From NCBI GenBank assembly GCA_009838845.1, contig VXRD01000010.1, positions 1 through 63,888 on the forward strand: a stretch of 63,888 nucleotides of DNA, written 5' to 3'. The notes under the pieces are model-generated. The model saw nothing but the letters and a program-made list of their open reading frames with translations, had not been told where the DNA came from and made no database searches. Source of the DNA: Gemmatimonadota bacterium. Lineage in GTDB: Bacteria > Latescibacterota > UBA2968. The stretch's first letter is position 1. The number at the start of each line of letters is the position of its first letter. Of the stretch, positions 1 to 63,888 are shown in pieces. The translations under genes were made by a program, and so were the position numbers.

Positions 1-1630
1 AATATTTCCCCATAAAGTTTACAAAAGGCACATCGGCTGGTGCATCAAACGTGTTATAAGCGACACACCAATCGGTAGTGGCTTTGTGTCCGCCTTGGGG
101 AGGGGCATTGTGCCCACCCTGGGGACCTGCTATGCCTTCACCCATTCGAAGTACAGCGATGTAAGGTTTATTGCCTTCAGGTGTGTTTCTTCCGTTGACG
201 CGAAAATAGTTACCGACTATGATGTGGTTCCTATCCCAACCGATGATGGCCATTGCCGCGCGTTGTAAAAAATAACTGTGAACAATGTAAGCATAGCCTC
301 CCATTCGCAAACTGAGGTATTTGTGACAGTCTTCCATCGTGTTGTTGAGCCAGAGAAACCCCCCCATTTTGCCGACAAAGTGTTCTGGATCGCCTTCCCG
401 GTTGCCTGCGATCAGGTTTGCATCAAAGATACTCTCAGAATCCCGATTACCAGTGCGGCCGAGTCTCAAAAAGCTATTCTCTATATTTTGAAAAAAGTTG
501 TGGTCAACCCGCACGCTGATGGGATTGTTTGTGCCTTGCCTCTGTTCTAACCCTCCGTCGCCATCACCGGAGCCGACCTGGGTGTTATCGAGTTGAAGAT
601 AAGCCTTGCCAATGAAAGCACAATGGTCAATTCGAAGAAACCGGGCTACTTTGTCATTGGCTCTGAGGGAAGTGCTGATAAGGACGGCTCTAATACCTGT
701 CTCCTGGGTGCGGCGGGGGTAAAAAACACACTCTGTGAAGCGATTGTGATCTCCTCTAATGGTAAGCGGCGTTTTAAACTGGGTTCTGCCTATTTTAGTA
801 TTTGAACTGATATCGCGAAAGATAAGCCCATGAAACACATTGTGATCCCCTGAGATATCAAAAACAGTGTTCCCCGTAATCGTGACTTCACCGGGATTAA
901 TCGCTCGCATTTCAAAGGTGTCGTACCGGCTGACCCCTGTTTTTGAAAATGCAATGCGCCCTAAATCTGTGTAAGTACCATCTGAAAAAGCGATGGTGGC
1001 AGGACCCGATACATCCTCTATGACGCTGGCGATACCCTCGGTGGTGGGAGAAACCGTAACGGTCTGCTTTTTGTAAATTGACACAGTTGTTGAGCCTATT
1101 TTATTCCTCGTTTGCGATAGCAAATCTACATGGAGAAGGTAAGTCTCGTTTTGCCACTCTGCAGGTTCGATTTTCAATCGCACTTTTCCTGTTTTTTCAT
1201 CAATAGCGAAAGTGGCTGCTTTTTGTTGGTGGTCTTTTTGTGTGGGTTCCAAAACGTAATGGTGAACGGCTGCAAGATTCCCTTTGAGAAGAATAACGCC
1301 AATGGACTCGCCTGTTTTCGCAAGCGTCGAAACCCCAAAGAGCGATTCGCCTTGAAGATCACTGACTGACCCGGTGGTTCTTTTGCCAAAGCTACTGACA
1401 AAAACCAGAAAATCGTCAAGTCCAATCGCACCATCGCCATTTAGATCGTATCTTGCCTCATACATCTTTTGACCATCCTGAGCCCCAAACGCGCCTACAA
1501 ACAGCAAAAAGTCGGAAATACCCACAACTCCATCTCCGTCAAAATCAGGGGAAGGTTCCGCACCGAGAGATAAGGGTTGACTCAACAGCGCGATGATTAT
1601 AAACGTTTGTAAACGCATGCGAAGTAGCAT
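1..1630 (-). CDS. Secreted PL6-type polysaccharide lyase with N-terminal dockerin-like repeats (3' end off the window)
   Basis: Reading the minus strand from the ATG at 1630 gives an uninterrupted frame to base 1, so the gene is open at the left edge and its C-terminus is missing. A signal peptide (hydrophobic core at residues 8-22) is followed by two EF-hand/dockerin-type repeats (DFDGDGVVG, DLNGDGAIG), then a right-handed parallel beta-helix. It is a paralogue of the gene at 3628-5853; extra codons such as those near 90-130 are all multiples of three. The family's catalytic Lys and Arg appear as K421 and R442, 21 residues apart, the same spacing as Lys250/Arg271 recalled for chondroitinase B. 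PL6 enzymes cleave alginate or chondroitin by beta-elimination; the substrate here is not known. The start follows an AGGAGAGG ribosome site, 12 bases after the upstream gene's stop. Confidence 0.82.
   Translation of the reverse strand, partial: MLLRMRLQTFIIIALLSQPLSLGAEPSPDFDGDGVVGISDFLLFVGAFGAQDGQKMYEARYDLNGDGAIGLDDFLVFVSSFGKRTTGSVSDLQGESLFGVSTLAKTGESIGVILLKGNLAAVHHYVLEPTQKDHQQKAATFAIDEKTGKVRLKIEPAEWQNETYLLHVDLLSQTRNKIGSTTVSIYKKQTVTVSPTTEGIASVIEDVSGPATIAFSDGTYTDLGRIAFSKTGVSRYDTFEMRAINPGEVTITGNTVFDISGDHNVFHGLIFRDISSNTKIGRTQFKTPLTIRGDHNRFTECVFYPRRTQETGIRAVLISTSLRANDKVARFLRIDHCAFIGKAYLQLDNTQVGSGDGDGGLEQRQGTNNPISVRVDHNFFQNIENSFLRLGRTGNRDSESIFDANLIAGNREGDPEHFVGKMGGFLWLNNTMEDCHKYLSLRMGGYAYIVHSYFLQRAAMAIIGWDRNHIIVGNYFRVNGRNTPEGNKPYIAVLRMGEGIAGPQGGHNAPPQGGHKATTDWCVAYNTFDAPADVPFVNFMGKY
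827..1365. repeat. 539-bp tract identical to 5047-5585 (paralogous lyase genes)
   Basis: By eye every base of 827-1365 matches 5047-5585; the first mismatches are at 826/5046 and 1366/5586. Outside the tract the two lyase genes differ at many positions and carry codon-sized indels, so the identity is local. It covers the linker domain and the start of the beta-helix in both genes and suggests recent gene conversion or a strongly constrained module. Confidence 0.9.
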
Positions 1631-1642
1631 ATTAAACCTCTC

Positions 1643-3580
1643 CTAATAACAGCTATAAAGATTTGGATTGTACGCTTTTGTATCCACAGTAAGTCCTGCC
1701 CCCGAAATCTTGCTTTCTGAGATTGTAAGCGGCATGCTGCGAATCATTTCCCACTCCGTGCGCAGATCTTTTAGCCAGGCCGGCAAAGTTCCCAGACGCA
1801 ATTCGAGTTGTGCGTCAAAAAGCGATTCCGGAGCAACCGCCTCACCATTCGATTCCAGAATCTCGAGATCACCTTCATTAAAGGTCGCCGGATTGCCGTG
1901 AAATCCCACAATAATCGGAAACAAAAATTTGAGATATCCCGCCCAAAAATCATAGCGAGTAACATCGCCCCCGTGGTTGTAATTCCAGAACACGAGACGC
2001 CTGAGATGATGCGGTGGAACACCACCACCGCTGCTACCAGACAACCTGCCGTTATTCACACAATCGTACAAATTGGCATAGCTGGGATCCGTCTTATGGA
2101 TATCAAGCGGCTGGTCTGGCGACATATCATAGCGGTAAATCACATTGCCCGTTGAGCTATGGCTCATACCCGTACCATGATGCTGTCCTGGAATCGCACG
2201 GGTGTTTCTCTGAGCATCGATGAGAGGAGCCGTGCTATAAGGAGACTGGCCCGCAATATCTTCTGACAGCCCAAACCATATCCCGTAACTACCTTGACTG
2301 TTAAAAGCAGTATGCCCCTTATTTCCCGCGATTGTAACCTGGTAAACCGATGAGGCAGCACTGACAGTAAAACCAAGTGCGCCATTGACATGCATGAAAG
2401 AGACGCGCCGAACCCAGGAATTGACACACCGATTGAATGAGAGCGGCTTCCAGCCCGCATTGTGGATGAGATTCAGGTGATGGACAAATGACTCAAAAAA
2501 CGAGCCGTGAAAACTGATGTCCTCAACGCCGACTTCTTCGACATGCGGCAAGGACTGCACCCCCCAATTATACGCATGATTGATATGGGTATGCAGGGGT
2601 TCATTGAGACGAATGCGATTGCCTTGAATCTCGGCAATGCTGTGTTCTTCCCGTATATCAAGCCCCACTTCGAAAAGTTCCCGCAAGCCGGACGCTGACG
2701 GAAGAGGTGCAATAAACTCGTTAATTGCTTCTTCCTCCTTAGTATTCACAGAGACCCAAATCCACTGACCGACTGAGAGCCTGGAAGCATTATTCACTGT
2801 AATCCAAAAAGTTTCTCGCTCCGCACTCTCTGTAATACGCGCTAAGGTAGAACGGCTGAAGTTAACAGGCTGGAAATTGAACATACTGGGCACATAACCG
2901 GGTCTATCGGGAAGGGGGACCATGTAATTGACCATTCGGATAATAGTACCATCTGTTCGGCTACCACTACCTCGCAAAACAATATTGCTACTGTGGATAT
3001 AGATAGGCTCGTTGTAGCCTTCGTCATTTTTGTCCGTATCGGTATTGACGAGAAATACACCCGGCGGAAAGAACACAACACCTCTGCCATTTTCTTCTGC
3101 CGCAGCAATAGCTGCCTGGATAGCAGGCTGGTCAGACACATCATCATTGGGAATCGCACCATACGTCGTAACGTCGAATATGGGGTGCGCCACATCGGGC
3201 ACGGGCTTATTAAAATAGTGATATCCCGAATAAGAAAAATCGGGCAAAATGGGTACTGCTCCATTCTCCTTAGCCTTCACAAACTGTTGATAGGCCCTCG
3301 CGTTCCTGAAAAATTCCGCTGGCCTGCCAAAGTCGCTGACAAAGAGCAAAAAATCGCCGAACCCAATCTCGCCATCGCCATTCAGGTCGTATTTTGCATC
3401 GAACCTCTCCTGACCTTCTCGAGTACCAAACGCACTTACAAACAGCAAAAAGTCGGTAAAATCGACCGCACCGCTCTCGTCAAAGTCTGGCGAAGGCGCT
3501 GCAGATACCGGTTGGACCAACAGCGCTATGAATACAATTATAAGCGTTTGTGCTAAACGCACGCGAAGTAGCTTAGCCAT
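1643..3580 (-). CDS. Secreted pectate-lyase-3-fold protein with N-terminal dockerin-like repeats
   Basis: 645 residues. A signal peptide (to about residue 27) precedes two dockerin-like repeats (DFDESGAVDFTDF at about 31-43, DLNGDGEIGFGDF at about 66-78). From about residue 135 there is a pectate_lyase_3-type entry (FDVTTYGAIPNDD followed by AIQAAIAAAEENGRG and FFPPGVFLV), typical of parallel beta-helix polysaccharide lyases and GH28-like proteins. The C-terminal half (GSYGIWFGLSED, QHHGTGMSHSSTGN, LVFWNYNHGG) resembles, from memory, DUF4955 proteins that follow this domain. Likely a periplasmic or secreted carbohydrate-active protein, with substrate and mechanism unknown. It sits between two PL6 genes with a 47-base gap upstream and 12 bases downstream, so the three are probably co-transcribed. 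An AGAAGGAA ribosome site precedes the ATG. Confidence 0.75.
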   Translation of the reverse strand: MAKLLRVRLAQTLIIVFIALLVQPVSAAPSPDFDESGAVDFTDFLLFVSAFGTREGQERFDAKYDLNGDGEIGFGDFLLFVSDFGRPAEFFRNARAYQQFVKAKENGAVPILPDFSYSGYHYFNKPVPDVAHPIFDVTTYGAIPNDDVSDQPAIQAAIAAAEENGRGVVFFPPGVFLVNTDTDKNDEGYNEPIYIHSSNIVLRGSGSRTDGTIIRMVNYMVPLPDRPGYVPSMFNFQPVNFSRSTLARITESAERETFWITVNNASRLSVGQWIWVSVNTKEEEAINEFIAPLPSASGLRELFEVGLDIREEHSIAEIQGNRIRLNEPLHTHINHAYNWGVQSLPHVEEVGVEDISFHGSFFESFVHHLNLIHNAGWKPLSFNRCVNSWVRRVSFMHVNGALGFTVSAASSVYQVTIAGNKGHTAFNSQGSYGIWFGLSEDIAGQSPYSTAPLIDAQRNTRAIPGQHHGTGMSHSSTGNVIYRYDMSPDQPLDIHKTDPSYANLYDCVNNGRLSGSSGGGVPPHHLRRLVFWNYNHGGDVTRYDFWAGYLKFLFPIIVGFHGNPATFNEGDLEILESNGEAVAPESLFDAQLELRLGTLPAWLKDLRTEWEMIRSMPLTISESKISGAGLTVDTKAYNPNLYSCY

Positions 3581-3627
3581 GTGAAATTCCTTCTAAAGGC
3601 AGCCATCCATACCACCTTAAGGAGTTT

Positions 3628-5853
3628 TTACTGATAATTATTTTCGTAAGGATTTGCCCCATGGAACGCTCTGTAAAGCGACTGCCAATCCCAACCCGGG
3701 CCCACATCCCTTGTGGTGAGAGGACGATTCAGATTTAACTTATCTCCCAAGTCCCTGAGATCCACGAGCTTGTAAAGAGGATGTCCTTTGTCGATAAGTT
3801 TATCTTTTTGCTTGTGGATAACCCCATAGAGATCAATGGGAAGCATGTCGTAGTTTGGAACGCGAAAGGTCTGAGGTATCTCAATAGGCGTGATGAGTAA
3901 GCCGTTGTGGTCTCGGCTGATGGCCTGTTGAGTGAAGGTGAGCCCACCTAAGTTTTGGGTTATTTGTCTTGAATTTTCTTCGTCGCCGTTGGAGGTATCG
4001 TGTTCATAAATTTCTGTCACGGGACTTGAGATGAGATTGGAGGTAAACGCGTTTTGTTCCCAAACGCTATAGTGAACGAGTGAAAAGGTTTTTGGGGGTT
4101 TGGAGGTGGCAGCTTCGCGATGGAAAAAGAGATTGCCTATGAAGGTATTGTTGATGGGATGTGTGAACCTGAATCTTTCTTCTGGGGACGTGGTGTGGGT
4201 GTACGTACCTTGTTGGACTGCCTGTTGTGCCTCGCTGAGTCGTCGCGCGACAAAGGCTCTTCGAGAATATTTCCCCATAAAGTTTACAAAAGGCACATCG
4301 GCTGGTGCATCAAACGTGTTGTAAGCAACACACCAATCGGTAGTGGCACTGTGCCCGCCCTGTGGACCCGCTGCGCCTTCACCCATTCGAAAGATAGCGA
4401 TGGTGTTTCCATTACCCCCAAGTGTATTTCTTCCGTTGACGCGAAAATAGTTGCCGACTATGATGTGGTTTGTATCCCACCCGATGATGGACATCGCCGC
4501 TCGTTGTAAAAAATAGCTGTGAACAATATAAGCATAGCCTCCCCCTCGCAAACTGAGGTATCTGTTACAGTCTTCCACCGTGTTGTTGAGCCAGAGAAAA
4601 CCGCCCATTTTGCCGACAAAGTGTTCTTCATCGCCTTCGCGATTGCCTGCGATTAGATTCGCATCAAAGATACTCTCAGAATCTCGATTACCAATGCGGC
4701 CAAGTCTCGAAAAGCTATTCTCTATATTTTGAAAAAAGTTGTGATCAACCCGCACGCTGATGGGATTGTCTGTACCTTCCTCAGATTCGTTTCCTCCACC
4801 GACATGGGTGTTATCGAGCAATATATAAGCCCTGTTGATGAAGGCACAATGGTCAATTCGAGTAAACCGGGCTACTTTGTCGTTGGCTCTAAGGGAAGTG
4901 CCGAGGATGCCTGTCCACCTATCTGCCTGGCCGCGGGGGTAAAAAACACACTGTGTGATGCGATTGTGGTCTCCCCTGATAGTAATCGGCTTGGGATACT
5001 GGGTTCTGCCTATTCTGGTATTTGAACTGATATCGCGAAAGATAAACCCATGAAACACATTGTGATCCCCTGAGATATCAAAAACAGTGTTCCCCGTAAT
5101 CGTGACTTCACCGGGATTAATCGCTCGCATTTCAAAGGTGTCGTACCGGCTGACCCCTGTTTTTGAAAATGCAATGCGCCCTAAATCTGTGTAAGTACCA
5201 TCTGAAAAAGCGATGGTGGCAGGACCCGATACATCCTCTATGACGCTGGCGATACCCTCGGTGGTGGGAGAAACCGTAACGGTCTGCTTTTTGTAAATTG
5301 ACACAGTTGTTGAGCCTATTTTATTCCTCGTTTGCGATAGCAAATCTACATGGAGAAGGTAAGTCTCGTTTTGCCACTCTGCAGGTTCGATTTTCAATCG
5401 CACTTTTCCTGTTTTTTCATCAATAGCGAAAGTGGCTGCTTTTTGTTGGTGGTCTTTTTGTGTGGGTTCCAAAACGTAATGGTGAACGGCTGCAAGATTC
5501 CCTTTGAGAAGAATAACGCCAATGGACTCGCCTGTTTTCGCAAGCGTCGAAACCCCAAAGAGCGATTCGCCTTGAAGATCACTGACGGACCCGGTGGTTC
5601 TTTTGCCAAAGCTACTGGCAAAAACCAGAAAATCGTCAAATCCAATCGCACCATCGCCATTCAGATCGTATCTTGCCTCATACATCTTTTGACCTTCCTG
5701 AGACCCAAATGCACCTACAAACAGCAAAAAGTCGGGAAAATCGACCACACCACTCTCATCAAAGTCGGGCGAAGGCACCGCAGACAGCGATTGGATCAAC
5801 AGCGCAATGAGTATAATCGTAAACATTTGTGTTACACGCCTGTGCAATAACAT
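3628..5853 (-). CDS. Secreted PL6-type (chondroitinase B/alginate lyase-like) polysaccharide lyase with dockerin-like repeats
   Basis: 741 residues. Signal peptide at about 1-26, two dockerin-like repeats (DFDESGVVDFPDF, DLNGDGAIGFDDF) at about 30-80, a linker beta-domain at about 95-205, then a parallel beta-helix with GDHNVFHGFIFRD and RGDHNRITQCVF coils. K415 (in VGKMGG) and R436 (in LSLRGG) sit 21 residues apart, matching the catalytic Lys/Arg pair of PL6 enzymes. The reaction is expected to be beta-elimination of uronic-acid polysaccharide; alginate versus glycosaminoglycan cannot be decided here. First gene of the minus-strand lyase operon; AGAAGGAATTT lies just before the ATG. Residues encoded by 5047-5585 are identical at DNA level to the paralogue at 827-1365. 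Confidence 0.85.
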   Translation of the reverse strand: MLLHRRVTQMFTIILIALLIQSLSAVPSPDFDESGVVDFPDFLLFVGAFGSQEGQKMYEARYDLNGDGAIGFDDFLVFASSFGKRTTGSVSDLQGESLFGVSTLAKTGESIGVILLKGNLAAVHHYVLEPTQKDHQQKAATFAIDEKTGKVRLKIEPAEWQNETYLLHVDLLSQTRNKIGSTTVSIYKKQTVTVSPTTEGIASVIEDVSGPATIAFSDGTYTDLGRIAFSKTGVSRYDTFEMRAINPGEVTITGNTVFDISGDHNVFHGFIFRDISSNTRIGRTQYPKPITIRGDHNRITQCVFYPRGQADRWTGILGTSLRANDKVARFTRIDHCAFINRAYILLDNTHVGGGNESEEGTDNPISVRVDHNFFQNIENSFSRLGRIGNRDSESIFDANLIAGNREGDEEHFVGKMGGFLWLNNTVEDCNRYLSLRGGGYAYIVHSYFLQRAAMSIIGWDTNHIIVGNYFRVNGRNTLGGNGNTIAIFRMGEGAAGPQGGHSATTDWCVAYNTFDAPADVPFVNFMGKYSRRAFVARRLSEAQQAVQQGTYTHTTSPEERFRFTHPINNTFIGNLFFHREAATSKPPKTFSLVHYSVWEQNAFTSNLISSPVTEIYEHDTSNGDEENSRQITQNLGGLTFTQQAISRDHNGLLITPIEIPQTFRVPNYDMLPIDLYGVIHKQKDKLIDKGHPLYKLVDLRDLGDKLNLNRPLTTRDVGPGWDWQSLYRAFHGANPYENNYQ
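5047..5585. repeat. Second copy of the 539-bp identical tract
   Basis: Partner of 827-1365, in the same orientation, 4220 bp away. Direct repeats of this length are also a potential site for recombination that would delete the intervening lyase gene. Confidence 0.9.
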
Positions 5854-5912
5854 ATTAAATTCCTTCTATCAATCCTCTGACCACTCGATACAGAGCAACA
5901 GGGATATGCCCC

Positions 5913-5941
5913 TTGCTACTCAATGAGACTTTTGCTATAAT
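5913..5941 (+). promoter_or_regulatory. Sigma70-type promoter with extended -10 for the small gene at 5973
   Basis: TTGCTA (5913-5918), a 17-bp spacer and a perfect TATAAT (5936-5941) preceded by TGC, an extended -10. Expected transcription start is near 5948, giving a leader of about 25 bases that contains the AAGAAAGGG ribosome site. Confidence 0.7.
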
Positions 5942-5972
5942 TCTACAAATGAATTTAAGAAAGGGCAAATAA

Positions 5973-6221
5973 TTGGCACTGACATTTGAATGGGATGAAA
6001 TGGGCACAGAATACGATTTTTCGGGCGGTGTTCGCGGAAAACACCATAAGGCGTATCGTCAGGGACATTCAGTAAAAATAGAAAAACAGGATGGATCAAC
6101 AGAAGTCCACCACTTTACACTCGCAGATGGCTCTGTGATGCTAGATTCGGATGTAAAACAACATTTTCCCAATTCTGAATCAGTAAATAAAGCACTCCGA
6201 TCATTAATAGCAAATACATGA
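5973..6221 (+). CDS. Small antitoxin-like protein of unknown function (orphan)
   Basis: 82 residues from a TTG start at 5973, chosen because AAGAAAGGG lies about 8 bases upstream; an in-frame ATG at 6000 is the alternative. The pattern EYDFSGGVRGK near the N-terminus and FPNSESVNKALRSLI at the C-terminus matches a family of short bacterial proteins I have seen annotated only as hypothetical or antitoxin-like. The C-terminal SVNKALRSLI resembles the end of CopG/MazE-like antitoxins. No toxin-like gene is adjacent: the flanking genes are a PL6 lyase on one side and a PhyH gene on the other. It is its own transcription unit with a promoter at 5913-5941 and terminator at 6270-6298. Confidence 0.7.
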   Translation: MALTFEWDEMGTEYDFSGGVRGKHHKAYRQGHSVKIEKQDGSTEVHHFTLADGSVMLDSDVKQHFPNSESVNKALRSLIANT

Positions 6222-6269
6222 GAATATATTTGGTCGGTAGCACTGGAACAGATGTCCAACAAAATAAAG

Positions 6270-6298
6270 GGTCACTACAATTTGTAGTGACCTTTTTT
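6270..6298 (+). terminator. Rho-independent terminator, probably bidirectional
   Basis: GGTCACTAC (6270-6278), loop AATTT and GTAGTGACC (6284-6292) make a perfect 9-bp stem followed by six T. An A-rich stretch precedes the stem, so it could also end minus-strand transcripts reading from 6353. It lies between the convergent genes 5973-6221 and 6353-7177. Confidence 0.9.
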
Positions 6299-6352
6299 GT
6301 ATCTGGCTCTCACTCCATCTGCAGGAGAGAGATTGAGGGAAAGCCTGAAAAT

Positions 6353-7177
6353 TTAAGCATTCAAGGCCTTAACAGAAGCATGGTTCTTTCTTGCCGCGCG
6401 GTACGTTGGGAACACCTGCGGATAACGTTCGCCGGAAGCCGTCTGGTAGGCATCTGCGTGAATGAAGGCAATGCTGAAGGCGCGACGGGGCCGATTCGTG
6501 GTATTCACAAGAGAAGAATGCAGCAGTTTGGTTTTGAAGAGAATGACTTCGCCTTTGTCCATTTCCATGTAAGCCCGTTTTTCTTCCGGGGCATACTTTT
6601 GAATGTCATCTTCTCGATCGACCGTATGAATGGGACATTCCTTGTGTGAATAAGGAATCACGGTCAGGCAGCCGTTTTCCCGTGTCTGTGGATCGAGGGC
6701 GGTATAGATCGTGATTTCTTCGGGAATACTCAGGTTCCAACTGCGCCCGTCCTGATGCCAGACAAGGGGCACGCCGCCTTCGGCTGGTTTGTTAAAAAAC
6801 ATGGACCTGAACACGCCGACTTTCTCGCCTATCTTTTTTCGCGTGATATGCCTGAAAAGTGGATGCTGGATGTATTTCAGAAACAAAGGGTCCATCTCCA
6901 GTTCCTGAATCTTCCGATACTTCAGGGAACTGCCCTTGTGCCTGGCAGTAAAACCGTTCATCTCCTCTGCCTTTGAGGCCGAAGGGCAAAGCTGCATGCG
7001 CATCCCCTCGTAGCGAATTTTGCCCAGCATGATCTCATCGATGCGGTCGCAAAGTCGGTCTATTTCTCCTTCTGGTAATATCATACCCAGCCGAACATAA
7101 CCAATCGCTTCCAGTTCCTGCCATTCGGCTGTGGTCAGTTCAGGGTTCTGTCTGAGGTTTGTACCGTTCATTGCCAT
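6353..7177 (-). CDS. PhyH-family Fe(II)/2-oxoglutarate dioxygenase
   Basis: 274 residues from the ATG at 7177, which has GAGAGG 9 bases upstream; a longer frame would start at 7222 but overlaps the preceding gene. The iron-binding triad is visible as H141-x-D143 (VWHQDG) and distal H220 (KLLHSSL), with R231 as the likely 2-oxoglutarate anchor. The family hydroxylates or otherwise oxidises small organic acids, fatty acyl-CoAs, ectoine or secondary metabolites; the substrate here is unknown. Last gene of the minus-strand catabolic run, directly after a class-III aminotransferase. Confidence 0.85.
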   Translation of the reverse strand: MAMNGTNLRQNPELTTAEWQELEAIGYVRLGMILPEGEIDRLCDRIDEIMLGKIRYEGMRMQLCPSASKAEEMNGFTARHKGSSLKYRKIQELEMDPLFLKYIQHPLFRHITRKKIGEKVGVFRSMFFNKPAEGGVPLVWHQDGRSWNLSIPEEITIYTALDPQTRENGCLTVIPYSHKECPIHTVDREDDIQKYAPEEKRAYMEMDKGEVILFKTKLLHSSLVNTTNRPRRAFSIAFIHADAYQTASGERYPQVFPTYRAARKNHASVKALNA

Positions 7178-7196
7178 TGGGATATCCTCTCTATGC

Positions 7197-8519
7197 CTAT
7201 GAAGCAACCTCATCAAGGGCATTTCCGATAGCTAAAATCAAACCATCGATGTGCTCGTGCTGCGTCGGAAGACTAATCGCACACATAGTCAGTCCCTGCC
7301 CGCAGAAATAGCCCTGATTGAGCAGAGACAGAAAAACGGCGTGTGCCATTGCCTTATCCGACCGGGTTTGATCGCGATAATCGCGCAACCGGTCAATGCC
7401 AAAATGGATACCGAACACCGACCCCGTCACAACAACCTGCGCCATAACACTCCGTTCGGCAAACAAATCTTCCAGACCGGTCTTCAACCGATTCCCCAGA
7501 CGATTCAGATGCGCGTAAGCCTCGTCAGTCATAGATTCGAGCGTAGCGATCCCCGCAGCCATCGCCACGGCGTGACTGCTGTGGGTACCACTCTGAAAAA
7601 CAGATGAAGACCCACTGGAATTATCCACCAGATCCATAATATCTGATCGCCCGCCAAAAGCCCCAACGGGAAACCCGCCGCCGATCATCTTGCCAAAACA
7701 CGTCAAATCGGGCCTGACCCCCACATGACTCTGCAAGCCACCCTTCGCCTGACGAAAACCGACAATCTCATCGAGAATCAGCAAAATGCCGAGTTCCTCG
7801 GTAATCGCGCGCACCCGCTGGATAAAATCGTGCCGGATCGGGATAATACCCGCCTTTGGATCGAGAATCACACACGCCAATTCGTCGCGGTGGCGCGACA
7901 AAAGCCGCTCGACACTCTCCTCATCGTTATAGGGTAAAACAATCACATCCTCAAGCGCGTGCGACGCCATACCCCCCGCGCTGGGAACGGCATTGGGCGC
8001 AGAGGCTTCACCCGCGGATTCCAGGGGCGGAGCAGTGCTGATCTCCACAGCATCGTGACTCCCGTGGTAACCGCCCTCAAACTTCGCGATCTTTGGCCTA
8101 CCGCTGAAACACCTCGCCAGCCGGACAGCGTGCAATGTGGCTTCGGTCCCGGAACTGACAAACCGGATGCGATCAATCGAAGATATGCGCTCGCACATCA
8201 TCCGCGCCAACCGGGTCTCGACACCCGTTGCAGCGCCAAGCGCGATACCATCGACCAACTGTCTCTCCACCGCTTCTATAATCGCAGGATGGTTATGCCC
8301 CAGAACCTGCGCGGTATGGTGATTCGAGAAATCGACATAGGACCTGCCGTCAACATCTTCGAGCACACATCCCTTTCCCCGCCGCAACGCGATCGGATAC
8401 GGCGCAAAAAAATAGGCGCCCTTGGCGGCGCCGGCATTCACCGATCGACCATCCTCAAACATCTGACGGGACATCGGCGTCAATTCGCGGTATCTAACTT
8501 CAATAGTCTCTCGTGACAT
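7197..8519 (-). CDS. Class-III PLP-dependent aminotransferase, glutamate-1-semialdehyde aminomutase-like
   Basis: 440 residues. The PLP lysine is K277 in CFGKMIGGG and the cofactor aspartate D250 lies in ILDEIVGFR; SSGTEATLHAVRLAR (about 122-136) is the phosphate-binding region, YHGSHD the substrate loop. The overall layout resembles HemL, but the context is catabolic rather than tetrapyrrole synthesis, so I read it as an aminotransferase or aminomutase acting on a small amino-acid-like product. GGAG lies about 10 bases upstream of the ATG. It is 13 bases from the amidohydrolase upstream and 19 bases from the PhyH gene downstream. Confidence 0.85.
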   Translation of the reverse strand: MSRETIEVRYRELTPMSRQMFEDGRSVNAGAAKGAYFFAPYPIALRRGKGCVLEDVDGRSYVDFSNHHTAQVLGHNHPAIIEAVERQLVDGIALGAATGVETRLARMMCERISSIDRIRFVSSGTEATLHAVRLARCFSGRPKIAKFEGGYHGSHDAVEISTAPPLESAGEASAPNAVPSAGGMASHALEDVIVLPYNDEESVERLLSRHRDELACVILDPKAGIIPIRHDFIQRVRAITEELGILLILDEIVGFRQAKGGLQSHVGVRPDLTCFGKMIGGGFPVGAFGGRSDIMDLVDNSSGSSSVFQSGTHSSHAVAMAAGIATLESMTDEAYAHLNRLGNRLKTGLEDLFAERSVMAQVVVTGSVFGIHFGIDRLRDYRDQTRSDKAMAHAVFLSLLNQGYFCGQGLTMCAISLPTQHEHIDGLILAIGNALDEVAS

Positions 8520-8532
8520 AGCACAATCTCCA

Positions 8533-9282
8533 TCACAGTTTCAACAGACGTCTCGCATTTTCTCCAAGCACCAGGCGCTTCTCACAATCGCTGATCCTTG
8601 CGGTAATAATCTTCCCCAGTTGCGTTCGCGGATCCATAAGCGGAACATCCGAACCGAAAAGTACGCGATCGGCACCCGCTTCGGCCACCAGCCTTTCGAT
8701 CACACCAGGCTCGCGGAAAGTGGAACACGTCTCGACATAAACATTCGAAAACCGCTGCGCCGCCCGGATCGCCTGACTTCTGTAAGGCTCGGAATTGCCC
8801 GCATGCGCGATCACAAAATTCGCATTCGGATAGCGCCCGGCAATATCCTCAACATAAACGGGCCAACACGTCTCTTCCCCACCCGTATGCGAAATAATCG
8901 CCAGGCCGCGATCATCCGCGAACTGATAGACCGGATCCCACACCGGATCGTTCAACAGCCAGCGGGAATAGGGCGGGTAGATCTTAATCGCCAAAAATCC
9001 GAGCGCGTCAATCGCCCGTTCCAACTCCGGCACCATAAATTCGGGCATCAGGGGAGAGACATAGGCAAAACCGATAAACCTCTCCGGATAGCGACCCACA
9101 AAAGCCGCAGTCTGATCATTGCCCGTTGCGCCATCTGGATGAAAGATATTGAACATACAACAGCGATCAATGCCCACGGCATCCATCGCGTGGAGAATCT
9201 CATCGGCATCATCGCCCATCTCAAAAATATCCCATCGGCCGACGTGCCCGTGAAAATCGATAACTTCCCAACCGTCAATCAT
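8533..9282 (-). CDS. Amidohydrolase-family (PF04909-type) metal-dependent hydrolase or decarboxylase
   Basis: 249 residues from the ATG at 9282 (MIDGWEV), which follows a GGAG site and overlaps the stop of the preceding gene by 8 bases; the longer frame from 9309 would overlap by 35. Metal ligands are intact: H11-x-H13 in DFHGHVG, a His in IISHTGG, a His in VIAHAGNS and the Asp in LFGSDVP. This family includes ACMSD-like decarboxylases and lactonases. Its partner at 9275-10021 is a degenerate homologue, suggesting that the two work as a pair. Confidence 0.85.
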   Translation of the reverse strand: MIDGWEVIDFHGHVGRWDIFEMGDDADEILHAMDAVGIDRCCMFNIFHPDGATGNDQTAAFVGRYPERFIGFAYVSPLMPEFMVPELERAIDALGFLAIKIYPPYSRWLLNDPVWDPVYQFADDRGLAIISHTGGEETCWPVYVEDIAGRYPNANFVIAHAGNSEPYRSQAIRAAQRFSNVYVETCSTFREPGVIERLVAEAGADRVLFGSDVPLMDPRTQLGKIITARISDCEKRLVLGENARRLLKL

Positions 9283-10021
9283 AGAGAACCCGCTCCAGAT
9301 TCGCCGCACAAATCAACCTGAGATCATCATTCGATATCTCCAGATGATGGAGCGCGAACAGCATCGGACCCATCGCATACCGCGGGAAAAACGACCCGTA
9401 CATCAGGCGACTCGCACCAAACTCCCGAACGAGCTTCTCAATCCCGCAGATATTCTCATAACGGCTGAGTTCGAGAAACGCATTGGGCAACACCCGCATC
9501 ATCGGACGGATCATCATCGAATGCGTATAATGCGCGCCGACCAACACAACAGTCAGATCCGGATACCCACCCAGCGTATCGACAATCTCAGCCAGCGGCG
9601 TATCCGCCAGCGAGACCCAGAGGGGAATACCCTCAGCACTCAGCCATGTGAGCAAATCACCATAGAGCCACGAAACAAATGGCAGCCTGCATTCCTCGGT
9701 ATTGTGCAGTCGAACGCTCGAAACGACACCGTCCCGGTGGAAATCGCACAACTGCCCCAGCGAACCGGAATCGCACCCGGCGACGAACTGGGGAACCAGC
9801 GCGTCATTTTGCCCCGTCAACCCTGCGAGCGAATCATTCCCCTGCATCGGACTAATCCATTCGCCTTGAACGGAATAGACAAGCGCGCGATCAACCCCGT
9901 GGCGTCCCATCTCCTCGAGCAACTGACCGGGCGAATCGACTGGAGACCGCCGGTCGTGGCGATTGCCAATCCCGACATTGGCATCAAATACGGGAACGCG
10001 AGATCTGAAAGACAAAGACAT
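9275..10021 (-). CDS. Amidohydrolase-like protein lacking the metal ligands (probable pseudoenzyme)
   Basis: 248 residues with the TIM-barrel framework of PF04909 (start VFDANVGIGN, middle VVLVGAHYTHS, end RLMYGSFFP). Compared with its neighbour the N-terminal HxH is replaced by A-N, the middle His by Ser (WVSLADT) and the late Asp by Phe (YGSFFP). The frame is clean and the 8-base overlap with the intact paralogue argues for co-translation and a real product. A structural or regulatory partner of the 8533-9282 enzyme is the simplest reading; a different chemistry is possible. Confidence 0.75.
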   Translation of the reverse strand: MSLSFRSRVPVFDANVGIGNRHDRRSPVDSPGQLLEEMGRHGVDRALVYSVQGEWISPMQGNDSLAGLTGQNDALVPQFVAGCDSGSLGQLCDFHRDGVVSSVRLHNTEECRLPFVSWLYGDLLTWLSAEGIPLWVSLADTPLAEIVDTLGGYPDLTVVLVGAHYTHSMMIRPMMRVLPNAFLELSRYENICGIEKLVREFGASRLMYGSFFPRYAMGPMLFALHHLEISNDDLRLICAANLERVLYD

Positions 10022-10048
10022 TGTTTATAATCCAACTCGGATATGGAA

Positions 10049-11545
10049 TCACCCATCGCCCCGCGCAACGACCTCCGACCAGGGAACGCCATGATGGATG
10101 TCCTGGTGCGCCTGAGACCAGGTCTCCGTATCATAACCCGGAACATCTGCCGGATTCAACCCCTCTATGAGCGGACCGTGCATAAGCGGCGGACAGGAAC
10201 GAAAACGCAGCAAATCGATCAGCAACTTCCCCCGGACCTCGCGATAATCCGGATCATCCCACCGGTTGACGAGTTCCCCCGGATCAATGCGATGGTCGTA
10301 GAGTTCGCTCTCATCTCCCGTAATATCCAGCGTAATCCGAAATTCTTCCGTACGCATCGACATATGGTGATACGCCTTGACGTGTTCGCACAGCACAGCC
10401 TGCTTATTCCAGGCCTCCCTACCCTGAAGAGTGGGAACCAGACTTCTGCCCTGAACCGTATTGGGCGCATCAACACCCAGAATATCCATCAGCGTGGGAT
10501 AGAGATCCACAGACTCCACAAACCCATCGAAAACCTCCCCCTTCGGCAACGCCGCGGGATAGCGCAGAATAAACGGCACCCGATGGATACACTCGTAAAA
10601 TCCGAGATTTTTCCAGATAAGACCGTGTTCACCGGCAAAATCGCCGTGATCTGCCGAATAAATGACAATAGTCTCCTCCAGAACACCCTGAGATTCCAAC
10701 TCTCCGAGAATGCGCCCGATCTGCTCATCAATCAGAGAGACCAGCCCGTAGTAATGGGCAATGCACTTCTGCAGATGTGCCCTATCTCTGGGCCTGAACG
10801 GATAGGGAAGCTCCCCCCTTTTGGCCTGTTGCTGGCGTTCGGACTTGCCCTCAAACGCGTCCGCTGCATTATCCGGCACCGCGACCTCCTCGGGATCGTA
10901 CATGCGATCAAAGGGCGCGGACACAGTAAGCGGGTCGTGTGGTCTGGAAAAAGAGATACACGCGAAGAACGGTTTGCCCTTATCGCGCTCCCGAAGATAT
11001 TTTACAGACTCATTCCCACACCACACCTCGACCGAGTGTTCCAGTGGCAGCGGCGAAGTCACCGCACATTCGGGGTGCTGTGCCCATTTTCTGGTCAGGT
11101 CAAAATCATCCGCAACCCCCGCTTCGACCAGACTACGGAAATAATCGCAACTCAGCGGGTCGTCGGGCAGGGCGTCGGTCATGTGGTCGAAACGATGATA
11201 ATCGAACTCGCGGCGGGGCCAGTGAACGCCGATATGCCCCTTGCCGATGATAGCTGTTTGATACCCCACCCGCTTCAATGTAGAGGTGATCGGGTTCAGG
11301 TGATCGGGCGGCTCGTCCGTATTATTGTGCCGCCGGTGAAAATGCTCGTACATCCCCGTCATATAGGAAATTCGGGACGGACCACAGTGCGCGCTATTGC
11401 CATACGCCCGCGAAAACCGCACCCCCTCTCGCGCCAGGCGGTCCATATTCGGCGTCCGAAGCAGGGGCTCCCCAGCACAGGACATCGTGCGCGCATTGTG
11501 CTGATCGGTCAAAATCCAGAGAATATTCGGTTGTCCAGATGCCAT
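10049..11545 (-). CDS. Sulfatase (alkaline-phosphatase superfamily), CxPSR type
   Basis: 498 residues. N-terminal metal site ILWILTDQHN, active-site cysteine C54 in HCGPSR (the residue converted to formylglycine) and a second metal site in YSADHGD. No clear signal peptide, so it is probably cytoplasmic, acting on a small sulfate ester (or a phosphonate/phosphate ester, as some relatives do). GTGAGG precedes the ATG. It lies between the amidohydrolase pair and aconitase X in the same minus-strand run, which suggests that desulfation is a step in that pathway. Confidence 0.9.
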   Translation of the reverse strand: MASGQPNILWILTDQHNARTMSCAGEPLLRTPNMDRLAREGVRFSRAYGNSAHCGPSRISYMTGMYEHFHRRHNNTDEPPDHLNPITSTLKRVGYQTAIIGKGHIGVHWPRREFDYHRFDHMTDALPDDPLSCDYFRSLVEAGVADDFDLTRKWAQHPECAVTSPLPLEHSVEVWCGNESVKYLRERDKGKPFFACISFSRPHDPLTVSAPFDRMYDPEEVAVPDNAADAFEGKSERQQQAKRGELPYPFRPRDRAHLQKCIAHYYGLVSLIDEQIGRILGELESQGVLEETIVIYSADHGDFAGEHGLIWKNLGFYECIHRVPFILRYPAALPKGEVFDGFVESVDLYPTLMDILGVDAPNTVQGRSLVPTLQGREAWNKQAVLCEHVKAYHHMSMRTEEFRITLDITGDESELYDHRIDPGELVNRWDDPDYREVRGKLLIDLLRFRSCPPLMHGPLIEGLNPADVPGYDTETWSQAHQDIHHGVPWSEVVARGDG

Positions 11546-11553
11546 TTAACGCC

Positions 11554-11970
11554 TCACTTTCGCGTCACCCGCAGCACGCCCTCATCGGCATCCACCACCA
11601 CATGGTCGCCCGTAGCGATCAGCCCAAAGGGATCTCGTTCCAACTCTGTCATCATCGGAATCTCATTGACAATACATCCGAGTGCAGCCAATCCATCCAC
11701 CTCCACATTGACAAAAGCCGCAGGCGCGTTGCCCTCCAACTGTGCCAGATTTAAAACCATAGGCGTACCCGAAGAACCTTTGGTCGAGCGGATAACCAGC
11801 ACGCGCCCCCCCAGAGAAATCCCCTCCAGAGGATGCCCCACGCCAATCACCTTGCCAGTAACTGCATCCACCTCGCCCCAGAACGACAGGGTCGTATCAG
11901 CCACCAGCGCCTCGCCCTCGGCGTATCCCTTAACCACCCCGTGCCCCCTGATATCAATAGTATTAGCCAT
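11554..11970 (-). CDS. Aconitase X small subunit (DUF126 swivelling domain)
   Basis: 138 residues from the ATG at 11970 (MANTIDIRG), overlapping the stop of the large-subunit gene by 8 bases; the longer frame from 12024 lies inside that gene. It is the swivelling domain of AcnX, with the conserved STKGSSGTPM loop containing the active-site serine and GHPLEG upstream of it. Pairs with 11963-13213 to form a two-subunit dehydratase. Characterised AcnX enzymes are cis-3-hydroxy-L-proline dehydratases (bacteria) and phosphomevalonate dehydratases (archaea). Confidence 0.9.
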   Translation of the reverse strand: MANTIDIRGHGVVKGYAEGEALVADTTLSFWGEVDAVTGKVIGVGHPLEGISLGGRVLVIRSTKGSSGTPMVLNLAQLEGNAPAAFVNVEVDGLAALGCIVNEIPMMTELERDPFGLIATGDHVVVDADEGVLRVTRK

Positions 11971-13213
11971 CTCCGAGCCACCTCCCGGCAACTGCCGCAC
12001 GTATGCAAGCATCCGTCTTGGCAATAATCACTTCCGCCCCCACCATCCCCCGCGCGTAGTGCGCCTGCTTAAAACCGTGGGTCACAATGCGCTTCGCCGG
12101 AATCCGCATATTTGTCGGACAGGTATCGCAAAGAATGCGCCCGCCAGCCGACTCGATAATCTCCGTATAGCCCATCCTATCCGCATTCCCCTTGGTACCA
12201 CGCGCCGTATCGATCCACAGACGCACGCCTTCCGCCACCTTTTTCCCCTTCAAAAGAGCGGCAATTTTCGACAATTCATTAATAGACGCATGTGGGCAGC
12301 CCAGAATTACCGAATCGATTTCATCTCCCGTGCGCACCCGCAAAGACTCATACGTCTCCCTTAACGTCTCTGCATCAAACGTCAAATATTCTTCTGGAAC
12401 ATCCCCCTGAAAAGCCGCATCTATCGTGGGTGCCTCTGGCGTAACACCTGCAATATGGCACATCGTCACCCCGCCCGAAGTCGCCAGAGCCGCACACAGT
12501 TGCTTGGCCTCGTCCTGAGAGGGTCGTCGTATGCCATTGAACACCGGAATACCCAGACCCGCGGCTTTCCCCGCAAAATAGCCCAGCGCGCCCCAATCGG
12601 GCGGATCCTCCAACTCCGCCGTCACCTCTATCCGAAGCGTACCCTTGCGATTCTCATCCAGCAACACGCCAAACTCCGGAACCAGCCCCAGAAGCGAGGC
12701 GGCAATCGCGCTCTCCGTACCGTGTCGCGTAGTCCGCGCGCCCAGAATAGAATTGGCATAAACCACCGCAGACGACTCCGTCCACGCCAGAATCTCGTCC
12801 TTGAGCGGCACATTGCCCACCAGGTACGGAGCACAGGTAAAAGTGGGAATAAATCCCGCATCCGCAGCCAGAACCGCCAGATCCTTCTGCATCTGCACCT
12901 GCTCGGGATCATTCTCGGGCACATCTACTTCGTCCAGAGTCACAAACGCGGCATGCACCGTACAGGTACATCCGGGATGTGTCCCATGAGAACACGCCTC
13001 CACGAGATCGGCCATATATCGGTCCATCGTCTCTTTGGACGCCCCCTGAGCCATCAAATTGGGCACCGGCAGCAAAGCGTGTGTATTATCCACCTTAATC
13101 AGCCGTTTTGCCCCCATTACCTCACCCCAATCAACCAGCCAGCGCATGCACTTAGCCAGATAGTCTCCCCGCGACCCATCCAGAACTGCCTGCTGTTCTC
13201 CTGTCAGTTCCAT
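11963..13213 (-). CDS. Aconitase X large (catalytic) subunit, possible cis-3-hydroxyproline dehydratase
   Basis: 416 residues from the ATG at 13213 (MELTGEQQ), chosen because AAGGAGGG lies 6 bases upstream; the longer frame from 13378 overlaps the upstream PhyH gene. The protein shows the AcnX signature regions GTHPGCTCTVHAAF, NSILGARTTRHGTES and GCPHASINEL, and CDTCPTNM near the end, consistent with cysteine ligands for a metal or Fe-S site. A dehydration of a hydroxylated cyclic amino acid is the best-known reaction. A PhyH-type hydroxylase is encoded 11 bases upstream, which makes a hydroxylase-then-dehydratase sequence plausible but unproven. Confidence 0.88.
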   Translation of the reverse strand: MELTGEQQAVLDGSRGDYLAKCMRWLVDWGEVMGAKRLIKVDNTHALLPVPNLMAQGASKETMDRYMADLVEACSHGTHPGCTCTVHAAFVTLDEVDVPENDPEQVQMQKDLAVLAADAGFIPTFTCAPYLVGNVPLKDEILAWTESSAVVYANSILGARTTRHGTESAIAASLLGLVPEFGVLLDENRKGTLRIEVTAELEDPPDWGALGYFAGKAAGLGIPVFNGIRRPSQDEAKQLCAALATSGGVTMCHIAGVTPEAPTIDAAFQGDVPEEYLTFDAETLRETYESLRVRTGDEIDSVILGCPHASINELSKIAALLKGKKVAEGVRLWIDTARGTKGNADRMGYTEIIESAGGRILCDTCPTNMRIPAKRIVTHGFKQAHYARGMVGAEVIIAKTDACIRAAVAGRWLGDG

Positions 13214-13223
13214 AAAACCCTCC

Positions 13224-14099
13224 TTAATTGCCGAACGGATCGATACCCGCCAACTCGTAATTCCTGATCCAATCGTGATGGGACCTCGCCACGCTCTCCG
13301 GATTAACCCGGCTTCGAGCGATAAAACCCGGCACATCCTCACGACCCGTCGGAAGCCCAATGCGGCTATAGCGAACATCCAGACTCCACCTGACCGAATT
13401 TGTCGTATGCGGGGTTGATCGATGGAGAACGCGCTCCATCGTCATCAATACATCGCCCACATCCACCTCGCAGGTCACGACCTCAGAATCTGGAAGCTCG
13501 CTTTCGAAGACCCCTTTAAAGTGGGGCGTTCGATAATCATGCGGCAAAAGACCGACCCGATGGGAACCGCGAAGCACCTGCAAACACCCATTATCAGCCG
13601 TCGCCTTAACCAGTGGGATCCAAAAATTGACAAAAAGCGTCTCTCCCGCATCCTCCGGTATGAGATACGCCAGATCCTGATGCCACGGCACCACGGTCGC
13701 TTCCAGGTCTGGCAATTTGGCGCGCAGATTGGACTGCGGATGTGCAAAAATTTCAGGACCGATCAGAGATTCAGTCGCATCCAGTATAGCGGGATGCGTC
13801 CTGAGCGCGAACATCCCGGGCGTCTTAAATCTCTTACCCTGAAAATTCTTCCAGATCCGCTCTGGCTCCGAACAGGCATTCGACACCAGAGCCAATCGGG
13901 TCTCAAAAGACGCGTCGGGAAACGTATCCCCCGGATCGAGCAGCCCCTCACCCACCGCCTCGCTCACCACCTCATCAATTTTAGCCACAACTTCATCGAG
14001 AAACGGTTGGTACGCTTCTTTGGGAAGCTGATCGCGGACGATCAAAAAACCATCGTCGTGGAACTGCGCCACCTGTTCCACACTCAGTCCATATTCCAT
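13224..14099 (-). CDS. PhyH-family Fe(II)/2-oxoglutarate dioxygenase next to aconitase X
   Basis: 291 residues. Iron ligands H140-x-D142 (PWHQDL) and H226 (VLHRSTPH), 2-oxoglutarate arginine R237. GGAGGG lies upstream of the ATG. The gene is 11 bases upstream of the aconitase X large subunit and almost certainly shares its mRNA. The arrangement suggests that the dioxygenase makes or removes a hydroxyl group on the AcnX substrate; family members do hydroxylate proline-like and ectoine-like compounds. Confidence 0.86.
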   Translation of the reverse strand: MEYGLSVEQVAQFHDDGFLIVRDQLPKEAYQPFLDEVVAKIDEVVSEAVGEGLLDPGDTFPDASFETRLALVSNACSEPERIWKNFQGKRFKTPGMFALRTHPAILDATESLIGPEIFAHPQSNLRAKLPDLEATVVPWHQDLAYLIPEDAGETLFVNFWIPLVKATADNGCLQVLRGSHRVGLLPHDYRTPHFKGVFESELPDSEVVTCEVDVGDVLMTMERVLHRSTPHTTNSVRWSLDVRYSRIGLPTGREDVPGFIARSRVNPESVARSHHDWIRNYELAGIDPFGN

Positions 14100-14210
14100 G
14101 GGAAACCCTCCAATCAGTTTTTATCCACGCATCGCCTTGTAATCAACCGCAGAATTTTCTCCAGGTCAAGCGTTCTCTGCGGTCCCTCTTTTGAAGCGGT
14201 CCACATCCAC

Positions 14211-16700
14211 CTATCCCGGCGTACCTCCGTAATAAAAAACCACCTCTCGCACCCTGACCTCACCGCTGACCAGATCTTCAACGGTAATCTCCAATACATT
14301 CACGCCAGCTTTTGCCTGCCTCAGGTCGAGTTCGACATATTCGTACTCGGACCGCTCCGTCCCTATCTGCTCGTAGGTCACCGACACCTGGGGTTTTCTC
14401 CGCTTGAAGAGCGAACGGAGCCCGGTCGTAATCGCCCCGGCAATTCCCACAGCAGCTTCAGGCGTGAACCGCACCAGGTATTTTACCTTGTAACGGGTCT
14501 GACCGTAGTCATTCCGTTTCAAATTGTAGATCTCGAAATAGGCATAGACCTTCTGCTCCTTCGTATATGTCCTGGAAGGCACCGGAACCACCCAGAGTTC
14601 GCCCTTCCGAAATCGGTTGTTCGTCCCTTCACCGCCAATTGAAGAAGCGAGCTGGATACCGCTGACATGGAGGCCCTCCAATGCATAGTCCGGGACCTCT
14701 ACAGACTGCTTATAGATCCCGATGCGCCCCGAAGCCCTGTCCTTGAGCTGAACCTGTAGCTCGTATTTCCCGGGCGGTACCTGAACCCGAAGCTGGTCGG
14801 GCACAAACACCCCCCTCGCCTGACTGAAACCCTTGCTATTCTGGTAGAAAAACTCATCTGTAGCGCGGTAAATATGGGTGTAATCCTCGTTCATCAGAGC
14901 CATGGAACTCTGCACCCGGATCATGAAGTCCTCGTCTCCCTTGACGATCTCCACCTCTCGGGGGGGAATACCGTAATAGACTTCGAAATTGGTCTGTCCC
15001 TCGGAACCGCGGAAATCGGCCAGATCGTAATAGAAATGCAACGCGGCACCTCGTATGCTCGGACGATAATAATCAGGAGTTTGTGCAATGGTCCTCTGGA
15101 AGACCGTCCCGGGAGCATATTCGAGCATTCGCGCGGCATTTGCAAGCTTATTCTCTCCAGTGGGAATGGGGGGAACCCGAGCAAACTCGTAATCGCCGCT
15201 GCCGAACTCATCGGTAAAAGTAAACTCCACACCCCCCTGGAGCTGGGTGTAGGTCCACGTCTCCCAGGGCACGGTTTCAGCGCTGCGTTCCATCGTCACT
15301 GGAGCGTAGTTTTCGAAGGTGAGGCGGAGATTTGGATTTCCCAACTCATCCAACATGCTCGTGGGATTAAGACCGAGCATATCGGCGTTGGCATCTCCTT
15401 CCGCTTCTGCCGGAGCCGGCCCCACGGTCTCTTCCAACTCCCCGGGCGCGTCGAGGGACCCCGTTTCGATATCGAACTCCATATCGGGACGACGAGGACT
15501 GGATCGGATGGGAAAGACCGGCCCGGTAAAGGTTAAATACGTGGCGGCAGGCCCGTAAAGGTCCACGGCCATCCGGGTGCGCACCGCCTCGACCTCAGGG
15601 CTCACACTCAACTGCCTCTTACTGGAACGGTAGTCTGGCTCTCCGTAGCGAATATAGACCTCTCCCCGCTTGTCCCATGGGAATACCTTTTTGGAAAAAA
15701 AGGTGCGTGCGTACCAGACCCGGCGATAATGTTCAATGATGCGCTCGTTGATCCGCGTCAGGATATCGGAATCTCGCCGCAACCAGAATTTTTCCAGGTA
15801 GTCCAGACGCTCGGTACTGTCAGAGATCGCTTGATAGGCGTGAAATTCCCTCTCAGATGCAACGAGCGAGATGTCGGTATAGTGCTGGCGCTCCTGATCA
15901 TCTACCTTCTGCAGATAGCGCTCGAACTGTTCTAAGGCGGTTTCATAGCGCTCTAAAAAGAAGTAGCCCTGGGCTATTAAGGGGATCAGCCGGGTCTCTC
16001 TGAGATGCGGTTTCAAGTGAGGCGTGAGGTATGTGTTGATCTTGCTGTACTGTTCGCCCTGCACACAGGCGAGTCCGAAGTAGTAAAGCCCATCTACATT
16101 GTCGGGCTCCAGCGCTACGTACTTCTCATAGTAGTGGATGGCTTTCTCGTGGTCCTGCCAAAAGCGCTCGTAGAGTTCGCCCAAAAGCCGGTAGGCCGGG
16201 GCATAAGTAGAATCAATCCTGATCGCCCGCCTCGCCTCGCCTCGAGCACGCCTGGAGTTAAAGAAGGCATTGAGTCCCCTACCGGGGCCCTCCACATAGA
16301 CCAGCCCGAGGCCCACATAAGCATCGGGACGGGTTGCATCCAGCTTTTTGGCCGTCTTGAAGGTCTTTTCGGCTGCCTTGAAGTCCCGATTTTTGAGGTA
16401 CGCATAGCCGAGCCGAGAGTGAAGGGCGGCATCTTCTGGATAAGCCCCAACCAGCCGGGTGAAGGTAACGACCGCATCGCCGGACGCGCCTTTGAGCATC
16501 TGTTGCTCTCCCCGGGCAAGCAGAGTGTCCTTCTCGGCTTTGGAAAGCACCACCTTCTGTTCTGTTTCACCCTCTTCCCGGGCAGAAACAGCAGATACGA
16601 GGATCGGAATCCCTATCCCCACCAAAAGGATCCAATTGCGGGGGAATTTATTCCAGTTTCCCCGGTCTCGTAATCGACACAATCCGGTCAAAGCATTCAT
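14211..16700 (-). CDS. TPR protein with GWxTD-type C-terminal domain
   Basis: 829 residues from the ATG at 16700, which has AGGAGAGGGG upstream; the longer frame from 16751 would overlap the preceding gene. A membrane or signal segment (about 23-38) is followed by TPR repeats (about 50-260, e.g. YLKNRDFKAAEKTFKTAKKL, AIHYYEKYVALEPDNVDGL). The region about 310-370 (FWLRRDSD, RRVWYARTFFS, RGEVYIRYGEPDYR) matches the GWxTD-domain family found in many candidate phyla; function unknown, probably periplasmic or envelope-associated. The C-terminal half is beta-rich. A 39-bp fragment nearly identical to its 3' end lies at 25015-25053. Confidence 0.8.
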   Translation of the reverse strand: MNALTGLCRLRDRGNWNKFPRNWILLVGIGIPILVSAVSAREEGETEQKVVLSKAEKDTLLARGEQQMLKGASGDAVVTFTRLVGAYPEDAALHSRLGYAYLKNRDFKAAEKTFKTAKKLDATRPDAYVGLGLVYVEGPGRGLNAFFNSRRARGEARRAIRIDSTYAPAYRLLGELYERFWQDHEKAIHYYEKYVALEPDNVDGLYYFGLACVQGEQYSKINTYLTPHLKPHLRETRLIPLIAQGYFFLERYETALEQFERYLQKVDDQERQHYTDISLVASEREFHAYQAISDSTERLDYLEKFWLRRDSDILTRINERIIEHYRRVWYARTFFSKKVFPWDKRGEVYIRYGEPDYRSSKRQLSVSPEVEAVRTRMAVDLYGPAATYLTFTGPVFPIRSSPRRPDMEFDIETGSLDAPGELEETVGPAPAEAEGDANADMLGLNPTSMLDELGNPNLRLTFENYAPVTMERSAETVPWETWTYTQLQGGVEFTFTDEFGSGDYEFARVPPIPTGENKLANAARMLEYAPGTVFQRTIAQTPDYYRPSIRGAALHFYYDLADFRGSEGQTNFEVYYGIPPREVEIVKGDEDFMIRVQSSMALMNEDYTHIYRATDEFFYQNSKGFSQARGVFVPDQLRVQVPPGKYELQVQLKDRASGRIGIYKQSVEVPDYALEGLHVSGIQLASSIGGEGTNNRFRKGELWVVPVPSRTYTKEQKVYAYFEIYNLKRNDYGQTRYKVKYLVRFTPEAAVGIAGAITTGLRSLFKRRKPQVSVTYEQIGTERSEYEYVELDLRQAKAGVNVLEITVEDLVSGEVRVREVVFYYGGTPG

Positions 16701-16723
16701 CGCACCCCTCTCCTTACTCCGCT

Positions 16724-17647
16724 CTACTTTGCTTTTGAGGTAAGGCCCCATTCTTTGCGGAGTTTCAAAATGGATTTTCGATCTTCCAGAGGAGCCTTGG
16801 GAATGACGTCGCCCGCGTCCTCTCCCATATGGCGATCGTCAACCGCTTCGGATGCGAGTTGATAACGGGTATCGCTGCTAAAGCGAAAATAATTGGACGT
16901 GTTTTCAAGCGAGGCGTGCATGAAATACATGCCGAAAATGACGACATCGCCCGCGTTAAAAGGAGTAGATGCCCAGCGGACACCCAGAGTTTTCACGACG
17001 TCATCGGGATCGGTGGAAAACGCACCCCCGTCCAGATCTTGATGCGCGTCCATCGCGCCGTAAGTATTTTTGAGCTGCTGGATTTTGTGGGAGCCTAAAC
17101 AGAGGGCAAGCGGGCCCATGTCCAGAGATATATCGCCGAGCGCGGTCCACATCGTATAGAGTTTTTTGGTGCCGGCACCCATATAGACCACATCGTAATG
17201 CGCCCCTGCATTCTGACCTCGGCAGATCACGCGGAGCCATTTGTGGTCAAATGAAAGAACGGGCCCCCCCATGAAGCGTTCGAAGAAGTCCATGGTATTT
17301 TTGCCTTCAACGATTTCGAGAAATCCCGGCCATTGTTTTACAAGTCGATCCGGAAAGCGGGGACGGCGATTTTCGCCAATCACCGCCTTGTCCAGAGGCG
17401 TGTCCGGGGCAAGGAGATTCTGGGCGGCCATGTTTTCCAGAATTTCTCGCCGGGCATTTTGAATTTGCTGCCGCGTATGAAAGTTGCGAATGATGAGATA
17501 GCCGTCTTCTTCGATGCGCTGGTGAAGGGCCTCGGTATCGTCGAGCAGATGGGTGGCTTCTCTGGGGGTGAAAATGGTTTCGCCAAAGACGAGTTCGCGC
17601 CCAGACATCGAAACCCGGGTACCGTCGGGAATGTTAAAAGTGGACAT
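16724..17647 (-). CDS. PhyH-family Fe(II)/2-oxoglutarate dioxygenase
   Basis: 307 residues. Iron ligands H150-x-D152 (AHYDVV) and H244 (FMHASLENT), with R255 as the likely 2-oxoglutarate anchor. It differs clearly from the other three PhyH proteins in the window, with a longer N-terminal region (1-50) and HYD in place of HQD. AGGA lies upstream of the ATG. It is 23 bases upstream of the GWxTD gene, so the two are probably co-transcribed. Substrate unknown. Confidence 0.85.
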   Translation of the reverse strand: MSTFNIPDGTRVSMSGRELVFGETIFTPREATHLLDDTEALHQRIEEDGYLIIRNFHTRQQIQNARREILENMAAQNLLAPDTPLDKAVIGENRRPRFPDRLVKQWPGFLEIVEGKNTMDFFERFMGGPVLSFDHKWLRVICRGQNAGAHYDVVYMGAGTKKLYTMWTALGDISLDMGPLALCLGSHKIQQLKNTYGAMDAHQDLDGGAFSTDPDDVVKTLGVRWASTPFNAGDVVIFGMYFMHASLENTSNYFRFSSDTRYQLASEAVDDRHMGEDAGDVIPKAPLEDRKSILKLRKEWGLTSKAK

Positions 17648-17738
17648 GAGTATCCTCCTTAGAGATTATAGAGAGTTCCTGAGGATCATTGATTCTTCTT
17701 CGACTAACATCACATCAACCGGGCGGACAAGACAAACA

Positions 17739-19271
17739 CTACTCATACTCTATCCAGAGCTGTAAGTCGCAAAGGGTGAGCGCGTCGCCGCCTGGCGCAT
17801 TGTGCGCGATCTCAATTCGGTTTGAGCCCAATTTCACCTTCCGGGGATTCACGGTATAGGTCGCCCAAACATCGGTGAGCCCCGTGCAGACAAGGGGATT
17901 ACCGTTGAAGGTGATAGATACGTCGCTGGCATCGGTTAATGCTTCAGCTTGAAGACACAGAGTTGCCCTGGGCCTGAAGCCGCTAGCCCCGGCACTAGCC
18001 AGATCATCCCCGACAGTCAGGTCAATCTCCAGGAACTCGCCAGCATTCAAAGTATGCGGATCCTCGGGGGAAAAGACCCCTGGACGCGTGTAGAAGCGAT
18101 CGCCATCCTTCAGCCAATACCCGGCATCCATGGCCTGTCGCCCCCGGAAAACGGGGCAATAAACCTTGTTCAAATGGGCGAGCGTATCTGGATCGCCCAG
18201 ATCGTGGAGAATCTGCCAGCGCGTCAAATTGAAGAAATAGACCGAATCGGCCCCCGCGTTTAAGGCGTTGACAGATCGCGCCCGGTACGCTTCCAGCGAA
18301 TTGCGCACCACAGAAAAGGGCGGCGTCACACCGGAAGCGGCGGAGAGTTCGCACTCGAGGTGCCTTGAAACCCCGGTCAGTTGAGGCAAAGGGGTTTGGA
18401 CGCGACATTCGTCCAGAGCCGCCCAGACCTGAACGCCGTATCTGTGACCGAGGGCGACACTCTCGGACCATTCCTGCAGGCGGAAGTATCCGCCCGGAAT
18501 CCAGATGTCGATCAAATCCTCGGCCATCCATTTTTCTATCTGGATACCCATTCCGTTGCAGTACCCGACGGAATCCGGGGTGCGAACGGACAGGAGGATG
18601 GGCCGGGCGCGCTCCGCACCGATTTCATCGGTCATCGCTCTGGTCCTGCGCATCAGATCGGTCATACTCTCGCGCTCTGCATCACTGACCTCCTCACCCC
18701 AGGCGGCGCTCTTGAACAGGGTCGGATGCCGAAAGAAATCGAACATGAACCCATCGATATCGTAGCGACGAGCCACGTCTTCCCACAGGCGAAAGGCCTG
18801 GTCGCGAATTTCGTCTCGCCCGTAATTGACCGATGTCCAGCGACCGTGGGGAGGCGGGTCATCCTGGGTGCCCACCAGCCAGTCGGGGTGTTCCTGTTTG
18901 AGCCTGTTGTTGGCGATTTTCCACCTCGCATCCTCGTAATCGCCAGCATCGTGGGTATCGTTCATGCGCATGGCCCAGAAGGCTTCGAAATTATTCTCGC
19001 GACAGAACTCGAGGTAGATCTGAAGCCCATCGCGCCCCTTATCGTCGAGCTCGATACCTTCTGGCGGCCACTCCTGTCCGACTGCGGTGCGATACAAACG
19101 GGACAGGTTGAACTGATGCACCAGTGAATAGGTACACGTATCGACCCGGGTACCCACCGCATGCGCGAGAATTCGCTCTATGGGCTGCCCGTCGGAGTGA
19201 AAGACAATCCGGCGTTTGCGCCCGGCGGCCCCTTTGCGGAGAGCCTTGATTTGCGCATCTGAGAGTGCCAT
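17739..19271 (-). CDS. Glycoside-hydrolase-like TIM-barrel protein with C-terminal beta domain
   Basis: 510 residues from the ATG at 19271, preceded by AAAGAGGTGG; the longer frame would need a TTG at 19295. The N-terminal 350 residues look like a family-10-like (GHL10) glycoside hydrolase barrel: FWAMRMNDTHDAGDYED, VNYGRDEIRDQ, IDGFMFDFFRHP and IWIPGGYFRLQEW are typical strand ends. The last 110 residues (LNAGEFLEIDLTVGDD, VKLGSNRIEI) look like a beta-sandwich. No signal peptide is seen. Exact substrate and catalytic acids are not clear to me. First gene of the run that continues to 6353. Confidence 0.65.
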   Translation of the reverse strand: MALSDAQIKALRKGAAGRKRRIVFHSDGQPIERILAHAVGTRVDTCTYSLVHQFNLSRLYRTAVGQEWPPEGIELDDKGRDGLQIYLEFCRENNFEAFWAMRMNDTHDAGDYEDARWKIANNRLKQEHPDWLVGTQDDPPPHGRWTSVNYGRDEIRDQAFRLWEDVARRYDIDGFMFDFFRHPTLFKSAAWGEEVSDAERESMTDLMRRTRAMTDEIGAERARPILLSVRTPDSVGYCNGMGIQIEKWMAEDLIDIWIPGGYFRLQEWSESVALGHRYGVQVWAALDECRVQTPLPQLTGVSRHLECELSAASGVTPPFSVVRNSLEAYRARSVNALNAGADSVYFFNLTRWQILHDLGDPDTLAHLNKVYCPVFRGRQAMDAGYWLKDGDRFYTRPGVFSPEDPHTLNAGEFLEIDLTVGDDLASAGASGFRPRATLCLQAEALTDASDVSITFNGNPLVCTGLTDVWATYTVNPRKVKLGSNRIEIAHNAPGGDALTLCDLQLWIEYE

Positions 19272-19360
19272 CAGTTCCACCTCTTTTCTTTTCAAAGACT
19301 ACCTTCAAAAGTGTTTCGAGACCGGAGAAAAGTCAACTCTAACCTGAGCCAATTCCCGAA

Positions 19361-20926
19361 TCACCCCGCACAATGCCTTTTCCAGGCATCATACATCTCG
19401 GCCATCTCTTTCACCAGGTCCGGATATTGATCCGCAAGGTCATTCACCTCTGTCCGATCAATCTCCATATCGTAAAGTTCCCAAAGCGAATTCGGGTCCG
19501 GCCGCGCTTTTTGTTCTGACCTTGCCTCTCTGTCAGTACGCCAGGGATTGTAATCTCTCCAATAATCAGGAGAGACGAGTTTCCATTTTCCCATTCTCAC
19601 GGCACGCCAGAGGGCGGTCTCACTATACTGATTCCAGTACAGCGCCCTGTGGCCCTCGCGCTGTTCGCCTCTGAAGACCGGCAGCAGGCTCTTGCCTTCC
19701 AGGGACAGGACGCCTTTGTGGGAGGACGGGTATTCCGCTCCTGCAATATCTGTACAGGTAGCCATAACATCGATGAGGTGACCGATCTGATGGGTGATCT
19801 CGCCCCCGTTTTGAATCACGCGCGGCCAGTGTACGATAAACGGTGTAGAGATGCCACCCTCGTGATTCCACCGCTTGAATTTGCGAAAAGGCGTATTGCT
19901 GAGATTGGCCCAGGGCAGATCTACCGTACGGTACGACGCCGCGGGACCGGGCGGAATATCGGGCGTGCTGGTCCTGTCTTCATCGCTGGCGCCGTTGTCG
20001 GACAGAAATAGCACGAGGGTGTTTTCCTCTATACCGAGTTCGCGGAGTTTGGCCTGCAGGCGCCCGACATTCTGGTCCACGCGGTCAATCATGGCCGCGT
20101 AAACAGCCATCTTCAGATCCCAGGCATCTCGATCCTCAATCTCCTCCCACGACAGCGAATCCGGATCGCGCGCCGAAAGGGCCCACCGCTCGTCAATCAG
20201 GCCCATCTCGACCATGCGTTCGAGGCGCTGCTCCCGCAGCCTATCCCAACCGACTTTGTATTTGCCCTTATACTTTGCGATGTCCCTCGGCCAGGCGTGC
20301 AGGGGATAGTGCGGTGCAGTATAGGCCACGTAGAGGAAGAAAGGTCTGTCTTCCCGCCCGTACTCGTCCAGGTATCCAAGGGCGTAATCTGTGAACGCGT
20401 CGGTGGTGTAGAAGTCTTTATCCTCGGGTGTATAGGGCTGGATGACCCTGTCGTCGATGGCAAATGCGGGATTGTCGTCCGGAAATTTTTCACCGGGCTG
20501 TTCTTCACCGGGTCGTTGCAGACCCGGGTTAAAGAAGTTGCAGCATCCATCGACGAGGCCGTAATAGCGGTCGAAACCCCGTTCGACGGGTAATCCAGAG
20601 AAGAGCCCGGACAGATGCCATTTTCCCGACATGAGGGTGCGGTAGCCAGCAGCCTTGAGTACCTCGGCGATGGTGACACAGCCCTTCGGCCCTCCCCTGC
20701 TGACTTGCTGGGAGTAAAGCCCGGTCAGCAGAGACGCCCGCGTGGGTGCGCACAGGGCATTGTTGTAAAACTGGGTGAAGCGAAGGCCGTTTGAGGCAAG
20801 CTGGTCGAGGTTGGGAGTGCGGATCTCGCCGCCATAGCATCCCAGGTCGGAAAAGCCCATATCATCGACCATAATCAGGAGGATATTTGGTCTTGCGCTA
20901 TTTTCCGTCGATCTACTCGAGTTCAT
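19361..20926 (-). CDS. Arylsulfatase-type sulfatase, CxPTR type
   Basis: 521 residues. N-terminal metal site ILLIMVDDMG, formylglycine-precursor C59 in LCAPTRASLLTG, later metal site LFLSDNGASD, and the closing arylsulfatase motif LYWNQYSETALWRAVRMGKWKL. The sequence is of the large arylsulfatase A/GALNS type rather than the choline-sulfatase type seen in the other three sulfatases here. No signal peptide is evident. The gene lies immediately left of the TnpB element and transcribes away from it. Confidence 0.9.
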   Translation of the reverse strand: MNSSRSTENSARPNILLIMVDDMGFSDLGCYGGEIRTPNLDQLASNGLRFTQFYNNALCAPTRASLLTGLYSQQVSRGGPKGCVTIAEVLKAAGYRTLMSGKWHLSGLFSGLPVERGFDRYYGLVDGCCNFFNPGLQRPGEEQPGEKFPDDNPAFAIDDRVIQPYTPEDKDFYTTDAFTDYALGYLDEYGREDRPFFLYVAYTAPHYPLHAWPRDIAKYKGKYKVGWDRLREQRLERMVEMGLIDERWALSARDPDSLSWEEIEDRDAWDLKMAVYAAMIDRVDQNVGRLQAKLRELGIEENTLVLFLSDNGASDEDRTSTPDIPPGPAASYRTVDLPWANLSNTPFRKFKRWNHEGGISTPFIVHWPRVIQNGGEITHQIGHLIDVMATCTDIAGAEYPSSHKGVLSLEGKSLLPVFRGEQREGHRALYWNQYSETALWRAVRMGKWKLVSPDYWRDYNPWRTDREARSEQKARPDPNSLWELYDMEIDRTEVNDLADQYPDLVKEMAEMYDAWKRHCAG

Positions 20927-20956
20927 CTAACATCTCCTAAAAAATGTCGCAGGAGA

Positions 20957-20976
20957 CCCCGTGTTTGAGCACGGGG
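20957..20976 (+). repeat. Left-end hairpin of the IS element
   Basis: Perfect 7-bp stem CCCCGTG/CACGGGG with loop TTTGAG, positioned as the transposase-recognition hairpin of an IS605-type left end. Confidence 0.75.
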
Positions 20977-21039
20977 AGGCACGCGAAGCACAATGCCAAT
21001 CATGCGACGTGTTTATAAACATAGACCTGCACATTGATG

Positions 21040-21068
21040 TTGACATCCATACCATTTGTGAGTATAAT
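21040..21068 (+). promoter_or_regulatory. Perfect consensus sigma70 promoter upstream of tnpB
   Basis: TTGACA (21040-21045), 17-bp spacer, TATAAT (21063-21068): all twelve consensus bases at ideal spacing. Transcription would start near 21075, about 90 bases before the tnpB ATG. Confidence 0.85.
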
Positions 21069-21163
21069 AAAGTATGATTATAACAATAAAAAACAATATG
21101 TTATGTTATTCCCTGCATACCATTGTGCCGATTGGACACTCTATTCAGGACGGTCAGTTTTAA

Positions 21164-22402
21164 ATGCCATACCTGACAATAAAAGCCCCTCTTCGCGGCG
21201 TACCTGAACGCTTTGACATTCTTCGTGACGCGATGCTGTCTGCGACCAAAGTCTATAATGGCTTGATCTTTCATCTGCGTCAAGAATACCAGCAGCATGG
21301 GAAAGTCTGTTATTCGGCCAGCCATCTCAACCGCATCGCACGCGGGTTGCCACGCCACAAGGAATTGTATTCCGATGTGGTAGATACCACGCGACAGGCG
21401 GTGGGATGGGCTTTTGGGTCGTTCTTTCAAAAGCACAAGCGCGACAAGAAGGCACGGCCTCCAGGATTCAGGAAGAAGACACGACTCTCTCCGCTACGCT
21501 ATTCCCATCCCAACAATGGCTCCATCAAGGTAATCCACAAGCGCGGAATGACATATCTTCGCATCTCGCTTGGCACCACCCGAAAGGATGGTGTGTGTCG
21601 CCTCGTCTTTCGTCTCCACACCCGCCCAAATGTTGACCTTTCCAAGTTGAAGAATGTCCAGATCACCTACGATACGCATACACGGGATTTCCAAGCCCGT
21701 CTGGTGGTCAAAGTGGATGTTCCTGATAAGCCGGGAGAGGCCACCGTTGGTGTAGATATAGGCGAAGACTGGCTCATTGCCGCAGATTTCTGTGACGGCG
21801 CGCAATATCTGGTTTGTGGACGTGAACTTAAGGCCACACGCCGATACTGGCAGAAGGTCAGAGCAAAGGTCAAACCACCCAGTCAAGACCAGCCCAAGAT
21901 GTCGAGACGCTATCGCCAGATCGCCCGAAAAGAAGCCCGACAAATCACACATGCCCTCTATATCGCCAGTAGAAGGTTTGTGGATGTGTGTGCCGATAAG
22001 GGTGTAGGACTTATCATTTTGGGAGACCTCACCGGCATCCGACATCGCATTGCCTATGGCAAAAGGATGAATCAACGCCTGCACGCCTGGCCATATGCCA
22101 AGCTCAGGACGATGATTGAATACAAGGCTGCGCTGCTTGGCATAAAGGTCAAAGTCGTCTCGGAAAAATATACTTCGCAGACTTGCCCGCAATGTAATAT
22201 AAGAAAGAAATCCAATCGCAAGCATCGTGGTTGGTACTCCTGTCGTTGTGGCTTTGAAGGTCAAGCAGACCTGGTAGGTGCTTTCAATATTCACCGGCAA
22301 GTATCTGGGGTTCCCAGTAGTGGGCGTTCGGCGCGCCCCGTGGTCTTGGTATTTGATCACCATACGGTCCACGAAGCTGCAAGTTCTCGGGAGGCCGCCT
22401 GA
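21164..22402 (+). CDS. tnpB: TnpB (IS605 OrfB) RNA-guided nuclease homologue
   Basis: 412 residues, a normal TnpB length. N-terminal helical DNA/RNA-binding region to about 190, then a RuvC fold: D198 in VGVDIGEDW (RuvC-I), IILGDLTGI at 284-292 (RuvC-II region), and D369 in GQADLVGAFNI (RuvC-III). The zinc ribbon is CPQC followed by CRCG (about 340-365). The canonical RuvC-II glutamate is replaced by G287, followed by D288; a Glu in the later MIEYKAALLGI segment could substitute, as in TnpB groups with a rearranged site. TnpB uses an RNA from the element's right end to cut DNA and retain the element. No strong ribosome site precedes the ATG. Confidence 0.9.
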   Translation: MPYLTIKAPLRGVPERFDILRDAMLSATKVYNGLIFHLRQEYQQHGKVCYSASHLNRIARGLPRHKELYSDVVDTTRQAVGWAFGSFFQKHKRDKKARPPGFRKKTRLSPLRYSHPNNGSIKVIHKRGMTYLRISLGTTRKDGVCRLVFRLHTRPNVDLSKLKNVQITYDTHTRDFQARLVVKVDVPDKPGEATVGVDIGEDWLIAADFCDGAQYLVCGRELKATRRYWQKVRAKVKPPSQDQPKMSRRYRQIARKEARQITHALYIASRRFVDVCADKGVGLIILGDLTGIRHRIAYGKRMNQRLHAWPYAKLRTMIEYKAALLGIKVKVVSEKYTSQTCPQCNIRKKSNRKHRGWYSCRCGFEGQADLVGAFNIHRQVSGVPSSGRSARPVVLVFDHHTVHEAASSREAA

Positions 22403-22446
22403 TAAAGGGTGACCCCCGGAATCCCTTGACTTCAGTCAAGGGAGCA
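22300..22446 (+). ncRNA. Probable omega RNA region (tnpB 3' end plus right end)
   Basis: By analogy with characterised TnpB systems the guide RNA scaffold overlaps the 3' part of tnpB and ends at the right-end hairpin (22423-22442). The following bases, here the 3' end of the neighbouring sulfatase gene, would act as the guide. The 5' boundary is not visible in sequence and is set arbitrarily. Confidence 0.45.
22423..22442 (+). repeat. Right-end hairpin of the IS element
   Basis: Perfect 8-bp stem CCCTTGAC/GTCAAGGG with loop TTCA, positioned as the subterminal right-end hairpin that also forms the 3' end of the omega RNA scaffold. Confidence 0.75.
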
Positions 22447-22452
22447 CGTCGA

Positions 22453-23898
22453 TTAAAAACTCATTGTTTGCGGAGGGCCGGGGTCCATCGATAACACACG
22501 GGCGTCAAAGTTTTTTTTCAAAAGCTGCAGCTTCAGGTCCCGATATTCTGGATTATGCCACAGGTCGGTAAACTCCCAGGGATCATTTTCCAGATCGTAG
22601 AGTTCGCCCAAATCGTCGTGTTCAGCACTGTGATAGGCCACGATCTTCCACCGGTCATCCCGGTACATCGTCGCGTGTACCGGGCTGGATAGCCGGTGGT
22701 CGAAGTATTCAGATCGCACAAATTCCCGGTGCTTATCCGGTTCCGCCTGCCCGGTCAGGATGGGCAGCAACGACTTTCCCTGCATGCGCTCGGGAATAGG
22801 CAATCCAGCCAGGTCCAGCAAAGTGGGCGCGATGTCAATGAGTTCGACCAGAGCCGGGCTGCGCATACCGCACCGGAAGCGTTCGGGCCACGACCAGATG
22901 AGAGGGACGTGTACTCCGCCTTCGTAGAAGCGGCAGCCCTTCAGAACCAGGCCGTGGTCCCCGAGCATCTCACCGTGGTCGCTGGTGAAGAGCACGACCG
23001 TATTTTCGCGCTGTGCGGTTTCGTCCAAAAAGCTCAGGATGCGTCCAAACTGGTCATCTACCAGCGCGACCATGGCGCAGTACGCAGCATACAGAGCCTG
23101 GGCGTTTCTCTCATCGGGGGGAAGAGAGCGAGTCTGGAAACGCACGCCCATCTCCGCCAGCCTGTCCTGGTGGGCGATATCGCTTTCGCGGAAGTGTGGT
23201 AAAGGCATGGCAGCGGGATCGAACCGACGATAGTACTCCCAGGGCGGGTTAAAGGGTTTGTGGGGATAGAAGACATTCACGCACAGCATCCAGGGGGCCT
23301 GTGCCTGGCCGATAAACTCAAGGGCTTTCTCCGTACACCAGGTCGTCTGGTGCAGATCGGGCGGTACGTTGTCGCGTTCGGGTGTTGGGGCCATAACGCA
23401 GTCCATCTTCCGGTGCGGGAGCCTGACGACTTCGGCGGGATCCAGGCCTTTTTTACTCAGCCAATCGGCGTAGTCATCCTGGTCGGGCGACTGTGGGTTA
23501 ACTGAGGTGTGGTTCCACTGGAAGTATCTGAACCCGTCGTCGGCACGGGATTCGCGCCCGTTCTTGCTCCCCGCCAGATGCAATTTTCCAACCAGCCCGC
23601 AATCGTAGCCGGCCTCCGCCAGCAAGCGGCTCACGAGCGTGGCCTCTGCTTCTTTGGGAAAGTAGTCGTTGCCGTTGTAATTGACGTGTACTGCACTGGG
23701 ATAGCGCCCGGTCATAAAACTGGCACGGCTCGGGGTGCAGATAGGATGCTGGCAGTAGGCGCGCGTGAAAGCCACGCCATCGGATACCAGTTGGTCGAGC
23801 GCTGGTGTGCGAGCGTGGGTATTGCCCAGCGCGCCGATGGTGTCGAAGCGCTGTTGGTCGGTGCAGTACCACAGAATATTTGGCAGATGGTCTGACAT
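22453..23898 (-). CDS. Sulfatase, CxPSR type
   Basis: 481 residues. Metal site ILWYCTDQQR, formylglycine-precursor C54 in ICTPSRASFMTG, second metal site LFTSDHGEMLGDHGL. It resembles choline-sulfatase/N-sulfoglucosamine sulfohydrolase-type enzymes, and lacks a signal peptide. The stop codon is about 10 bases from the right end of the TnpB element, so the insertion narrowly spared it. The oxidoreductase gene 23918-24988 lies 19 bases upstream, probably on the same mRNA. Confidence 0.9.
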   Translation of the reverse strand: MSDHLPNILWYCTDQQRFDTIGALGNTHARTPALDQLVSDGVAFTRAYCQHPICTPSRASFMTGRYPSAVHVNYNGNDYFPKEAEATLVSRLLAEAGYDCGLVGKLHLAGSKNGRESRADDGFRYFQWNHTSVNPQSPDQDDYADWLSKKGLDPAEVVRLPHRKMDCVMAPTPERDNVPPDLHQTTWCTEKALEFIGQAQAPWMLCVNVFYPHKPFNPPWEYYRRFDPAAMPLPHFRESDIAHQDRLAEMGVRFQTRSLPPDERNAQALYAAYCAMVALVDDQFGRILSFLDETAQRENTVVLFTSDHGEMLGDHGLVLKGCRFYEGGVHVPLIWSWPERFRCGMRSPALVELIDIAPTLLDLAGLPIPERMQGKSLLPILTGQAEPDKHREFVRSEYFDHRLSSPVHATMYRDDRWKIVAYHSAEHDDLGELYDLENDPWEFTDLWHNPEYRDLKLQLLKKNFDARVLSMDPGPPQTMSF

Positions 23899-23917
23899 TG
23901 TGTTTTCTCCTTTCTCT

Positions 23918-24988
23918 CTATGGCCGCAGCAAGACCTTTCCGATCGAAAGCCGTTCCTCGATCAGCCGGTGCGCTGAGGATGCGTCTCCAAAGGGGTATA
24001 CGTGGCGTACCACCGGTCGGAGCCTGTCGGCCTGGGCCAGATCGATCAACGCTTCCATAATCTCGGGAGTGTGTGCCTCCGCATTGCTGCTACCCCCCCA
24101 CCCGATCAGCTTCAGATTTTTTACCCAGAAAGGCCAGAAATCGACCTGACCTGTACCGGTGAAGGTGTTGGAACCAAAACTGACCATCCGACCGCCTTCG
24201 GCCATGCAGTTCAGACTTTGGGTGAAGACTTCGCCACCTACCGACTCCCACACCACGTCCACGCCACGTCCTGAAGTGGCCTCCAGCACCGCAGCCACGA
24301 AATCGTCGGTTCGATAGTTGATTGCCAGATCAGCGCCGAGTTCACGTGTCAGATCGAGTTTTTCCGGGCTGCCAGCGGTGGCCAAAACCCGCGCCCCAAA
24401 GGATTTGGCAAGCTGGATGGCCAGAACGCCCGTACCACCTGCGGCGGCGTGGAGAAGCACAGTCTCACCTGCCTTCAAACCCGCCGCGATTTTCAAGGTG
24501 TGATACGCCACCGGCGCATAACCGAATGCGGCCACCTGCTCGGGCGTAAACGATGGGGGACAGGCCGTTGTGCCCGGCCTTCCGTCGGGCCTGGGCTGCA
24601 AAGCCTTCGCATCCACCACAGCCCACTCCACGCACGAGCCGGGTCGCAGGCCTCCAACCAGATGGCGAGAACCGAGTTCAACACCTTTGGCGTTCGTCCC
24701 CAGCGCCGCGACTTCCACGCAGGCTGTGCCACCGGGAAAATAGGGAGGACCCGCGATACCGTAGCTCGATTCTCGTGCCGATCCGATGCGGCCGCTACCG
24801 CCGCGCCTGATGTGGAGCTGAATGTAGTCGATGGCAATGGCCAGAACCTTGACCAGGACCTCGTCGGGACCCGCCTGTGGTGTGGCTACCTCCTCACAGT
24901 GCAGGACCTCTGGCCCGCCAAATTCGCGGTATACTACGGCTTTCATCGTGTCGGGAAATCGGACGGGATTAATATCTCTTCCGGACAT
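23918..24988 (-). CDS. Zinc-independent MDR oxidoreductase (quinone reductase/enoyl reductase type)
   Basis: 356 residues. GroES-like N-terminal half (MKAVVYREFGGPEVL), then a Rossmann fold with AAAGGTGVLAIQLAKSFGARV as nucleotide-binding site. It lacks the cysteines of zinc alcohol dehydrogenases and is like NADPH:quinone oxidoreductases. The ATG at 24988 has AGAGAGG about 12 bases upstream; an internal ATG at 24946 starts at the point where most homologues begin. Its role with the adjacent sulfatase is unknown. Directly upstream lies a 39-bp relic of a GWxTD gene. Confidence 0.85.
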   Translation of the reverse strand: MSGRDINPVRFPDTMKAVVYREFGGPEVLHCEEVATPQAGPDEVLVKVLAIAIDYIQLHIRRGGSGRIGSARESSYGIAGPPYFPGGTACVEVAALGTNAKGVELGSRHLVGGLRPGSCVEWAVVDAKALQPRPDGRPGTTACPPSFTPEQVAAFGYAPVAYHTLKIAAGLKAGETVLLHAAAGGTGVLAIQLAKSFGARVLATAGSPEKLDLTRELGADLAINYRTDDFVAAVLEATSGRGVDVVWESVGGEVFTQSLNCMAEGGRMVSFGSNTFTGTGQVDFWPFWVKNLKLIGWGGSSNAEAHTPEIMEALIDLAQADRLRPVVRHVYPFGDASSAHRLIEERLSIGKVLLRP

Positions 24989-25014
24989 ATCTGATGTGAC
25001 CTCTCTGTAATGCG

Positions 25015-25053
25015 TCGGACCCTGGCCTCACCGCTGACCAGATCCTCAACGGT
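25015..25053 (-). pseudogene. 39-bp relic of a GWxTD-protein gene 3' end
   Basis: On the minus strand this stretch encodes TVEDLVSGEARVR, matching TVEDLVSGEVRVR at the C-terminus of the 14211-16700 protein; 36 of 39 bases match 14247-14285. No other part of that gene is present here. It suggests that a second GWxTD gene once lay between the DUF6785 gene and the oxidoreductase and was deleted. Confidence 0.65.
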
Positions 25054-25067
25054 TTGAAAATTCCAAC

Positions 25068-27080
25068 TTACCAGCCGTGAACATAATGCCCGTCTCCGAG
25101 GGGGAACCAGATATAGTCAACAAGGGAGGAGAGAAAGACCCCTGCGACGTAGCCTATCGGGAGACCGATGAAAAAAGGAGCGGCGCGGCGATACAGACCA
25201 ATGCCCCCGATGCGCATAATCAGGCTCTTGGCAGCCCAGGTCAAGAAGATGGAGAAAGCGTAGATCCGGGGACCTGTGGTATTCTGGAAGGCCAGGCCGA
25301 GGGGATGGAGGGGCCACCAGGGCAGGCGGTTGCGCAACAATATCATGAGCAGAACCTCCAGGGCGCCAAAAAGACAAACGCCCACCTTGGCGGGGTCGAA
25401 GACGGTAAGATCGCTCTCCAGGACTTTCGCCGCCAGCCTGTTGTACGGAGCGACCAGTGATCCCTCCGGGTTAAAAGGTCCTTTGTGCAGGTTCTGTCCA
25501 CCGTAGATGTAGGGCAGGTAGATCACGAAGAAGAAGGAGGCGAACAGACCCGCGAGAAACGCCAGCAGAGCGAGCCAGACGACGAGCGATCGCCTGCGGG
25601 TGAGGCTGCTGAGGAGCTTGAAGTGGTGTGGCAGCGCCGGCCAGGCCGGGATGCGGAGATTGCCGAAGAACGCGCCCGTGTTGACCATGCCGATGCCGAC
25701 GAGGTCCCCCCGAGAGAGGTTCGCGGTGCCGACCAGAGTCTCCAGCATAGGTCCCCCTTTTACAGCCACCGGAAAGAGATGGGTAAACCCGCTGGCGGCC
25801 GTGAACTTAGCAACGGTCAGGTAGGCGATGTAGAGCATAAGGGTGTGGGCGATAGCCATTGGGAGCGATATGCCGAAGGCGTGCATCAAGCCGATGATGA
25901 AGACGGTAGAAATCCCGAACCCGAGCAGGGCAATCCGATAGGACGCGGTCCCCTCGTCCTTCACAGCACCTACGTCCCCGAGTGCGGTGCGCCAGACCCG
26001 CTGCAGATGGCCCCGCGCGACCCAGACCGACCAGAGCGCCAACAGGACCATTGCGCCGTAGCCCTCCAGATCGAGGATTCCACTGGGAGGAGCCTGCTGT
26101 CCGGACAGTCCAATACCGAAGCCAGTGCGGTTCATGATTCCCAATTTGAAAATCGCCAGCAAGCGGAATGCCCAGAGGCTGAGCAGGATATCCAGATTGC
26201 AGAAGTAGGTAAGCCCGATCACCGTGGGCAGGACGCGGAGATAGACCGGAGGAAAGTCCCTGCTTACATGCACCGCCTTGGTCAGGTAGAATCCAAAAAC
26301 GGTGATTTCGGGCAATACGACCGCGAAGTAACCCACGATATTCCAGAGAAAGATACCAAATACCAGAAAAAAGCCCGCCCAGAAGACGCCATCGCGGAAG
26401 AGGCGGGGTACCCGTCCCGGCTCGTCGAATCCCGACGTCAACTCCACGGCAAATTGCGCAAGCGGATAGGTCAACCGCTCGGCATCCTCCCACTGGCGCT
26501 GGAGGATAATAAACGCGCAGATGCCGGCTGTGAGCACGGCGATGGGGACCGCCGTACCCCAAAAGAGGGGCCTGACCCACCCGATCCAGGGCACGGGTGT
26601 CTCGGGCGCAAGGCCGTCGTAATAGGGCCGGATAACAGCCGGAGACGCATCGGGCATATACCACCAGGGCAGGGCGTCGAAGAACGCCTCTTCCCACCGG
26701 TTCTCGGGGGAGGCGAAGTAGGTGGGAGCGGCCAGGGTACTCGCCCAGTAGCCGGTAAAACCCTCAAAGGGGATGTTTCCGGCGATCCAGGACATGCTGT
26801 AGATCACCAGGAGTTCGGTGCCGCTCAACGCCGCTCGGGGGAAAAAGGCCTTCAGGCCCAGGTTGACGAAGAGCCAAAGACCAAACGGGATCAGCATCGC
26901 CATTGGAAACTGGGACTTATTCAGGGAAAAGGAGCCCATGACCATGCCGGCATAGTCGGCATAGATGTTGAGAATTACGACAGTGGCCGCGCCCAGGAGA
27001 ACGGAGCGGAGGGTGATGCGGGCGGGCGCCTTCTCGGGAGCCTGGCTGGCCTTGGTGTCAAGAGCTGAAGAATCTGGCAT
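25068..27080 (-). CDS. DUF6785-type polytopic membrane protein (OPT-like), copy 1 of 3
   Basis: 670 residues with roughly a dozen hydrophobic segments. Shared signatures with the copies at 34879 and 40711 are ASPENRWEE, LQRQWEDAERLTYPL, TYFCNLDILLSLWAFRL, TAASGFTHLFPVA, PWWPLHPLGLAFQ and a C-terminal SSLVDYIWFP with HGW at the end. From memory these are DUF6785/DUF6784 proteins that resemble oligopeptide transporters; no substrate is established. No strong ribosome site precedes the ATG. It sits downstream of the outer-membrane cluster (27225-34501), so an inner-membrane uptake role for that system is reasonable. Confidence 0.8.
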   Translation of the reverse strand: MPDSSALDTKASQAPEKAPARITLRSVLLGAATVVILNIYADYAGMVMGSFSLNKSQFPMAMLIPFGLWLFVNLGLKAFFPRAALSGTELLVIYSMSWIAGNIPFEGFTGYWASTLAAPTYFASPENRWEEAFFDALPWWYMPDASPAVIRPYYDGLAPETPVPWIGWVRPLFWGTAVPIAVLTAGICAFIILQRQWEDAERLTYPLAQFAVELTSGFDEPGRVPRLFRDGVFWAGFFLVFGIFLWNIVGYFAVVLPEITVFGFYLTKAVHVSRDFPPVYLRVLPTVIGLTYFCNLDILLSLWAFRLLAIFKLGIMNRTGFGIGLSGQQAPPSGILDLEGYGAMVLLALWSVWVARGHLQRVWRTALGDVGAVKDEGTASYRIALLGFGISTVFIIGLMHAFGISLPMAIAHTLMLYIAYLTVAKFTAASGFTHLFPVAVKGGPMLETLVGTANLSRGDLVGIGMVNTGAFFGNLRIPAWPALPHHFKLLSSLTRRRSLVVWLALLAFLAGLFASFFFVIYLPYIYGGQNLHKGPFNPEGSLVAPYNRLAAKVLESDLTVFDPAKVGVCLFGALEVLLMILLRNRLPWWPLHPLGLAFQNTTGPRIYAFSIFLTWAAKSLIMRIGGIGLYRRAAPFFIGLPIGYVAGVFLSSLVDYIWFPLGDGHYVHGW

Positions 27081-27224
27081 GGAATCTGTTAAAAAAATCG
27101 CAATGGCGCAAAAGCCCCCATTCGAACCGAAAAAATCCAGTCGGGTAAACTTTGCGCCACTTGAGGTTCCCCCGGCTCCGCCTAAAAGGGAAGCCGAGGG
27201 GATTTCGCGTTTTCAGTCTGGCGG

Positions 27225-28208
27225 TTACAGCGAGCCGGAAAAACTCAGACGGATCGGGGCATCGAAATATTTGCCGAAGTCGGAGTAGGCGATGTCCAGC
27301 CGAATATTTCGACCTGAGAAGGTGCCCTTCAGCCCTGCGCCGACGGTCCACGATTCTGCATCGTAGTCAAACTTATAGCCAGCGCGCAGCGCGACGATAT
27401 TCTTCAACCACAACTCGCCGCCCAGATTATAGCGCTGGTCGCGGTCGGTGAAGTAGGCCCCCTCAAAAGAGGCGGTCAGCGACATCGGGTCGCCCAACTC
27501 GCCGAAGACCTCCATCGAGGTACCCAGGTTGAACACCACTGGAAATTCCGCGGGGTCGCTGTGGATCTTCATCTCGTTGCCCAGGTTGTTGATGCCCATG
27601 CCGATGCGGAGGCTGCGGTAGCCAGTATGCAGCAACGTGTAGAGGCTCAGCGAGGTCCCACCCAGCTTTTCCGGGCCGAGATTGGACTGTACGAATGAAA
27701 ACTTGGCAGCCGCGGAAAGCTTATCGGTCAACTGACGGGCAAAAATCACACCCAGGGCGTAGTCGCCTACATCCAGCATTTCTCCTGTGCCATTGGGCTC
27801 CAGGATGGTGGTCCGTTCGATCTCTGGAGGTTGGTGATTGACCACGGAAATGCCCAGCACAGCGTTCCACCCGACATTGAGGGCAACAGCGCCAGAGTAG
27901 AACCTGGAATCTACCAGCCACTGCACATATCCGAAGGAATAACCCAACCGCCGCACCGAGGTGATACCGGCCGGATTCAAATAGATCGCATCCATGCCCT
28001 CAGCAACAGAGGTATAGGCATCGCCCATTGCCGCAATACGGGCACTGGGTGTGACCTTCAGGAAGGCGAGCGTACTCGGCCCTTGCTTTTCAAAAGCTCC
28101 GGTAACCTTGTCATTAAACAGGTGCGGCACATCCAACTCTTGCTGTGCCTCCGCCCCCAGCGTGCCGCAGACGACAATCGCGATCACAAAGAAGAGAATT
28201 CTTTTCAT
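27225..28208 (-). CDS. PorV/PorQ-like outer-membrane beta-barrel protein
   Basis: 327 residues from the ATG at 28208, preceded by AAAGGATGG at 8 bases; the ATG at 28220 overlaps that site. Signal peptide (MKRILFFVIAIVVCGTLGAEA), then the family entry LKVTPSARIAAMGDAYTSVAEG and AIYLNPAGI, typical of the PorV/UPF0164 family, whose members shuttle or anchor secreted proteins at the outer membrane. The rest is amphipathic beta strands ending in a Leu-terminated strand (RLSFSGSL). It lies 28 bases after a secreted protein with a C-terminal sorting-like domain, an arrangement that suits a PorV-like role. Confidence 0.8.
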   Translation of the reverse strand: MKRILFFVIAIVVCGTLGAEAQQELDVPHLFNDKVTGAFEKQGPSTLAFLKVTPSARIAAMGDAYTSVAEGMDAIYLNPAGITSVRRLGYSFGYVQWLVDSRFYSGAVALNVGWNAVLGISVVNHQPPEIERTTILEPNGTGEMLDVGDYALGVIFARQLTDKLSAAAKFSFVQSNLGPEKLGGTSLSLYTLLHTGYRSLRIGMGINNLGNEMKIHSDPAEFPVVFNLGTSMEVFGELGDPMSLTASFEGAYFTDRDQRYNLGGELWLKNIVALRAGYKFDYDAESWTVGAGLKGTFSGRNIRLDIAYSDFGKYFDAPIRLSFSGSL

Positions 28209-28236
28209 AGTTGAAACCATCCTTTATTTAAAACAG

Positions 28237-30597
28237 CTACTTGTGCAGGATAAAGGCTCCTCGAGACAGCTTGCCCATGCTCTCCTGTACTTCGGATTCC
28301 ACGACAAAATAGTACAGTCCGGAAATGACCTCTCCACTGAGGAACCGATCCTTTAACTCCCAATTGGTCTCGCCGAGAAGCGGGTTGTCGTGTCTGATTA
28401 TCGCTACCATATCGCCCGATACCGAAAAGATGCGGATCGTACACTTGTGGGGTAATCCCACAAACCGCAGGCTCTCGGCACCCTGGTAACTCTGGCCGTC
28501 CAGAGTCACGCTGAACGGGTTGGGCACCACCCGCACCTGTCGTTCCAGATTGTCGCTCAATGTGCTACTGGCCATCTTGGGGCGCAGCGGCACATTGACC
28601 TTTGTCTCCGGCGCGGAGTAGCCGCCCTCCAGTCCGCTCACGGTGAGGTGTTCCCGGACTTTCGGAGGCAGATCGGCCAGGGTCACTGACCCTTCGTTCC
28701 AGTCCTGCTTGGGGGAAGCAACGGCGCGGACATTGTAGATATAGCGAAAGCCAGCCAGAGAGTTCGTATCGACATACTTATACGTTCCGGCACTGGTGGC
28801 GGGAATCTCTTCCACCAGTTCCCACGGACCGTATTCCTGGAAGGTAGATCGGTAGATCCGGTAGGCCACAACATCGGCCGTCCCATATTCGGGATTGATT
28901 GCCTTTTCAACGGCGTCGGTCCACGAGATCTCGATGTTGGCATCCTGGTTATTTCCCGCCTGGAAGTCCACGTCCGGAGGAGAGTTGGGAATGCGGAAGC
29001 CGCTGTCGTATGCGAACTGGGCGTGAGACAGGTTCTGCAGGAGAGCCTTTTCACCCTGGGCAAGCACCTGCTTGCGGGCATCGTCATTCAGGCCCCTTTC
29101 CCCCACCCCGAATGCCCAACTCATCTGGTCCCTTGCAAAACCGGTCCTGGAATCGACATTGCTCTCTTCTATGTCCCCGGCGTGGCCAAAGACGTAGGCG
29201 ACCACGATCTTGGCCTTATCTCCGGGTGCCAGGTCGTAGGGACCGTAGATCTGGTCGGACCAGACGACCCCCTCTGCAGGGGGATCGGCCATCGAGGGAG
29301 CCGTGTAAATGTCGTAGAGATCGGCCATACCGACGCCCTTGCCGATGGGATCATCGATATTATCAAGCCCGTGTGCCCTGAACCAATGCCCCAAAACCTG
29401 GTCGCTCTTCGGATCCACATAGCCCTGTGCCAGATCGTTCGCGTTGAAAACGTGGCTGGAACCGGAATTGCGAAACGCCAGAGGTGCAAACCCGGCGTAT
29501 TCTGGCGCGATCGGTGTGCCTTTCGGTCGGTCTCCGCTGGCCGGGAAGGAACCACCGGGATTTTCAAGATCGGAATCAAATGGATCTCCCGTGTCTTCCT
29601 CAAAGCTATTGGTGGTATTCCCGTCATATACATAGGTGATGTGTTTGCCGGCGAAGTCCGCAGCGGTCAAGCCGCTGAGGGAATTGGGCTGGAAGCCGGG
29701 AGATCCCGAGAAACGGAAGAAATCGTCCAGCCCACCCGACCTGTTGTATCGGATCATCCCACCTTCGTGCCCCCACCGGTAAGAGGTACCGGTGGAGTTG
29801 ACGTAGAGGGTGTTATTGAAGCCGAAGTAGGTATCATTGAGCTGTTTATCGCCCCGGTTCTCGAACTCGACATCCACGATAATGAAGTCGTCGAAGTCCT
29901 GGTGGCTCCAGGCGTATATCTTGCGCGTCATCACGATGTTGTGCTTGAACCGCGTCTGCGTGATGTGAATCTCCTCAGGCGCGTCCTGCACGGGTGGATA
30001 GATATGGTAGTCGTAATTGTGAATCTCGTAGGGTTCGGCAGCCGTGGCATCGCCCGACTTGGGCGTTGCGCCGGGATACCAGTTGGACATTTCCAGACCG
30101 GTCTTGATCCCCCTGAAGGGCACGACCGTGCGGATGCCCCAATTGGCCTCTGGGCCGTTCAGGATGTCGTAGATCATCGGGAACACATCCTCCGAGGGGT
30201 GGCGCGGACCGGTCCAGGAGACGTGCTTCTCTCCATCCACATTCGTGAGTACCAGCACGCCATTGCCGGATGAATGCATGGTGCCTTCAGACTTGTTCGC
30301 ACCGTCAGACCAGGCCTTGTCACCCCAATATTCCATGTAATCGGTAGGATTCATCAGAGTGTAAAATCCCATCATCATGCCGGGGTAGATCAGACGGAAT
30401 GCAGCCCGGCCCGCGCTGTCGGCGTAGTGCATGCCGGAAAACCCATAGTTGTGAAAGGTCTCCCAGACAAGCGAGCGCGTCATCATGCGGCTGGCGTAGT
30501 AATCGAGCTGGGCCGAAGCGGTCAGGGCGCCCGACAGCAGTAGCGCCAGCGCCAGCAGGCCCACCCCAAGCCATTTCTTTATCAGAGATAAGGACAT
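28237..30597 (-). CDS. Large secreted protein with FN3-like and C-terminal sorting-like domains
   Basis: 786 residues. Signal peptide (hydrophobic core 8-29, cleavage near SAQ), a long beta-rich region of no recognised family, an FN3-like segment (about 570-650; ISWTDAVEKA, VAYRIYRSTF), and a C-terminal beta-sandwich with VRVVPNPFSV, IRIFSVSGDMV and ISGLYYFVVES. That C-terminal pattern resembles FlgD-Ig/type-A sorting domains of secreted proteins in Bacteroidota-like phyla. Located between the TonB receptor and the PorV-like gene with strong GGAGGA ribosome site, it may be a surface-exposed partner of the receptor. Function unknown. Confidence 0.7.
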   Translation of the reverse strand: MSLSLIKKWLGVGLLALALLLSGALTASAQLDYYASRMMTRSLVWETFHNYGFSGMHYADSAGRAAFRLIYPGMMMGFYTLMNPTDYMEYWGDKAWSDGANKSEGTMHSSGNGVLVLTNVDGEKHVSWTGPRHPSEDVFPMIYDILNGPEANWGIRTVVPFRGIKTGLEMSNWYPGATPKSGDATAAEPYEIHNYDYHIYPPVQDAPEEIHITQTRFKHNIVMTRKIYAWSHQDFDDFIIVDVEFENRGDKQLNDTYFGFNNTLYVNSTGTSYRWGHEGGMIRYNRSGGLDDFFRFSGSPGFQPNSLSGLTAADFAGKHITYVYDGNTTNSFEEDTGDPFDSDLENPGGSFPASGDRPKGTPIAPEYAGFAPLAFRNSGSSHVFNANDLAQGYVDPKSDQVLGHWFRAHGLDNIDDPIGKGVGMADLYDIYTAPSMADPPAEGVVWSDQIYGPYDLAPGDKAKIVVAYVFGHAGDIEESNVDSRTGFARDQMSWAFGVGERGLNDDARKQVLAQGEKALLQNLSHAQFAYDSGFRIPNSPPDVDFQAGNNQDANIEISWTDAVEKAINPEYGTADVVAYRIYRSTFQEYGPWELVEEIPATSAGTYKYVDTNSLAGFRYIYNVRAVASPKQDWNEGSVTLADLPPKVREHLTVSGLEGGYSAPETKVNVPLRPKMASSTLSDNLERQVRVVPNPFSVTLDGQSYQGAESLRFVGLPHKCTIRIFSVSGDMVAIIRHDNPLLGETNWELKDRFLSGEVISGLYYFVVESEVQESMGKLSRGAFILHK

Positions 30598-30624
30598 TGA
30601 AATTCCTCCAGTGTATATTCAAGG

Positions 30625-33600
30625 TCAAAACTTCAGGCGTGCGCCGACCACCCAGTTGCGGGGATAGCGGCCCAGTCCCTGGTCGTAACGGTCTATATCG
30701 CCATCCCCATACTTCAAGTAGGTGCCGTTGTCCGGGTCTGGCATCTGCTTCCCCCACTGTATCCAATCGAAACCGGTCGTCATGTCGGCCTTGTCGTTCC
30801 AGAGGTTGTGGATCTCCAGGAAAGCGGTGGCTGTCATAGCACCACCAATGTAGAATTCCTTCTCCAGATTGATATCGCTAACCAGAGAGATCGGCCCGGT
30901 CCGTCGCTCCCGGGGACCTGTGGGAGGCGTATAATTGAAGGGAATACCGGTATGGAGCCGGTAGAGCAACGATATCCGAAGACTGGCCAGGGGCGCAATG
31001 TGAAAATCAGAGGGACTGGAAAAAAGGAATTGCCCGCTGAGGATGTTGCGCCGGTCGATACCGCTTTGCAATGTCGGCGTATTGTACCGGCCGATGGTAT
31101 AGGCATAAATCCCAGGCTCGAGTATCTCCACCGGGGCGTTCCAGTAGCCATCGGACAGAGGCTCGCCGATTCGGCTATCGTAATCCCTGAGTTGTGCCCT
31201 GGCCCTTTCGGCCAGTTGCACCCGCTCTTCCTGAGTGGGTGCGTGAGGAACCTCCTGCCCGTCCGCCCGCGCATCCACACCCACGAAGTATCGGTCACTC
31301 ATGACGTATGAGGGCCCAACCACATGGTAGGCTCGCCAGTTCCGAAAGCCGGAGTTATTCATATTTTTTGTCCACGCAAGATTATACGCCACGTTGAACG
31401 TGACCATGTTGCTGAACTGCTTTCGCAGAGAGACCTCGAACCCCCGGGACCACTTCCGACCCCGGTTGCCGGATCCCCTTGAAGAGACGCCGTCGTACCC
31501 GAAAGCCGGTTCCTCCAGGCGCCAGGAGGTGGAGCCATTGGTGATAATCCCCATCTGATCCCTGTAAAAGGCAGTGACACTGGCAACGTATTTACCGGCG
31601 AAGTTCCAGTCAAACCCGGCCTCGAAACTGGTTGATTTTTCCGGCTCGATGTCGGACATCCCGGAGACCGCGTGGTGGAACTGCTTCAGGCTGTTGTACT
31701 TCTCCATCTGATCGATCTGTCCGTTCCCGTTCACATCCCTGTCCTCTCCTGTCCCCCCGAATTCCCGCTGGTAAAAATTCTGGATATCGGGAAATTGCCG
31801 GAAGACGCCAGTGAAGAACCGGATGGTGGAGCGATCGGTGATGGGGTGAGAGACGCCAACCCTGGGACTCCAAGCGTGCAAAAACGGGAGGTCTTCGGTT
31901 ACGGGCATGTTCCGAAAGCGCGTCAGGGATTCGTAGTGTCTGAACATCCAGAGCGTGGCGATATTGCGCCAGCCCTTTACCGGGTCCATTGCGTCGAACC
32001 GGATACCGGCGTTGATCACCAGGCCCTCAAACTCCATCTTGTCCTGGATATAGACCCCGTACTGGATGGGATGAGCCCGCTCCATACCGATGATCGGGTC
32101 GCCCGGACCGCCGGCAAGGCGGATCGTAAAAGCGCGGGCCTGACGGGAGCCCTCCTCGTGGTGGTAGAGGCCGTAGCGGGTGATCTCAAACCCGGTTTTG
32201 ACAAAGTGTCCCTTGGTGATCTGGCTGCTCAGATCGGCTTTGATGCGCACCCGCTTGTTATCCATATACTTAAAAGAATAGATATCCCTCGGCAGAAAGT
32301 ACCCCTTGCTGTCGCGTCGCACACCTTGGGTCACAGGAGGCACATCGCTGGTATCGGTCAGGGTTTGCTGCCAGTTGAGACGCACCTCATAAAAGGTCGT
32401 GGGGGATAGGGTATGGGTAAAGAGGAGATACGCCATCCTTTCGCTGAAGTTCTGTTTGCCAGCTGCAGAGTGGCCCTCGGGCAGGAAAAGATTGCGCCCG
32501 CCCCTGGTGATACCCCGCACACCCCCGTCGGTATCTAGCTGCTGGCCAGCGAAGGGATCATCGGGATCGATCCTCGTATTAGACCCTCCAATTCGTCTGC
32601 TGCCTCTGGTCCCGGGATCGAAACCCTCGTAATAGGCGAACACCCCGCCCAACTTAACCTTGAAGTTGGGAGATGGTCGGGTGACAAAGTTGCCGAAAGT
32701 CTGGATATTGAGTGGCTCGCGGTTGAGCGCGCTGGGATAGATGGGGGCCTTGCGACTGTGGGCTGCATTCACAAAGAAGGAGACGTCCCTGGCGATCGGT
32801 CCAGAGGCCGAACCCTCCAAATAGTGCCCGAACACGCCCGTGTAGTCGGTGCGTTCATGCACCTTGCGCCCGGTCTCGGGATCGGTTTCGTTCGTAAAGG
32901 CCGGGTCACTCCAATCCACCTTGCCTGCGTGGAAGGGATGATCGTAGATATTCGGTCCCCAGTGTCTCTTGGCAGGCAGATCCAGGCGGTATTCCCCAAA
33001 GCCCGTATAGGCGTCCCGGCCCTCTTTGGTGACCAGGCTTATCACGCCTGCCTGAGCGTTGCCGTACTCGGCCTCCATCCCACCAGTGACCACCTGCACC
33101 TCCTGCAGGGCGCTTTTGTTGATGCCCATCCAGGTGGGAGCAACAAATCCGTCGTTGTTGACGAGCCGAACCCCGTCAATCTCCACAAAGGTATCGTTTG
33201 AGCCAGCCATAGACGCATTGTTGCTGCCCCGGATGCGGAGGTTGCCGTCCAGCGACACGCCCGGCTGTAGCGCGATCACCTCATCGAGGGTGCGCGCAAG
33301 GGGCACATTCTCGATGTCCTCGGCATCGACGACATAACGGCTGAAGGTCCGGTCCGGCTCTACTGGTGGTCGCTCGGCAATCACCACCAGTTCTTCGGCC
33401 TGTAGCGCGGCCTCCACCAGATTAAAATCGACGGTGGTGGTGAAATCCGCTTGCACGACCACATCCTGTTTGGTCGCCGCGGTATAACCGACCATCGAGG
33501 CTTCCAATTCATATCTGCCGGGTTCGACCGACAGAATGAGAAAGTAGCCTTCTGCATCGGTCGTAGCACCCCTGCGGGTGCCCTGGATCACCACGTTGGC

Positions 33601-33738
33601 CCCGGGTAATGGCGCGCCTGAGACATCGGCCACAACACCATTGAGTTTGCCGACCGTCCCGGCCGATACGTCCGCGGGCGAGAAGGCGATCGGCACCCCG
33701 ATCAACAACAGGCAAACCAAATAATAAAGGTATTTCAT
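30625..33738 (-). CDS. TonB-dependent receptor with carboxypeptidase-regulatory-like N-terminal domain
   Basis: 1037 residues. Signal peptide (1-27), a carboxypeptidase-regulatory-like beta-sandwich (about 30-105; VSGAPLPGANVVIQGT, GRYELEASMVGY), a plug domain (about 125-240; ARTLDEVIALQPGVS, VQVVTGGMEAEYGNAQAGVI) and a 22-strand-type barrel ending in RNWVVGARLKF with the C-terminal Phe expected for outer-membrane insertion. It imports large substrates using TonB energy; the substrate is not evident. AAGGAGGT precedes the ATG. Second gene of the minus-strand outer-membrane set 34501 to 27225; no SusD-like gene follows. Confidence 0.9.
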   Translation of the reverse strand: MKYLYYLVCLLLIGVPIAFSPADVSAGTVGKLNGVVADVSGAPLPGANVVIQGTRRGATTDAEGYFLILSVEPGRYELEASMVGYTAATKQDVVVQADFTTTVDFNLVEAALQAEELVVIAERPPVEPDRTFSRYVVDAEDIENVPLARTLDEVIALQPGVSLDGNLRIRGSNNASMAGSNDTFVEIDGVRLVNNDGFVAPTWMGINKSALQEVQVVTGGMEAEYGNAQAGVISLVTKEGRDAYTGFGEYRLDLPAKRHWGPNIYDHPFHAGKVDWSDPAFTNETDPETGRKVHERTDYTGVFGHYLEGSASGPIARDVSFFVNAAHSRKAPIYPSALNREPLNIQTFGNFVTRPSPNFKVKLGGVFAYYEGFDPGTRGSRRIGGSNTRIDPDDPFAGQQLDTDGGVRGITRGGRNLFLPEGHSAAGKQNFSERMAYLLFTHTLSPTTFYEVRLNWQQTLTDTSDVPPVTQGVRRDSKGYFLPRDIYSFKYMDNKRVRIKADLSSQITKGHFVKTGFEITRYGLYHHEEGSRQARAFTIRLAGGPGDPIIGMERAHPIQYGVYIQDKMEFEGLVINAGIRFDAMDPVKGWRNIATLWMFRHYESLTRFRNMPVTEDLPFLHAWSPRVGVSHPITDRSTIRFFTGVFRQFPDIQNFYQREFGGTGEDRDVNGNGQIDQMEKYNSLKQFHHAVSGMSDIEPEKSTSFEAGFDWNFAGKYVASVTAFYRDQMGIITNGSTSWRLEEPAFGYDGVSSRGSGNRGRKWSRGFEVSLRKQFSNMVTFNVAYNLAWTKNMNNSGFRNWRAYHVVGPSYVMSDRYFVGVDARADGQEVPHAPTQEERVQLAERARAQLRDYDSRIGEPLSDGYWNAPVEILEPGIYAYTIGRYNTPTLQSGIDRRNILSGQFLFSSPSDFHIAPLASLRISLLYRLHTGIPFNYTPPTGPRERRTGPISLVSDINLEKEFYIGGAMTATAFLEIHNLWNDKADMTTGFDWIQWGKQMPDPDNGTYLKYGDGDIDRYDQGLGRYPRNWVVGARLKF

Positions 33739-33787
33739 AGAAAAACCTCCTTATCGCGTAAAGTCGTGAGACATTGCCGGATATGGG

Positions 33788-34501
33788 CTACTGCTGGGTA
33801 TAGAACTTGAACCGCACACCGACATTGAGCTTCTGAAAGGGGAAGACCTCTTCCATTCCCCAGGCCTCCAGCGGACGCACACTGCCCAACACGATGTTAT
33901 ACTGTCCTCTCAAGTCGATAGCCAGAGATTGGGAGGTGAAAAACTGCACCCCCAACCCCACATTGAGCCCCAGCGTCATGTGCTGGTCAATCGCAGGCTC
34001 CAACAGCAGATTCTCGTTCAGAGGCGGCGCGGGCTGACCGGGCCAGATGAGGCCACTGACCTCGTTCTTATATTTAAAATACCCCGTACCCACCACCAGG
34101 TAGGGCGCCCTACCCCCGCCTTCTGCCAACTTCTTACCCCCCTGATTAAAATGATATAGCCAGCTAATCGTCCCGCCCATCCAGGTCATCTTCGAACTGG
34201 CCTGTGGGCTGGCATACTCCTGCTTGTCAATCGACCAGAGAAATGTCCGATTCTCCAGTTCTCCGCCACTGTACTTGATGTAGTGTCCCTCCACTTCGGC
34301 GGTCCACCGCTCGTCGAGGACGTAGAGCACCGTCCCACCGAGATTGACACCACCGGAGGGAAACCATTCGTTTAATTTGAAGGTCGGCAGATCGTAACTG
34401 GCAGCGACGCCAAAACCCCACGTCCCCCCAACTTGCGCGACGGCGCCAAAGGGCCAGGACAGCAACAAGACCCCCGCTAAGAGCAACATCCTGTATCTCA
34501 T
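33788..34501 (-). CDS. Outer-membrane beta-barrel protein
   Basis: 237 residues with signal peptide (MRYRMLLLAGVLLLSWPFGAVA) and alternating amphipathic beta strands (WGFGVAASYDLP, WTAEVEGHYIKYSG, NVGLGVQFFTSQSLAIDLRGQYN, LNVGVRFKFYTQQ), the pattern of an OmpA/OmpW-sized eight-strand barrel. AAAAAGGAGGA precedes the ATG. First gene of the outer-membrane set, upstream of the TonB receptor; role unknown. Confidence 0.75.
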   Translation of the reverse strand: MRYRMLLLAGVLLLSWPFGAVAQVGGTWGFGVAASYDLPTFKLNEWFPSGGVNLGGTVLYVLDERWTAEVEGHYIKYSGGELENRTFLWSIDKQEYASPQASSKMTWMGGTISWLYHFNQGGKKLAEGGGRAPYLVVGTGYFKYKNEVSGLIWPGQPAPPLNENLLLEPAIDQHMTLGLNVGLGVQFFTSQSLAIDLRGQYNIVLGSVRPLEAWGMEEVFPFQKLNVGVRFKFYTQQ

Positions 34502-34630
34502 AATTCCTCCTTTTTGAGACCTTCAATCCCTTCGAAAACTACTCCAAAATACTATTAGATCTTCCCGCGTTTTACCTCCTTTCAACAGGCATAACAGTTT
34601 ACCAAATAGCACTTTAATACAAAATTTGTC

Positions 34631-34659
34631 TTGACAATAAAAGACAACCCGTTTTATTT
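34631..34659 (+). promoter_or_regulatory. Candidate sigma70-type promoter for the structured transcript
   Basis: TTGACA (34631-34636), 17-bp spacer, TTATTT (34654-34659). The -35 lies in a small palindrome TTGTC-TT-GACAA (34627-34638) that could be an operator. The -10 is weak against TATAAT but matches two other candidate promoters in this window. Confidence 0.45.
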
Positions 34660-34665
34660 CCTGAC

Positions 34666-34761
34666 CTGGATATGCGAGGAGGTGAAAACGCCTCTTCTCA
34701 TATCTCCGAAGCCGTTAGCTCCAGTCTCGCCAAAGGTCGGTAGCTAACGGCTCTTTTTTTT
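34666..34761 (+). ncRNA. Candidate small structured RNA with two hairpins and a 23-codon ORF
   Basis: Hairpin 1 pairs 34670-34682 with 34691-34703 (12 of 13 pairs including one G-U) around the loop TGAAAACG. Hairpin 2 pairs 34711-34720 with 34742-34751 (10 of 10) and is followed by eight T, a rho-independent terminator. An ORF from ATG at 34672 to TAG at 34741-34743 (23 residues, MRGGENASSH...) ends inside the terminator stem, but no ribosome site precedes it. Both flanking genes are on the minus strand, so the transcript would stand alone. Its function is unknown. Confidence 0.5.
34711..34761 (+). terminator. Rho-independent terminator
   Basis: GCCGTTAGCT (34711-34720) and AGCTAACGGC (34742-34751) form a perfect 10-bp stem, with T8 at 34754-34761 on the plus strand. 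There is no T tract on the other side, so it acts on plus-strand RNA only. Confidence 0.85.
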
Positions 34762-34878
34762 CAGCTTGAACTCTCTCCATACACCTATCTGATAGTGCCC
34801 AGCAGTTCCCTTTGAAAAAGATAAACCTTAAGAATTCCTGTGTCAAGCCATTAGTAAAAGTAAATATAGCCTGCATAT

Positions 34879-36870
34879 TCACCAACTATGCACGCCATGT
34901 CCTTGCCCTGGGAACCAGACCGCGTCAATGAGAAAACACCAGACGACCCCAAACGTGTAGCCAATCAGCAGGCCCAAAAACAGGGGCATGGCCCGGCGGT
35001 AGAGGGTCACCCCGCCAACGCGCATCAGGATCGCCTTGCAGACCCAGGCGAAGAAGACCGGGATGACGATGGACTTGGAGTTATCCGAGGCAGATATGGC
35101 CAGACCAATGGGATGGATCGACCACCAGGCAAACCGATACCGCAGGAAGGTGAGCAGACCCATCAGAGCCGCGCCAATGCCAAAGAAGATCATCCGGTCC
35201 AGGGCTATTGGCCCGGGTGTCCTCATATGCGACAGGGTAGAGGAGAAGACACTCTTGGGATTTCCCTTGTAGTAGAACGCAAAGTTGTAGGCCCCGTGGA
35301 CATATCCCAGATAGAGCGTAAGCCAGACCGAGGCGACGAGTCCGACCAATGCACCGATCACCACCCAGAACACCAGCCTGCGTCGATTTTTCCGAATTAA
35401 GTCGCCCAGCTTGACGGCCTGCGCCAGCCCCGGCGCGAACAGGCCACGGATGTAGTCGATCAGCGAATATGAGAGAAGCATCGAGGTGAGGGTGGACCCT
35501 GTCATCACGTCGGTCCCCCGCATGTCCATCGCAAAGGCCTGCGCGGTGATGGGGGCCTGCGTGGTAACCAGGCCGGTCTCGGAGACGATTCGGGCCATCC
35601 CGATGTAAATGATTCCCGTGCCAGCCAGGAAGACCAGCGCTGTGAGGAGGTCCATGCCGGATTGATGGATCAGGAACAGGATATACAACAGACTCAGCAA
35701 CAGCCCCAAAACCGATGTGCGGTAAGAGAGGATCTCCTGGCGGTCATCAACCGGATAACGGGAATTGAGAGCCTTCAAAAAGACGTCCCTCAGGTGGTGC
35801 CGGGCCACCCAAAGTCGCCAGAGGACCAGACAGGCCAGTGCGCCAAAACACTGCCAGGACTGAATCTCCTGATCGGCGGTGAAAGAGTCCGAGGGTTGCT
35901 CGGTCTGCAGGCCCATGCGGTTGATGATGTGCCCTTCCACCACATGGATCAGGAAGAAGAACCAGACACTGAAGAGGACCTCCAGATTGGCGAAGTACGC
36001 AAAGCCGAGCGTGTAGAACTGCAAAGGGCGAACTCGTAGGGAAGGCGAGTAGCGCGTGAATTGGAAATAGCCTCCGGAAGGGATAAGGGCGATATCGGGG
36101 ACGGCGGGAAAGAACCAGGAGAGGGATTTCCAAAAAAAAAGTCCAAACGCCAGAAGGGCCGCAACCCAGAAGAGCTTGCTCCGCATCAAGGTCGGCCAGA
36201 GGCGCTCCGAATCGGCGTCTCTGACCAATTCAATGGGTATGGAGACCAGAGGGTACACGAGTTTCTCGTGCTCGACCCACTGCTTTCGAAGGATCACCAT
36301 CACACACGCCGTCCCAACCAGGATGGCCGCGATGAGGCTGCTCCACCACACCAGCGGGACCAGCCAGACCGTCCAGGGAGCCTGTGCGCCCGGGGGCAGC
36401 CCCTCGTAGAACATCCTCAGAGCCTCGCGGTCGGTGGGCACCATCCAGGTGCTGAGATGAGGATGGTAGAATTCGGCCCACTGGTTTTCGGGAGTGGCAA
36501 AGTAGAACGGGGAGGTGATGATGCCCAGGAAAAAGCCGGTAATGCCGGAACCAGGGACGACCGACCCGACAATACCTATAGCCACGACTGTCAGAAGCTC
36601 CGCGGGGGAAAAGGCAAGCCGTTGCCGGTAGAGCTTGAGCAGAGGATTGAGAAATCCCACCAGCAGGACGAAGAGGGCCAGGAGTGGGAGTTGAAAATAG
36701 GCCAGATTGAGCCGGGTAGATTTGACGACCGCTTCGGCATAGGTCACCCAGAGGTTGGTAAGGATCACAATGGAGAGCCCCAGAGCGACCGCCCGGAATG
36801 TGACCCCACGCTCCGGGAACGGACTGGCCTGTGTTTCGGTCTGTGGAGCAACAATGACATTCTCAGACAC
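34879..36870 (-). CDS. DUF6785-type polytopic membrane protein (OPT-like), copy 2 of 3
   Basis: 663 residues from a GTG start at 36870, fixed by AAAGGAGG just upstream. The most divergent of the three copies: ATPENQWAEF replaces ASPENRWEE and TGLVTTQAPITAQAF replaces the TAASGF loop, while YFANLEVLFSVWFF, WWSIHPIGLAIS, the C-terminal DAVWFP and the final HSW are kept. About a dozen hydrophobic segments. The change in the central loop suggests a different substrate from copies 1 and 3. It is a separate transcription unit, 377 bases upstream of the outer-membrane set. Confidence 0.8.
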   Translation of the reverse strand: MSENVIVAPQTETQASPFPERGVTFRAVALGLSIVILTNLWVTYAEAVVKSTRLNLAYFQLPLLALFVLLVGFLNPLLKLYRQRLAFSPAELLTVVAIGIVGSVVPGSGITGFFLGIITSPFYFATPENQWAEFYHPHLSTWMVPTDREALRMFYEGLPPGAQAPWTVWLVPLVWWSSLIAAILVGTACVMVILRKQWVEHEKLVYPLVSIPIELVRDADSERLWPTLMRSKLFWVAALLAFGLFFWKSLSWFFPAVPDIALIPSGGYFQFTRYSPSLRVRPLQFYTLGFAYFANLEVLFSVWFFFLIHVVEGHIINRMGLQTEQPSDSFTADQEIQSWQCFGALACLVLWRLWVARHHLRDVFLKALNSRYPVDDRQEILSYRTSVLGLLLSLLYILFLIHQSGMDLLTALVFLAGTGIIYIGMARIVSETGLVTTQAPITAQAFAMDMRGTDVMTGSTLTSMLLSYSLIDYIRGLFAPGLAQAVKLGDLIRKNRRRLVFWVVIGALVGLVASVWLTLYLGYVHGAYNFAFYYKGNPKSVFSSTLSHMRTPGPIALDRMIFFGIGAALMGLLTFLRYRFAWWSIHPIGLAISASDNSKSIVIPVFFAWVCKAILMRVGGVTLYRRAMPLFLGLLIGYTFGVVWCFLIDAVWFPGQGHGVHSW

Positions 36871-36900
36871 TATTCCTCCTTTGAGCTGGAGGTGCGTCTT

Positions 36901-37470
36901 TTACTCACGCATCACTTCGTAATCAACCGTCGCAAACGCGCCCTCCCACTCCCGTCCAAACGCAATCACATCTTCCACATTTGATTCCCACTCTTCAGGT
37001 AAAACTGGTTTGTTCCAGAGTAATTCGCCATACCAATCGGGAACGAGCGATTCATTGAACTTACAACGCCCATTAAGCGACGCCTCCCCGTACAACTCAA
37101 CGTAACGCTTATAAAATGCAGCCTTAATTGTTATTGAGTTATCAGTTGGCCTTACCGTGCCCTTTGGTAATAGAACAACATTACAAGCGCAGGAAAAGTC
37201 TCCATAGGGATATAGAGCTTCTCGAACACATTTGAAAAACTGCTTTTCAAAATCTATTTCTGATTCTTTGTGTGTGAACACATGGGCCAACTCAAACTCC
37301 CCAAGACCTGAATTTTTCCAGTTTGGACCGCTATACGTTTTTCCGTTTGCAAGAAAACACCATAGATGACGGGGAAAAGTGTTGTCATCTATTATGGCCT
37401 TGTATTCTTCATTATATGCGTTTTTCTTTCCTTTCGCGCTCACATATCGCCTATTGAAGCCCTGAAGCAT
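36901..37470 (-). CDS. Uncharacterised protein, possibly the C-terminal part of an HNH-like nuclease
   Basis: 189 residues; I do not recognise a named family. The segments ELAHVFTHKE, CACNVVLLPKGTVRPTD and the following helix AAFYKRYVELYG resemble the tail of HNH-type or restriction-associated proteins, where a conserved N-x-V-x-L-P loop follows the nuclease site. A stop codon (TGA) directly precedes the ATG and there is no ribosome site, so the gene may be 5'-truncated. Codon and base use look more AT-rich than in the neighbouring DUF6785 genes. It sits 13 bases from the small toxin-antitoxin-like pair. Confidence 0.55.
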   Translation of the reverse strand: MLQGFNRRYVSAKGKKNAYNEEYKAIIDDNTFPRHLWCFLANGKTYSGPNWKNSGLGEFELAHVFTHKESEIDFEKQFFKCVREALYPYGDFSCACNVVLLPKGTVRPTDNSITIKAAFYKRYVELYGEASLNGRCKFNESLVPDWYGELLWNKPVLPEEWESNVEDVIAFGREWEGAFATVDYEVMRE

Positions 37471-37483
37471 TCAGAATACTGTG

Positions 37484-37696
37484 TCAGATAGAGACATCGT
37501 TTTTCTCATCTACCATAACGATGAGTTGGCGCACGATAGGTACCAGTTTGCGGGGAACCTGCATAGCGGTATAACCTTGCTCAAAGGCAGCCTCATCTTC
37601 AGCAATGGTCTCTTCTTCTGTCCGGGATTCGACATGGTCAATGACCTCCTGGACGCGCTTCTGATTCCACCCATCAGGATATTTATTTTTATCCAT
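37484..37696 (-). CDS. Small antitoxin-like protein
   Basis: 70 residues. KYPDGWNQKRVQEVIDHVESRTEEE followed by an acidic stretch and VPRKLVPIVRQLI is typical of short antitoxin-like proteins encoded next to DUF4258-type toxins in cyanobacteria and relatives. The start lies 2 bases after the stop of the upstream toxin-like gene, so the pair is translationally linked. Probably neutralises the 37699-37983 product. Confidence 0.65.
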   Translation of the reverse strand: MDKNKYPDGWNQKRVQEVIDHVESRTEEETIAEDEAAFEQGYTAMQVPRKLVPIVRQLIVMVDEKNDVSI

Positions 37697-37698
37697 AT

Positions 37699-37983
37699 TT
37701 ATCGCCTCCTGCGTTGGCGACGGCGGAGAGCCCGCAATTCGTTGCCACGCATCTCAATAGCGGTTATAATGAAAAAGCTATCTGCGGGATAATCGTCGCG
37801 CACATAAACGATGCGCAGATATCGGCCGCCTCGGGTCTGGCCCAGGGCTTCGCGAGTGCCATTGCGACCAGCGCGATCTTCCAGCGCGTTGTGCATTACG
37901 TCTTCCACTTCGTACTCTTCGACGCCGTGGTTGTAAATGTGAAACTGATTAGTATCTGGATCAATGTAAAAGCGAAAATGCAT
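37699..37983 (-). CDS. DUF4258-like toxin-type protein
   Basis: 94 residues. FRFYIDPDTNQFHIYNHGVEEYEVEDVM, then GRYLRIVYVRDDYPADSFFIITAIEM and a basic tail (RRRQRRRR). This is the compact RelE-like layout of DUF4258 proteins: a His-containing first strand region, then RIVY and FIITA strands, so I call it a putative ribonuclease toxin. First of the two-gene unit with 37484-37696. Confidence 0.65.
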   Translation of the reverse strand: MHFRFYIDPDTNQFHIYNHGVEEYEVEDVMHNALEDRAGRNGTREALGQTRGGRYLRIVYVRDDYPADSFFIITAIEMRGNELRALRRRQRRRR

Positions 37984-38029
37984 ATTTTTGCCTATGCAGA
38001 CGGGGGAGCGAAATTGAGTAAAAAGTGTA

Positions 38030-39478
38030 TCACAACAACGCCAAGATTTTTCCTACCTTATCCTCAAAAATCATCTGCCACTCAGGCGCCAGCATACAAT
38101 CGCTATCTTCTTGCGCACCACCTCGATTTTTGAGTTGCTCTGCCGTTGGCGTATAATAGATATATCCATTTGTAACACCCGCGACAAAAGTGAACTTATG
38201 CGGAGACTTCTTTTTAATATTGAGACCGATCTCCACCGACAACTCACCCGGAAACGTCACCAGAACAAATTCCCCAACTCTTAAACCCATCATCTCAACT
38301 TCAATTGTACTCTCTCCAGCAGCGACATTCCGCGCCTGATGTTTTTTAAGCAAATTTAGATTAATCTGGATCCTCGTCAATTTCTCCATCGCGTAAATAT
38401 TCTCAATATACCGGTCCATATTCGCTCTATTTTCGGCATCCAGCTTCTTCAAACCATCTCTCCCCATCATCTCCTCATGCAAATAACGATGAGAATAATA
38501 AGAAGGAAAATCGCGGGAAAGATTGTATTTCACATACAGGGGAATAAACGTCTTCAAATTGAGACTCGTCCCCTTCAGAGCCTGAAGCAATTGCATCTGT
38601 TCGGCCTGTAGAGATTCGATCCGCCCTGCGAGGTCGGCCCTTGGCAGTTCAATGGTCTCACGGATAACCTTCAACTCCCCTCCTTCACTACTGCGGATCC
38701 TCTTCAACCCCTGCAACGTGCTAAGACCCAGCATATTCCCCAAAATCTCGGCATCCCGAGGATTATTGACATCCTTGTACAAAATCGGATTGACATCACC
38801 CCCACAACCCTGCAAAAACAGAGCAATCGTATCATCGCTCAAATTATCCTCAATCACCCTTGACGCAAACCCGGAAATATCCGCCGTATTCTCTCTACTC
38901 GGCACCTCCAGAATCGGATGACACGCAAAATTGAAAACAATCGCCAGCGTCTCACCATCCTCCCTATCCAACCGAAGAATGCCAATCTCCGAATCAACTG
39001 GCCCGACCGAAGCGACCTCCTCATCGGGCGAAAGCGAATACGCGTGGCGGACATCGGCTTCCCTTCCATTCTTCAGCACAAGCCTGCGATTCTCCATAAT
39101 CCTGTCCTCGCAGCCAGTACCAGCACCCACACTCACGGAAACCATATTTTGCCACGCCTCCACGACCGCCTGAACCGTTCGCTGTTCCACATCTGCGCAG
39201 ACCTTACCATGACAATGGCTGGCATTGATCAGAATACGCGCAGGATCGAGATTTAACTCCCTATTCAATTGCGAACGCACATTGGCGAGAAAATCATTTC
39301 TGATAGAACCGATCTCAGCTATCGCTACCGCATCTACAGTCACAATAACAGCTATCTCATCACCAGACCTCAGAACCAGAGCTTTAACATAAAGGGGATC
39401 ATTGGCCGGTCCCGCCTCCAGATCGGTTATCACTACCTTTGCAACACCCGCCAGGAGATTTCTCGAAATCGCTTCCAT
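38030..39478 (-). CDS. Neutral/alkaline ceramidase N-terminal-domain-like protein
   Basis: 482 residues. Features of the neutral/alkaline non-lysosomal ceramidase fold: an early AGVAKVVIT strand, INASHCHGK (family ATHTHSGP-like zinc loop), FACHPIL and FLQGCGGDVNP. There is no signal peptide and the ceramidase C-terminal domain is absent. Bacterial single-domain members are common in catabolic clusters and their substrates are mostly unknown; an amidase role is inferred. It ends 8 bases after the downstream boundary of the PhyH gene at 39486-40610, with which it is probably co-transcribed. Confidence 0.8.
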   Translation of the reverse strand: MEAISRNLLAGVAKVVITDLEAGPANDPLYVKALVLRSGDEIAVIVTVDAVAIAEIGSIRNDFLANVRSQLNRELNLDPARILINASHCHGKVCADVEQRTVQAVVEAWQNMVSVSVGAGTGCEDRIMENRRLVLKNGREADVRHAYSLSPDEEVASVGPVDSEIGILRLDREDGETLAIVFNFACHPILEVPSRENTADISGFASRVIEDNLSDDTIALFLQGCGGDVNPILYKDVNNPRDAEILGNMLGLSTLQGLKRIRSSEGGELKVIRETIELPRADLAGRIESLQAEQMQLLQALKGTSLNLKTFIPLYVKYNLSRDFPSYYSHRYLHEEMMGRDGLKKLDAENRANMDRYIENIYAMEKLTRIQINLNLLKKHQARNVAAGESTIEVEMMGLRVGEFVLVTFPGELSVEIGLNIKKKSPHKFTFVAGVTNGYIYYTPTAEQLKNRGGAQEDSDCMLAPEWQMIFEDKVGKILALL

Positions 39479-39485
39479 ACCTTAA

Positions 39486-40610
39486 TCAAAGCCCCAGATC
39501 TCTCAGATTATAATTTTTCAAAACACTCTCCCGCGTCTCTTCGTTCCACCTATTGATATCCTCCTCCCCAATCAAAGGCTGATAAACATAGCGAAATTCA
39601 TCTGGAAATCGCTGCTGCCGCGCATCGATCCCCAGAGCGATCAAACGAGAACGCTCGTGGATACGCGCCTCGTCGTAAATCACCTCCTCATCCCCACGTC
39701 TCACCCGCGCATTCAGGACAGAAGACCGACGGTGAAAGCCAAAATTAATCGTCATCCGCTTATCCGGCGACGTATTGGCAAAAGAAGCGTGCAGAGCCTG
39801 ACGGTTGGACATAACCACATCGCCGGGCTCACACACCATGGGAACCGCCCCCGGCAAACGGTCAGAACCATCATTATCCGCAATCATCGCTTTAATATCC
39901 AGCTTGCCCCGCTTGTGCGAACCGGGAATCACCCAGACCCCGTTAGCCGCCGTACTCCCGAAAAGCTGAGCCATAAAATTAAACCCATGCGTACCCTCAT
40001 CCCAATCGGGCCTGTCCCACTGCGTGGTACCGTCCTGATGCCAGGCCACCGATGCCCCCAGCCCCGGCTGCTTGACAATAACAGACTCCGTAAACGGCGT
40101 AAAATCCGGCCCATTAATCTGCTCTGCAACAGACAGCAGTTGGGGATGACCATAAAGCCGCAAACAAGAATCCATAATTTGCAGTGGCGCAGCGATATTG
40201 GAAATCACATAAGCCGGCGCATCAGCCGGAGGCTCTGGCTCCGACATCCTGGCCGGATGCCGCCCATTATTGCTCGACGTACCCCCCACGGGATCGCTCA
40301 GCGGTTTGACAAAGCGAAAAGGCTGTCGCGCCAAATCCGCCCCGAGTGCTCTGCGGCCCATTGAATCGACCAGCGCGTCTTTAGTATGCGGTGCCCGCTC
40401 AAACGCATGCGCCAGATCCGCCTGCAAATCTTCGAGTTCCTCAGCGCCCAGCGCACCCTCAAACACATAGAACCCCACGCGCCAATACGCCTCTGCAATA
40501 TCCTCATCCAGCGCACCGTCCGCATTAAACTTGATAGCACCGCGATTCCCAAGCGCAAACGCCATCTCCTCGCCCTCGCGGACATAAGCATCCTCTGATT
40601 TAATTTTCAT
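39486..40610 (-). CDS. PhyH-family Fe(II)/2-oxoglutarate dioxygenase
   Basis: 374 residues, the longest of the four PhyH proteins here. Iron ligands H191-x-D193 (AWHQDG) and H274 (QALHASFANT), 2-oxoglutarate arginine R285. GAGGAGA precedes the ATG. The next gene on the same strand is the ceramidase-like 38030-39478, 7 bases away. Substrate unknown. Confidence 0.86.
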   Translation of the reverse strand: MKIKSEDAYVREGEEMAFALGNRGAIKFNADGALDEDIAEAYWRVGFYVFEGALGAEELEDLQADLAHAFERAPHTKDALVDSMGRRALGADLARQPFRFVKPLSDPVGGTSSNNGRHPARMSEPEPPADAPAYVISNIAAPLQIMDSCLRLYGHPQLLSVAEQINGPDFTPFTESVIVKQPGLGASVAWHQDGTTQWDRPDWDEGTHGFNFMAQLFGSTAANGVWVIPGSHKRGKLDIKAMIADNDGSDRLPGAVPMVCEPGDVVMSNRQALHASFANTSPDKRMTINFGFHRRSSVLNARVRRGDEEVIYDEARIHERSRLIALGIDARQQRFPDEFRYVYQPLIGEEDINRWNEETRESVLKNYNLRDLGL

Positions 40611-40637
40611 TTTATTTCTCCTCTACCAATAGTCCTG

Positions 40638-40705
40638 TGCGCGGGCGACCACAGTGGGTCGCTCCTACATCTATTTATCTGCGTTCATCTGTGTTCATCT
40701 GTGGT
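40638..40705. repeat. Intergenic hairpin plus TTCATCTGTG direct repeat
   Basis: GCGACC (40645-40650) pairs with GGTCGC (40657-40662) around a short loop. It is followed by two tandem copies of TTCATCTGTG (40684-40693 and 40694-40703), with a third related unit (TATCTGCG) just before. Such hairpin-plus-short-repeat patches are typical of dispersed intergenic repeats, but only one copy lies in this window. Confidence 0.5.
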
Positions 40706-40710
40706 TGCTT

Positions 40711-42705
40711 TTACCATCCATGCGTCCAGTGTGGCGTTGACGGAAACCAGATATAATCCACAAGCGAAGAAAGCGCGCATCCCGTCACATACCCGACAAC
40801 GAGACCAAAGAAAAACGGACGTATCCGATTGTAAAGCGGAATGCCGCCAAACCGCAGAATCATATGCTTGGCCGACCACGTCAGAAACATACTGAAAGCA
40901 TACGTCCTCGATCCCGCGCTAATCTGAAAAGCCAGCCCCATCGGATGCAACGGCCACCAGGGCACGCGATTTCGCAAAAGCGTAAGCAAACCGGCAAAAA
41001 GCACGCCCAGAACCCACACAGTCGCCTTGGCCGGATCGAACACTGTCTTATCGGCCTGCACAATAATTGAAACCATGCGATTATAGAGATTCCGATTACC
41101 ACCTTGAAATCCACCCAACCCCAAATTCTGCGCCGCATTGTCATAACCCAGATAAATCGTATAGAGCATAGACGCGAAAAAACACGTCGAAAAAGCCAGA
41201 AAAATCGTCCAAACAACCCGCTTCCGTCTCACTTCGGACGAAAAAAGCTTGAGATGGTGGGGCAGCGAGGGCCAGACCGGAATGCGGTAATTCCCAAAAA
41301 ACATATTGGAATTGACGAGACCCAGACCAACGACCTCCCTGCGCGTAAACGTCGAATAGCCAATCAAACTCTCAATAATTCGCCCACCCCGAACCGCCAC
41401 CGGAAACAAATAGGAGAACCCACTCGCCGCCGTGTATTTCGCAATAGTAAAATAGGCAATATAAAGCAGCACCACCTGAAGAATCGCAAGGGGCAACGAA
41501 AGCCCCATATACGTGACAAACCCCACGACAAAAACCGTAGAAAGTCCCAACCCCACAAGCGCGAACCGGTAGGGAATAAGACCATCATCCTTGGGAGATC
41601 GACACCCCTCTATTGCCGCCTGAAACACCCTGCGCAGATGCCCCCGAGCAATCCAGACCGACCACAGCGCGAGAAAAACAAAAGCCCCGTGGGATTCCAA
41701 AAGCAAAATCTCATACGCATCTGCCTGCTGACCCGTATAGCCCACCGTATATCCAACGCGATTGATAAATCCTTCTTTCAAAATCGCAAAAAGTCGAAAT
41801 GCCCAAAAAGAAAGAAGAATATCGAGATTGCACAAATAGGTCAGCCCAATAACGGGCGGCATAATGCGCAGCCTCAAAGGCGGGAAATGTTCTGCAATAA
41901 TAACATCCTTATTCGCGATACGCACCGAATCGTAAATCCCCATATGGGGCAAATTGGGCGCAAAATACGTGATGATATTATAAACATAAACCAGCAACAC
42001 AACCAGAACGCCCGCCCAGAAGATACCGCCTTTAAACATGGCGGGAATGCGCTCTTTACCATCAAAACCCTCAGTCAGCGCGACGGGAAAAGCCACCAGA
42101 GGAAAAGTCAGCTTTTCGGCATCTTCCCACTGCCTCTGAAAAATAACCGAAACACAAAGCGCGGCCACCACAAGCGCGATAGACAAACTGAACCACCAAC
42201 AAAGTGTGCCTACCCAACTGCCCCACGGAATGCTCTCTCCCGGCGGCAGACCCTCGTAAAAGGTCGTTATGGACCCCTGCGACGCCTGGGGCAATACCCA
42301 CCAGGGCATAACATCAAAGAGAAACTCCTCCCATCGGTTTTCCGGCGAGGCATAATAAGTCGGAGAACTGACAATACCGCCCCAGTACGTGGCCCATCCC
42401 GCAACGGGAATCGTCCCCACAATCCACGACATACTGTAAATCAAGACGAGTTCAGAACTGGAAAGGGCAATGCGGGGCCAAAAAAATCTAAGAACGAGAT
42501 TGACGCCAATCCATCCCACAAAAGGCAGCAACACAGACATCGGGAGTTGCGACTTAACCAGCGCGCTATTGACGAGCACCATGCCCGTGTAATTGGTATA
42601 AGTATTGAGCAAAACACCCGTAGCCACGCCCAATACAACCGCCCGCACAGTAATAACCGGCCGTTTTTGTTCTGATACATTCCCTGAAGGTTGAGCGCGT
42701 GCCAT
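40711..42705 (-). CDS. DUF6785-type polytopic membrane protein (OPT-like), copy 3 of 3
   Basis: 664 residues from the ATG at 42705 (MARAQPSGN), with AAGG 5 bases upstream and 7 bases after the Rieske stop; longer frames start inside the Rieske gene. Close to copy 1 (25068-27080): ASPENRWEEFLFDVMPWW, FQRQWEDAEKLTFPL, TYLCNLDILLSFWAFRL, TAASGFSYLFPVA and SSLVDYIWFPS are shared. About a dozen hydrophobic segments. Its operon partners are a Rieske ferredoxin and an amidohydrolase, suggesting uptake of a small organic acid or peptide-like substrate that these enzymes process. Confidence 0.8.
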   Translation of the reverse strand: MARAQPSGNVSEQKRPVITVRAVVLGVATGVLLNTYTNYTGMVLVNSALVKSQLPMSVLLPFVGWIGVNLVLRFFWPRIALSSSELVLIYSMSWIVGTIPVAGWATYWGGIVSSPTYYASPENRWEEFLFDVMPWWVLPQASQGSITTFYEGLPPGESIPWGSWVGTLCWWFSLSIALVVAALCVSVIFQRQWEDAEKLTFPLVAFPVALTEGFDGKERIPAMFKGGIFWAGVLVVLLVYVYNIITYFAPNLPHMGIYDSVRIANKDVIIAEHFPPLRLRIMPPVIGLTYLCNLDILLSFWAFRLFAILKEGFINRVGYTVGYTGQQADAYEILLLESHGAFVFLALWSVWIARGHLRRVFQAAIEGCRSPKDDGLIPYRFALVGLGLSTVFVVGFVTYMGLSLPLAILQVVLLYIAYFTIAKYTAASGFSYLFPVAVRGGRIIESLIGYSTFTRREVVGLGLVNSNMFFGNYRIPVWPSLPHHLKLFSSEVRRKRVVWTIFLAFSTCFFASMLYTIYLGYDNAAQNLGLGGFQGGNRNLYNRMVSIIVQADKTVFDPAKATVWVLGVLFAGLLTLLRNRVPWWPLHPMGLAFQISAGSRTYAFSMFLTWSAKHMILRFGGIPLYNRIRPFFFGLVVGYVTGCALSSLVDYIWFPSTPHWTHGW

Positions 42706-42712
42706 AACGACC

Positions 42713-43090
42713 TTAGTCATCATAAGTGACGACAACATCATCGCCGTCAATCTCTACCGCATAGGTCTTGACATACACCTCCGGATCCACCAGACAGCGT
42801 CCCGTTGAGATTTCAAAAGACCACTGATGCCAGGGACAGTGCAGAATCTCGCCATCGCCATCAATGGAAATCTCGCCCTCCCCCGTGGAAGGCGGTGCCT
42901 GAGTCGTCACCCGACCGCCGAGTGTCCCTGTGCAAAGCGGACCATTCTTATGCGGACAAATATTGCGAACCGCGTAAAACGAACCCCCGACATTAAAAAT
43001 GCCAATCCCGGCGCGCCCGCGAAATGGCACCACAATTTTGCGCTGCCCGGGCGGGATCTCCGAAACCCTGGCAACTACAATACGCGCCAT
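42713..43090 (-). CDS. Rieske [2Fe-2S] ferredoxin
   Basis: 125 residues with both cluster-binding motifs: C45-x-H47 (ICPHKNGPLC) and C85-x-x-H88 (CPWHQWSF). A single Rieske domain without oxygenase catalytic domain, so it should act as an electron-transfer protein for an oxygenase. No Rieske oxygenase alpha subunit is encoded in the window; a PhyH dioxygenase does not need one. Its stop directly touches the ATG of the neighbour (TAAATG junction at 43088-43093), so translation is coupled to the amidohydrolase. Confidence 0.9.
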   Translation of the reverse strand: MARIVVARVSEIPPGQRKIVVPFRGRAGIGIFNVGGSFYAVRNICPHKNGPLCTGTLGGRVTTQAPPSTGEGEISIDGDGEILHCPWHQWSFEISTGRCLVDPEVYVKTYAVEIDGDDVVVTYDD

Positions 43091-44236
43091 TTACACAACC
43101 TCCATACGCAGCATCTCCAGGGCATTATCGGCAAAAATGCGCTGATGCAAATCCTCTGCCAGCCTGGGAAATGTCGTCACGGGATCGTTCCAGTCAAAAT
43201 GGGGAAAATCCGAACAATAAATAAGGGTCTCATCCGCGTGTAACATATCCAGCATCTGGTGTATCTGCTCGGGTCGCTCAGGCTCGTGCAAAGGCTGTGA
43301 GCCAACCCGAATATGGTCGCGGAAATACTCGCTCGGCAAACGCTTGAGCCACGGCGTCTGATCGCGCAACGCCTTCCAATCCGAATCCATGTGCCACATC
43401 AGCGGAACAGCCCAAAACTGCTGTGCTTCAATAAGCGCAAACTTCAAATTTGGGAACTTCTCAAAAACACCTTCACAAATCAACGACGCCGCATGGGAAC
43501 TCGCCATATACGGTCGGCTCATTCTGGACTCCATATAATACGTGGGAAAACCCACCGGAGTCGGAACAGTCCGCGTTGCCCCACCGCCGCCACCCACATG
43601 AGAAACCACTGGCAACCCGTGATTCTCACACGCCTCCCATATCGGATGGTAAAAACGATTGCCAAAAGGCATCATCGTACCCATCGGCACCATCACCGCA
43701 ACCGTATCTTTGCGATGCGCCAGCCTGTTGATTTCATCGACCGCCTGAGACGGATCAGTAGGCGAAATGAGAATCGCATTGACGAGACGGTCATCGCGAC
43801 TGAGCCAGTGCTCAATCGTCCAATCATTAAACGCGCGACACAACGCAGCCGCCCAATCCGGATCCGGCAAACCCGAATACCCGTAAAAAGGCGGTGGACC
43901 CGTCAACAGCGCATAATCGATATGCCAGCGGTCGAGATGCTCCTTCTGCAAAAACGCAACAGAAAAATTGAAATCCCGCTCCTTGAGATCCGGATCTTTC
44001 AAATCCGGTCGATTGGCGCGGAAAGGCATATTGGGATATCCACCGCCGGGCAAATGCAAACCCTGATCGTAGAGATGCTCCTGATAAAATTTGGAAAGAT
44101 GCGGCAACAAATCTTCCGGGCGGCGAAAATTTTGGTGTACATCGCAATCGACAATCGCAACACCTTCTCTGGACTTAGCGGTCCAGCCCGGTGCCGTAAT
44201 GGGAGCAGCACCTATTTTTCCACCTATATCGCTCAT
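43091..44236 (-). CDS. Amidohydrolase-family (PF04909-type) hydrolase or decarboxylase
   Basis: 381 residues. VDCDVHQNF at the N-terminus, VVSHVGGGGG in the middle and YCSDFPHFDW late give the metal ligands Asp-x-His, His and Asp of the family; the subfamily with DxH instead of HxH includes resorcylate- and ACMSD-like decarboxylases. It is first in the unit amidohydrolase, Rieske ferredoxin, DUF6785 protein. A promoter candidate lies at 44286-44315. Confidence 0.87.
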   Translation of the reverse strand: MSDIGGKIGAAPITAPGWTAKSREGVAIVDCDVHQNFRRPEDLLPHLSKFYQEHLYDQGLHLPGGGYPNMPFRANRPDLKDPDLKERDFNFSVAFLQKEHLDRWHIDYALLTGPPPFYGYSGLPDPDWAAALCRAFNDWTIEHWLSRDDRLVNAILISPTDPSQAVDEINRLAHRKDTVAVMVPMGTMMPFGNRFYHPIWEACENHGLPVVSHVGGGGGATRTVPTPVGFPTYYMESRMSRPYMASSHAASLICEGVFEKFPNLKFALIEAQQFWAVPLMWHMDSDWKALRDQTPWLKRLPSEYFRDHIRVGSQPLHEPERPEQIHQMLDMLHADETLIYCSDFPHFDWNDPVTTFPRLAEDLHQRIFADNALEMLRMEVV

Positions 44237-44285
44237 TTAGTCCTCCATATCTACTTTAATAGGTGTTTTAATACCTGTTAAAACT

Positions 44286-44315
44286 AAAAGTACTGACACA
44301 TCTGAGCACTTGTCA
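44286..44315 (-). promoter_or_regulatory. Candidate promoter for the amidohydrolase/Rieske/DUF6785 unit
   Basis: On the minus strand TTGACA (44315-44310), an 18-bp spacer and TACTTT (44291-44286); transcription would start about 40-45 bases before the ATG at 44236. The -35 is perfect, the -10 is weak. Confidence 0.4.
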
Positions 44316-44335
44316 AGACAGAACGGGCTATTTTT

Positions 44336-44364
44336 GTTGACGTATCGAGAGATTGGTAGTTATT
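44336..44364 (+). promoter_or_regulatory. Candidate promoter for the Gfo/Idh/MocA gene
   Basis: TTGACG (44336-44341), 17-bp spacer, TTATTT (44359-44364), about 43 bases before the ATG at 44407. It has the same -10 hexamer as the candidate promoter at 34631. Confidence 0.4.
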
Positions 44365-44406
44365 TCTTACTCCCAAAATCATGTTCACGGATGAAAGGAG
44401 CGTATT

Positions 44407-45408
44407 ATGTCAAACAAAATTCGCGTAGCAGTCATTGGCACAGGACAGCGCGGACCGTCGCATGCTCGCGAACTATTGGGATGCGATGAAGCCGAACTCG
44501 CACTCGTGTGCGACCTGGATGAAGAACGCGCCAAAAATGCTGCTGAAAATTTCAACGTAAAATACGAACTCGACCATCGGGAAGTCATCGCGCGGGACGA
44601 CATCGACGCCCTGGCAATTGCGACGCACACGCGACATCACGCAGGCGTCATGCGCGATGCAGCCGCGGCAGGCAAGCCATTCCTGGTCGAAAAGCCATAC
44701 TGCGACAGCATTGAATCGGGCGTAGAAATTTGTGAACTTGCAGAAAAAAATAACGTCGTAGCAATGGTGGGCTATCAATCTCGCTTCACGGCTTTTGCCC
44801 AGGAAATGAAAGCACTCGCCTCACAGATCGACCTGATCCAAACCAACGTAACACTTCAACGCGGATTTTTTAACCCGCAGTACTTCTTCCCCGAACACTA
44901 CAGCGGCATCCTCGACGCGCTCTCACACACCATGGACCTCGCTTTGTGGTGGACAGGCTCTTTGCCCGTAGAAGTCATGGGACACGAGCGTTGCGGCCTG
45001 TTCAAACCCGACAAAGACGCCGTAGAATTCGTCAACATCACAACCCGGTGCGAAAACGGACAAATCGTGTGTATGACCGGCAGCATGGCGGGCATCCAGA
45101 TGCAAAACATCTATCAAATGGCGGGCTTGAGGGGAAATATTTCGGCAACAGAACGCAATCGAATCCGATACGTCACACACCTCGGATTTAACGAAGACAA
45201 AACACCAATTGATCTAAAAGCGGGAGAATGGACGGGACCGGGACAGCCACCGAAAGACATGTGGACGCATTTCGCGCAATGCGTGAAAGAAGGGCGAACA
45301 GATGTATCGCCCGGAGCGAGCCTGCGAGATGGACTCGCACAAGTAGCGGTAAGCGAAGGTGCATATTTCTCTTCCCGCGAAGGAAAGGCCATCACAGTCG
45401 AGCTTTAA
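44407..45408 (+). CDS. Gfo/Idh/MocA-family NAD(P)-dependent oxidoreductase
   Basis: 333 residues. Rossmann start VAVIGTGQRGPSHARELL (a G-x-G-x-x-G variant), family EKPYC motif at about residues 97-101 and the C-terminal alpha/beta domain with HTMDLALWW. These enzymes oxidise or reduce sugars, inositols and their derivatives. GAAAGGAG precedes the ATG. It is paired with the isomerase-like TIM barrel at 45531, a frequent partner in sugar and inositol breakdown. Confidence 0.9.
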   Translation: MSNKIRVAVIGTGQRGPSHARELLGCDEAELALVCDLDEERAKNAAENFNVKYELDHREVIARDDIDALAIATHTRHHAGVMRDAAAAGKPFLVEKPYCDSIESGVEICELAEKNNVVAMVGYQSRFTAFAQEMKALASQIDLIQTNVTLQRGFFNPQYFFPEHYSGILDALSHTMDLALWWTGSLPVEVMGHERCGLFKPDKDAVEFVNITTRCENGQIVCMTGSMAGIQMQNIYQMAGLRGNISATERNRIRYVTHLGFNEDKTPIDLKAGEWTGPGQPPKDMWTHFAQCVKEGRTDVSPGASLRDGLAQVAVSEGAYFSSREGKAITVEL

Positions 45409-45504
45409 CGAATCAGCGAATCTACGAATCTACGAACCCCGCCCATCCTCCCAGAATCAGTGTTGCCATTCGTCTATTCGTCTATTCGTCTATTCGTCTA
45501 TTCG
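45409..45504. repeat. Octamer repeats in inverted arrangement
   Basis: Left arm 45409-45437: CGAATCAG, CGAATCTA, CGAATCTA, CGAAC. Right arm 45468-45504: four perfect copies of ATTCGTCT plus ATTCG. The arms are imperfectly complementary (about 16 of 20 in the best register), so the transcript between the two genes could fold. The left arm begins directly after the stop codon of the oxidoreductase gene. Confidence 0.8.
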
Positions 45505-45530
45505 CGCTTTTTTTACCGAAGGAAGACAAA

Positions 45531-46316
45531 ATGAAACTCGGATGCCAGGCGAGATCATTTGGCAAAGGAATATACCCCAGCGAAGCGGACTTCCTCTCAG
45601 TGGTTCACCAAATCGGAAAGCTGTGTTTCAGGGGACTGGAAGCAAATTGGAAAAATCTGGAGCGATATTTTCAAGACCCCGAAGCATTCAAACGCATCCT
45701 ATCCGAAACCAATCTCGAACTGATTGGCGCACATTACGGTGCCGCACACTGGGATGAATCCTCCCGCAAACAAATCAGAACTGAGGGGGATCAGATCGCC
45801 GACTTTGTATCCGCTGTTGGCGGACAGTACATTGTTTGCAGCGGACGGCGACCAACACAGGGAACCGTATCAGACGAAATGTGGAAAAAAACCGCAGAAG
45901 GTCTGAACCTCCTGGGCGAACACTGCGCGCCCAAAGGTATCCAACTCGCCTATCACAACCACTGGTGGGAATCTGAGCAAGAAGGACTGGTCAAACTGGC
46001 GGCATATACCGAACCGTCATACGTGGGATTTGCCTTTGACACCGGACATCACATACGGGCGGGCAAAGACGCAATCGCATTGGTCAGAGAACTCTCAGAC
46101 AGACTACACATCATCCACCTCGCAGACCATTCAGAAGACGCTGCAGGCCATGCAGTCCGACCACAATTGGGCACGGGCGTATTAGACCTATCAGCATTAC
46201 GAAACGCGATAGAAGGATTCACCGGCTGGCTGGTACTGGAAGAAGAAAATAACGCCCCATCTCCAGAGAAACAGGTAGCTGAGTGCATTGAGGTGATGCG
46301 TAGATTAATAAAATGA
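45531..46316 (+). CDS. Sugar-phosphate isomerase/epimerase-like TIM-barrel protein (xylose isomerase-like)
   Basis: 261 residues from the ATG at 45531 (MKLGCQ), preceded by GAAGGAAG; the upstream part of the longer frame is repeat-derived and not credible. Family features: early strand LGCQARSF, FRGLEANW, YHNHWWE with metal-binding His and Glu, FAFDTGHH, and LHIIHLADH near the end. Enzymes of this type isomerise or epimerise sugars or dehydrate inositol derivatives. Downstream partner of the Gfo/Idh/MocA gene. Confidence 0.87.
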   Translation: MKLGCQARSFGKGIYPSEADFLSVVHQIGKLCFRGLEANWKNLERYFQDPEAFKRILSETNLELIGAHYGAAHWDESSRKQIRTEGDQIADFVSAVGGQYIVCSGRRPTQGTVSDEMWKKTAEGLNLLGEHCAPKGIQLAYHNHWWESEQEGLVKLAAYTEPSYVGFAFDTGHHIRAGKDAIALVRELSDRLHIIHLADHSEDAAGHAVRPQLGTGVLDLSALRNAIEGFTGWLVLEEENNAPSPEKQVAECIEVMRRLIK

Positions 46317-46333
46317 AGCGTGGGTCACGAGAT

Positions 46334-46781
46334 TTAAAAGAGAGACAATTGCGGTGTCTTAGGAGGATAGAAAACACCAACGATCACGAAGGGATTTAGA
46401 GATACGTGATGGTGTCGTAGCGTGGTACCTAAAAAAAGATACACATCATGTTTCTCAAGAAATGTATCAAAATATTTTTCACGAACAAGCGCGTTGGCCG
46501 CATCTTCATCCCCATCGGTTCTTCTTAAGCAATTCCAGAACAGTGCTCCGATTTCCCAATCCTCAATCATCATTGTACGTGGCCGATCATCGCCTTCTGA
46601 AAGAAGCCTATAGGAATATTTGTAAGGAAGTTTTCGCACATACTGGCGCGTTTGCATTTCCCCTTTGGCATTCGCCATTAAGTAATCCCGCTGTACATAC
46701 CAGTTCTCCATAACGGCTCGAAGGTTGAGGATAGGTCTTGACCGTAATGAACACCTTTGCCTGGGGAATTTCAAGATTCAT
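46334..46781 (-). pseudogene. DUF488-associated partner protein, frameshifted and probably internally deleted
   Basis: The natural start is the ATG at 46781, with an AGGA site, giving KVFITVKTYPQPSSRYGELVCTAG, a conserved N-terminus I recognise from genes paired with DUF488. That frame stops at 46608 after 57 residues. The conserved C-terminal part (MIEDWEIGALFWNCLRR, KYFDTFL, VIVGVFYPPK) is in another frame that continues to 46334. The middle of the usual protein (about 100 residues, including the expected W-I-R-x-Y-P) is missing. The apparent 146-codon frame that ends at 46334 begins with a TTG lacking a ribosome site. I read this as a broken gene; a sequencing error would explain the frameshift but not the missing middle. 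Confidence 0.6.
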
Positions 46782-46791
46782 TCTTTAAGTC

Positions 46792-47676
46792 CTATAAATG
46801 GCTAACTCGGGTGCTAAAACCTGCGTTCTTTTTTAAATATTCCGTCACCTGATTGCGATGACAGCAGTGATGATCTTTTTCAAAGCACGTCAATGCAATA
46901 CGCGTATGTTTGCTCAACAATGTCTTTACATCTTCGAGACTTTCGAGCTGGTCTGGTAAAATTTTCGTACGATAATATTCAAACAAATCTCGATATGCAT
47001 CAGATGAATTTAGATCACGCCGCAAACTTGATGGAATGCCCAACTCTGGCAAATGGTAATATTGAAGGCCAACGCTTTCTATATAATTTCGCAATCTCGT
47101 TTTAGAAAATCCATATTTCATAGATAATGGATTTTTACGCACATCAACGAGTGCCTTAACATTATTGGCAATCAATTGATTAAGATAGGCATCAATGCTT
47201 TTACCTTCATATCCAATTGTGAAAAGACAGGGCGATGTATCCCGCTGCCACCACGGCTGCAGGGATGTAATTTCATCATCGCTTAATATTTCTGAAAGAA
47301 TCGTACTTTGGCAGGCGTAAACAGGAAACTCGAGATAGGTTTTTCGAATGAGTGGATTCCCTCGCAATCCATTTGTTTCAGCAACAAAAGTCTTAAGAGC
47401 AACTTGATCTTTTGACTTGAGTTGCTCGACAAAAGACACATCTGCTATAAATTCAAAATCCTCGTCCCGACCTAAAAGGCCTTGTGATACCAGACGACTC
47501 TTATCTTGATAAGACAAGAAGCTAAATCCACCATATTTATATGGGAAAAAATCGTAGAAATTCTGCCCGGTATATTGGCAAAACAAAAAGAGCAATTTTT
47601 GAAAATCTGTCCGCTTTAATCTGCCGCCAAATGCCTCAACCACTGCCAGCAGAATTTTTCGTCGGTAATACATCAT
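46792..47676 (-). CDS. DUF488-family protein with extra N-terminal domain
   Basis: 294 residues from the ATG at 47676; the longer frame would use a TTG. The C-terminal DUF488 domain (from about residue 150) shows TIGYEGKSIDAYL, ALVDVRKNPLS, LPELGIPSSLR and CFEKDHHCCHRN. The N-terminal 140 residues (KILLAVVEAFGGRL, DFQKLLFLFCQY, PYKYGGFS) resemble the small helical domains of Panacea/SocA-like antitoxins. DUF488 function is not established; DNA or RNA processing has been suggested. The broken partner gene lies 10 bases downstream. The patch is visibly more AT-rich than its surroundings, consistent with transfer. Confidence 0.75.
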   Translation of the reverse strand: MMYYRRKILLAVVEAFGGRLKRTDFQKLLFLFCQYTGQNFYDFFPYKYGGFSFLSYQDKSRLVSQGLLGRDEDFEFIADVSFVEQLKSKDQVALKTFVAETNGLRGNPLIRKTYLEFPVYACQSTILSEILSDDEITSLQPWWQRDTSPCLFTIGYEGKSIDAYLNQLIANNVKALVDVRKNPLSMKYGFSKTRLRNYIESVGLQYYHLPELGIPSSLRRDLNSSDAYRDLFEYYRTKILPDQLESLEDVKTLLSKHTRIALTCFEKDHHCCHRNQVTEYLKKNAGFSTRVSHL

Positions 47677-47723
47677 AGAACACCCCACATAGAGCAACCT
47701 GAATAAAATAAACGCACTTCAAA

Positions 47724-47752
47724 AAATTAGTGCACAAATGTTCATTTGTCAA
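47724..47752 (-). promoter_or_regulatory. Candidate promoter for the DUF488 gene pair
   Basis: On the minus strand TTGACA (47752-47747), 17-bp spacer, TAATTT (47729-47724); predicted leader about 40 bases before the ATG at 47676. Confidence 0.5.
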
Positions 47753-47850
47753 GATTTGTTTTTTCTTTTAAATTCCTCCATCTTTAATTCTTTACAAAAC
47801 ACACAAGATGAATAACTTAAAGTCCCTTGAATCCACGCGAAAGGAAAATT

Positions 47851-48375
47851 ATGGAATTCATCCAAAAAGACGCACAAATAACACCGCATTATTTTCAAGA
47901 CGACGGTGTGGTTCCAAATAGCGCATTCCCACTCATAGTCTATCAAAACGCTCTATCACTGCCCGAAAACGACCCTGCACGGGCATTTGAGCAGGTATTT
48001 GCAGCCAATCGCTGGTCGCGTTCATGGCGCAACGGCATTTATCCCTTTCACCACTACCACGCCACAGCACACGAAGTCTTGGGTATAGCGCAGGGAAGTG
48101 CCAGAGTATGCATGGGCGGTGAACAGGGCGTGCGCTTGACAATTGAACCTGGCGATGTCATGGTAATTCCCGCGGGCGTGGGACACAAAAACCTGGGCGC
48201 GAGTACAGATCTATTAGTCGTAGGCGCATATCCCGATGGACAGCACCCAGACCTGTGTCGAGAAAGTGCCCGTGAACACAAACACGCGCTGGAAAATATA
48301 CCCAAAGTACCAATGCCCGCATCCGATCCGGTCTTTGGAACAAATGGTGCCGTAATGAATTTATGGAAAAAATGA
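47851..48375 (+). CDS. Cupin-fold protein
   Basis: 174 residues from the ATG at 47851, preceded by AAAGGAAA; a TTG at 47827 would add eight residues. Cupin motif 1 is HHYHATAHEVLGIAQGSARV (H-x-H, later His and Glu) and motif 2 is PAGVGHKNLG. A single cupin barrel with metal ligands, similar to YjlB-like proteins. It may be an oxygenase, isomerase or sensor. Followed at 7 bases by a sulfatase. Confidence 0.8.
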   Translation: MEFIQKDAQITPHYFQDDGVVPNSAFPLIVYQNALSLPENDPARAFEQVFAANRWSRSWRNGIYPFHHYHATAHEVLGIAQGSARVCMGGEQGVRLTIEPGDVMVIPAGVGHKNLGASTDLLVVGAYPDGQHPDLCRESAREHKHALENIPKVPMPASDPVFGTNGAVMNLWKK

Positions 48376-48382
48376 GGTCTTT

Positions 48383-49840
48383 ATGCAACCGACAAACATG
48401 CTCTACATCATATCCGATCAACACAATCGCAATCTACTCGGATGTTATGGTCACCCGATGGTACAAACCCCCAACCTGGATCGGCTATCCGAACAGGGCA
48501 CGCGATTTACCAATGCCTACACCAACTGTCCAATTTGCGTACCGGCGCGTGCATCTCTGGCCACGGGACGCTACGTACATCAGATAGGCAACTGGGATAA
48601 TGGACATCCATACATCGGAGATACGCCAAGCTGGCACCACCGCTTGCGCGAGCAGGATTTTAACGCCACATCAATAGGCAAATTGCACTTTAAGGGCCAG
48701 GGCACGGATCACGGATTCACCGAAGAAATCGAACCATTAAACGTCGTCGATGGCATGGGCGATGTACTGGCCTGCATCCGGGAACAGCCGCCCTATCGCA
48801 ACAAACGACCGGGAATTCGAGAAGCGGGACCGGGCGACTCGACGTATTTGCAATACGACCAGCGCAACGCAGACAACGCGATAAAGTGGCTGCAAGAGCA
48901 TTGGCACGACGAAAAACCCTGGTGCCTGTTTTTATCATTTGTGTGCCCACATCCGCCGTATATTTCGCCGCCAGACGCATACGACATCTACGCCCCGGAC
49001 GAATTGCCCATGCCGCCGCAATGGCGCACAGAGGACTGGCCCGATCATCCCGCAATGGACTATTTCAGGCGACTCTTCACATTTGATCCCCAATTCCCCG
49101 AAGCCATCGTGCGGCAACTAAATGCGGCGTACTACGGCGTATGCACATACCTGGATCGGCAAATTGGTCGGGTACTAAATACCCTGGACGAACTGGAACT
49201 AACCGACACAACCCGCATAATCTATACAACAGATCACGGTGAACACCTGGGTGGACGCGGCATATACGGCAAATTTACCATGTATGAAGAATCGGCCGCC
49301 GTACCCTTTTTGATGGCAGGTCCCGACGTCCCCGCGGGCAAAGTCGTGGAAACGCCTGTCTCGCTCGTCGATAGCTTCCCGACAATTTTGGAAGCCGTGG
49401 GCGCGCAACAAACCGAAGACGACGCAGAGTTGCCGGGCGAATCACTGTGGTCCATTGCACGGGAAGAAGACCGCGACCGCACAGTATTTAGCGAATACCA
49501 CGCGATAGGTGCACAGCACGGGGCGTATATGTTGCGAAATCGACAATACAAATACATATATCACGTCAATAACCCGCCGCAATTATTCGATACAATAGAC
49601 GACCCAGAAGAGTGCCGCGACCTCGCGCAGTCGTCCGATCACCGAGAAGTCCTGGAAAATTTTGAACGCGAATTGCGCGACCTCATCGATCCCGAAGCTG
49701 TGGATACCCGGGCCAAAACCTCGCAACGAGAAATGATTGAATCTCTGGGTGGCAAAGAAGCCGTAATCCATCGGGGCGCATTTGACAACTCGCCCGTACC
49801 CGGTGAAGCACCAAAATTTCGACAACACGGATCGGAGTGA
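48383..49840 (+). CDS. Sulfatase, CxPAR (choline-sulfatase-like) type
   Basis: 485 residues. MLYIISDQHNRNLLGCYG metal site, formylglycine-precursor C52 in ICVPARASLATG, second metal site IYTTDHGEHLGGRG. The CVPAR active site places it with choline-sulfatase and related enzymes (SUMF/FGE- or anSME-activated); no activator gene lies in the window. No signal peptide. In one plus-strand unit with the cupin upstream and the dehydrogenase gene downstream. Confidence 0.9.
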   Translation: MQPTNMLYIISDQHNRNLLGCYGHPMVQTPNLDRLSEQGTRFTNAYTNCPICVPARASLATGRYVHQIGNWDNGHPYIGDTPSWHHRLREQDFNATSIGKLHFKGQGTDHGFTEEIEPLNVVDGMGDVLACIREQPPYRNKRPGIREAGPGDSTYLQYDQRNADNAIKWLQEHWHDEKPWCLFLSFVCPHPPYISPPDAYDIYAPDELPMPPQWRTEDWPDHPAMDYFRRLFTFDPQFPEAIVRQLNAAYYGVCTYLDRQIGRVLNTLDELELTDTTRIIYTTDHGEHLGGRGIYGKFTMYEESAAVPFLMAGPDVPAGKVVETPVSLVDSFPTILEAVGAQQTEDDAELPGESLWSIAREEDRDRTVFSEYHAIGAQHGAYMLRNRQYKYIYHVNNPPQLFDTIDDPEECRDLAQSSDHREVLENFERELRDLIDPEAVDTRAKTSQREMIESLGGKEAVIHRGAFDNSPVPGEAPKFRQHGSE

Positions 49841-49855
49841 GCACAGGAGCTAATC

Positions 49856-51331
49856 ATGGCCGAAACAGTCAAATTATTCCTCAATGGCGAATGGGTGGCA
49901 TCTGAAGCAACGGAAACCGTACCGGTTTACAACCCATCGGATGGAACAGAAATTGCCGCAACACCCTTGTGTGGCGTGTTAGAAATAGATCGCGTAGTGC
50001 AATCAGCCGCAGACGCATTTCCCGAATGGGCAAATACACCGGCCGTTGACCGCGCGCGCGTGATGTTCAGGCTCGTCGCACTCATGGAAACCCACTTCGA
50101 GGAATTGGCCCAACTCGTAACCCTCGAAAACGGCAAAACCATAGAGGATGCGCGAGGCGAAATTCGACGCGGAATCGAAGTCGCGGAATTTGCCTGTGGT
50201 GCGCCTGCGCTCTTGATGGGCGACTCGCTGGAAAATATCGCACAGGGGATTGATTGCGACACCATCCGACAACCCATAGGCGTATCCGTGGGCATCACGC
50301 CATTCAACTTTCCATCTATGGTACCCATGTGGACATTGCCCATTGCCCTGGTATGTGGCAACACCTACGTATTAAAGCCATCGGAGCGCGTACCATTGAG
50401 CGCGATTCGAATTGGCGAATTATTGGCCGAAGCCGGATTACCGCCCGGCGTATTCAACATCGCACACGGTGGAAAAGACGCGGTAGATGCCCTGCTCGCC
50501 CACCCCGAAGTGAAAACCATTTCATTCGTCGGATCAACACCCGTGGCGCGCTATGTCTATGAAACAGCCACCCGCAATGGCAAACGCGTACAATCAGCCG
50601 GTGGCGCGAAAAATTACTTAATCGTATTGCCCGACGCCGACCTGGACTCAACCGTAGCTGCCGTAATGGGCTCCGCTTATGGCTGCGCTGGAGAACGGTG
50701 CATGGCTGGCAGTGTCCTCGTCTGTGCCGAAGGCGCGGGCGACCGTTTCCTGGAACCGCTCAGTGAAACCGCACGCGAATTTCGGGTGGGACCAACCGAC
50801 CGCGACCCCGGTGTAGATATGGGACCAGTAGTGACCAAAACGCATCTGGACCGCATCCATCAACATATTGAAAACGGATTGCGAGAAGGCGCAGAACTGA
50901 TCGTAGATGGACGCGATGTACAGATCGAAGAAACACCGCATGGATTCTACCTCGGTGCCACAATTTTCGATCGGGTAAAACCCCAGATGTCCATTGCGCG
51001 GGAAGAAATCTTCGGACCCGTATTATCGACCATGCACACAGACGACCTGAGCGGAGCCATTGCCCGGTGCAATGCCAGCGGATATGGCAACGCAGCCGTA
51101 CTATTCACATCCAGTGGCGGAGCCGCGCGCAAATTTCGCCACGAAGTAAACGCCGGCATGGTCGGCATCAACATCGGCGTCCCCGCGCCCATGGCATTCT
51201 TCCCCTTCTCCGGGTGGAACAATTCCTTCTTCGGCGATTTACATGTACAGGGCACCGAAGGCATATCGTTCTTCACCCGACAAAAAGTGACAATCAGCCG
51301 ATGGATTGACACAAAGCGGCAATTCTTTTAG
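49856..51331 (+). CDS. mmsA: CoA-acylating methylmalonate-semialdehyde dehydrogenase
   Basis: 491 residues, the usual length. Aldehyde-dehydrogenase fold with [34 protein letters not shown] and the catalytic Cys in [11 protein letters not shown] at about residue 282. The sequence is of the MmsA/IolA type that converts methylmalonate semialdehyde (valine or inositol breakdown) or malonate semialdehyde to an acyl-CoA. Linking it with the Gfo/Idh/MocA and TIM-barrel genes at 44407-46316 suggests inositol- or sugar-acid-type catabolism nearby. AGGAG precedes the ATG. Confidence 0.92.
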
Positions 51332-51352
51332 TTAGATATTTCAGGAGGAAAC

Positions 51353-52690
51353 ATGGCAGATGATATCAAAGCTGCGGCGAGAACTGCGCGGCAGGCTGCT
51401 CTAACATTGAGTCAGGCAACGAAAAAACAGCGCAATGCCGCGCTCGAGGCCATAGCACAGGCATTGCATGTTAATCGCGATCGCATTTTAGACGCCAACA
51501 AACGCGATCAGGCGGCAGCAGAAAAAATGCTGGCACAGGGAGAAATCACCCTCCCCCTGATCAAGCGCCTGAAAGTAGATGATGAAAAGCTGGACAGTGA
51601 AATAATAGTTGGCGTCCGCAGTGTCGCAGCCCAAGAAGACCCCATTGGCAAAACGCAGGCCGCGACCGAATTGGACGAAGGCCTCAACCTCTATCGCGTA
51701 ACCGTCCCAATCGGCGTAATCGGCGTGGTCTTTGAATCGCGCCCCGACGCACTGGTGCAAATCGCGACCTTATGTCTAAAATCGGGCAATGCCGTCATGC
51801 TCAAAGGCGGCAGCGAAGCATTTCACACCAACCGCGCACTGGCCGAAATTATGGTCGCTGCAACGGCTGACCTGGACGGCATCCCCGAAGGATGGATGCA
51901 CCTTCTGGAAACGCGAGAAGAGGTCGCGGGCATTCTCGAATTACACGACCTCATCGACCTGATCATTCCGCGCGGCGGCAATGAATTCGTGCAACACATC
52001 ATGAACAACACAAAAATCCCCGTCATGGGGCACGCCGACGGCATCTGCCATGTGTACGTAGATAAAGACGCCGACCTGAAAAAAGCCGTGCGCATCGCCA
52101 TCGACTCCAAGACACAGTACGCAGCCGTCTGCAACGCCGCCGAAACCCTGCTGGTACACGCCGAAATTGCCAGAAACTTCTTCGCCACGGCAATTCAACA
52201 ACTCACCGACCAGGGCGTTCTAATCCGCGGCGACGCCCGCACCCTGGACCTCGCCGCCAGCGCAGATGCCCTGACCCCGGCCAGTGACAGCGACTGGTCA
52301 ACCGAATACCTCGACTATGTCCTATCCGTCAAAGTCGTCGATTCGGTCGAAGAAGCAATCGCCCACATCAACGAATACAGCAGCCACCACACCGACTCGA
52401 TTGTAACCGAAGACCAGCAAGCTGCGAAGAGATTTTTGCAAGCCGTGGATTCGGCATCCGTCATACACAATGCGTCAACCCGGTTTGCCGACGGATTTCG
52501 CTACGGCCTCGGCGCCGAAGTGGGCATCAGCACCAACCGCCTGCACAGCCGTGGACCCGTCGGTCTGGAAGGCCTCGTCATCTACAAATACGTGGTAACA
52601 GGTGAAGGACACATTGCGGACGATTACATCGGCGAAAATGCCAAAACATTTACACATCGCAAACTGGATGTAGCCTGGCGTCCGGAATAA
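51353..52690 (+). CDS. proA: Glutamate-5-semialdehyde dehydrogenase (gamma-glutamyl phosphate reductase)
   Basis: 445 residues. Characteristic ProA regions: GVIGVVFESRPDALVQI, LKGGSEAFHTN, the catalytic Cys in YAAVCNAAETLLVH, and the C-terminal FRYGLGAEVGISTNRLHSRGPVGL. It makes glutamate semialdehyde in proline synthesis. Strong AGGAGG precedes the ATG. No proB is adjacent, so the pathway partner lies elsewhere. It follows mmsA by 21 bases. Confidence 0.96.
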   Translation: MADDIKAAARTARQAALTLSQATKKQRNAALEAIAQALHVNRDRILDANKRDQAAAEKMLAQGEITLPLIKRLKVDDEKLDSEIIVGVRSVAAQEDPIGKTQAATELDEGLNLYRVTVPIGVIGVVFESRPDALVQIATLCLKSGNAVMLKGGSEAFHTNRALAEIMVAATADLDGIPEGWMHLLETREEVAGILELHDLIDLIIPRGGNEFVQHIMNNTKIPVMGHADGICHVYVDKDADLKKAVRIAIDSKTQYAAVCNAAETLLVHAEIARNFFATAIQQLTDQGVLIRGDARTLDLAASADALTPASDSDWSTEYLDYVLSVKVVDSVEEAIAHINEYSSHHTDSIVTEDQQAAKRFLQAVDSASVIHNASTRFADGFRYGLGAEVGISTNRLHSRGPVGLEGLVIYKYVVTGEGHIADDYIGENAKTFTHRKLDVAWRPE

Positions 52691-52713
52691 TAACTCAAAT
52701 AAAAGGGAACATC

Positions 52714-55566
52714 ATGATCAGGAACTACTTCATTCTACTTTGCTGCGCGTGTGTCATAACCTCGTGTGCAACAACGCAGACAGAAGTTGAAACACCTCAA
52801 CATCCAGCTCCCCAACCACCATCCCCCACCCTGCCCATCGATCCTGCTGTGCGAACGGGCAAACTGGCAAATGGGCTTCGCTACGTAATCCGGGAAAACA
52901 AACGACCGGAAAACCGCGCCGAATTGCGCCTCGTAGTCAATGCGGGATCCATTCTGGAAGACGAAGACCAGCAGGGACTGGCGCACTTTGCCGAACACAT
53001 GGCATTTAATGGCACGGCCAACTTCCCCAAACAGGAAATAATCGATTTCCTCGAAAGCATTGGCATGCGCTTTGGCGCGCACTTAAATGCCTACACGAGT
53101 TTTGACGAGACCGTCTATATGCTTCGCATGCCCACAGACAGCACCGAAGTAATGGAAAAAGCATTTCGCATCCTGGGCGACTGGGCGCATCGGGTAAAAT
53201 TTGACCCTGAAGAAATCGAAAAAGAAAGAGGCGTGGTCATAGAAGAATGGCGTTCGGGACGCGGAGCCAGAGCGCGCATGCGCGACAAACAATTGCCAGT
53301 CTTACTCAAAGACTCGCGTTATGCCGAGCGTTTGCCCATCGGCAAAAAAGCATTGCTCGACACATTTAAGCACGAATCCCTCACGCGCTTTTACCGCGAC
53401 TGGTATCGCCCCGACCTCATGGCAGTCATTGCAGTGGGAGACTTTGAAACAGACGCGATTGAAACCCTGATCAAAAAGACCTTTGACCCAATACCAAAAG
53501 CAGATAATCCCCGCGCGCGAACCGCTTATACGGTTCCCGACCACGGTGAAACCCTGTTTGCGATTACAACCGACCCGGAAAATTCTCAATCTTCCATCGC
53601 TATCTATTTCATGCAAGATGTCGCACCCGAAGGAACAGTAGAAGATTATCGCAGCATGCTCATTCGCAACATGTTCAATAGCATGCTCAATCAGCGATTT
53701 AGAGAAATAACCAAAAAACCCAATCCACCATTTCTGGGCGCAGGCTCCAGCCGCGGAAACCTCGTCAGAACCAAAGCTGCATACATCCTGGGCGCAGGCG
53801 TCAAAGAAGGAGGAATTGAACGCGGCCTGGAAGCCGTCTTAACAGAAGCCATTCGCGTCCAACGCCACGGATTTACGCAACCCGAAGTAGATCGCTTAAA
53901 AACCAACATGTTGCGCAGCATCGAACAATCTTATCGCGAGCGCGACAGACGCCGTTCGCGCGGTTTTGCATCGGAATACATCCGTCACATATTGACAGGC
54001 GAACCCATTCCGGGCATTGAAATCGAACGCGATCTATTTCGTGAATTACTCCCGAGCATTCAAGTCGAAGAAATCAACCGCCTCGTCGGCGAATGGATCA
54101 CCGACAAAAACCGCGTCATCGTAGTCAGCGCACCCGAAAAAGACAGCCTACCTGTACCTTCCGAAGCGGACTTGTTAAACATAATCAACGAAGTCCAGCA
54201 AAAAGATGTCGAACCCTATGTGGAAGATGTATCCGACGACCCCCTCATCGCGAATATCCCAACGCCGGGAAAGGTCGTACGCGAAACAACAATCGACACC
54301 TTTGGCGTCACAGAATGGGCCTTGAGCAATGGGGTAAAAGTCGTCATGAAGCCCACGGACTTCAAAAACGATGAAATCCTATTCACATCCTTCAGCCCGG
54401 GCGGTCATTCTCTATCAAGCGATGAAAACTACATGGCGGCATCCACAGCGACATCAGCCATAATGGAAAGCGGTCTGGGAAAATTCAATCAAATTGAACT
54501 CAATAAAAAACTCGCCGGCAAAGTCGTGCGCGTATCGCCCCGCATCAGCAGCCTCAGCGAGGGCGTATCGGGTAGCGCGTCTCCCGAAGACGTAGAAACC
54601 ATGTTTCAACTCATCTATCTCATCTTCAAGGAACCGCGTGCCGACTCTCTGGCATTTCAAGCACTACTGGACCGCTATCGGGGCAGGTTGCAAAATCGAG
54701 ATATGAGGCCAACAACAGCTTATTACGATACGATTCAAGTTACCATGTCTCAATACCACGTCAGGTCACGCCCGCTATCAAACGAAATCCTAAAAGAAAT
54801 GAACCTGCAAAAATCGCTGGCATTTTACAAAGACCGATTTGCCGATGCCAGTGACTTCACATTTGTATTTGTCGGCAACTTTGAGCCAGAAAAAATAAAA
54901 CCGCTGATAGAAACCTATCTGGGCGGCTTGCCCGCGCTCAACCGCGGAGAAACCTGGCGCAACACAGGCGTCAGAGCGCCAAAAGGCGTCATTGAAAAAA
55001 CCGTGAAACGGGGACAAGAACCCAAAAGTCAAACGAGTTTGATTTTCACGGGACCTATTGATTACAACGATCGATTCAGGCGGTATGTCTTTGGCTCAAT
55101 GGGCGACGTCTTGCAGATAAAACTTCGAGAATTACTCCGAGAAGACGAGGGCGGCACGTACGGCGTTGGCGTGCGCACATCTCTCTCTCGTTGGCCCGAA
55201 GGCCGATACAGCATCTCAATCAGCTTTGGATGCGATCCCGAACGGTTGGAAGAATTGACACAACTCGTTTTTGCCCAAATTGACAGCATGAAACAAAAAC
55301 CCGTCGAACAATCCTACATCGACAAAGTGACCGAAATGGATCTGCGGGGTCGAGAAACCAACAAAAAAGAAAACGGTTACTGGCGCAGAACGCTGAGTAC
55401 GTATTACCAGAATGAGATGGACTTGATGGCGTGGCTAACGTATGAAGACGAAGTCATCAAAAAACTCACAGCAGAACACGTGCAGAAATCAACACAGCAA
55501 TACTTCAACCTGGAAAACTACGCGCGATTCGTCCTATTACCCGAAGAAGGGATGGCGGAAAAATGA
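52714..55566 (+). CDS. M16-family zinc metallopeptidase, lipoprotein
   Basis: 950 residues. Lipoprotein signal peptide with lipobox ITSC (Cys18). The inverted zinc motif H91-F-A-E-H95 lies in the first M16 domain, with a downstream Glu expected in the helix around KEIEKERGVVIEEWRSG. The second half (TEWALSNGVKVVMKP, FVGNFEPEKIKP) is the second, inactive-type M16 repeat. It resembles PqqL-like peptidases that degrade peptides in the periplasm. The start of the next gene overlaps the stop by 4 bases (ATGA). Confidence 0.92.
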   Translation: MIRNYFILLCCACVITSCATTQTEVETPQHPAPQPPSPTLPIDPAVRTGKLANGLRYVIRENKRPENRAELRLVVNAGSILEDEDQQGLAHFAEHMAFNGTANFPKQEIIDFLESIGMRFGAHLNAYTSFDETVYMLRMPTDSTEVMEKAFRILGDWAHRVKFDPEEIEKERGVVIEEWRSGRGARARMRDKQLPVLLKDSRYAERLPIGKKALLDTFKHESLTRFYRDWYRPDLMAVIAVGDFETDAIETLIKKTFDPIPKADNPRARTAYTVPDHGETLFAITTDPENSQSSIAIYFMQDVAPEGTVEDYRSMLIRNMFNSMLNQRFREITKKPNPPFLGAGSSRGNLVRTKAAYILGAGVKEGGIERGLEAVLTEAIRVQRHGFTQPEVDRLKTNMLRSIEQSYRERDRRRSRGFASEYIRHILTGEPIPGIEIERDLFRELLPSIQVEEINRLVGEWITDKNRVIVVSAPEKDSLPVPSEADLLNIINEVQQKDVEPYVEDVSDDPLIANIPTPGKVVRETTIDTFGVTEWALSNGVKVVMKPTDFKNDEILFTSFSPGGHSLSSDENYMAASTATSAIMESGLGKFNQIELNKKLAGKVVRVSPRISSLSEGVSGSASPEDVETMFQLIYLIFKEPRADSLAFQALLDRYRGRLQNRDMRPTTAYYDTIQVTMSQYHVRSRPLSNEILKEMNLQKSLAFYKDRFADASDFTFVFVGNFEPEKIKPLIETYLGGLPALNRGETWRNTGVRAPKGVIEKTVKRGQEPKSQTSLIFTGPIDYNDRFRRYVFGSMGDVLQIKLRELLREDEGGTYGVGVRTSLSRWPEGRYSISISFGCDPERLEELTQLVFAQIDSMKQKPVEQSYIDKVTEMDLRGRETNKKENGYWRRTLSTYYQNEMDLMAWLTYEDEVIKKLTAEHVQKSTQQYFNLENYARFVLLPEEGMAEK

Positions 55567-55874
55567 AAACGCATGTATCAGAATTGAGCCAATTTCCTGC
55601 CGAATACCAGGAAGATATTAGACAAGCCATAGAAATACTGAAGGCGGGCGGCTGTCGAGAGATACATCTCTTCGGATCTTTGGCAGAAGGTCGGCCACGC
55701 AAAGGCTCAGATATTGATATCGGGATTCGAGGCTGTCCACCACAGCATTTTTTTCCATTACTTGGAAAACTTCTAATGCAATTAAACCACCCTGTTGACC
55801 TCATCAATCTGGATAATGAAACACATCTCTCCAGTTTCTTAGAAAAATACGGGTTACTTGTCCATGTTGAATGA
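55563..55874 (+). CDS. MntA-like nucleotidyltransferase antitoxin
   Basis: 103 residues. The minimal nucleotidyltransferase motif is LFGSLAEGRPRKGSDIDIGI (G-S, then D-x-D), followed by a short C-terminal part. MntA-type antitoxins transfer AMP to the partner HEPN toxin to inactivate it. The start overlaps the M16 stop by 4 bases, and the HEPN gene start overlaps its 3' end by 11 bases, so translation is tightly linked. Confidence 0.87.
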   Translation: MKTHVSELSQFPAEYQEDIRQAIEILKAGGCREIHLFGSLAEGRPRKGSDIDIGIRGCPPQHFFPLLGKLLMQLNHPVDLINLDNETHLSSFLEKYGLLVHVE

Positions 55875-56322
55875 TACAGGACGTGATCAAATCCGATCCG
55901 AGATTGAAGATATCCAGGACATCTTCATAAAATTCGATTCATTACTCAGCAAATCGGAGACGGCAGAACCAGACCTCATAGAGCTATCTGCTCTGGGTAC
56001 TGTCCTTCATTCATTTTATACAGGCTTAGAGGGAATCTTCCTTGTAATTGTCAAACGTATGGGTGCCGAAGTGCCTATTGGTAATCGCTGGCACATGGAT
56101 CTCTTGGAACAGATCGCTAGGCCAACAGACAGCCGCAGTGCAGTGATCTCGGAAAGTACGCGACAGAAACTCGAATCTTATCTGGCTTTTAGACATTTCT
56201 TCCGCCACTCATACGCTTATATTTTGGAGTGGGATGAGATGCGAGATTTGATTATTGATTTGCGTGACACCTGGGATATAACCAAACAAGAGATTGAAAA
56301 CTTTCTGCAAACCACAACATGA
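55864..56322 (+). CDS. HepT-like HEPN toxin
   Basis: 152 residues from the ATG at 55864; the first start codon of the longer frame is TTG at 55858. The C-terminal helix carries RHFFRHSY, an exact R-x4-H-x-Y motif of HepT ribonucleases; the Tyr is the residue AMPylated by MntA-type partners. It overlaps the antitoxin gene by 11 bases and the following PurO-like gene by 4 (ATGA). A complete toxin-antitoxin pair embedded in a housekeeping-type run. Confidence 0.87.
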   Translation: MLNDTGRDQIRSEIEDIQDIFIKFDSLLSKSETAEPDLIELSALGTVLHSFYTGLEGIFLVIVKRMGAEVPIGNRWHMDLLEQIARPTDSRSAVISESTRQKLESYLAFRHFFRHSYAYILEWDEMRDLIIDLRDTWDITKQEIENFLQTTT

Positions 56323-57026
56323 ACATAGATATTGATATGAATCGCCTGAAAAACGCCACTTATCCCGGTCGTGGTATCGCAATAGGACAAACGCCCGATG
56401 GCACCTGTATGGTTCAAATCTACTGGATCATGGGACGCAGTCCGAGCAGCCGCAACCGCGTATTTGTGCGGGAAGGCGACGCGGTCAAAACCGACACCGT
56501 GGATAAATCCCATAACATCGATCCGCTAACCATGTATTACCCCATCCGCGTACTGGGCAACGCGCATATCGTCACAAATGGCGATCAGACCGACACCATT
56601 GTCCATACCCTGCAAAACGGCGGCTCATTTGAATCCGCCCTCAAAACCCGCACTTATGAACCCGACGCCCCCAATTTCACACCGCGCATCTCTGGCCTTA
56701 CCGACCTGGACGATTCCCATGCCTATCGACTATCAGTCTTAAAAACCGTTGGTGGTGATGCGCGCTATTGTTCGCGCCAATTCTTCGACTATGAAACCGC
56801 GATCCCCGGCACGGGCCACTGTATCACAACATACACAGATGACGGCAATCCCCTGCCCTCATTCAAAGGAGAGCCTTATGCCGTCGAATTATTCGACGAC
56901 ATACAGCAAACCGCCGATGTATTCTGGAATCTATTAGACGAAGACAATCGCGTCTCGCTACTCGTAAAATTCATCCACCCCGAGACCTCTGATCTGGTAA
57001 TCGTGAACAAATACGGATCAGGATAA
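56319..57026 (+). CDS. PurO-like IMP cyclohydrolase-domain protein
   Basis: 235 residues. YPGRGIAIGQ, QIYWIMGRSPSSRNRVF and TGHCITTYTDDG match the archaeal-type IMP cyclohydrolase PurO (PF07826). PurO makes IMP from FAICAR, but bacterial homologues also occur outside purine synthesis and their activity is unproven. The start overlaps the HepT stop by 4 bases. No other purine gene is visible in the window. Confidence 0.8.
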   Translation: MNIDIDMNRLKNATYPGRGIAIGQTPDGTCMVQIYWIMGRSPSSRNRVFVREGDAVKTDTVDKSHNIDPLTMYYPIRVLGNAHIVTNGDQTDTIVHTLQNGGSFESALKTRTYEPDAPNFTPRISGLTDLDDSHAYRLSVLKTVGGDARYCSRQFFDYETAIPGTGHCITTYTDDGNPLPSFKGEPYAVELFDDIQQTADVFWNLLDEDNRVSLLVKFIHPETSDLVIVNKYGSG

Positions 57027-57027
57027 A

Positions 57028-57060
57028 AGCAGGATGAAAGGATTTTCAGGATAAAAACCC
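57028..57060. repeat. Imperfect CAGGAT repeat in the gap before the LLM gene
   Basis: CAGGATGAAAGGATTTT is followed by CAGGATAAAA, two units of a short intergenic repeat (period near 17). Only one patch is present here, between 57026 and 57079. Confidence 0.4.
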
Positions 57061-57078
57061 GCAGGAAGGAGCACCGCT

Positions 57079-58176
57079 ATGGAACCCATCAAATACGGTA
57101 TGTTCATCATGCCTTTCCACGCCCCGGACAAACCGTTGAGTCAGGGATTTGACGAGGATCTGGAGCTCGTTGTCAAAGCCGAGGAACTGGGCTTTGATGA
57201 ATTTTGGATCGGTGAACACCACACCATGAAATACGAAACCATTGTCACGCCCGAAATTTTCATCGGACGCGCCCTGGGTGAGACCCAGAGCATCCGCCTG
57301 GGACCGGCACCGGTCTGTTTGAACCTGCACCACCCCGCCTATGTCGCCAGTCGTCTATCTTTCCTGGATCACCTGGCCAAAGGTCGGCTCAATCTGTGCT
57401 TTGGACCGGGCAGTGTCACTTCAGACCAGGAACTGTACGGTCTGGATCCCAAATCGGGCGGCGCAATGACCGGAGAAGCCATTGACGCCATCCTCAACTT
57501 GTGGACATCGGATCCACCCTATGAGCACCGGGGGAAATACTGGCAATTCCAGCTCAAAGACAATATTGACGAAGAAACCCAGATCGGCTTCATCCACAAA
57601 CCCTTTCAACAGCCCCACCCGCCCATCGCCATGCCGGGAATGAGCCGCAACTCACACAGCATGCAAACAGCTGGCGAGCGCGGCTTCCAGCCCTTTTCCG
57701 CCTGCCTGATATCGGGCAACGTGGTAGCCGACAACTGGCAGATCTACGAACAGAGCGCCCTGCAGGCGGGACGACAACCGCAGCGGACCGACTGGAAAAT
57801 CGCCCGTTCAATCTTTCTCGCCGACACCACAGCCGAAGCCGTGAAAAAGGCGCGGCACAATTCCCTGGCAAAAAATTACGAATACATCGGACGCCTATTC
57901 GACAGAGGCCTGGGGCGCCAAGTGTACAAGCGCGATCTGGACATGCCCGATTCCGAGTGCAATCTGGACTATTTGATGACCGAACAGATCATCGCTGGCG
58001 ACGTCGATGAAGCACTGCGTCGCTTGCTGGACCTGTTCGAGGAAACCGGTCCCTTTGGCACTCTCGTGCTAATGGGCTACGACTGGGACGACAAAGATAG
58101 TTGGATATACAGCATGGAATTATTCGCCCGTGAACTAATGCCAGCTTTGAACAAAGCAGTGGGCGCAGGACCTTAG
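57079..58176 (+). CDS. LLM-class flavin-dependent oxidoreductase
   Basis: 365 residues. Luciferase-like monooxygenase fold: EELGFDEFWIGEHHTMKY, ALGETQSIRLGPAPVCL and RLSFLDHLAKGRLNLCFGPG. Such enzymes use reduced FMN or F420 on aldehydes, alkanesulfonates or sulfonates and related compounds. AGGAAGGAG precedes the ATG. The stop touches the next ATG directly (TAGATG), so it is co-translated with the two HAD genes. Confidence 0.88.
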   Translation: MEPIKYGMFIMPFHAPDKPLSQGFDEDLELVVKAEELGFDEFWIGEHHTMKYETIVTPEIFIGRALGETQSIRLGPAPVCLNLHHPAYVASRLSFLDHLAKGRLNLCFGPGSVTSDQELYGLDPKSGGAMTGEAIDAILNLWTSDPPYEHRGKYWQFQLKDNIDEETQIGFIHKPFQQPHPPIAMPGMSRNSHSMQTAGERGFQPFSACLISGNVVADNWQIYEQSALQAGRQPQRTDWKIARSIFLADTTAEAVKKARHNSLAKNYEYIGRLFDRGLGRQVYKRDLDMPDSECNLDYLMTEQIIAGDVDEALRRLLDLFEETGPFGTLVLMGYDWDDKDSWIYSMELFARELMPALNKAVGAGP

Positions 58177-58884
58177 ATGACACTCAAAGCATTGACATTT
58201 GACGTATTCGGCACAGTCGTCGATTGGCGCAGTTCGGTCATCCGCGACGGCGAGCGATTGGGCGAGCGCAAGGGATTGGACATTGATTGGGCCGCATTTG
58301 CCGATGCGTGGCGCGGGGGCTATGGCCCATCCATGAATCGCGTGCGCACGGGCGAATTACCCTGGACAAAAATCGACGACCTGCACCGCATGATCCTGGA
58401 CGAACTCCTGAAAAAATTCGGCATATCGGGATTATCCGAAGAAGAAATCGCGGACTTCAATCGCGTCTGGCATCGCCTCGATCCCTGGCCCGATGCCGCA
58501 GGCGGCTTATGGCGGTTAAAATCGCGGTACCTGATCGCCACACTATCAAACGGCAACGTATCGCTACTCGCCAACATGGCGAAATACGGCGGACTGCCCT
58601 GGGATTGCATCTTATCCGCCGAATTGGCCGGACATTACAAACCCGACGCCGAGACCTATTTGAAAGCCATCGAACTGCTCAGTTGTGAACCCCAGGAAGT
58701 CATGATGGTCGCCGCCCATCAGGGCGACCTGCACCATGCAGCGCGAGTCGGCATGAAAACGGCTTATGTATTCCGACCTTTTGAGCGAGGACCCAACGCC
58801 AAAAAAGACTTACCCCCCGATTTGGACTTCGACATCATAGCCCATGACTTTCACGACCTCGCCGATCAACTGGGGTGTTATTGA
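58177..58884 (+). CDS. HAD-superfamily hydrolase, type II haloacid dehalogenase-like
   Basis: 235 residues. Nucleophile Asp in FDVFGTVVDWR, Ser in ATLSNGN, Lys in GHYKPDAETY, and the late VAAHQGDLH motif. The short cap insertion after the nucleophile and VAAHQ in place of VGDS are typical of L-2-haloacid dehalogenases. The real substrate is unknown. It begins right at the LLM stop and ends 2 bases before the next gene's ATG. Confidence 0.87.
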   Translation: MTLKALTFDVFGTVVDWRSSVIRDGERLGERKGLDIDWAAFADAWRGGYGPSMNRVRTGELPWTKIDDLHRMILDELLKKFGISGLSEEEIADFNRVWHRLDPWPDAAGGLWRLKSRYLIATLSNGNVSLLANMAKYGGLPWDCILSAELAGHYKPDAETYLKAIELLSCEPQEVMMVAAHQGDLHHAARVGMKTAYVFRPFERGPNAKKDLPPDLDFDIIAHDFHDLADQLGCY

Positions 58885-58886
58885 AA

Positions 58887-59615
58887 ATGAAACTCACCGA
58901 TTTCAAAGTCCTCACATTCGATTGCTATGGCACGCTTATCGATTGGGAATCCGGGATGATCAAAGGACTGGAGCCACTCCTATCAAAGGTCAAACGAAAA
59001 TTGTCGCGCAATGAAATTCTTCAAACACACGCGCGACACGAATCAACACAACAAGCCTGGACGCCGGGCATGCGCTATTCCGAACTCCTCGCCATCGTAT
59101 ATAAACGCCTCGCCGAAGAATGGGGCATCGCCGTCACACCCGATGAGTGCACCGCTTATGGCCAATCGATAAAACAATGGCCGGCATTTTCCGATTCTCC
59201 CGATGCGCTACAATATCTCAAAAAGCACTACAAACTCGTAATTCTGTCCAACGTCGATAACAACAGCTTTAAATACAGCAACGACCGTCTCGGTGTCGAA
59301 TTTGACGCAATATACACGGCGGAAGACATAGGATCGTACAAACCCGCGGATCGAAACTTCAAATACATGCTGGAACACCTCAAATCGCTCGGCATTGAAA
59401 AAACGGAAATACTACACACCGCAGAAAGCCTATTCCACGATCACATACCCGCGAACAAAAACGGACTCGCCACCTGTTGGATATACAGGCGCTCCAATGA
59501 AGAAGGCTTCGGCGCGACCAGAGACCCGGGCGAAATGCCAAACTACAATTTTCAATTCAACAGCATGGCAGATCTCGTAAAGGCACATCAAAAGACTTTT
59601 TCGACGCTTTCTTAA
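58887..59615 (+). CDS. HAD-superfamily hydrolase, second type II dehalogenase-like protein
   Basis: 242 residues from the ATG at 58887, 2 bases after the upstream stop; an in-frame GTG at 58875 is the alternative. Nucleophile Asp in FDCYGTLIDWE, LSNVDNN, GSYKPADRNF and HTAESLFHDH. Paralogous to the preceding HAD protein, so two similar hydrolases are made from one mRNA with the LLM oxidoreductase. Confidence 0.87.
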   Translation: MKLTDFKVLTFDCYGTLIDWESGMIKGLEPLLSKVKRKLSRNEILQTHARHESTQQAWTPGMRYSELLAIVYKRLAEEWGIAVTPDECTAYGQSIKQWPAFSDSPDALQYLKKHYKLVILSNVDNNSFKYSNDRLGVEFDAIYTAEDIGSYKPADRNFKYMLEHLKSLGIEKTEILHTAESLFHDHIPANKNGLATCWIYRRSNEEGFGATRDPGEMPNYNFQFNSMADLVKAHQKTFSTLS

Positions 59616-59693
59616 CTCCCAATAATTTTTAAACAGCTTATCTAACAAGCTCGTAAAACCCAACAGGTGAAAAGGCGTTAGAGGAGTATATCT

Positions 59694-60680
59694 ATGAATA
59701 AAATGATGTGGATGGTACGTGCCGGACAAGGGGCATACTTGATTGACGACTTTCGAAAAAAGAAGATCGTAGCGATTGGCTGGCAGGAACTGGGTGATCT
59801 GTCAAATCTGAAGAATAAAGACGATATCAAGCAGCTAATTGACAAGACTTATGATCACGAGAAACCTCGTGCCAGAGCGATATGGACTGGTCAGGTCGCT
59901 CGCTTTCGATTTGAATTTAGGAAAGGTGGCTTTACCCTATCCTCTGATACGGATAAAAGGACGTATTTGGTCGGCGAGATAATTTCAGATTACAGGTATG
60001 ATGATAAGTTTTCGCTACCTCATACTCGGGATGTAAAGTGGCTTGGTGAAGTAGATCGGGATAGCTTATCTGCTTCGACAAGAAATACATTGGGTGCAAT
60101 TTCGACAATCTTCGATGTTGGGAAAGATGCTCAAAAAGAGATTCTTGACCGGTTAGAAGGGAAAAAAGAAGCTCTAACAGAGGAAGAAGAGCAAGATGAT
60201 CAGGACACCCTCAGAGAAGATTTGTTCTCAAATGCACACGAGTTTATTAAGGATAAAATTCTTGAACTCGATTGGGAAGAAATGCAGGAGCTTGTTGCAG
60301 GCATTTTGAGGGCAATGGGATATAAGACCATTGTATCGCCAAGAGGAACTGATCGGGGTAAAGATATTCAGGCCTCGCCAGATGGGTTAGGACTTGAGGA
60401 ACCTCGGATCAAGGTGGAAGTTAAACATCGATCTAGTGGGCAAATGGGATCTCAAGAAATACGCAGCTTTACTGGTGGATTGCGTGGGACGGATCGGGGC
60501 CTTTATGTTTCAACGGGTGGCTTTACTAAAGATGCAAAGTATGAAGCGGAGCGATCATCCATTCCTATAATGGTGGTTGACTCAGATATGCTTGTTCAAT
60601 TGGTTATCCAATACTATGACAATTTTGATTCAGAAACAAAGACATTGTTACCTCTAACCAAAATATATTGGCCTACATAG
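59694..60680 (+). CDS. Mrr-type restriction endonuclease with N-terminal reader-like domain
   Basis: 328 residues. The N-terminal 150 (MWMVRAGQGAYLIDDF, VAIGWQELGDLSN) resembles PUA/EVE-like modified-base readers fused to nucleases. The C-terminal half is an Mrr-type PD-(D/E)xK fold: RAMGYKTIVSPRGTDRGKD with D224, then E242-V-K244 in VEVKH, and a Q residue in SQEIRSF. Such fusions usually act as type IV restriction against modified DNA. AGAGGAG precedes the ATG. AT-richer than the upstream genes. In a unit with 60693-61388. Confidence 0.82.
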   Translation: MNKMMWMVRAGQGAYLIDDFRKKKIVAIGWQELGDLSNLKNKDDIKQLIDKTYDHEKPRARAIWTGQVARFRFEFRKGGFTLSSDTDKRTYLVGEIISDYRYDDKFSLPHTRDVKWLGEVDRDSLSASTRNTLGAISTIFDVGKDAQKEILDRLEGKKEALTEEEEQDDQDTLREDLFSNAHEFIKDKILELDWEEMQELVAGILRAMGYKTIVSPRGTDRGKDIQASPDGLGLEEPRIKVEVKHRSSGQMGSQEIRSFTGGLRGTDRGLYVSTGGFTKDAKYEAERSSIPIMVVDSDMLVQLVIQYYDNFDSETKTLLPLTKIYWPT

Positions 60681-60692
60681 AGTAATGAAATT

Positions 60693-61388
60693 ATGACTGA
60701 CTTAGAGAGACCTGAACCCGAAAAACGGGATGTAGTCTACACCCTGATAAAAGCAGTCATAGCTGGTGTCCCTGTTATCGGTGGAGCGGCTACCGAACTA
60801 ATCTCTATGGTAGCACTGCCTCTGGAGAAGCGACGCAATCAATGGCTTGATGATATTGCCAAAAGGCTCAAGTCACTGGAGGGGGTGGTTGATGAGTTCC
60901 GAATAGAGGATCTTTCACAAAACGAGACATTTATTACTGTTGTGATGCACGCAACTCAGGTTGCTATCCGCAATCATCAACAGGAAAAACTGGAAGCACT
61001 CCGCAATGCTGTATTGAATGCCGCGATGCCAGAAGCCCTGGAAGACGATAGACAATTAATGTTCCTCAATTTCATTGATGAACTTACATCCTGGCATTTG
61101 AGGGTGCTTCACTTCTTTGATGATCCTAAAATCTGGGGAAGCCAGCATAATATCAGTTACCCAAAATGGAATAGCGGTGGTCCAGATACTCTTCTGGAAT
61201 TCACGTTTGAGGAACTACGTGGACAGCGAGATTTCTACGATCAGGTTGTGAGGGACTTGCATTATAGAGGTTTGATGAACATCGATTCTCTTCACATTAC
61301 AATGACCGGTCAGGGGATGTTCGCTTCACGCACGACTGAAATGGCTAAGGGATTCCTTGCTTTTATCTCATCTCCTATACCAGAATGA
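60693..61388 (+). CDS. Uncharacterised protein with N-terminal hydrophobic helix
   Basis: 231 residues. One hydrophobic helix near residues 14-38 (VIAGVPVIGGAATELISMV), then helical cytoplasmic segments (RRNQWLDDIAKRLKSL, MHATQVAIRNHQQEKL). I recognise the general pattern from unannotated proteins next to nucleases but cannot name a family. The hydrophobic segment is suggestive of a membrane-acting effector, which is inference only. It follows the Mrr gene by 12 bases on the same strand and ends 43 bases from the convergent helicase gene. Confidence 0.65.
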   Translation: MTDLERPEPEKRDVVYTLIKAVIAGVPVIGGAATELISMVALPLEKRRNQWLDDIAKRLKSLEGVVDEFRIEDLSQNETFITVVMHATQVAIRNHQQEKLEALRNAVLNAAMPEALEDDRQLMFLNFIDELTSWHLRVLHFFDDPKIWGSQHNISYPKWNSGGPDTLLEFTFEELRGQRDFYDQVVRDLHYRGLMNIDSLHITMTGQGMFASRTTEMAKGFLAFISSPIPE

Positions 61389-61431
61389 TTTTGGGCTTAG
61401 GGAGTTAGGTACCCTTTTCCTACTACTCTTG

Positions 61432-63888
61432 TCACCTGGATTTTATCACTGCCACAGTGTATCCTCTAATGAATTGCTCCGGAGAAATGCCGATACTGGT
61501 CTGCAACTTTAAAATCTCTTTGGGTTGTTTCAGCAACGATGGATCGTTTACTAAATTTTGATAAAATTGTTCTAATCTGTTTAGTAATCGCTCCATCTTT
61601 TCAGATGTAATCACTCGGGTTCCTTCTGGAAATAGCACTTTTGGATCGGCAACTGAAATCTTGGCTATGATAATAGGAATAGAGTTTTGTCTTGTAGAAT
61701 AACTCTGTTTAAACCATTCCACGCTATGAAATAATTGTCCTGCATCTTTTTTGTGCAAAGATTTTTGGTTCCTATTCTTAGCTTCAATAACTAAACTCAT
61801 CTTAGGCCACAACCACAGATTATCAGGTCCTTCATTGAAATCTTCTTCAGGTCTGGAACCTTTTGCGCCCAAGAGTGCGGCCAACTCCATCAATGCCTTT
61901 TCAAAAATTCTCGGGCTTACTTCGTAAGATAATTGTGCACGCATTTCCTGTATTTTGGCGATAGCACCATTCGGATTTTCGAACTCTTTGAACCATTTTA
62001 CCATTTCAGTCTGTGTTTCAAATTTGCCTGGAAGTGATGGCCTACGGGTAACACCAGGAGGACATAATAGCGAGTTATTTTTTTTATTTGCTGCTCTCTG
62101 GACCTCCAGAGCTTCTCCTGGATCAACATTGTGCATATAATTCGCCACTTTCTGCAAATACCATCCAGCTTCTTTTACACTTAGATCGTTATCATCTATA
62201 GCTCTACGCAGAAGATCAACAGCATCCAATTCATTATTGGCCAAAGCCATATTAAAGGCTTGACGTTCAGCGTCTGCCATACTTAAATGTGCGCTATCCT
62301 TTTTTTTATTTTTTTCGCTCTCGATATTTTCTGCATAATACTGCTTCCATCCTTCATCTCTATTTAGACATTGGCCAATCATATCTATCAATAATTTATC
62401 TGGATCTTGTTCATCTTTGCGAGCGAGTTCTGCAAGATCCAGTGCCAGTTTCAATTGTGCTCGTGTATCTGGGTTCATCTCTTCAACAACTTCGTGCTTG
62501 GCAATAAAATTAGCAAGAACAGGTCCTGCAAGAATAATCACTGCATAATCTGCGTGCGAACGCACAGCCCTACCCATTCCCTGCTCAATGCGATAGATAA
62601 GCCTATTTCTGACACCACCAGGGATTGCCATTTGACTACTGTCATATTTGTCCGCAATACTTTCACCATAAGGCATTCCATCGATCACGAGTATGCGGCA
62701 AGCATTATCAGGAAGATCGACACCATCATATCGCTGAACAAAAACAATGATATTAGAGTCCGGGACGCCTCCACGTAATTTCTTAATTGCGTCTCCCACT
62801 TCACCTCCCAATACAACCTTTGCACCATATGGTTTCCAAAGTCTTGCATCGGCTTCATTGGATGCAAGAACAACAACCCGCTGTCTTTTTGATGCTCTCC
62901 TACAGAGATCCATAACCCAATACCGATCAAGATTGGGATCAAATAACGATGGTGCTAAAACCATCCGTTCACCAAGCCCTTTGTCGGATTTAGGTAGAAC
63001 CGGATTACTTGCTGCGGAATATTCACAGCTAAGTTCTCGTATAAGAACCGAGTCATCAGCAAGGGTTGCAGACATAAATAGACGATGTTCGGCCTCACTA
63101 TATGCAGCACTTTCGTGGATAGGAAGAACATCCGGTATAATTTCAATACCTGAACCCGATACAATGCATCGACACCAACGGAGAATATCACGGATGTGAG
63201 GCCAGATAAATGTAAGCGATTTTTCATCTAATTTGTCTGCAAGAATTTGCTGGATGTCATCCAAAAGTGGTTCCCAGATCCAGTAAGGAACTTCAATTGC
63301 CGCAAACGGATCATCCCTTCTTATATCAGTCCACAAACCCAGTTTGTATTTCCGGCACGGAGCATCTAAAAGTTCGAGTAGATTCTTGAGTACTTCACCT
63401 TCCAAAATCTGCAATTTGAATGCATCCCGAATTTCCTCAACCCCTGCGTGGGCATCATCTAGCACTATAGCATATGGTCTTAAATGCACATCGCGACGGT
63501 TGAAGGTCGTTTTCGCATTGAAAAGCTTGTCATAGGTACAGATTATTATTGCTCTTCCTCTGGTTCCCTCGAAATCTGGATGTGGTTCCCCTGCAGGATA
63601 GATCACTGATCTGATTCCAAGTTTCTGTGCCTCTTCGTGAACTTGCTCTACCAATTGAACTGTGGGACACAAGTAAACAACAGGCTTGCCTGATTTCTCC
63701 ATATGAGATTGGAGATAAAGCAGAGCCACCGCTGTTTTACCCGCTCCAGTGCTAACCTTTAATACCAAGTCTTTTTCGTCGCGCCGTCCGTTTATTGCTG
63801 ATAATACTTCCTTTTGAACGGGACGTAGATCAATGTGTGATCCATGACGGTCTAAATATTCAAATAATGCGAGTAGATTAGTAACATC
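61432..63888 (-). CDS. DEAD/DEAH-type helicase fused to PD-(D/E)xK nuclease (5' end off the window)
   Basis: The frame is open from base 63888 to 61432, 40 codons beyond the first possible start (TTG at 63768), so the N-terminus lies off the right edge. Helicase motifs in order: LRPVQKEVL (Q-motif-like), STGAGKT (Walker A), LDDAHAG (motif II, DDAH), SATLAD (motif III) and EQGMGRAVRS (motif VI). After a helical linker, GPDNLWLWPKMSLVIEAKNR carries the PD and E-x-K of a restriction-type nuclease. A helicase with a C-terminal nuclease is typical of phage-defence proteins. AT-rich relative to the bulk of the window; convergent with the Mrr operon. Confidence 0.82.
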   Translation of the reverse strand, partial: DVTNLLALFEYLDRHGSHIDLRPVQKEVLSAINGRRDEKDLVLKVSTGAGKTAVALLYLQSHMEKSGKPVVYLCPTVQLVEQVHEEAQKLGIRSVIYPAGEPHPDFEGTRGRAIIICTYDKLFNAKTTFNRRDVHLRPYAIVLDDAHAGVEEIRDAFKLQILEGEVLKNLLELLDAPCRKYKLGLWTDIRRDDPFAAIEVPYWIWEPLLDDIQQILADKLDEKSLTFIWPHIRDILRWCRCIVSGSGIEIIPDVLPIHESAAYSEAEHRLFMSATLADDSVLIRELSCEYSAASNPVLPKSDKGLGERMVLAPSLFDPNLDRYWVMDLCRRASKRQRVVVLASNEADARLWKPYGAKVVLGGEVGDAIKKLRGGVPDSNIIVFVQRYDGVDLPDNACRILVIDGMPYGESIADKYDSSQMAIPGGVRNRLIYRIEQGMGRAVRSHADYAVIILAGPVLANFIAKHEVVEEMNPDTRAQLKLALDLAELARKDEQDPDKLLIDMIGQCLNRDEGWKQYYAENIESEKNKKKDSAHLSMADAERQAFNMALANNELDAVDLLRRAIDDNDLSVKEAGWYLQKVANYMHNVDPGEALEVQRAANKKNNSLLCPPGVTRRPSLPGKFETQTEMVKWFKEFENPNGAIAKIQEMRAQLSYEVSPRIFEKALMELAALLGAKGSRPEEDFNEGPDNLWLWPKMSLVIEAKNRNQKSLHKKDAGQLFHSVEWFKQSYSTRQNSIPIIIAKISVADPKVLFPEGTRVITSEKMERLLNRLEQFYQNLVNDPSLLKQPKEILKLQTSIGISPEQFIRGYTVAVIKSR

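Follow-up and report, generated by a model that had tools for sequence, protein, structure and literature searches.

A mosaic operon around a putative heterodimeric type II AcnX in a Latescibacterota genome

The locus and its operon architecture

The window (63,888 nucleotides) is one of the 172 contigs that make up a Latescibacterota genome of 5.75 Mb. Its minus strand carries eight tightly packed genes between positions 6353 and 14099, which encode, in this order, a PhyH dioxygenase (PhyH_A), the large and small subunits of AcnX (AcnXL, AcnXS), a sulfatase, a degenerate and an intact amidohydrolase (AMID1, AMID2), a class-III aminotransferase (AT3) and a second PhyH dioxygenase (PhyH_B; Table 1). 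That these genes form a real operon is confirmed. A sequence-only reading of the window had named the same genes in the same order, and its gene identifications, the degenerate/intact amidohydrolase pair and the operon packing are all borne out.

Table 1 Features of the AcnX locus and its flanks.
Feature	Coordinates	Strand	Evidence
DUF4955/pectate-lyase-like beta-helix gene, downstream	1643..3580	-	
Chondroitinase-B-like gene, downstream	3628..5853	-	PL6/chondroitinase-B-like
Palindrome, likely operon terminator	6270..6292	-	Palindrome scan; recurs in G037
PhyH_B, second PhyH dioxygenase; start possibly ATG 7177	6353..7222	-	PF05721, 105 bits
AT3, class-III aminotransferase, HemL/beta-amino-acid transaminase group	7197..8519	-	PF00202 (Aminotran_3), 188 bits
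AMID2, intact amidohydrolase 2	8533..9282	-	PF04909 (Amidohydro_2), 129 bits; motifs; pairing with AMID1
AMID1, degenerate amidohydrolase homologue	9275..10021	-	hhalign to AMID2, 98.9% probability; orthologues in phylum
S1-type sulfatase	10049..11545	-	PF00884, 168 bits; CGPSR formylglycine motif
AcnXS, AcnX small (swivel) subunit, 138 aa	11554..11970	-	PF01989, 85 bits; 7CNR_B and 7CNP matches
AcnXL, AcnX large (catalytic) subunit, 416 aa	11963..13213	-	PF04412, 405 bits
PhyH_A, Fe(II)/2-oxoglutarate dioxygenase	13224..14099	-	PF05721, 86 bits
TPR/GWxTD-domain protein, upstream	14211..16751	-	TIGR04514, 49.6 bits
PhyH3, third PhyH dioxygenase, upstream	16724..17647	-	PF05721, 55 bits

The start of AcnXL was corrected from 13378 to the ATG at 13213, which is preceded by AAGGAGG, and the starts of AcnXS and AMID2 were refined from the sequence to the ATG codons at 11970 and 9282. 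With these starts, 8 nt are shared between AcnXL and AcnXS and likewise between AMID1 and AMID2 (ATGGCTAA, ATGATTGA), a pattern typical of translational coupling. The intergenic gaps elsewhere in the cluster are smaller than 30 nt, and an overlap between AT3 and PhyH_B exists only when PhyH_B is read from its first ATG. The last gene is followed by a palindrome with a 10-bp stem that occurs nowhere else in the window (0 expected by chance). The same palindrome lies directly past AT3 in the congener G037 (L028, 14538-14558), whose cluster ends with AT3; the position of the palindrome at the end of the cluster in both genomes fits an operon terminator. Congeners carry genes of the cluster with protein identities above 90%, which for coding sequence is far beyond chance, and AcnX is present in a single copy in the genome. 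A promoter scan gave sites no more numerous than in shuffled sequence.

The two beta-helix genes downstream lie on the same strand, past the terminator. The TPR/GWxTD protein upstream of the cluster is also found upstream in G029, G030 and G037. The nearby regions of congeners contain DUF6785/6784 membrane proteins, sulfatases, a ceramidase-like protein and, as judged by eye, a Gfo/Idh-type oxidoreductase. The setting of the cluster is a variable catabolic region. A literature search combining Latescibacterota, sulfatase and PhyH gave no match.

Residues and phylogeny of AcnX

AcnXL and AcnXS have what defines a heterodimeric type II AcnX: adjacent PF04412 and PF01989 genes, the type-II cysteine triad and the catalytic residues. 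The window protein was aligned with 23 close relatives and a further 25 AcnX rows (MAFFT), and the roles of residues were taken from the reference enzymes (PMC8184944). All 24 clade rows keep C110/C283/C342, E129, S130, S131, K361 and Y365 (T. kodakarensis numbering), as well as the serine base of the small subunit (Ser62 in the same numbering).

The two separate subunits, the three Fe-S cysteines, the catalytic Glu/Ser/Lys/Tyr and the serine base are shared with the Type-IIb enzyme, the mevalonate 5-phosphate dehydratase of T. kodakarensis (PDB 7CNR/7CNS), and AcnXL scores 200 bits against this protein versus 154 bits against the cis-3-hydroxyproline dehydratase of A. tumefaciens. This likeness would speak for a phosphomevalonate dehydratase as in archaea, but the phosphate loop (Gly48-Val49-Ser50/Asn53; GVS..N) was not found in the clade rows, and the column of Asn233/Asn79 holds His in the MAFFT alignment and Asp in the pairwise alignment, Asn in neither. 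The clade is also separate from the archaeal one, and HMG-CoA reductase (PF00368), the marker of the mevalonate pathway, was not found in the host genome by a search that was positive in 5 control genomes. The probability of this function is negligible.

Another proposal came from the sequence-only reading, in which hydroxyproline-type catabolism was considered, with AcnX as a cis-3-hydroxyproline dehydratase and PhyH as a proline/pipecolate hydroxylase. The protein does belong to the AcnX family, shares the catalytic Ser/Glu/Lys/Tyr with the A. tumefaciens enzyme (PDB 7CNP), retains Trp35 of the pyrrolidine pocket and matches the NCBIfam model for C3LHyp dehydratase with 246 bits; this is, however, far under the cut-off of 700 bits, a value chosen for the fused protein. 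Whereas the 7CNP enzyme is a fusion, the subunits here are encoded by two genes, Cys510 is absent, the third cysteine is at the type-II place and the neighbouring genes are not those of hydroxyproline metabolism. The contacts to the hydroxyproline nitrogen are gone in every member of the clade: At-Asp203 is replaced by Leu or Ile and At-Thr72 by Gly or Ala. Positions 43-60 of the AcnXL of the window contain no acidic residue, so that gap placement cannot rescue the missing Asp203. Proline racemase (PF05544) was found neither in the host genome nor in the neighbourhoods read, and the cluster has no Ldh-type reductase, unlike plasmid C3LHyp loci. A hydroxyproline-like specificity is therefore very improbable, and none of the results points to the sulfated or N-acyl cyclic amino-acid substrate that had also been considered.

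The tree agrees with the residues. The clade (support 100/100) is separate from both known groups, the C3LHyp dehydratases (100/100) and the archaeal enzymes (99/93), so that the grouping with hydroxyproline dehydratases suggested as a check of the earlier reading was not recovered; long branches were flagged between the subgroups, which makes the branching order among them uncertain. Taken from the residue pattern, the tree and a genome with neither proline racemase nor HMG-CoA reductase, both known substrates are disfavoured for this clade, and the two specificities were rejected. Apparently, the AcnX described here represents a branch of type II that has no characterised member. A single-sequence AlphaFold model of AcnXL reached a pLDDT of 39 and was not used. 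To our knowledge, only two AcnX activities are recognised, and we know of no enzyme assay with a protein from this clade. In the structural study of Watanabe et al. 2021 (PMC8184944), AcnX Type-IIc to IIf were listed as uncharacterised subclasses, and the bacterial type-II proteins that have no landmark residues were left open; our clade resembles these in its traits, a bacterial heterodimer devoid of the landmarks of both activities.

Distribution and neighbourhoods

Across 84,980 species genomes, a scan keyed on exact peptide patterns of the window protein, which may miss intermediates, gave 21 loci at 70-99% identity, after which identity fell to 36%. The 21 loci belong to Latescibacterota and Acidobacteriota, some of them labelled Gemmatimonadota. 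In the Acidobacterial class of G067, AcnX above the cut-off is present in only 8 of 250 genomes, and these span three subgroups.

Within the genus, ten AcnX-bearing congeners (the window counted) and an eleventh, G038, that has no AcnX were compared; the ten are one lineage and not ten independent observations. PhyH_A, AcnXL and AcnXS occur together in all ten, with PhyH_A directly upstream of AcnXL, and are the sole constant unit. AT3 is present in eight (missing from G031 and G032) and AMID1 in seven (missing from G031, G032 and G036, the last of which retains a fragment of AMID2). The sulfatase and PhyH_B are found within the operon in the window and G035 only; in G029, G030 and G037 an orthologue of the sulfatase lies about 8 kb upstream. 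G038 has neither AcnX, AMID1 nor a close orthologue of PhyH_A (a PhyH paralogue reaches 46%), and its use as an empty-site comparison gave no synteny around the flanking sigma-factor gene in either of the two copies.

The idea of one conserved eight-gene pathway, contained in the sequence-only reading, is rejected by these neighbourhoods: the sulfatase, the amidohydrolases, the aminotransferase and the second PhyH do not stay with AcnX in all relatives, the very outcome that this reading had named as refuting it. The operon is a genus-level mosaic in which most genes besides PhyH and AcnX are loosely attached passengers.

The amidohydrolase pair is an example. It occurs class-wide in genomes that have no AcnX, and in G026-G028 AT3 comes next after AMID1 and AMID2, away from the contig that bears AcnX. 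AMID2 has the complete set of metal ligands (HxH, His, His, Asp) of the Amidohydrolase-2 family, to which ACMSD, gamma-resorcylate decarboxylase and the uncharacterised 3irs belong. AMID1, in contrast, has no Pfam match and is connected to AMID2 by profile comparison; it carries DxN in place of HxH, has lost the final Asp, and is conserved in this state throughout the class (23 rows). Within the family, the best PDB match is 52 bits, with no close characterised relative. AMID2 follows AMID1 in nearly every neighbourhood read, and at a few loci AMID1 was not displayed by the automatic gene picking. Judged from its sequence, AMID1 behaves as a retained inactive partner, not as a decaying gene. 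AT3 resembles the HemL-like class-III aminotransferases: among PDB entries 6k8h ranks first (335 bits), followed by GSAM and beta-phenylalanine aminotransferases; its score to GSAM is 362 bits, under the NCBIfam cut-off of 398.

Outside the genus, the clade has other company. In two related genera (G027, G028) AcnX is surrounded by three to four PhyH genes and a zinc alcohol dehydrogenase. In Acidobacteria AcnXL-AcnXS is a bare two-gene unit, with no PhyH neighbour and no conserved partner in the neighbourhoods read, and an inference of the substrate from these neighbours was dropped. The sister clade of AcnX adjoins FAD_oxidored and MFS genes and in one case each Iso_dh and IlvD, which hints weakly at organic hydroxy acids.

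The PhyH-AcnX link and the substrate

Both PhyH proteins of the operon appear complete when read from their sequences. PhyH_A has the HxD motif (HQD at 140; H140/D142), the distal His and the Arg, and PhyH_B has HQD at 156, the distal His and the 2-oxoglutarate Arg. That a PhyH hydroxylase stands beside an AcnX of unassigned specificity, as had been proposed, stood up well. That it supplies the AcnX substrate is favoured by the adjacency in all ten congeners, but the host genome encodes at least 154 PhyH proteins. From 150 listed positions in this genome, a random point has a chance of about 5% to lie within 1 kb of a PhyH gene, of 5% to have at least two in 11.5 kb and of 0.5% to have at least three in 6.5 kb. 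As these tests are post hoc and PhyH genes so numerous, the PhyH-AcnX link is suggestive only. In addition, the PhyH proteins adjoining AcnX in G027 and G028 are not orthologous to PhyH_A: in G028 they are 32-34% identical to it, and its 55% homologue is encoded away from AcnX.

These figures would also suit an AcnX that is self-sufficient and unrelated to its neighbours, the operon having come together by accident in a genome where PhyH and sulfatase genes abound, and the bare Acidobacterial bicistrons and the variable presence of the sulfatase, the amidohydrolases, the aminotransferase and PhyH_B point in the same direction. Against this stand the invariable place of PhyH_A upstream of AcnXL and the several PhyH genes beside AcnX in two other genera, and we consider an accidental union possible, though rather doubtful.

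The flanks offer a different context. A chondroitinase-B-like and/or DUF4955 gene recurs beside the cluster in eight of the ten congeners, with sulfatases nearby, which would suit the breakdown of a sulfated, uronate-containing glycan in which AcnX acts as a sugar-acid dehydratase that forms a 2-keto-3-deoxy acid. Such chemistry would parallel the dehydration of C3LHyp, with an alpha-hydroxyl replacing the alpha-nitrogen. However, a strong terminator separates the operon from the beta-helix genes, the Acidobacterial members of the clade have no such neighbours, and an aldolase or kinase for such a path was not seen in the cluster. This function is unlikely.

The reading we prefer, with a probability of roughly 45%, is that of a genus-level catabolic operon in which an uncharacterised type II AcnX dehydrates a beta-hydroxy acid, perhaps provided by PhyH_A, beside an older amidohydrolase/aminotransferase cassette. 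It is built on the observed gene content, clade, residue pattern and neighbourhood history. The operon would then consist of three separable units: PhyH_A with the heterodimeric AcnX, the older AMID1-AMID2(-AT3), and the sulfatase and PhyH_B as late additions. A cluster on the three type-II cysteines, presumably [4Fe-4S], would serve as Lewis acid, the serine of the small subunit may abstract the alpha proton, and the beta-hydroxycarboxylate would lose water. The substrate would differ from cis-3-hydroxyproline in having no alpha-ammonium group and from mevalonate 5-phosphate in having no phosphate. PhyH_A may add the beta-hydroxyl in the preceding step; hydroxylase and dehydratase together would desaturate an organic acid, or oxidise it if an alpha-hydroxyl is present. 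AMID2 or AT3 might also have a role in the AcnX pathway.

As a pathway, the composite operon is mostly a matter of local assembly, and the active/inactive amidohydrolase pair, conserved throughout an entire bacterial class, poses a small question of its own. With regard to the AcnX family, it is tempting, if distinctly speculative, to see here a third substrate class: a heterodimeric [4Fe-4S] AcnX that would act on a non-amino, non-phosphorylated beta-hydroxy acid from a dedicated PhyH, the two enzymes forming an oxygen-dependent desaturation module. Since the clade is sharply bounded, its pocket pattern is defined and a candidate for the preceding enzyme is at hand, finding the substrate is practical.

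Amidohydrolase pair

The pseudo-amidohydrolase AMID1 (orthologues L122-L138) is conserved and paired with an intact amidohydrolase class-wide. In L024, the locus of the AcnX-bearing congener G036, AMID1 is gone from between AcnXS (small AcnX subunit) and AT3 (class-III aminotransferase), and a remnant of AMID2, the intact partner, is left. This is a recent within-cluster deletion.

Coordinates of the features discussed
Feature	Sequence	Position
Beta-helix proteins	window	1643-5853
PhyH	window	6353-7222
AMID1	window	9275-10021
PhyH	window	13224-14099
PhyH	window	16724-17647
PhyH	window	39753-40481
AMID2 remnant	L024	5084-5383

Other AcnX proteins

An AcnX subfamily distinct from that of the window is found in Latescibacterota (L094, L095, L097-L099) and on alphaproteobacterial plasmids (L176, L199). 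Here, Glu-Ser-Ser is changed to Asp-Thr-Gly, the Ser base is replaced by Gly, and Cys283 and the catalytic Tyr are both missing; the chemistry is possibly a wholly different one. The AcnX of L100 (G057:C102) is single and long-branched in the AcnX tree, unlike every other group, and its host belongs to another family of the same class.

Beta-helix proteins and PhyH genes

By eye, the chondroitinase-B-like and the DUF4955/pectate-lyase-like protein have an N-terminal stretch in common. It contains two repeats of DxDxxG type (FDESG... / YDLNGDGEIG...), which look like a dockerin-like calcium-binding pair.

The 5.75 Mb genome containing the window (G000) has at least 154 PhyH-family genes, four of them in the window. 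Fe/2OG dioxygenases are thus very greatly expanded in this genome.
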